From a virus, in the IMG/VR virus record IMGVR_UViG_3300043436_003760, positions 1 through 20,582 of that record: 20,582 nt of DNA. One strand, given 5' to 3'. The position numbers and the translations under genes are program-made. Under the pieces are notes generated by a model that saw only the letters and a program-made list of their open reading frames with translations, did no database searches and had not been told where the DNA came from. Below, in pieces: positions 1 to 20,582 of this stretch (positions are counted from its first letter, which is position 1; each line of letters starts with the position of its first letter).

Positions 1-1364
1 CTGAAGCAACATTGGAAGGTGTGTTAAAAAAATATAACACACAGGCTGAAAAGTTAAGACAAATTAGGGACGATGATAAACTTTCTATTGAGGAAAGAAT
101 TAAAGCCAATAATGAATTAGGCGAAGTGTTAAAGAAACGCCAAACAATAGCCCTTGCACTTGCTGAAAAAGGTATAGCAGCGGCACAGGCCGACCTTAAC
201 GCAAACAAAGGTAACATCGATTTACAGGCTGCATTAATTAGAGCACAGAATGCAAGGCTTGATGTTCTTGATGAAGTTGCAGGGATGGAGAGTGAGCAAA
301 AAATGAACAGCAATGCTTTAACAAGAGAGCAGATTGCACTTACTAAAACACAATCGGAAAATGATGCAAAGGCTGCTTTTGATAAAGAAAAGTTAGCAGC
401 TTCTTTTATTGAAAATGAACTTTTAAGAAACCAAACATTACAAGCAATTCGAGATAAAGAAAGGGCAAGCGAAGTAAAAAGATTACAAGACAATGTTAAC
501 CAATTTGCAGCAGGTACACAAGCAAGGGTAGATGCAGAGGTAGCACTAAAACAAAAAATTGCTGAATTAGATGCAGCCGATGAACAGTCAAAAGTTGAAC
601 GTGGCAAAATAACCTTAAAAAGAGAGCAAGATTTAAACGCTGCAAGGCTTCAAAATAGTGTTGAATTTTTAAACAATGAAAAGGCTGCTTTAGAATTAAT
701 TGCCAACCCAATTGAAAAACTAAACAAACAAATTGAACTTGCAAAGTTAGAGCATGATGCAAAAATTAATTTAATAACATCTCAAAGAGATGCTGAAATA
801 TTGGCTGCCGAAAAAGCAGGGTTAGATGTTGCAGCTATAAAAGAAAAGTATGATAATCAAATTGCCGCAACTGATACCCAATTAGCAACCACACAAAAGA
901 CTTTGAGCAAGTCAACTATGGAAGCTAAGATGGCTGAATTTGAAGCAGTAGGTAATGCTTTTGGTGCATTGAGTGATTTGATTGGGCAGCAAACTGTTAT
1001 TGGCAAAGGGTTGGCGGTTGGGCAAGCAATAATTAATACTTATACAGGTGCAACTAAAGCACTTGCACAAGGTGGAATTTTAGGCTTTGTTGGTGCAGCA
1101 TCAGTTATAGCAAGCGGATTAAGCTCTGTTAGAAAAATATTAGCAACACCATTGCCTGGTGCAGCAGGTGGAAGTTCAGCAGGTGCGGGTATGAGTGCAT
1201 CTATTTCAGCACCTGTATTACCACAAGCAGCAACCACAACTTTAAACCAAGGGCAAATAAATCAAATAGGCAACACAGCAGCAAGGGCATTTGTAATTGA
1301 AAGCGATGTAAGTAATAATCAAGAACGTATTAGAAGGTTAAATAGGGCTGCAAGGATTAATTAA
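1..1364 (+). CDS. Tail tape measure protein, C-terminal part (5' end outside window)
   Basis: The frame is open from base 3, so this is the last 453 residues of a longer protein. The TTG at 12 is probably internal. The visible part starts with about 300 residues of Lys/Glu/Ala/Gln-rich helix with coiled-coil character. A hydrophobic, glycine- and alanine-rich segment follows at about residues 315-386 (including GKGLAVGQAIINTYTGATKA), then a short Ala/Gly/Ser-rich tail. In Bacteroidota siphovirus-like phages, tape measure proteins typically end with such a coiled coil and the GLA-AQA--TY-GA-KA pattern. The protein would set tail length and take part in DNA passage into the host. It is followed 35 bases later by the prohead protease, which is an unusual order. 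A different coiled-coil tail protein is possible, but the hydrophobic end argues for tape measure. Confidence 0.75.
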   Translation, partial: EATLEGVLKKYNTQAEKLRQIRDDDKLSIEERIKANNELGEVLKKRQTIALALAEKGIAAAQADLNANKGNIDLQAALIRAQNARLDVLDEVAGMESEQKMNSNALTREQIALTKTQSENDAKAAFDKEKLAASFIENELLRNQTLQAIRDKERASEVKRLQDNVNQFAAGTQARVDAEVALKQKIAELDAADEQSKVERGKITLKREQDLNAARLQNSVEFLNNEKAALELIANPIEKLNKQIELAKLEHDAKINLITSQRDAEILAAEKAGLDVAAIKEKYDNQIAATDTQLATTQKTLSKSTMEAKMAEFEAVGNAFGALSDLIGQQTVIGKGLAVGQAIINTYTGATKALAQGGILGFVGAASVIASGLSSVRKILATPLPGAAGGSSAGAGMSASISAPVLPQAATTTLNQGQINQIGNTAARAFVIESDVSNNQERIRRLNRAARIN

Positions 1365-1399
1365 AAGTACCAAACCTACCAATTTTATATTAATTAGGT

Positions 1400-1999
1400 A
1401 TGGAGTTACCTATTATTTATGAGCTCAGAATACAAAAAGATTTAGCCGATGCTGCAGAAGTTTCTTTTGTGGCATTGGTAGATAAACCTGCCATAAGAAA
1501 AGAATTCCTAGTATTTGATGAGCAGAAATTAGCCTTTGCCATTGAAAGCGAAGACCAGCATATTATTTCTGGCCCGTTAATGTTAGCCGATGAGCCTATC
1601 ATTCGTAACAATGCAAAATATGGGCAACACTTTATAAAATTTTCAGCCGAAACAATTAAGGAAATAGCTATTAAATTTTCAAAGAAAGGCTATCAAAAGA
1701 ACGTGAATTTAATGCATGAAGAAAATATGCAGTTAGATGGGTTGGTAATGTTTGAAAGTTTTATAGTAGACAGTAAGCGAGGCATTAAGCCAATGAATGG
1801 TTTTGAAGAAGTAAAAGATGGTAGTTGGTTTGGTTCTTTCTATGTAGAGAATCCGCAAGCATGGCAACTTATCAAAGATGGTAAAGTAAAAGGTTTTTCA
1901 GTTGAAGGAATGTTTGATTATGTACTACCAGAAAAAACACCCGAACAGCAATTACAAGAACTTGCTGCATTATTAAAAGTACCTTTTTTATCAAATTAA
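1400..1999 (+). CDS. XkdF-like prohead maturation protease (S78-type)
   Basis: This 199-residue protein resembles the XkdF-like putative serine protease family of phage heads, which processes scaffold and capsid during head maturation. The conserved core covers residues 100-172. His106 sits in NLMHEEN, a G-W-GSFYV segment follows, and Ser167 sits in the block KGFSVEG, as expected for S78-type His/Ser catalytic residues. Residues 1-60 form a variable N-terminal part. The size fits a stand-alone prohead protease. The ATG at 1400 follows an A/T-rich leader without Shine-Dalgarno sequence. The scaffold-like gene begins 11 bases downstream and the capsid gene follows, the standard protease-scaffold-capsid trio. 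The catalytic assignment is inferred from motif position only. Confidence 0.8.
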   Translation: MELPIIYELRIQKDLADAAEVSFVALVDKPAIRKEFLVFDEQKLAFAIESEDQHIISGPLMLADEPIIRNNAKYGQHFIKFSAETIKEIAIKFSKKGYQKNVNLMHEENMQLDGLVMFESFIVDSKRGIKPMNGFEEVKDGSWFGSFYVENPQAWQLIKDGKVKGFSVEGMFDYVLPEKTPEQQLQELAALLKVPFLSN

Positions 2000-2010
2000 T
2001 ATATACTAAT

Positions 2011-2601
2011 ATGGAAAAGAATCCAGCACAAGTTATTTTAGAAAGAACTGCTCAATTTTTCAATACGTTGATGAATGGTTCACAAGACCCTGCACCCGAT
2101 GCAAGCGGTACTACAACAGCACCACAGAAAATGATGGAAGCTAAGTTGAAAGATGGTACTGTGATTGAAGTAACTGAAATGGCAGTTAATGGTGTTGTAA
2201 CGATTGCAGGTACAGCAGCACCTGTAGGAGAGCATGAATTAGAAGATGGTACTAAAATAGTTTTAGGCGATAATGGTGTTATCATGGAAATTATGCCATC
2301 GCAAGCAGCACCCGAACCAGCTATGCCGCCAATGGAAGATATGAGTGCAAAATTTGCAGCATTTGAAAGTGCAACAAATGAAAAGTTTGCATCTTATGAA
2401 AACAAGTTTGCTGAATACGAAGCTAAATTGGCTCAATCAAATAAAGTTATTCAGGGCTTAATGGATTTGTCTAAACTATTGGTTGAAGCACCACAAGCAA
2501 AACCTGATAGTGCCGTACCAATGGGCAACAACTTTGCCGCAATTACACCAGAAGACCCAAAAGAAAAATGGAATCAAATGGCTAAACAACTTTGTTCATA
2601 A
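2011..2601 (+). CDS. Putative head scaffolding protein
   Basis: The protein has 196 residues and no enzyme motif. Residues 40-95 look beta-rich and contain two similar blocks, LKDGTVIEVTEM and LEDGTKIVLGDNG, suggesting an internal duplication. Residues 105-155 are Ala/Glu/Lys-rich and probably helical or coiled coil. The C-terminus is Pro/Ala/Asp-rich. Scaffolds of Bacteroidota phages commonly combine such DG-repeat segments with a helix, and the position between protease and capsid is the expected one. It would guide capsid assembly inside the prohead and be degraded by the upstream protease. The call rests mainly on position and composition. Confidence 0.65.
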   Translation: MEKNPAQVILERTAQFFNTLMNGSQDPAPDASGTTTAPQKMMEAKLKDGTVIEVTEMAVNGVVTIAGTAAPVGEHELEDGTKIVLGDNGVIMEIMPSQAAPEPAMPPMEDMSAKFAAFESATNEKFASYENKFAEYEAKLAQSNKVIQGLMDLSKLLVEAPQAKPDSAVPMGNNFAAITPEDPKEKWNQMAKQLCS

Positions 2602-2619
2602 CAATTAAAAATAAAAAAA

Positions 2620-3582
2620 ATGAGTTTATCATTAGGCAGCTTAACAGCATATACTAGACAAGAAATTGGACCTTTATTAACCGAAGCGGTATTGAGCGCT
2701 AAAACACAAATGCTTATTAAGCAAGGTGGTATTTTGTTACCTAAAACAAAGTCATCTGTTGCTATTCCTAGGCTAACAACTGATGCATTTTTTCAAACAG
2801 ATGCATGTGGTTGGAGTGCAAGTGGCACAACAACAGTAACGCAAAGAAATGTCACTGTTGGGAGAATTAAGTTGGAAGAAGCAATTTGCCCAAAAGATTT
2901 TGAAGCATACTTTATACAAGAAGCTTTGAAAGCTGGTAGCACATACGAAGATTATGGTTGGGCAGAATTTAAAACAAAATTTGCCGAGCTTAAAAACATG
3001 CACATTGCCAAGCAGTTAGAGCTTGCTATTTGGCAAGGTGACACAGGTAGCGGTACAAGTTACTTAAACAAATTTGATGGCTTAAAAAAGTTGATTGATG
3101 CAGGTTCACCAGTAGATGCTAACGTTAGTGGTTTTACAGGTGCAACAGGTACAATTACAGCAATTACTTCTGCTAACGTAGTAAGCGTATTACAAGCTAT
3201 TTATAAGGCAATACCTGCTGAAATTATTGATGCTGAAGATTTGCACATTTTCTGCGGTTTTGATTTGTATCGTTTGGCTGTATTAGCTTACACTAACCTG
3301 AACTTGTTTAACTACACAAGAGATGCCGACAAAGACCAATCATTCGTTATTCCGGGAACTAACGTTAAATTAACAGCAGTTAATGGATTGAACGGTTTGG
3401 GTGACTTATATGCAACGCGTTTGAGCAACATAGCACTTGCGTTCGATTTGGAAGCTGAAGAAGAAAACTTTAAAATTTGGTACAGCCAAGACAACAACGA
3501 AGTGCGTTTTAGAGTGGCGTTTAAGTTGGGTGTTAATGTTGCTTACACAAATTTGTGCGTGAAGTTTGTAAGTACTATCTAA
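2620..3582 (+). CDS. Major capsid protein (probable HK97 fold)
   Basis: This 320-residue protein begins with MSLSLGSLTAYTRQ and has the mixed composition of a major capsid protein. It has an N-terminal helical part, a middle region (about residues 85-150) with many charged helices that may match the spine helix, and a C-terminal domain with IIDAEDLHIFCGFDLYRLAV and a final beta-rich stretch (NNEVRFRVAFKLGVNVAYTN). It would form the capsid shell after scaffold removal. It follows the protease and scaffold genes and ends 26 bases before a strong terminator hairpin, as expected for a highly expressed virion gene. The ATG at 2620 lies behind an A-rich leader (ataaaaaaaATG), typical of strongly translated Bacteroidota genes. 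The fold is inferred, not shown. Confidence 0.8.
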   Translation: MSLSLGSLTAYTRQEIGPLLTEAVLSAKTQMLIKQGGILLPKTKSSVAIPRLTTDAFFQTDACGWSASGTTTVTQRNVTVGRIKLEEAICPKDFEAYFIQEALKAGSTYEDYGWAEFKTKFAELKNMHIAKQLELAIWQGDTGSGTSYLNKFDGLKKLIDAGSPVDANVSGFTGATGTITAITSANVVSVLQAIYKAIPAEIIDAEDLHIFCGFDLYRLAVLAYTNLNLFNYTRDADKDQSFVIPGTNVKLTAVNGLNGLGDLYATRLSNIALAFDLEAEEENFKIWYSQDNNEVRFRVAFKLGVNVAYTNLCVKFVSTI

Positions 3583-3603
3583 TTAGTATAAATTAATAAA
3601 CCG

Positions 3604-3636
3604 AAAAAGGCTGCTGCTATAGTAGCAGCCTTTTTT
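3604..3636 (+). terminator. Rho-independent terminator after the capsid gene
   Basis: GGCTGCTGC and GTAGCAGCC (3609-3630) form a 9-pair stem with one G-T pair around a four-base loop, followed by six T (3631-3636) and preceded by five A, so it could work in both directions. It lies 26 bases after the capsid stop and 16 bases before the next start. Confidence 0.9.
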
Positions 3637-3652
3637 ATAAATATCATAAATT

Positions 3653-4168
3653 ATGGGATGTGCGATAAACGCAGGTTATACCATTGATTGCAGGGAAAAT
3701 GTAGGAGGTGTTAAAGCCGTTTACATTGCAGAATTTGGTAACATGACCGTTAGCGAAGTAAGTGGTTTGGTTACAGGCATTACCAAAGCAACAAGCAAAA
3801 GATTTTACAAATTTGAAGTGCCGAGAGCAACAGCTAACACTTCAACCAATGCAACAGCAAGCGAAGAAAACGGGTCACTATTCTTTACCCATCAAGTTGT
3901 TTTCCCTTTGAACAAAAGAGATGCAACTACAAGAAATATTATTACTACTTTAGCTAAAGCTAAGTTGTTGGTAGTAACGTTAGATAATGATGGTAGTTAT
4001 AGAATGTACGGCAAGGGGCAAGGCTTATATTTAGCTTCTACTGAAGCTGGTAGTGGTACTGCAATGGCTGATAGAAATGGTTACAACATTACATTAACAG
4101 GAATGCAAACAGAGGACTTTTTAGAAGTATCAGCAGGCGTTGGTGCAGCACTTGAAACAGCAGGTTAG
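3653..4168 (+). CDS. Probable major tail tube protein
   Basis: The protein has 171 residues. It is rich in beta-forming, Thr, Gly and Ala residues and has no catalytic motif. A conserved-looking core (about residues 100-155) contains KLLVVTLDNDGSYRMYGKGQ, then GLYLASTEAGSGTAMADRNG, then a final ITLTGMQTEDFLEV strand. This matches, from memory, a structural protein found next to the capsid gene in many Bacteroidota phages. Abundant tail tube proteins have this size and composition. The gene stands alone between two strong terminators, which separates its dosage from its neighbours and fits a very abundant virion protein. A capsid decoration protein is the main alternative. Confidence 0.6.
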   Translation: MGCAINAGYTIDCRENVGGVKAVYIAEFGNMTVSEVSGLVTGITKATSKRFYKFEVPRATANTSTNATASEENGSLFFTHQVVFPLNKRDATTRNIITTLAKAKLLVVTLDNDGSYRMYGKGQGLYLASTEAGSGTAMADRNGYNITLTGMQTEDFLEVSAGVGAALETAG

Positions 4169-4196
4169 TTTTGATTTATATTTTTAGTTTTGTTTT

Positions 4197-4230
4197 ATCC
4201 CCTACCTACCTTGTGTGGTAGGGGATTTTT
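4197..4230 (+). terminator. Rho-independent terminator after the tail tube gene
   Basis: ATCCCCTACC (4197-4206) pairs perfectly with GGTAGGGGAT (4217-4226) around a 10-base loop and is followed by a T run to 4230. It lies 29 bases after the upstream stop and 13 bases before the next ATG. Confidence 0.9.
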
Positions 4231-4242
4231 AATTAATACATC

Positions 4243-4617
4243 ATGCTTCATTTAACAAAAGGTAGTACCAACATATTATATTTTACTGCACTTGAAAATG
4301 CAGTTTTGACAAACCCAAATTATTTGTTTATTTTTACGAGTAGTAACAACAATGTAATTAGTTTTGTCAAAGCAAATGAAAGCACAGTAGATAGGTATCA
4401 AAAAGCAACTGTTGTAACGAATACTTATTTTGAAAATTATGATGCTGGTATGTGGCGTTATAAAATTAGAGAGCAAGCAAGCGGCAGCAACACAGATGAA
4501 GATGAAAGCGGTGCAATAGTAGAGGAAGGTTTTATGTATTTGCACGAAGCAACAGGATTTACACCAACAGTTTATGATGAGCAAGACAATACATTTATTA
4601 CTTACAACGTAGAATAA
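4243..4617 (+). CDS. Small phage structural protein, unknown role
   Basis: The protein has 124 residues, looks beta-rich and has no signal peptide or membrane helix. The most distinctive stretch is about residues 62-100, with YFENYDAGMWRYKIREQAS followed by a negatively charged run and VEEGFMYLHE. I know similar small proteins from Bacteroidota phage structural modules, where they occur near the portal or capsid genes, but no function comes with them. The stop codon overlaps the next start by one base (TAATG at 4615-4619), which suggests translational coupling with the portal-like protein. A role in the capsid, the neck or as a fibre adaptor is possible. Confidence 0.7.
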   Translation: MLHLTKGSTNILYFTALENAVLTNPNYLFIFTSSNNNVISFVKANESTVDRYQKATVVTNTYFENYDAGMWRYKIREQASGSNTDEDESGAIVEEGFMYLHEATGFTPTVYDEQDNTFITYNVE

Positions 4618-6554
4618 TGAAGCAATATAGAAACCTTATTACCATTCAATTTGACCAAGCACAGCAGCCTAAGTTTGAGGAAAAGAAAGCACAAGGTTAT
4701 GTTGAATTTGGTGAAAAAAATAATTACCCAAATTACTTGATTGGATTATACAATGAAAGCCCAAAACATGGCACTATTGTAAAAAAGAAAGTTAAGTTTT
4801 GCTTTGGTAAAGGTTTTAAAGATGTGCCAAAAAAAGCTAATACTGAAGGTGAAAGTTGGAATACTATTTTAAAGCGTTGTATTTTAGATGACCATTTGCA
4901 TGGTGGTTATTATTTACAAATAGTTTATAATGCTCTAGGAAATATTGCAAATGTTTTTCATATACCTTTTCAGAAAGTAAGGGTATCTAAAGACCTTAGA
5001 AAATTCTATGTAAAAAATGATTGGGAGGCTAGCAACTATAAAGAGAAACCACGTTGCTATGATGCTTACAACCTTAATGATAAAACAGGCTCACAAATAT
5101 TGTACATCAAGCAATATAACCCTTTTAGTGATGTTTATCCAATGCCCGATTATTTTCAAGGGTTAAATTATATTGAAAGTGATATACAAATTAGTAGGCA
5201 TATTTTAGGCAATGCAAAGCACAACTTTGTTGCAACCAAGTTAATTAATTTTAACAATGGTTTGCCACAGGAAGAAGAGCAAGAACAGGTTGAGTTAGAT
5301 ATGAAGAAAAAGTTTTCAAACCATGATGGGGATAGGTTTGTTTTATCTTTTAATTCAAGCAAAGAGAATGGAGTTGATATTGTCGATTTAGGGCAAACAT
5401 CTTTAACTAAAGAAGATTTTAATAATGTAAATAATTTAGTTCAACAAGAAATATTTATTTGCCATCAAGCTACTTCGCCACAATTATTTGGCGTTGCTGG
5501 TACTTCTGCTTTTTCAAGAAATGAGATAAGAGACGCTTATGAAGAATTTAATAATATTTATGCAAATGAAAGGCAAGAAGAATATGAAAAAGTATTTAGC
5601 AAGTTAATGAATATGGCAGGTATCCCGGGCGATTGGAAGATTATATCTGTTGAACCTTTGGGCTTTGAATTTACTGAATCAGTAATGGTAGCGAATATGA
5701 CACGTAATGAAATACGTGAAAAGTTAGGACTTGCACCTGATATGATTGAACCAAGTGGAAACGTACAGGCTTCAATGCAGGGCAATGATGCACTTGTAAA
5801 TATTACAGGTAGGCAGCAACAGGCTTTACTTAGAATTAGCCGTCTATTCTCACAAGGTAAATTAACTAAGGCTCAAGCATCAATTCAATTAAAAGGTTTT
5901 GGTTTTGATGATACAAGCATCAATGCTTATTTAGGCATAGATGACAACCCACAAACAAACGACTTTGCAGCCGTTGAAGATGATATTTTATTGAATGAGT
6001 TTGCTGCATGTGGGGATGATGTAAATGATTTTAATATCATTGAAAAAAAAAATTATGAGAAGTTTCAAGAAATAGAAGCACCCACAAAATTGGAAGCTAA
6101 TATTTTAGAACTTTTAAATAAGGATAAAAGAATAACCAATGAAACTATTGCAGCAACATTAAAAGTGCCATTAGAAATAGTAAGTAAAACTATTGCTGAT
6201 ATGGTTGCACTTGATTTGATTGCAGTAAGTACAGCAGCGCTAGGCACTATTGAACGTAGCTTAACAAAACCTATTGCAAAGATTTTAGGCAACATTAAGC
6301 CATCAATAACACAAGTTCTTTTAAGATATACTTATAGTGGACCAGAAGATAGCAAAAACCGTCCTTTTTGTGCAAAGATGATGCAGCTATCTAAAACAAA
6401 ATTGTGGAGCAGGCAAGATATTGAAAATATTAGTTTGCGTTTAGGTTATTCAGTTTGGGATAGAAGGGGCGGTTGGTGGACTATGCCAGACGGGCAACAT
6501 TCACCATCATGCAGGCACGAATGGAAAACAGTAATAGTAACGAAGAAAAAATAA
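4617..6554 (+). CDS. Portal-like protein with C-terminal winged-helix and Cys/His extension
   Basis: At 645 residues this is longer than a usual portal of about 400-500. Residues 1 to about 400 look like a portal: an N-terminal GYVEFGEKNNYPNYLIGLYN, a mixed core, a helical part (FSRNEIRDAYEEFNNIYA) and the typical closing MTRNEIREKLGLAP. Portals form the dodecameric ring at one capsid vertex and bind terminase. The extra C-terminal 240 residues include a region like a winged helix (about 480-540, LLNKDKRITNETIAATLKVP) and a last part with RPFC (Cys585) and HSPSCRHEW (His628, Cys632, His634), a possible metal site. This last part resembles the end of MuF-type minor head proteins, so the gene may be a portal fused to such a domain. 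It lies after the capsid gene, not before it. Confidence 0.75.
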   Translation: MKQYRNLITIQFDQAQQPKFEEKKAQGYVEFGEKNNYPNYLIGLYNESPKHGTIVKKKVKFCFGKGFKDVPKKANTEGESWNTILKRCILDDHLHGGYYLQIVYNALGNIANVFHIPFQKVRVSKDLRKFYVKNDWEASNYKEKPRCYDAYNLNDKTGSQILYIKQYNPFSDVYPMPDYFQGLNYIESDIQISRHILGNAKHNFVATKLINFNNGLPQEEEQEQVELDMKKKFSNHDGDRFVLSFNSSKENGVDIVDLGQTSLTKEDFNNVNNLVQQEIFICHQATSPQLFGVAGTSAFSRNEIRDAYEEFNNIYANERQEEYEKVFSKLMNMAGIPGDWKIISVEPLGFEFTESVMVANMTRNEIREKLGLAPDMIEPSGNVQASMQGNDALVNITGRQQQALLRISRLFSQGKLTKAQASIQLKGFGFDDTSINAYLGIDDNPQTNDFAAVEDDILLNEFAACGDDVNDFNIIEKKNYEKFQEIEAPTKLEANILELLNKDKRITNETIAATLKVPLEIVSKTIADMVALDLIAVSTAALGTIERSLTKPIAKILGNIKPSITQVLLRYTYSGPEDSKNRPFCAKMMQLSKTKLWSRQDIENISLRLGYSVWDRRGGWWTMPDGQHSPSCRHEWKTVIVTKKK

Positions 6555-6558
6555 TATT

Positions 6559-7359
6559 ATGAGTTTAAACATAGCTTTTATTGATGTTGTATTTATTAAA
6601 AAGCGTTACCCTATATCAACTGCCATTGATGATAAACAAGTAATACCTTTAATTAAACTTGCACAAGATAAATACATACTGCCTGCTTTGGGTAGTGGTT
6701 TGTACAATCGTTTACAGCAAGGCATAGAAGTAAGCAACTTAACCAATGATGAAAAAGAATTATTGAACAATTATGTTAGTGATACTTTGTTGTGGTTTAC
6801 ATTGGGTGAAATGGTAACACTTACCAGTTATCAATTTTTTAGTAAAGGGGTGCTTCAAAAGAGTGCTGAAGAAAGCCAAAACCCAAGTAAGGGAACTTTT
6901 GAATTGTTAGAAAGAAAGTTTACAAGCAATGCAGAATTTTATAAGCAAAGGTTAGTAGATTATTTAATTGAGAATAGAAATTTGTTTTATACTTACCTTA
7001 ATCCTGGTACAGGAATAGATACGATATTTCCACAAGAAAAAGCTTACACTTCCCCTATTTATTTAGGTCGTGGCAGTTATAGCAGAAGACAAGCAATATT
7101 GCGTAGTGGTGGTGCTAATGTAAGCGGTGAAAATACAATTACTTACGTTATTACAGGTAGTGGTGATACTGCTCAATTTACATTGAGTGTGTTAGCAGGT
7201 AAAACATTATTGACATGTGCAAGAAGTGGATTGGCAAAGATTACCAGCAATATAGCCGTAGCCGATACTAACTACATACAAATAAGTAATGGTGTTATTT
7301 ATGCACCAACAGGAGATATATTTCAAACAGGCGAAACATTTATTATCACATATAAATAA
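6559..7359 (+). CDS. DUF6712-like head-tail connector with extra C-terminal domain
   Basis: The protein has 266 residues. The N-terminal part, residues 1 to about 165, is helical and contains IKLAQDKYILPALGSGLYNR, a pattern I associate with DUF6712-type proteins, thought to act as head-tail connectors in Bacteroidota phages. The last roughly 85 residues differ: they are rich in Ser, Thr, Gly and Ile (TYVITGSGDTAQFTLSV, then ISNGVIYAPTGD) and look like a small beta domain, perhaps exposed on the particle. The gene starts four bases after the portal-like gene, as expected for a neck protein. The DUF assignment is from memory. Confidence 0.65.
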   Translation: MSLNIAFIDVVFIKKRYPISTAIDDKQVIPLIKLAQDKYILPALGSGLYNRLQQGIEVSNLTNDEKELLNNYVSDTLLWFTLGEMVTLTSYQFFSKGVLQKSAEESQNPSKGTFELLERKFTSNAEFYKQRLVDYLIENRNLFYTYLNPGTGIDTIFPQEKAYTSPIYLGRGSYSRRQAILRSGGANVSGENTITYVITGSGDTAQFTLSVLAGKTLLTCARSGLAKITSNIAVADTNYIQISNGVIYAPTGDIFQTGETFIITYK

Positions 7360-7360
7360 T

Positions 7361-7528
7361 ATGGCAAAACAAAGAAGCTACAAAAAAGAATTTATTGAAA
7401 AAGTAAAGCAAAAATTTTACCATGACTTACAACCAAATAGTAACGGATATGCGAACAATAATGCAAGCACATGCAATGATAAAGCAGGTAAAGTTTGCAA
7501 CACCGTTAGAGTGGTTAAGTCGAGATGA
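7361..7528 (+). CDS. Possible small basic protein overlapping the next gene
   Basis: This 55-residue frame starts with an ATG one base after the connector stop (TAATATG). The first 20 residues are basic and helical (MAKQRSYKKEFIEKVKQKFY). From 7422 it runs out of frame with the next gene for 107 bases, where its composition becomes Asn-rich and unremarkable. It may be a short real gene, a translational coupler for the next gene, or chance. The position argues for translation; the long overlap argues against a selected C-terminal half. Confidence 0.35.
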   Translation: MAKQRSYKKEFIEKVKQKFYHDLQPNSNGYANNNASTCNDKAGKVCNTVRVVKSR

Positions 7529-7859
7529 ACAACCAGAATACCCTATTGTATGTTATGCTATTAATGCAGGGCAATTAAATAAAGGTAGGGAGCAGGTTTT
7601 TAATGTGCAGTTATGGTTTTTAGATAAGAGTGGTGTTGAAGCAGAATTTGAAACAGATGTAGTAAGTGATCAAATGCAAATAGCTGCTGATATTGTTTCT
7701 AAATTAAGATTAGAAAATAGTGATTGGTTTATTGATAATAACATTAATTTTGATGTGATTAGTGATAAATTTGAAGATTATTTAGCTGGTGTACAATTAA
7801 CATTTAACATATTTACAATTTCAAATTATGATTCGTGTGATATTCCTGCTACTGCTTAG
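7422..7859 (+). CDS. Probable tail-completion or head-closure type protein
   Basis: The protein has 145 residues and no signal or membrane segment. The start MTYNQIVTDMRTIMQAHAMI matches how a family of Bacteroidota phage neck or tail proteins begins, as I recall it, which supports the ATG at 7422 rather than an upstream start. The middle (NVQLWFLDKSGVEAEF, then VVSDQMQIAADIVSKLR) fits an alpha/beta fold like tail terminator or completion proteins. It sits after the connector and before the fibre-like genes. Its end overlaps the next gene by 32 bases in another frame. The specific role is inferred from position. Confidence 0.6.
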   Translation: MTYNQIVTDMRTIMQAHAMIKQVKFATPLEWLSRDEQPEYPIVCYAINAGQLNKGREQVFNVQLWFLDKSGVEAEFETDVVSDQMQIAADIVSKLRLENSDWFIDNNINFDVISDKFEDYLAGVQLTFNIFTISNYDSCDIPATA

Positions 7860-9000
7860 TAGCATAGCATTTGCAAGTAACAGCCAAAGTTGGAATACCT
7901 ACCTACAAAAGCGGTTTAAAAGTTTTGGTTTATGGGCTGATAGTATTTCTATTCAACCATCCGATACAACAAATAATAAGGCTGCTAAAAGTATAGCGGT
8001 AATTGGTAGCAGCATGTATGTATCTAATGGCACTTTTTGGACTGCTATTACAGGCGGCGGCTCTTCTCTCCCATCCCAAACAGGCAATAGCGGCAAGTAT
8101 TTAAAAACAGATGGTACAACTGCAAGTTGGGGACTTCCAAATTTTGCAGATAGTGTTGATTTTGCAGGTTCAGGCGTAGGTATGTATTTAAGAATTAACC
8201 CGGGAGGGTCAGGTACAAAAAAGTATGACTTTGCAAATGTTGGAGGTATAAATACAATAACTGGTTTTTCACCTATTATTGTTACTGGTAGTGGTAGCTT
8301 AAGAGATATTGCTTTAGATACAACCAACTCAGATTATGGCTTATTAACTAGAGGAAGATTTACCAATATTAATGCTGCCAATTTAACTATATCTTCTTCA
8401 AATAGTACGTTTCAAAGGCTAGATAATTTGCAAAGCGATTTGACAGCAAGTGCTACTAAATACCCTAGTGTAAATGCTGTTAATACAGGATTGTCAAACC
8501 TTAACGCAAGCAACATTACGGCAGGTACTTTACCTATTTCAAGGTTAGATACAGGTAGAGGCACAAGTCAATCTGTAACAGGTGGGTCATTGAATAAAGT
8601 AAAAGATAGTTTGCAAGCAAATATTGACAATAAAATAACAAAAGGTTCGTCTGCTACACAAATAGTTTTAAGTAATGGTACGTTTCAAAAAACTGCACCA
8701 TACGCATTAACGTATAGTTTAACACTTGATTTAAACTATGCAAATAGCACAACCCAAACAGTAACACTAACAGGCAACACAACTTTTAGTTTTAGCAACT
8801 TCCCTGACGGTGGTGTAATGTTTGTTTATATAACACAAGATGGCACAGGCGGAAGAACATCGACTTTCCCAACAATTAAAGTGGGTGGTAATGGTTCAGG
8901 TGTTGTAACCCTTAGCACATTGGCTAATGCAACAGATGCAGTAGCTATACAAAAAGTAGGCTCAAATTATTTTGTTAACTATCAATTAAATTTTAATTAG
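7828..9000 (+). CDS. Fibre-like protein with N-terminal signal peptide
   Basis: The protein has 390 residues. Residues 1-16 (MIRVIFLLLLSSIAFA) look like a Sec signal peptide with cleavage after AFA. The body is Ser/Thr/Asn/Gly-rich and repetitive. It includes GKYLKTDGTTASWGLPN near residue 90, a pattern common in phage tail fibres. The last about 100 residues form a beta-rich domain (QTVTLTGNTTFSFSNFPDGG, then ITQDGTGGRTSTFP) of a type I recognise from fibre tips in Bacteroidota phages. The likely role is receptor binding or surface decoration. The start overlaps the preceding gene by 32 bases and the stop is one base before the next ATG. The signal peptide is odd for a protein expected to assemble in the cytoplasm. 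Confidence 0.65.
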   Translation: MIRVIFLLLLSSIAFASNSQSWNTYLQKRFKSFGLWADSISIQPSDTTNNKAAKSIAVIGSSMYVSNGTFWTAITGGGSSLPSQTGNSGKYLKTDGTTASWGLPNFADSVDFAGSGVGMYLRINPGGSGTKKYDFANVGGINTITGFSPIIVTGSGSLRDIALDTTNSDYGLLTRGRFTNINAANLTISSSNSTFQRLDNLQSDLTASATKYPSVNAVNTGLSNLNASNITAGTLPISRLDTGRGTSQSVTGGSLNKVKDSLQANIDNKITKGSSATQIVLSNGTFQKTAPYALTYSLTLDLNYANSTTQTVTLTGNTTFSFSNFPDGGVMFVYITQDGTGGRTSTFPTIKVGGNGSGVVTLSTLANATDAVAIQKVGSNYFVNYQLNFN

Positions 9001-9001
9001 T

Positions 9002-10585
9002 ATGCGTTTATTATTTCTATTGTTGATTTCATTTTCTTGCTGTGGGCAAAACCCAACATTGCAGAATTTTTTTATGATGAATAAAGACCAATGTTATACG
9101 TTTAAAAATGCAGAAGGAAAGGCGATTGATAGCATAAATGTTTTACGAGGACAAAAATTTCTATATAAAGAAAAGGTAGCAATTGATTCTTTGATATCTA
9201 TGCTTAAAACAAATGGCACTTGGACAAAATATAATGCTATCTATACAATGGCAGGGGGTAATTGGAAAAGTTGCGGAATCAATTATAAAGACCCAAGAGA
9301 TGTTTCTATATGGTCGCCAAATTACACATCCTATACTACAAGTCAATCTACTAACTATTCTCGTAAATGGGGAATAAAAGGTGATGGTTTTAATTTTTAT
9401 ATTAATACAGCTATTCCCAATAGTGTATATACACAAACAAATTTTGGTTTTGGAATTTACGTAATAAAAAGTTACAGAAGTATAGGTACTATAATAAGTA
9501 GTTTTAATACAAGTTATGCCAATTTTTTTGAGATACAAAATAATACAAGTATAGCTGGAAGCGATAGTAGTTATAATGCTTGGATTGCCTACGCGAACAA
9601 TAACACTACAACAGTTATTTACGATCATAAAATAAACAACGCCAATATCGTGGGTAAAGGATTTATAATGGCATCGAGAACTGCGGCTAATAATTTTAGA
9701 ATTTATTATAATAATCAAACACCAACAGCTACAGCAATAACTACTAATAATGGTGGTGGAAATGATGGTAGCGATATTTATTTAATGTATAGAAATGCCA
9801 CACCAAATAGTTACAACAACTCATCTTTTGGTGCTTTCATGCTAACAATACAAGGGTTTACAGCAACAGAAGTTGCTAATGATAATGCAAGCTGGAACAT
9901 TTATTTTGATTTATTAGGTGTAACAAGATACAACTATTCATCTTATAGGAATACAAATTTAGTTATTGATGGGGATAGCCAAAGTGCAAATACTGGTGGT
10001 TACAATGCTTGGTGGATTCCTGACGGTACAAGTTCAACAGGCATTTTAGCAGCGTTAACACCACAGATAAAAACATACAGCAATATTGCAGTAGGTGGTA
10101 CAACGATTGGTCCAATTTCAGACCCAACAAGTATGCTTGGAAGGCAGGCAACCAATATGCTGCCATTGTACAATGGAAGTGTTGAGCACAATGTTGGGGT
10201 TTTGTGGGGCGGAACAAATGACGATTGTGCAGGGCGTTCTGCAACGGACATTTTTGCTGATATTGTTACCTACGTAAATAATGCTAAAGCGGTTGGCTTT
10301 AAAATGGTTGTAGCTACATGCCTTCCAAGAACACAATTATGTGGCTCAGTCGTTGGTAGTACTTATGAAACTGTTAGACTTGCTTTAAATAACCTTATTC
10401 GCAACAACGCACAAACTTATGGTTACGAAGTTGCTGATGTTGCACTTGACCAAAATATGGGTACAAGTGCAACAGCAAGTAACAACACAACTTATTATAA
10501 TGCCGATAAAGTACACTTAACAGTTACAGGTGCAACAACGTTGTTCAAGTATTTTCATGGTGCAATAATGAATTTGATTTACTAA
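9002..10585 (+). CDS. Tail-associated lectin-like plus SGNH/GDSL hydrolase
   Basis: The protein has 527 residues in three parts. Residues 1-16 form a hydrophobic signal ending in SFSCCGQ, a possible lipoprotein cleavage site. Residues about 75-310 contain YNAIYTMAGG and INYKDPRD and then many beta-strand and Asn-rich segments, like the concanavalin-type domains of phage structural proteins. Residues 318-510 form an SGNH hydrolase: GDS at 324-326 (nucleophile Ser326), GTND at 404-407, and DKVH at 502-505 (Asp502, His505). SGNH enzymes of phage tails remove acetyl or other ester groups from surface polysaccharides, which would help the phage reach the cell. It probably acts with the fibre-like gene before it. 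Substrate unknown. Confidence 0.8.
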   Translation: MRLLFLLLISFSCCGQNPTLQNFFMMNKDQCYTFKNAEGKAIDSINVLRGQKFLYKEKVAIDSLISMLKTNGTWTKYNAIYTMAGGNWKSCGINYKDPRDVSIWSPNYTSYTTSQSTNYSRKWGIKGDGFNFYINTAIPNSVYTQTNFGFGIYVIKSYRSIGTIISSFNTSYANFFEIQNNTSIAGSDSSYNAWIAYANNNTTTVIYDHKINNANIVGKGFIMASRTAANNFRIYYNNQTPTATAITTNNGGGNDGSDIYLMYRNATPNSYNNSSFGAFMLTIQGFTATEVANDNASWNIYFDLLGVTRYNYSSYRNTNLVIDGDSQSANTGGYNAWWIPDGTSSTGILAALTPQIKTYSNIAVGGTTIGPISDPTSMLGRQATNMLPLYNGSVEHNVGVLWGGTNDDCAGRSATDIFADIVTYVNNAKAVGFKMVVATCLPRTQLCGSVVGSTYETVRLALNNLIRNNAQTYGYEVADVALDQNMGTSATASNNTTYYNADKVHLTVTGATTLFKYFHGAIMNLIY

Positions 10586-10623
10586 ATGAACCAACAACAT
10601 AACTAATAAAAATATTTAATACA

Positions 10624-10929
10624 ATGTTTTTCTTAAACAAGCAGGTAGATTTTTTTACAAATGAATTATTAAAGTATAGTGTAGTTGGGCTTTTTTGTGC
10701 CTTATTTCTTATTGCAATTGTTGTTTTGGTAAGCTGGTTTAAAAAATGGATTGAAGAGCAGAATAAACTTAAAGATGAACGTATAAAAAAACTAGAAGAT
10801 AGATTGGATTTTTACGAAAAAAACGATAGGCAAGATATGATGATGCTTATTGAAAGGAGCAATGTTTTACACGAAAGAAGCGAAAGGCTTTGGGAAGAAA
10901 TGAAAACATTATTAATTAGATTAAAATAA
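10624..10929 (+). CDS. Small membrane protein with coiled coil, holin candidate
   Basis: The protein has 101 residues. One strong membrane helix lies at about residues 18-39 (VVGLFCALFLIAIVVLVSWF), followed by a highly charged helical tail to the end that should form a coiled coil. This architecture resembles BhlA/Bdr-type holin-like proteins. It is the first gene of a four-gene group that ends with a spanin-like lipoprotein and an M15 endolysin, so a part in membrane permeabilisation at lysis is likely. The A/T-rich leader at 10586-10623 shows no clear promoter. A different phage membrane protein cannot be excluded. Confidence 0.55.
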   Translation: MFFLNKQVDFFTNELLKYSVVGLFCALFLIAIVVLVSWFKKWIEEQNKLKDERIKKLEDRLDFYEKNDRQDMMMLIERSNVLHERSERLWEEMKTLLIRLK

Positions 10930-10935
10930 ATTTGT

Positions 10936-11259
10936 ATGAATTACACTCCCTTGGTATTATTGGCTTTAAACATGTTTGGTATTCTCATTCATAACTTAAT
11001 GAAGATGGATGAAATAAACAAAAAAAGCAACGGCAATTTTAAGTTAATGCAATATTTAAAATTAGAACGTTTTAGCATTGCTGTATCAATTTGTTTTGGT
11101 ATAGTATGTGTTATAGCCAGTCAGGAAATAAAGCAGCTTGAACAGGTTGGCAAGTGGTTAGGATTGGCTTTTGTTGCCATTGGCTATATGGCACAATCTA
11201 TTATTATAAAGTTTGGTGGCAAAGCCGAAAAGTTTATTGATAACACAACTAAAGATTAA
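10936..11259 (+). CDS. Polytopic membrane protein, holin candidate
   Basis: The protein has 107 residues and three hydrophobic segments, at about residues 3-19, 45-63 and 72-91, separated by a charged loop (MKMDEINKKSNGN). Three-helix proteins of this size are typical of class I holins, so this may be the actual holin, with the preceding single-helix protein as partner or antiholin. It starts six bases after that gene and ends two bases before the spanin-like gene, showing one operon. I see no family-specific motif; the assignment is from topology and context. Confidence 0.5.
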   Translation: MNYTPLVLLALNMFGILIHNLMKMDEINKKSNGNFKLMQYLKLERFSIAVSICFGIVCVIASQEIKQLEQVGKWLGLAFVAIGYMAQSIIIKFGGKAEKFIDNTTKD

Positions 11260-11261
11260 GT

Positions 11262-11840
11262 ATGAAAGCAATAATTGGTTTTTTATATACCATACTTTTT
11301 GTTTTGTTATTGTCAAGCTGTAGCATAAGAAGTATAAGTAAATCTATTGGCAAAAGCAAAAGCGATAGTATTACCAACACTTATAAAGATACTTTTTCTA
11401 CTAAAAAAGCTGAGGTAAAAAAAACTACCAAAAAAGATACTGCCAGCCAACAAGAAACGGTGGATAGCAGCGAAGTAATTATTGTGTTTGCCGATGATGA
11501 TAGCAGCAAGCCTAGTGGTCCTGTTGTAATAAAAAAAGACATTACACAAACTACCATTGATGCTGGTGGACGCAAAATAAAAAGCATTAAAACCAAGCAA
11601 ACCAAAGTTTCGAAAGATAGCAGTGGTATTAATGAGCAAACCAATACAGTAACCAATACCCAAGATAGTACAGGTAAAAAAGAAACTACTACAACGCATG
11701 TAAAAAAACAAAATGAGTTTAGTACCTTAAACAAAAAAGGTAAAAGTTTTGTTGTTAAGTTTTTGATTGGTTGGTGGTTGTTGTTGTTGATAATTGTAAT
11801 GCTGAAAATTTTAAAATCTGTAAAAAAGTTAAAAATATAA
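11262..11840 (+). CDS. Putative unimolecular spanin (lipoprotein with C-terminal membrane helix)
   Basis: The protein has 192 residues. The N-terminus is a lipoprotein signal with a canonical lipobox, LSSC (residues 17-20), giving a lipidated Cys20. The middle is Ser/Thr/Lys/Asp-rich and hydrophilic, probably beta-rich. Residues 163-184 (FVVKFLIGWWLLLLIIVMLK) form a membrane helix followed by a basic tail (KSVKKLKI). An outer-membrane lipid anchor plus an inner-membrane helix in one chain is the layout of u-spanins such as T1 gp11, which fuse the two membranes at the last lysis step. It lies between the holin candidates and the endolysin, as expected. I saw no sequence likeness to a known spanin, so the call rests on topology and context. 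Confidence 0.65.
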   Translation: MKAIIGFLYTILFVLLLSSCSIRSISKSIGKSKSDSITNTYKDTFSTKKAEVKKTTKKDTASQQETVDSSEVIIVFADDDSSKPSGPVVIKKDITQTTIDAGGRKIKSIKTKQTKVSKDSSGINEQTNTVTNTQDSTGKKETTTTHVKKQNEFSTLNKKGKSFVVKFLIGWWLLLLIIVMLKILKSVKKLKI

Positions 11841-11854
11841 AACAAAAAAAAACC

Positions 11855-11902
11855 ATGAAAAAGCAATATCTATTTATAAAGATTGCAATAACTTTTAAAT
11901 AA
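11855..11902 (+). CDS. Possible 15-residue leader peptide before the endolysin
   Basis: An ATG at 11855 opens a frame coding MKKQYLFIKIAITFK and stops at 11902, seven bases before the endolysin start. The basic start with a hydrophobic stretch looks like a shortened signal sequence. It may couple translation of the endolysin, be a relic, or be chance. Confidence 0.25.
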   Translation: MKKQYLFIKIAITFK

Positions 11903-11909
11903 ACAAATA

Positions 11910-12374
11910 ATGCTTACAACACCACAACTCATTGCTAAATATGGGCAACCAAATGAAGAAGGCACTTATCTTGTAACTATTGATTTGCCTTATCCTATGC
12001 GTTTAAGTTGGGATAAAAATTCAGTAGTTAATAAGATGCGTTGCCATTCTTTAGTTGCTGATAACTTTCTAAGAGTGTTTAATGAGTTATTAAAGGTGTA
12101 TGGTTACGAAAAGATTAAAGAGCTTGGAATCGACTTATTTGGTGGTTGTTTTAACTTTCGTAAGATGCGAGGCGGCAACGATTATAGCCGTCATTCTTGG
12201 GGTGTTGCCATAGATTTAGATCCTGATAGAAACCAACTAAAAGAGAGTGCTAAAACAGCAAGATTTGCACGTTCAGAATATAAGCCTATGATTGATATTT
12301 TTTATAAGCATGGCTTTAAATCTTTGGGGGTTGAAAAAGGATACGATTATATGCACTTTGAAACTGCCAGTTAA
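11910..12374 (+). CDS. Endolysin, M15-family peptidase (D-Ala-D-Ala carboxypeptidase type)
   Basis: The protein has 154 residues. The M15 zinc-binding pattern S-x-H-x-x-G-x-A-x-D is complete at residues 93-102 (SRHSWGVAID: His95, Asp102), and the third ligand is His149 in MHFE with Glu151 close by. Enzymes of this family cut the peptide part of peptidoglycan. No signal peptide is present, so release would need a holin, in line with the two candidates upstream. It is the last rightward gene of the lysis group, 98 bases before a two-way terminator. The size is normal for a single-domain M15 endolysin. There is no separate cell wall-binding domain. Confidence 0.9.
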   Translation: MLTTPQLIAKYGQPNEEGTYLVTIDLPYPMRLSWDKNSVVNKMRCHSLVADNFLRVFNELLKVYGYEKIKELGIDLFGGCFNFRKMRGGNDYSRHSWGVAIDLDPDRNQLKESAKTARFARSEYKPMIDIFYKHGFKSLGVEKGYDYMHFETAS

Positions 12375-12472
12375 ATAGATTGTTTTTCAAGTAGTTGTAT
12401 CATTTTATATAAAAGTTGTGTAGCTTTACAAGATTAAAATCATTGATAATCAACAGATTAGTTGCAAAATAC

Positions 12473-12503
12473 AAAAAGTAATGTAAAGTTACATTACTTT
12501 TTT
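12473..12503. terminator. Two-way terminator between convergent operons
   Basis: AAAAAGTAATGTAA (12473-12486) and TTACATTACTTTTT (12489-12502) are perfect inverted repeats separated by AG, with a T run on either strand. It lies between the endolysin and the end of the leftward block. The 98 bases between the endolysin stop and this hairpin (12375-12472) hold nothing I can name. Confidence 0.9.
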
Positions 12504-12504
12504 A

Positions 12505-12615
12505 TCAACAAATCGTGTATGAAGGTCCAACTATTGAGGTTAGAATATATCCTCCTGCGACTGTAATTAATGAGTTATCTGCCAAGGGGACGTTGGCAGT
12601 AAGGCTAAGACACAT
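12505..12615 (-). CDS. Possible 36-residue protein, last gene of the leftward block
   Basis: An ATG at 12615 (minus strand) overlaps the end of the upstream gene by 11 bases and opens a frame to a TGA at 12505-12507, directly before the terminator. The product (MCLSLTANVPLADNSLITVA, then GGYILTSIVGPSYTIC) is hydrophobic with balanced composition. The position between a gene and its terminator and the overlapping start support translation. I do not recognise it. The plus strand is also open here (GTG at 12515, 42 codons), so the case is not closed. Confidence 0.4.
   Translation of the reverse strand: MCLSLTANVPLADNSLITVAGGYILTSIVGPSYTIC
12579..12599. other. Perfect 7-bp hairpin without T run
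   Basis: CTGCCAA (12579-12585) pairs with TTGGCAG (12593-12599) around GGGGACG. No T run follows on either strand, so it is not an ordinary terminator. It lies inside the possible 36-residue gene. Confidence 0.5.
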
Positions 12616-12832
12616 CGCTTTTTTCAATAGTTTTCAAGACTAAATTATCTTCATCATCATAACTAAAACAATCATCGCAATAATGCTTATCATCTTCATC
12701 TATCCAATTAGCTTCCATTGCAACATCTTCTGCATAGGTCTTATCTGACCAAGCAGAAAATTCAGAGTCTTCATTTACATCTTTGCCACAATTATCACAT
12801 ATTACTGTGTACATTGTTAATTCTTTTAACAT
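12605..12832 (-). CDS. Small acidic zinc-ribbon-like protein
   Basis: The protein has 75 residues from the ATG at 12832; an alternative ATG seven codons later (12814, MYTVICDNCGKD) may be the real start. Two CxxC pairs, CDNC near residue 13 and CDDC near residue 52, suggest one zinc-binding site of zinc-ribbon type. The rest is strongly acidic, with DEDDK and SYDDED runs. Small proteins like this are common in early regions of Bacteroidota phages and have no known function. It follows the first methyltransferase gene after a 75-base gap that contains an attC-like repeat. Confidence 0.65.
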   Translation of the reverse strand: MLKELTMYTVICDNCGKDVNEDSEFSAWSDKTYAEDVAMEANWIDEDDKHYCDDCFSYDDEDNLVLKTIEKSDVS

Positions 12833-12867
12833 AATTTATTTTTTAAATTTATAAAATAGAACAACTG

Positions 12868-12887
12868 CGGCAAGCCCTGTTCGTTAG
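12868..12887 (-). repeat. attC-like repeat, copy 1 (after methyltransferase 1)
   Basis: The plus strand reads CGGCAAGCCCTGTTCGTTAG; the minus strand gives CTAACGAACAGGGCTTGCCG. The same 20 bases recur at 14435-14454 and, with one inserted base, at 17233-17253. Read on the minus strand, GAACA at the start pairs with TGTTC 14 bases on and GGC pairs with GCC inside, so a compact imperfect hairpin is possible. It lies 20 bases beyond the stop of the methyltransferase gene. Confidence 0.6.
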
Positions 12888-12907
12888 GTGCAATGCCAGC
12901 AGACACC

Positions 12908-13633
12908 CTAAAACAAACGAGCCTGACTGACAAATTCCTCATATCTTTTATTTTGTTTGTTAAAATATTCCTCATCAATTTCACAACCGACAAAGTGTAA
13001 TTTATTTTTATTGGCACTTATTCGACTTGAACCACTACCCAAGTGAGTATCTAAAACTTTCATTCCTTCAGTTGCATATCTTGAATAAATAAAGTCATAC
13101 AATGCCACAGGCTTTTGGGTTGGGTGCATTCTAATTTCTTTATCTTTCATATTGCCTTGTAACATTCCAGCCCAGCGAAATTTAAAACGTCTTACCGCAG
13201 TTCCAAATGAAGCCCAAGCCATTTCACAATCAGCAAAATCATTTTCGCCATTTTCTTTATCCCAAATTATCCAACAACTACTATCATAGGGCATTCGGCT
13301 AATAAAGTGATTTGCACCCCAAACAATTTGATTTTTAGAAACTCTAAACAACTCATAAAAGTATTCAAGTGGTGGCGGTTCTTTATCCCAATTTTTAGGA
13401 GTGTATTCTTTAGCTTTTGCTTGTTTTGAACGGCTATGGTTTTTTTCACCATCCTCACCAATTCCATAAGGTGGGTCAACTACAGCCAAATCGAAGTATT
13501 TATCAGGGTAATGCTTCATTAAAAAAATACAGTCCATTAAATACACTTCCGACACCAAAGGCACTGCACCTAACAAGGTATTGCCAAAAGTGGGGCTTTC
13601 GTGCTTTATATAAACATTTGTATCTATATTCAT
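12908..13633 (-). CDS. DNA methyltransferase 1 (adenine-N6 or cytosine-N4, class beta order)
   Basis: The protein has 241 residues. The catalytic motif DPPYG is at 53-57, the variable target-recognition region is in the middle, HPTQKP (motif X) is at 170-175, and the cofactor loop DTHLGSGSS (motif I) starts at 195. This motif order is that of beta-class amino-methyltransferases. No restriction gene lies nearby, so it probably protects phage DNA or regulates, rather than being half of a restriction system. It is a close relative of the next gene: residues 1-57 and about the last 40 are nearly identical, while the centre differs. It is read leftward. The shared leader before the ATG (13634-13672) is the same in both copies. 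Confidence 0.9.
   Translation of the reverse strand: MNIDTNVYIKHESPTFGNTLLGAVPLVSEVYLMDCIFLMKHYPDKYFDLAVVDPPYGIGEDGEKNHSRSKQAKAKEYTPKNWDKEPPPLEYFYELFRVSKNQIVWGANHFISRMPYDSSCWIIWDKENGENDFADCEMAWASFGTAVRRFKFRWAGMLQGNMKDKEIRMHPTQKPVALYDFIYSRYATEGMKVLDTHLGSGSSRISANKNKLHFVGCEIDEEYFNKQNKRYEEFVSQARLF
12915..13003. repeat. Direct repeat B, copy 1 (89 bp, 3' end of methyltransferase 1)
   Basis: These 89 bases are identical to 13689-13777 by eye. They cover the last codons of the methyltransferase. Identity stops abruptly on the gene-internal side, where the two genes then differ at many bases. Confidence 0.85.
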
Positions 13634-13672
13634 AATTTTGTATTTTTAATTAACTTTGGTGGTTTAATGCCA
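13462..13672. repeat. Direct repeat A, copy 1 (211 bp, 5' end and leader of methyltransferase 1)
   Basis: These 211 bases are identical by eye to 14218-14428, 756 bases away. They contain the first 57 codons, up to the DPPYG motif, and 39 bases of leader. The boundaries are sharp on both sides. Confidence 0.9.
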
Positions 13673-13681
13673 AGAGACCGC

Positions 13682-14389
13682 CTACCATAAACGAGCCTGA
13701 CTGACAAATTCCTCATATCTTTTATTTTGTTTGTTAAAATATTCCTCATCAATTTCACAACCGACAAAGTGTAATTTTGCTTTATTGGCACTTATTCTAC
13801 TGCTTCCACTTCCTAAATGTGTATCAAGTATTTTCATACCTTCGGTTGCATACTTTGAAAATATCCAATCATATAACTTTATGGGCTTTTGAGTGGGGTG
13901 CATCTTATTCTCTTGATTAGCCACTGCTCTATGTATTGTGTGTATTCTCATTGCTTTATCAAATGAAGTCCAAGCCATTTCACCATCTGCCAAGCTAAAA
14001 TCTCTTTGACCCTTATCCCAAATTAACCAGCATTCTGAATTAGGTAACATATTTGCAAAGTAATTACCACCCCACACAATTTGATTTTTAGATACTCGCT
14101 GAAGTTCTGCAAAGTATTCAGGGGTTGGTATTGTTAAATTCCAACCATTATTACATTTATCCCAATCAATTTTATTATTCCAACCATTCTTTGATGACCT
14201 GCCACCGCTTAAATTGTTTCCATAAGGTGGGTCAACTACAGCCAAATCGAAGTATTTATCAGGGTAATGCTTCATTAAAAAAATACAGTCCATTAAATAC
14301 ACTTCCGACACCAAAGGCACTGCACCTAACAAGGTATTGCCAAAAGTGGGGCTTTCGTGCTTTATATAAACATTTGTATCTATATTCAT
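13682..14389 (-). CDS. DNA methyltransferase 2, paralogue with different target-recognition region
   Basis: The protein has 235 residues with the same layout as its neighbour: DPPYG at 53-57, HPTQKP at 164-169 and DTHLGSGSS from 189. The middle (about residues 58-150) is different: GGRSSKNGWNNKIDWDK and DKGQRDFSLADGEMAW here, against DGEKNHSRSKQAKAKEYTPK and ENGENDFADCEMAW in copy 1. This part should contact DNA, so the two enzymes may recognise different sites. The leader and first 57 codons are base-identical to copy 1, as is an 89-base block at the 3' end. It starts 61 bases after the stop of the upstream gene. Confidence 0.9.
   Translation of the reverse strand: MNIDTNVYIKHESPTFGNTLLGAVPLVSEVYLMDCIFLMKHYPDKYFDLAVVDPPYGNNLSGGRSSKNGWNNKIDWDKCNNGWNLTIPTPEYFAELQRVSKNQIVWGGNYFANMLPNSECWLIWDKGQRDFSLADGEMAWTSFDKAMRIHTIHRAVANQENKMHPTQKPIKLYDWIFSKYATEGMKILDTHLGSGSSRISANKAKLHFVGCEIDEEYFNKQNKRYEEFVSQARLW
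13689..13777. repeat. Direct repeat B, copy 2 (89 bp, 3' end of methyltransferase 2)
   Basis: Second copy of the 89-base block at 12915-13003, offset by 774 bases. The 18-base difference from the 756-base offset of repeat A equals the six-codon length difference between the two enzymes. Confidence 0.85.
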
Positions 14390-14428
14390 AATTTTGTATT
14401 TTTAATTAACTTTGGTGGTTTAATGCCA
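14218..14428. repeat. Direct repeat A, copy 2 (211 bp, 5' end and leader of methyltransferase 2)
   Basis: Second copy of the 211-base block at 13462-13672, identical by eye. Beyond 14428 the sequence runs into the attC-like repeat copy 2, while beyond 13672 it does not. Confidence 0.9.
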
Positions 14429-14434
14429 CACCTT

Positions 14435-14454
14435 CGGCAAGCCCTGTTCGTTAG
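14435..14454 (-). repeat. attC-like repeat, copy 2 (contains a gene's stop codon)
   Basis: Identical to copy 1 at 12868-12887. On the minus strand the TAA in CTAACGAACAG is the stop codon of the 98-residue gene that ends at 14451, as is common for the end of integron gene cassettes. Confidence 0.6.
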
Positions 14455-14747
14455 TAGCCATTTTCCAAACACACCTTTTCAGCTAACTCTAACACCTTTT
14501 GTTCGGCTTCTTCTCGGCTTCCATAGCTTTTAATGTGTCCTTCTCGTACCATTTGCCAATCGTGGTCGCCTTTGCTTTCATTTTTTCGTTTTTTTCGGTA
14601 ACATTCAATAGTCCATCCACCGCTACTTGTTGCGTATCGAACAAAAGCCCTAACGCCACGCTTGTCGTAGTCATAAAAACGGCTACTAACATCACCTAAA
14701 CAAGATGGCTGGCTTTCGTTTTCTAATGAAGTTTTATCTATATTCAT
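14451..14747 (-). CDS. Hypothetical protein, 98 residues
   Basis: I do not recognise this protein. It has a short N-terminal part (MNIDKTSLENESQPSCLG) resembling the starts of both methyltransferases (MNID, ES, P, then LG), and the first 13 bases of the gene match theirs. The body has a YATSSGGWTIECYRKKRK segment, likely beta, and ends in an acidic helix (SREEAEQKVLELAEKV). There is no signal or membrane segment. The stop codon lies inside the attC-like repeat. It lies between the 57-residue gene and methyltransferase 2, read leftward. Confidence 0.6.
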   Translation of the reverse strand: MNIDKTSLENESQPSCLGDVSSRFYDYDKRGVRAFVRYATSSGGWTIECYRKKRKNESKGDHDWQMVREGHIKSYGSREEAEQKVLELAEKVCLENGY

Positions 14748-14773
14748 AATAATACTTTTTCGTTATCGCCCAT

Positions 14774-14947
14774 TTATAAAAAAGGCAATTTGTGAATTAC
14801 CCAGTCGTTGTGAATAATAGGGAAAGGCTTCGATTTTAAAGAATGATAAGGCAAAATATCAAAGCCTTTAGCCTCGCACAACTTTTTAAAATTGCCCCAA
14901 ACTTCTAAAGTCGGGGCAATTACTACTATTATATTTTGGCGGTTCAT
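14774..14947 (-). CDS. Small conserved-looking hypothetical protein, 57 residues
   Basis: The ATG at 14947 follows the stop of the upstream gene with no space (TAAATG), pointing to coupled translation. The product starts MNRQNIIVVIAPTLEVWGNF and contains LPYHSLKSKPFPIIHNDWV and a hydrophobic end (VIHKLPFL). I know similar very short proteins with a YHSLK-K-FPI motif from Bacteroidota phages, without function. The balanced composition and the exact junction with the upstream gene support it as real. A gap of 26 bases separates it from the next gene. Confidence 0.65.
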   Translation of the reverse strand: MNRQNIIVVIAPTLEVWGNFKKLCEAKGFDILPYHSLKSKPFPIIHNDWVIHKLPFL

Positions 14948-15190
14948 TTAAAACTTAAAAGCAGGTTTAACATTTTTATTATAATCTAATTCGTTAGATA
15001 AACTCAAGGGATATTCACCATAAAGTTCATACTTTAACCTACTTTCAATATCAAATTCTTCACAGCCTTCATGTAAGGTGTGTGTCTGAAAATTATCAAC
15101 CTGTTTTGATACATAATTACCAGCTTCATTTTGAAATATTGTTTTATATCCTGCTGATATTCCTCTTAATACGATTAATAAGTTTTCCAT
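14948..15190 (-). CDS. Hypothetical protein, 80 residues
   Basis: I do not recognise this protein. It starts MENLLIVLRGISAGYKTIFQ and ends with LDYNKNVKPAFKF; there is no cysteine cluster, membrane helix or known motif. It is the first gene after a leftward promoter at 15218-15250, so it begins a transcription unit with the 57- and 98-residue genes. Its leader contains a threefold tandem repeat of CTAAAAA on the minus strand (15193-15213). A start at 15190 is the only ATG near the promoter. Confidence 0.6.
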   Translation of the reverse strand: MENLLIVLRGISAGYKTIFQNEAGNYVSKQVDNFQTHTLHEGCEEFDIESRLKYELYGEYPLSLSNELDYNKNVKPAFKF

Positions 15191-15217
15191 TTTTTTTAGT
15201 TTTTAGTTTTTAGAGAT

Positions 15218-15250
15218 GTAAATATACAACGTATTTTTCTATTTACCAAA
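15218..15250 (-). promoter_or_regulatory. Leftward Bacteroidota-type promoter
   Basis: On the minus strand TTTG (15250-15247) is followed after 20 bases by TATATTTA (from 15226), close to the consensus TTG-N19-TAnnTTTG. The 39 bases from 15242 to 15280 match 33 of 39 with the block at the other leftward promoter (17041-17079). Confidence 0.6.
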
Positions 15251-15278
15251 TATTTTTGTAATTATTTTCAAAATATTT

Positions 15279-15319
15279 CTAAACACGGTATAAAACAGTT
15301 GGGGCGGACGGAACGCTAT
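15279..15319. repeat. GGCGGACG-type attC-like element, copy 1
   Basis: The plus strand reads CTAAACACGGTATAAAACAG followed by TTGGGGCGGACGGAACGCTA. It aligns with 17728-17766 and with the start of 17123-17253 (CTA-ACA start, GTT/TAT core, then GGGGCGGACG or TGGGGCTGACG and AAC). The stop codon of the 128-residue gene (CTA on plus, 15316-15318) is within it. Confidence 0.5.
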
Positions 15320-15702
15320 TTCCCATACAAAAAACCTTGCAATTCTTCACACATTAATGCGAAGTACAAATTTTGTAATTGATGCACATACATAAGATTT
15401 ACTGCTTCAAAATCATTTGGCGAATAGCAAAAGCAATCTTTTCCTTTTTCCCAAATACGTATGCTTCTACCATTAACTGTAGGGCTATAATAGCCAATGT
15501 ATTTTGTTAGCAATCTAAAATCAAATCCAAACTTTTTTACTATTTCATCAGTTAGTTCAATCGGATTAAAAAATTCAATTACTAAATCTATATTATCATT
15601 TAGAAAAACATCGTTAAAATCATAGGCATCAACAGTATTATTACTGCGTTTTCTTTTATCATATACCCAGTTTCCAACTCTCAACTCATTAGCTTTTATC
15701 AT
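15316..15702 (-). CDS. Conserved phage hypothetical protein (IKANELRVGN type)
   Basis: The protein has 128 residues. It starts MIKANELRVGNWVYD and ends in a block with YVHQLQNLYFALMCEEL, both of which I recognise from a protein family widespread in Bacteroidota phages and prophages. PIELTDEIVKKFGF in the middle is also typical. No function is known to me and there is no catalytic motif. It is a soluble alpha/beta-like protein, probably early, not structural. Its stop codon lies in an attC-like element (15279-15319). Confidence 0.7.
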   Translation of the reverse strand: MIKANELRVGNWVYDKRKRSNNTVDAYDFNDVFLNDNIDLVIEFFNPIELTDEIVKKFGFDFRLLTKYIGYYSPTVNGRSIRIWEKGKDCFCYSPNDFEAVNLMYVHQLQNLYFALMCEELQGFLYGK

Positions 15703-15730
15703 AATTATAATTTTTAAACATTACTAAATT

Positions 15731-15774
15731 TTACCGAAGCATCTTACAACATCTGCTTAAAGCAGTGGGTTTTA
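15731..15774 (-). repeat. Palindromic element after the cysteine-rich gene
   Basis: CTGCTT (15753-15758) and AAGCAG (15760-15765) form a palindrome. Beside it is TTACAACATC (15744-15753), like the CTACAACATT at 17123. It follows directly on the stop of the 69-residue gene (15772-15774). It may be a shortened member of the attC-like family. Confidence 0.4.
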
Positions 15775-15981
15775 CCTGCCATTGCGAAAAGGCAACTTAT
15801 TGTAACATTCTTCTGAACAACAAATAGGGTCTATTGGCATTCCCATACATCCACAATCTCTACCACTACAACACATTTTAGGTTCTTCGCCTTTAAATTC
15901 TTCGCCACATACCATGCAACGGCAGGTAACAAGGCGTTTATTCAACGGCTCACTTTCGTTTTTCAAATCAACTTTTTCCAT
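15772..15981 (-). CDS. Cysteine-rich zinc-binding-like protein, 69 residues
   Basis: Ten cysteines occur between residues 20 and 59: CRCMVCGEEF, then CCSGRDCGCMG, then CCSEEC. This points to two zinc sites or a compact zinc-ribbon domain. No known function; such proteins occur in early regions of phages as possible nucleic acid- or protein-binding factors. The N-terminus MEKVDLKNESEPLN resembles the NES-P start of the 98-residue gene. A 274-base non-coding stretch lies upstream. Confidence 0.65.
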   Translation of the reverse strand: MEKVDLKNESEPLNKRLVTCRCMVCGEEFKGEEPKMCCSGRDCGCMGMPIDPICCSEECYNKLPFRNGR

Positions 15982-16255
15982 GTTATCAAATTTTGTATTT
16001 CAATTAAACATTTGTACGTAAAGTCGCCACTAAATAAACACCCGAAACGTTGCCGAATAATAAATTGAGGGGAAAGTTTAAAAAAAATGCCGCTGTTAAT
16101 GGTCAACGGCTACCAAATGCTTACGCAACGGAATAATCGCTTTTTGTGAAATGCTACTAATGCGTTTCACAATTTATTGTGATTTTACATTATTATAAAA
16201 GTAAGCATTTCGCAACTCACTAAAATGTTATATTCCTTAGCAATTTCAAAAATAG
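15982..16255. other. Non-coding stretch with nested hairpins
   Basis: I find no gene longer than about 20 codons here. CGTTGC (16048-16053) can pair with GCAACG (16125-16130), enclosing a smaller hairpin at 16089-16110 (GCC/GGC and GTT/AAC around a bulge). A separate good hairpin, TGTGAAATGC paired with GCGTTTCACA, follows at about 16146-16172 with loop TACTAAT and no T run. The nested layout resembles the folded form of an attC site, and it may also be the 5' leader of the 69-residue gene. Confidence 0.4.
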
Positions 16256-16681
16256 TTATTTAGCAGCAAAACGCAAAGCATTGGCAAGGCTACCATGCTT
16301 TTCTTTACAAGCCTTTATAATAGAAGGCTCTACTTGTACAGTTGTGTTTTTTGGCTCATCGCCTTTAACACGTTCTTTCTTTTTTCTTCCAGCATTTGCA
16401 TTGCCGCCATTTTCTTTACGCTTATCAGTCCAAAACCTTTCAACAAATTGCCAATCAAATTTTGGATAATCAGCCTTGTTTTCAAATATTTCTACTTGGC
16501 AATGAACTTTTCTTTTTTTAGCTTGATCTGTATAAAATAAGCATCGTTGCTTTACATCTTCCAAAGTCATAGCCATTGCAGATGATACAGAGCATAATCC
16601 TTCTAAAGGCTTATCGTAGTGAATGGAAGCCCTAAACTTATTTTTAGGGCTTTTTATTGATGGTGTTTTGTCTTTTTTCAT
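16256..16681 (-). CDS. Basic hypothetical protein, possible DNA-binding C-terminus
   Basis: The protein has 141 residues with a basic Lys/Arg-rich start (MKKDKTPSIKSPKNKFRASI) and a very basic linker (NAGRKKKERVKGDEPKN). The last 30 residues (TVQVEPSIIKACKEKHGSLA) could form a strand and two helices like a ribbon-helix-helix domain, so DNA binding is possible. I do not recognise a named family. It is 17 bases downstream of the 99-residue gene, in the unit read from the promoter at 17019-17049. Confidence 0.6.
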   Translation of the reverse strand: MKKDKTPSIKSPKNKFRASIHYDKPLEGLCSVSSAMAMTLEDVKQRCLFYTDQAKKRKVHCQVEIFENKADYPKFDWQFVERFWTDKRKENGGNANAGRKKKERVKGDEPKNTTVQVEPSIIKACKEKHGSLANALRFAAK

Positions 16682-16698
16682 TATTTATTATTTGTAAT

Positions 16699-16998
16699 TT
16701 ATACTAAAGCCATATAAGCAGTGCCTTTATATTTGTTAGCCATTTCAGTGTCTCTATTTCTTAAGACTTCTATTTTAGTGTTACTCATTACTACGTTATC
16801 AGTTAAAGTAGGTAACATAGAAGCTGCTCTTTTTTCACTTTTTACGTTATTCATTTCCATTAATTGGTAAACTTTCAACATAAAATCTTTTAAAGAAATA
16901 CCGCTGAAAAATTGGTGAGTAGTCATTTTGTTATAATCAGCAATAACAACTTCTCTATTTTCGGTCATCCAATTTTTTAATTCAAATTTTGCTTTCAT
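16699..16998 (-). CDS. Hypothetical helical protein, 99 residues, first gene of a leftward unit
   Basis: The protein looks helical, without cysteines or membrane segments: MKAKFELKNWMTENREVVIA, then a central part with FFSGISLKDFMLKVYQLMEM, and an end GTAYMALV. I do not recognise it. The ATG at 16998 lies about 14 bases after the likely transcription start of the best leftward promoter in the window, so it should be among the most strongly made leftward products. The short leader is A-rich. Confidence 0.6.
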   Translation of the reverse strand: MKAKFELKNWMTENREVVIADYNKMTTHQFFSGISLKDFMLKVYQLMEMNNVKSEKRAASMLPTLTDNVVMSNTKIEVLRNRDTEMANKYKGTAYMALV

Positions 16999-17018
16999 AT
17001 CTTTTTGCTTTTGTTACA

Positions 17019-17049
17019 CAAAGATAAACAATAAAATCATTTCACCAAA
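17019..17049 (-). promoter_or_regulatory. Strong leftward Bacteroidota-type promoter
   Basis: On the minus strand TTTG (17049-17046) and TATCTTTG (17026-17019) are 19 bases apart, an excellent match to TTG-N19-TAnnTTTG. Upstream, 17041-17079 is 33/39 identical to 15242-15280, suggesting a shared activator site or a common origin. Confidence 0.75.
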
Positions 17050-17122
17050 TATTTTTTGATTTATTTTAAAAATATTTTTCCCTTCAATTTCAAAGACCTA
17101 ATTTAACCAGCCTATTGCCTTC

Positions 17123-17253
17123 CTACAACATTGGGTTTGCAGCAAGTGGGGCTGACGAAACTCAGCTCATCATTAGTTTGCTATTCAACCAACTGCAAAG
17201 GCTCGGCTACACCTTCAAATTCCCCACACATGCGGCAAGCCGCTGTTCGTTAG
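17123..17253 (-). repeat. Full-length attC-like element (131 bases) after the ASCH-like gene
   Basis: One end has CTACAAC (17123-17129) and the other CGGCAAGCCGCTGTTCGTTAG split across 17233-17253, the third copy of that motif. Folding on the minus strand pairs CTAACGAACA with TGTTGTAG, TTGCCGCA with TGCTGCAA (one mismatch) and GTGGGG with CCCCAC, plus an inner hairpin GCTGA/TCAGC. Imperfectly paired ends, extra bulges and a stop codon (TAA, 17250-17252) at the edge are features of integron cassette sites. Confidence 0.55.
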
Positions 17254-17690
17254 CGGCAATACCGAAAGTCAGTAAAGTGAATAATTGCCATAGGGTTTGT
17301 TTGTTTGACATTAAACCAATCACAAAAATCTTCAAAACTTAACCCATCGTTCTTTGCTAATGTTTCCCAATCGTTTTTTATACCATTAACCCAAGCAATT
17401 GCAAAATTTGCAGGGTCTTCAAGTTTTTCTAAACCTATATTATGCGTTTTATCATACTTAAATATTTCAAGCTGTTTACTCTTATATGGTTTATCTTTCC
17501 AAATCCGAACTGATAAAATTGCTTTCCCATCATTTATTTTTTCAAACCGCTTTTCCCATAAATCATAATTGCTACGAATAGTATGTATTTTATCACAATT
17601 CTTAATTGCTAAAGGAAAGCCAGTTGGCTGTCCAGCTTTTTTATGAGTAGCTGGGAACTTTTGCGATACTGTTAATACGTAAGTTATCAT
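17250..17690 (-). CDS. ASCH/PUA-like hypothetical protein
   Basis: The protein has 146 residues from the ATG at 17690 (MITYVLTVSQKFPATHKKAG). A longer reading from 17768 is possible but runs through an attC-like element, so I chose the inner start, 5 bases after the preceding stop. The core contains KIHTIRSNYDLWEKRFEKIN followed by ILSVRIWKDKPYKSKQ and a closing IIHFTDFRY. The HTIR motif is typical of ASCH domains, a PUA-related fold that binds RNA or nucleosides. Similar proteins are common in Bacteroidota phages and prophages. The stop codon is the TAA of the attC-like element. Confidence 0.65.
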   Translation of the reverse strand: MITYVLTVSQKFPATHKKAGQPTGFPLAIKNCDKIHTIRSNYDLWEKRFEKINDGKAILSVRIWKDKPYKSKQLEIFKYDKTHNIGLEKLEDPANFAIAWVNGIKNDWETLAKNDGLSFEDFCDWFNVKQTNPMAIIHFTDFRYCR

Positions 17691-17695
17691 ATATT

Positions 17696-17839
17696 TTATT
17701 TTAAATTGTTTATAAAAGGTACTGCCGCTAACATAAGTTTTGTTCCATTTTGGCGGACGGAAGTACAATCAACTTTTGCAGTGCTATCAGCAGCATTTAC
17801 ACCAGACTGAACACTATCAGCTTTAGTAAGTTTTTTCAT
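17696..17839 (-). CDS. Short protein running through an attC-like element, 47 residues
   Basis: The ATG at 17839 lies two bases after the stop of the HTH-like gene and the TAA is five bases before the ASCH start, so it fits the operon exactly. The product starts MKKLTKADSVQSGVNAADST and ends LAAVPFINNLK. It is Ser/Ala-rich with no known motif. About residues 25-37 are encoded by the repeat at 17728-17766. It may be a small real gene or a read-through of a repeat into a pre-existing frame. Confidence 0.45.
   Translation of the reverse strand: MKKLTKADSVQSGVNAADSTAKVDCTSVRQNGTKLMLAAVPFINNLK
17728..17766. repeat. GGCGGACG-type attC-like element, copy 2
   Basis: The plus strand reads CTAACATAAGTTTTGTTCC followed by ATTTTGGCGGACGGAAGTAC. 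It aligns with 15279-15319 and 17123 onward. CCGC just before and GCGG inside can pair, as can AACA with TGTT. It lies within the short 47-residue frame. Confidence 0.5.
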
Positions 17840-17841
17840 CT

Positions 17842-18048
17842 TTAGTTTATTAATTTTGCTTTTTCGGACTTAAACAGCTTATTAAATATCCTTTCGCTGC
17901 AACGTTTATTTGCTAAAACATTTAATAAACAAGGCATACTAATATCGTATTTTTCTAATACTGTTTTTTTTACAGGAGCATTATTATATTCTCTTTGCAG
18001 ATTAGCCAACTGTTTTTTTGTTGGGTACCTTGTAGTTCCGTTTTGCAT
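17842..18048 (-). CDS. Small HTH-like protein, possible regulator
   Basis: The protein has 68 residues. Residues 30-60 (VLEKYDISMPCLLNVLANKR, then CSERIFNKLF) follow the pattern of a helix-turn-helix of the XRE/Cro type: a helix, a turn with 'IS', a recognition-like helix, 'NKR', then a helix. The start is polar and basic (MQNGTTRYPTKKQLANLQRE). It is the first leftward gene from the divergent control region at 18050-18146, the classic place of a Cro- or repressor-like protein. The HTH match is by eye and weak, so the function remains a proposal. Confidence 0.5.
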   Translation of the reverse strand: MQNGTTRYPTKKQLANLQREYNNAPVKKTVLEKYDISMPCLLNVLANKRCSERIFNKLFKSEKAKLIN

Positions 18049-18064
18049 TGTTTTTAATTTTTAG

Positions 18065-18072
18065 CAAACTTA
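18065..18072 (-). promoter_or_regulatory. Leftward promoter -7 element of the divergent region
   Basis: On the minus strand TAAGTTTG (18072-18065) fits TAnnTTTG and would start transcription about 10 bases before the ATG at 18048. No clear TTG is seen about 20 bases upstream; that stretch is A/T only. Confidence 0.5.
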
Positions 18073-18119
18073 TAAAAAAATATTTTATAAAAAAAATTTT
18101 ATTTTTACATTCTTTCCCT

Positions 18120-18127
18120 TAGCTTTG
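18120..18127 (+). promoter_or_regulatory. Rightward promoter -7 element of the divergent region
   Basis: TAGCTTTG (18120-18127) fits TAnnTTTG, with a T-rich stretch but no TTG about 20 bases upstream. Transcription would start near 18134, about 13 bases before the ATG at 18147. It is the only promoter-like site for the rightward early operon in the window. Confidence 0.6.
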
Positions 18128-18146
18128 TGCAAACAAACAAAACGAT

Positions 18147-18302
18147 ATGCAAACACAAGACATTGAAATAGCCATTACAGCAGTAATATTCCTATTACTC
18201 GGAATATGGATTGGCTGCAAATACATGGATTATATTTATAATCGTGATATGGCACAAATGGCAAATCACATTTTAGAACTTGAAAAAAAATTGAGCAAAT
18301 GA
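18147..18302 (+). CDS. Small membrane protein, 51 residues
   Basis: The product starts MQTQDIEIAITAVIFLLLGI. One membrane helix spans about residues 9-24, followed by a charged helical tail (YNRDMAQMANHILELEKKLS). The stop codon overlaps the next start (ATGA at 18299-18302), so the two genes are translationally coupled. The gene lies directly behind the rightward promoter. I do not recognise it; early small membrane proteins of phages often act on the host envelope or in superinfection exclusion, but nothing here shows that. Confidence 0.65.
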   Translation: MQTQDIEIAITAVIFLLLGIWIGCKYMDYIYNRDMAQMANHILELEKKLSK

Positions 18303-18547
18303 TTACCCAACACCACATATCCATTCATGAAAAGGCATTAAAATTGCTTCGTGAAATACATGCTGAAACATTGTTACTCGAATATAATGTACAGTCAAAC
18401 AAAAAACAAAATAGCCCTTACCTTAAAAAAGTAATTCAATTAAAACGTGAACGCATTAAGTCAATGGTTAACCGTTACGAATTTTGCTGCCAGCAATTAC
18501 TACCTAATGAAGTTATTAATAATCCTATACTTGAAAGATATGGCTAA
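18299..18547 (+). CDS. Hypothetical helical protein, 82 residues
   Basis: The protein starts MITQHHISIHEKALKLLREI and is mostly helical and basic in the middle (KKVIQLKRERIKSM). It has no cysteine pair motif, membrane helix or known domain. It overlaps the upstream gene by four bases and the downstream gene by eight, showing tight coupling in the rightward early operon. Unknown function. Confidence 0.6.
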   Translation: MITQHHISIHEKALKLLREIHAETLLLEYNVQSNKKQNSPYLKKVIQLKRERIKSMVNRYEFCCQQLLPNEVINNPILERYG

Positions 18548-18737
18548 TTATACATTTGCAGCTTCGTTAAACGACTGCTTTATACGAAATGTAAAGGTAT
18601 CTGCTTACAACATTAAAAAAGCTAACCAGCTTGCAGTTTATGAATTAAAGCAGCTTTACCCAAACACTTACCATAACTTAGAAATTGAATTAACACATTG
18701 CAATGAGCCTGCGGCTAAATGCAATAAAAACTTATAA
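18540..18737 (+). CDS. Hypothetical protein, 65 residues
   Basis: I chose the ATG at 18540, which overlaps the preceding gene by eight bases, over the upstream in-frame ATG at 18447 that lies deep in that gene. The protein starts MANYTFAASLNDCFIRNVKV and has the helical part IKKANQLAVYELKQLYPNTY. No known motif. Its stop codon is the first three bases of the 37-base hairpin element before ERF. Confidence 0.55.
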   Translation: MANYTFAASLNDCFIRNVKVSAYNIKKANQLAVYELKQLYPNTYHNLEIELTHCNEPAAKCNKNL

Positions 18738-18771
18738 CGGCACCAGCTCCCGACATCTGGCAATAATTATG
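18735..18771 (+). promoter_or_regulatory. 37-base hairpin leader element, copy 1 (before ERF gene)
   Basis: The element runs from TAACGGCAC to the ATG. CCAG (18743-18746) pairs with CTGG (18757-18760) around a 10-base loop CTCCCGACAT; eight bases then lead to the start codon. It aligns without gaps with 20434-20470 (27 of 37 identical). Both inner stem pairs are exchanged in the other copy, which keeps the hairpin. Confidence 0.65.
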
Positions 18772-19350
18772 GAAAAACTAACACTCATTCAATCTGAATT
18801 AAAAGCACCTAAAAACCAGTACAACAGTTTTGGGAAGTACAAGTATCGAAATTGTGAAGATATTTTAGAAGCAGTTAAGCCTTTGCTTTTAAAACACAAA
18901 TGTGTTTTAATTATTTCTGATACTATTGAAAATATAGGTAACAGATTTTATGTAAAAGCAACTGCAACTTTTGTTTTTGATGGTGACAAAAAAATACAAG
19001 TATCTGCTTACGCAAGGGAAGAAGAAAGTAAAAAAGGTATGGATGGCTCACAAGTAACTGGTGCAGCTTCATCTTATGCTCGTAAATATGCTTTAAATGG
19101 TTTATTTTTAATTGATGATACAAAAGATGCTGATAGTGATTTGCAGCCAAAAGAAACTGCTAAACAAAACACATCTAATAATGAAGCCCTACACCTTTCG
19201 ACTATTGAAGCAATATCCGATATGGAAGTGCTAAAGTCATATTGGAAAGCATTGCCATTGAACGAAAAAACACCAGCTGTAACTGCAATGAAAGATAAAG
19301 TAAAAGCTAAAATTGAAGGCAATGATAGTAACCCAACAGACCGCAATTAA
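18769..19350 (+). CDS. erf: ERF family single-strand annealing protein
   Basis: The protein has 193 residues from the ATG at 18769; the longer reading from 18703 would run through the hairpin element. The ERF hallmark is at residues 98-123 (GAASSYARKYALNGLFLIDD followed by TKDADS). The N-terminus contains LKAPKNQYNSFGKYKYRNCE, also typical. ERF proteins bind single-stranded DNA and anneal homologous strands in phage recombination and genome circularisation. Residues 125-193 are a variable, probably flexible tail. It belongs to the rightward early operon with the 159-residue protein 21 bases downstream. Confidence 0.9.
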   Translation: MEKLTLIQSELKAPKNQYNSFGKYKYRNCEDILEAVKPLLLKHKCVLIISDTIENIGNRFYVKATATFVFDGDKKIQVSAYAREEESKKGMDGSQVTGAASSYARKYALNGLFLIDDTKDADSDLQPKETAKQNTSNNEALHLSTIEAISDMEVLKSYWKALPLNEKTPAVTAMKDKVKAKIEGNDSNPTDRN

Positions 19351-19371
19351 TAATTAAAAAAACAAAACAAA

Positions 19372-19851
19372 ATGAACACAGAATTATCAACAATTACCAC
19401 ATTAGCATTATTTGAAACATCTAAACAACAACGTGAAAACTTTTGCGTTGATGTTATTAATCAAATTGAAAACGGAGTTGCAGAACCATTAAAAGTACAC
19501 GCATTTGTTAAGTCAATGGAGGACGTTGTTAAGTTGTTAAATGACAACAAGCGTTACAAAAATTTAGTATTAGAAGCTGCCGAACAAAACGGTAAAAAGT
19601 TCCAAATGTTTAACGCTGAATTTTCAGTTAAAGAAGTTGGTGTTAAATATGATTATTCACAATGTAACGACCCAGAACTATTACAATGGAATAATGAATT
19701 GGAACAACTAACAGAAAAAATAAAGTCTAAACAAAAGTTTTTACAAACAGTACCTTTAGCAGGGTTAGAAATTGTTGTTGATGATGAAATGGTAAAAGTT
19801 TACCCACCATCTAAAAGCAGTACTACAAGCGTTGCTGTTACCTTAAAATAG
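19372..19851 (+). CDS. ERF-associated hypothetical protein, 159 residues
   Basis: The protein starts MNTELSTITTLALFETSKQQ. It has a helical middle, a conserved-looking VKEVGVKYDYSQCNDPEL and a C-terminal end (VYPPSKSSTTSVAVTLK). I recognise this ending from proteins placed next to recombination genes in Bacteroidota phages, but no function is known. It is soluble, with an acidic helical part (NNELEQLTEKIKSKQKFLQT). A role as accessory factor in recombination is inferred from the neighbourhood. Confidence 0.6.
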   Translation: MNTELSTITTLALFETSKQQRENFCVDVINQIENGVAEPLKVHAFVKSMEDVVKLLNDNKRYKNLVLEAAEQNGKKFQMFNAEFSVKEVGVKYDYSQCNDPELLQWNNELEQLTEKIKSKQKFLQTVPLAGLEIVVDDEMVKVYPPSKSSTTSVAVTLK

Positions 19852-19858
19852 TACTACC

Positions 19859-20167
19859 ATGAACGACTTCGCCAAATGGATTGAGCAAGAATACTTTGAG
19901 CAAGCAAAAGCTTACAGAATAGCATTGTGGAAAGCATGGCAAAGCGTTATTGACTTTCCAATGCCTGTGATTATTAGTGAGCTTAGAATGGTTGCATTGC
20001 CCAAGTTTAGCAAGTATAATGGAAACGTTCCAAGAAGTGAACAAACAGCAATTTTTAACACAATTCGTAAACCAGACTTCGCCACAATTAGGGCGGAGTT
20101 TATAAAACAATACATAAACAAGGACACCGTAACTTTAGCGGAAAAAAATGGCATACGTAGAAGTTGA
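19859..20167 (+). CDS. Hypothetical protein, 102 residues
   Basis: The protein starts MNDFAKWIEQEYFEQAKAYR, with a Trp-containing helical N-terminal part (IALWKAWQSVIDFP) and a basic C-terminus. It follows the upstream gene after seven bases and overlaps the next by 20 bases. No known motif. It is part of the early recombination group. Confidence 0.6.
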   Translation: MNDFAKWIEQEYFEQAKAYRIALWKAWQSVIDFPMPVIISELRMVALPKFSKYNGNVPRSEQTAIFNTIRKPDFATIRAEFIKQYINKDTVTLAEKNGIRRS

Positions 20168-20429
20168 TATTGATATTGATGAATTTGATACATCTGATTT
20201 AGTAGATGAACTTGTCAAAAGAATGAAGTGTCAAAACACAAAAAAATCATTAACGCAAAAACAGAAAGACGAGTTAAAGGAAACGCTAAGTGAATTAAAT
20301 AAAGTGCTAAGTTTAGCACCAGTAAATGGAATTGAAATTAAAACATTAGATGATAAAATAAAATTTGAGCACATCGCTAATGTATTTAATAGATATTCTA
20401 TTTATCAATTAGAGCAACTATTATCATAA
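20148..20429 (+). CDS. Hypothetical protein, 93 residues
   Basis: The protein begins with an acidic stretch (MAYVEVDIDIDEFDTSDLVD) and continues as a Lys- and Leu-rich helix region (KKSLTQKQKDELKETLSELN). Its start overlaps the upstream gene by 20 bases in another frame. No domain is recognised. The gene is the last complete one in the window. Confidence 0.6.
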   Translation: MAYVEVDIDIDEFDTSDLVDELVKRMKCQNTKKSLTQKQKDELKETLSELNKVLSLAPVNGIEIKTLDDKIKFEHIANVFNRYSIYQLEQLLS

Positions 20430-20433
20430 ATCT

Positions 20434-20470
20434 TAACGGCACTGGCAACCGATACCCAGCAATTAGTATG
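20434..20470 (+). promoter_or_regulatory. 37-base hairpin leader element, copy 2
   Basis: From TAACGGCAC to the ATG. CTGG (20442-20445) pairs with CCAG (20456-20459) around the loop CAACCGATAC, and eight bases lead to the start codon as in copy 1. Stem bases are exchanged C-G to T-A and A-T to G-C relative to 18735-18771. Confidence 0.65.
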
Positions 20471-20582
20471 AGTAAATTGTATAATGGCAGTATTTGCCTT
20501 ACCGACATTCCAAAAATCAAAATAAATGTTGGCAAAAATGGTAAAAAGTATTTAAGCGTAAATGTTTGGATTAATGACAGCG
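20468..20582 (+). CDS. Start of a small protein, possibly ssDNA-binding (3' end outside window)
   Basis: Only the first 38 residues are visible: MSKLYNGSICLTDIPKIKI, followed by NVGKNGKKYLSVNVWINDS. I know similar starts from short proteins near recombination genes of Bacteroidota phages. The KYLSVNVWIND strand pattern might fit an OB-like fold, which would suit a single-strand DNA-binding role, but this cannot be judged from a fragment. It is preceded by the same hairpin element as ERF, suggesting co-regulation. Confidence 0.55.
   Translation, partial: MSKLYNGSICLTDIPKIKINVGKNGKKYLSVNVWINDS

Follow-up and report, generated by a model that had tools for sequence, protein, structure and literature searches.

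The window analyzed here is a virus record of 20.6 kb (IMGVR_UViG_3300043436_003760, 20,582 nt). It carries a gene for an ERF-family single-stranded DNA (ssDNA)-annealing protein of 193 residues and, cut by the end of the window after 38 codons, the 5′ end of a gene for an SSB-like protein (Table 1). The latter had been listed in the original prediction as a partial gene. Full-length relatives have approximately 90 residues with DLPF at the C terminus, and the one encoded at locus L243 ends in EDLPF and falls in phrog_24909 (E = 3.2e-17). Three small open reading frames (ORFs) lie between the ERF and SSB-like genes (19372 to 20429), and family searches with them returned no significant match. 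At locus L448, the two genes are likewise separated by several small ORFs. Elsewhere in the window, on the minus strand (12908 to 14389), two adjacent DPPYG-type DNA methyltransferase genes have near-identical ends: positions 13462 to 13672 and 14218 to 14428 (211 nt) are 100% identical, and positions 12887 to 13143 and 13661 to 13917 (257 nt) are 81% identical. Judged from these alignments, the pair is a tandem duplication whose middle part has diverged. The portal protein of the window shares 25% identity (E = 2e-16) with that of Nonlabens phage P12024S, and relatives of the SSB-like protein occur in phages of Flavobacterium, Riemerella, Polaribacter, and Tenacibaculum. The host of this virus is therefore probably a bacterium of the Bacteroidota.

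Both the ERF gene and the SSB-like gene are directly preceded by a copy of the same 37-nt segment, TAACGGCACCAGCTCCCGACATCTGGCAATAATTATG for copy 1 (18735 to 18771) and TAACGGCACTGGCAACCGATACCCAGCAATTAGTATG for copy 2 (20434 to 20470). As had been predicted, a gapless alignment gives 27 of 37 identical positions, and each copy ends at an ATG. With up to three mismatches allowed, the pattern common to both copies has no third occurrence in the window, and 100 dinucleotide shuffles did not contain it.

Table 1. Features of the two element copies and of the genes behind them
Feature	Position	Strand	Match or sequence
Element copy 1: UAA, pseudoknot, and 8-nt AU-rich spacer, directly 5′ of the ERF start codon	18735..18768	+	R1, 51.8 bits
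Copy 1, stem S1	18738-18740 with 18750-18752	+	CGG with CCG
Copy 1, stem S2	18743-18746 with 18757-18760	+	CCAG with CTGG
ERF-family ssDNA-annealing protein, 193 aa	18769..19350	+	PF04404, E = 2.2e-42; phrog_155, E = 2.9e-48
Element copy 2: UAA, pseudoknot, and 8-nt spacer, directly 5′ of the SSB-like start codon	20434..20467	+	R1, 50.3 bits
Copy 2, stem S1	20437-20439 with 20449-20451	+	CGG with CCG
Copy 2, stem S2	20442-20445 with 20456-20459	+	CTGG with CCAG
SSB-like gene, 5′ end (38 codons), cut by the window end	20468..20582	+	

Structure of the leader element

Each copy had been described as a hairpin with a 4-bp stem and a 10-base loop. The stem (S2) is as claimed, including the two double changes that distinguish CCAG/CTGG from CTGG/CCAG, and the loop has the expected length, but it is not free. 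The ERF protein has a relative with 65% identity at L243, where elements stand directly before both the ERF gene and the SSB-like gene, with S2 stems GCTG/CAGC and CAGG/CCTG. At L243, AGG:CCT replaces the CGG:CCG of the window, and therefore the CCG of the loop pairs with the upstream CGG to form a second stem (S1). Since these two triplets covary, a plain hairpin is ruled out. In relatives, S1 reads AGG:CCT, TCA:TGA, CCA:TGG, ACA:TGT, or CGA:TCG. Beside relatives of the SSB-like protein, the first four of these S1 variants were seen, and S2 reads CCGG, CTGG/CCAG, TCGG/CCGA, or GCGG/CCGC; this list of SSB genes was gathered by protein, irrespective of pairing. The S1 pairs and the spacer vary among relatives, so that TAACGGCA and CAAT, which had been considered fixed, are so only between the two window copies. 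An initial, looser pattern (TAACGGCA...GCAAT...ATG) retrieved no relatives from IMG/VR, its 120 matches being due to chance.

We conclude with near certainty that the element is a compact H-type RNA pseudoknot of 23 nt, with an S1 of 3 bp and an S2 of 4 bp. From 5′ to 3′, it consists of UUAA or UAAA, S1 (3 bp), L1 (2 nt), S2 (4 bp), L2 (3 nt), S1′, L3 (4 nt), S2′, an AU-rich spacer of 5 to 10 nt, and the AUG. In an alignment of 39 sequences that includes the spacer, 273 of 273 base pair cells are paired, and the 44 unique elements, many of which were found with patterns that presuppose pairing, have 308 of 308 cells paired, with double compensatory changes in six of the seven pairs and no one-sided change. 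Double changes occupy 71 cells (18.9 in shuffles), and the covariation score is 0.654, compared to 0.188 for shuffled alignments and at most 0.09 when the partners are slid. Because of the sequences found with pairing-assuming patterns, we also ran a scan free of S1 (TWAANNNYRCCGGCTCNNNNNANCCGG), which returned 41 matches; in 39 of them, S1 was paired and an ATG followed 6 to 8 nt downstream. The other two (L545 and L546) lack an ATG and are chance matches; the same applies to near-matches in L095, L143, L167, L285, L491, and L502, the whole group being dismissed for a misplaced or absent start codon, broken pairing, or poor agreement at conserved positions. The SSB protein tree requires at least 12 changes of S1 type and at least 7 of S2 type; leader recombination between phages could reduce this count of independent changes, and pairing is never broken. 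The prediction of a structured, compensating leader element at the start codons of recombination and early genes is thereby supported.

Minimum-free-energy folding is blind to pseudoknots and does not flag the element, the simple knot-free fold (−2.6 to −4.9 kcal/mol) being no better than that of shuffles. The knot itself is marginal by nearest-neighbor energies. Given this unremarkable folding energy, it is probably held together by loop contacts or by a ligand. Mutual information reveals an extra contact between the base before S2 and the base after S2. This pair is A-C in 32 of the 44 elements and G-U in 8; A-C and G-U wobble pairs are isosteric. Two A residues before S1 and one in L3 are unpaired and invariant. 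Such bases, together with the retention of one shape ahead of unrelated genes, point to a binding pocket, as would be expected of a very small metabolite riboswitch whose nucleotide-like ligand changes in the course of infection. The preQ1 class I riboswitch (RF00522) is among the smallest functional H-type pseudoknots. Its model did not match the element and gave a single weak match elsewhere (L374:2644-2688, 17.2 bits against a gathering threshold of 39). A riboswitch appears improbable, as no Rfam riboswitch matches the element at a useful score and the genes behind it encode mostly DNA-binding proteins rather than metabolic functions.

None of the 308 cells contains a G-U pair, which is unusual for RNA and could suggest an element acting as DNA, either as an ssDNA structure or as an operator for a protein that binds duplex DNA; the STAXI pseudoknot near ssb genes has been proposed as a possible ssDNA structure (PMC2864571). 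However, very short stems tolerate G-U badly, and the A-C/G-U swap under S2 is a wobble exchange. In addition, the element always lies on the coding strand with a start codon at a fixed distance, and a duplex operator would keep its sequence and not its pairing. Action at the DNA level is thus very improbable.

Distribution, start codon context, and genes behind the element

The search for further copies with preserved pairing in relatives had been put forward as the test of the prediction, and the element was found at approximately 70 distinct sites in IMG/VR with no uncompensated change, in one to three copies per whole phage record. A descriptor that required all seven pairs plus a start codon reached scores of 9 or more for 77 matches in the loci, and no score above 7 (that is, none at 8 or more) was seen in a reversed-sequence control. 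With two copies alone, so short a match could have been a coincidence or a recent duplication without function; these controls, the dinucleotide shuffles, and the covariation over some 70 sites contradict this explanation and leave it a negligible probability. Carriers are known solely from uncultivated IMG/VR virus contigs. A search of 395 Bacteroidota genomes returned no copy, only weak matches that do not fit the structure, and blastn of cultured phage records with three variants of 42 to 43 nt gave no match, which is a weak test for so short a query. The cultured phages JQ, P12002L, and elemo have related SSB genes without the element.

S2 ends 5 to 10 nt before the ATG, and the knot spans about −31 to −8 relative to the start codon, a position that falls within the ribosome landing zone. 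A stop codon usually ends within a few bases upstream of the element. At 15 of 68 sites, this stop codon is the conserved UAA itself, as in window copy 1, where positions 18735 to 18737 close the ORF at 18447 to 18737. A tRNA or tRNA-like gene lies directly upstream at approximately 22 of 70 distinct sites, and in most of these the RNA ends 4 nt before S1 (where the ARAGORN placement is good); about two-thirds of the sites, including both window copies, have none. This arrangement raises the question of mRNA processing or stability, in which the knot would cap the 5′ end produced by removal of the upstream gene or tRNA-like RNA and so shield the SSB message. The T4 gene 32 mRNA is also cut, by RNase E at −71, adjoining its knot (PMC3014915). 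Nevertheless, we regard this explanation as unlikely, given the sites without an upstream tRNA and the fixed distance to the AUG, which a 5′ cap would not need.

The tRNA-like RNA was observed at L341:1212-1302, L353:2100-2190, L206:19-111, L343:1367-1458, L210, L376, and other loci. ARAGORN calls it tRNA-Lys (ctt) or “???”, with a length of 91 to 93 nt. It has an acceptor stem and a T-arm, a D-loop insert that forms a hairpin with a conserved loop, and an anticodon arm whose loop varies in length. Across 15 sequences, 99.5% of cells are paired and 16 of 26 pairs show double changes; the score against the Rfam tRNA model is 34.0 bits, with a 25-nt insert. This RNA looks like a processing module rather than a working tRNA. 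Ordinary-looking tRNAs were also seen, upstream of position 2969 in L330 and L331 (tRNA-Leu-like by eye) and upstream of position 951 in L469 (called tRNA-Ser), and the adjacency therefore arose with different tRNAs.

The element is tied to genes for ssDNA-binding proteins of several unrelated kinds, plus ERF and a few others. Canonical SSB (L544; PF00436, E = 5.6e-20) and DUF3127 SSB (L504; PF11325, E = 2.5e-23; phrog_4932, “single strand DNA binding protein”) are both represented. The commonest targets are phrog_24909-like proteins of approximately 90 residues ending in DLPF, among them the product behind window copy 2. Two further groups are the MATLINAY-type proteins ending in PF (L206, L457, L483, L492, and L493) and the MGLSN and MSGLIKK types (176 to 185 residues, also ending in PF, including L490). 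At L490, the target follows what we take from the sequence to be a probable nuclease gene and precedes what appear to be methyltransferase-like and helicase-like genes. Bacterial SSB binds its partners through the tip of an acidic tail that ends in PF, and a tail of this kind supports, but does not prove, the SSB identity of the phrog_24909-like, MATLINAY, and MGLSN/MSGLIKK families. A structural model of a phrog_24909-type protein (mean pLDDT of 82) had no significant match in a PDB fold search, and a PDB profile search with the family gave no match; the presumed SSB role of this protein thus rests on its acidic tail ending in PF and on its gene neighborhood. The model of an MGLSN-type protein (pLDDT of 43) was too poor for use.

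ERF is the target in three lineages (the window, L243 with its close relatives, and L448). The remaining targets are ParB-like proteins (phrog_12305; L164 and L341), MEKNK/MNDYK-type proteins (L374 and L351), a 36-aa gene (L449), and an 88-aa gene (MDWKEIAVSMV...) located between holin-like and endolysin-like genes on a 57.7-kb virus contig (L488:5283). The L488 record, in which no PF00436 or DUF3127 SSB was found, alone departs clearly from the DNA-metabolism setting of the element.

Proposed regulation and known counterparts

With a probability of about 0.5, we read the element as a translational operator in the leader of phage genes for SSB-type and recombination proteins, autoregulated by SSB. 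The pseudoknot, its place ahead of start codons, and its tie to ssDNA-binding genes are observations, whereas action on translation, a repressive sign, and SSB as the ligand are inferred. Control of translation, already considered likely in the original prediction, is probable; autoregulation by SSB is somewhat short of an even bet. In Flavobacterium johnsoniae, which belongs to a phylum without Shine-Dalgarno (SD) initiation, leader structure around the start codon tunes initiation (PMC6847099), and a knot ending at about −8 would therefore most likely lower initiation until it is melted or displaced. Initiation in SD-less hosts relies on an open leader, so a folded knot could hold it down. 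Once replicating ssDNA is saturated, surplus ssDNA-binding protein would bind the knot and spread across the AU-rich start region, and its own gene would be repressed, together with co-regulated genes such as ERF where the element is present. Fresh ssDNA would then titrate SSB away and restore translation. The proven case is T4 gp32, an SSB that represses its own mRNA through a leader pseudoknot plus UUAA(A) repeats, binding the knot and then spreading over the start region (PMC535899; PMC3014915), and M13 gp5 represses another replication gene (PMC535899). On these precedents, we propose an operator read by SSB, with ERF co-regulated. ERF itself, which had been suggested as a regulator, is an unlikely one, as most carrier phages have a single copy and this copy precedes an SSB-type gene and not ERF.

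What weighs most heavily against SSB as the ligand is the occurrence of the same knot in SSB families unrelated to one another and the presence among the targets of the ParB-like, MEKNK/MNDYK-type, and L488 proteins, which are not ssDNA-binding proteins. Some phages with related SSB genes also do without the element. A single knot across such dissimilar families is better explained by a host SSB or another host factor, and a host factor as the ligand is therefore a serious alternative. The sharing of the knot by unrelated genes, including the one near lysis genes in L488, is also easier to reconcile with a positive signal, which the host ribosome or bS1 would read for recruitment or insulation, so that genes required in bulk early on obtain strong, structure-proof initiation with no SD sequence. 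The constant knot-AUG distance fits this reading. We nonetheless consider a positive signal rather unlikely. With one to three copies per phage, highly expressed structural genes manage without it; none was found in the 395 Bacteroidota genomes, although host genes use the same ribosomes; and well-translated genes of F. johnsoniae tend to have less pairing near the start codon (PMC6847099). More tentatively, the SSB-read operator could be extended to a portable ssDNA sensor, a shape of approximately 23 nt taken up by unrelated SSB families and ERF, through which one factor (phage SSB, or host SSB sensing free ssDNA) might control the ssDNA-handling genes of phages in SD-less hosts and which, in some phages, would be joined to the upstream tRNA-like processing module.

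As the original prediction anticipated, no described RNA family corresponds to the element. Rfam 15 gave no match at or above the gathering threshold in the window, and permissive Rfam searches gave chance-level matches only, none with a useful score on the knot. A full-text search of openly accessible journal articles found no account of it. The STAXI motif (RF01728) also consists of pseudoknots, which occur close to genes whose products bind single strands or otherwise handle DNA (PMC2864571). However, it has two to three tandem pseudoknots, often with UUCG loops, whereas the element is a single knot fixed at each start codon, and the STAXI model did not match it in the Rfam searches. By these comparisons, the element belongs to no Rfam family and is not STAXI. 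The E. coli rpsO gene is a host ribosomal protein gene with an SD sequence, and its pseudoknot is unlike the element in size and sequence. That pseudoknot is part of an autoregulatory translational operator (S15; PMC3014915), the role proposed for the element here.

The closest counterpart is the gene 32 operator of T4, T2, and RB69, in which the leader of a phage SSB gene likewise forms a small H-type pseudoknot, close to an AU-rich UUAA-type sequence. The T4 knot has approximately 28 nt and lies about 67 nt upstream of the AUG, the interval being occupied by UUAA(A) repeats and a ribosome-binding site, whereas the present knot ends 5 to 10 nt before the AUG, has UUAA or UAAA on its 5′ side, and also precedes ERF and other genes. 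If the proposed regulation holds, the element would be functionally like the T4 operator; it is not a member of that type, from which it differs in position, spacing, and sequence, and no homology is claimed. The element would provide a small RNA for which both a structure model and a candidate ligand are at hand, in phages whose SD-less hosts are apparently Bacteroidota. It may also serve as a marker for SSB genes left unnamed by current profiles, such as the phrog_24909-like, MATLINAY-type, and MGLSN-type families. A review describes the pseudoknot of T4 gene 32 as possibly the sole viral one in translational autoregulation (PMC3014915); the element would be a second one, independent of that of T4, much more compact, and spread over several unrelated SSB families.
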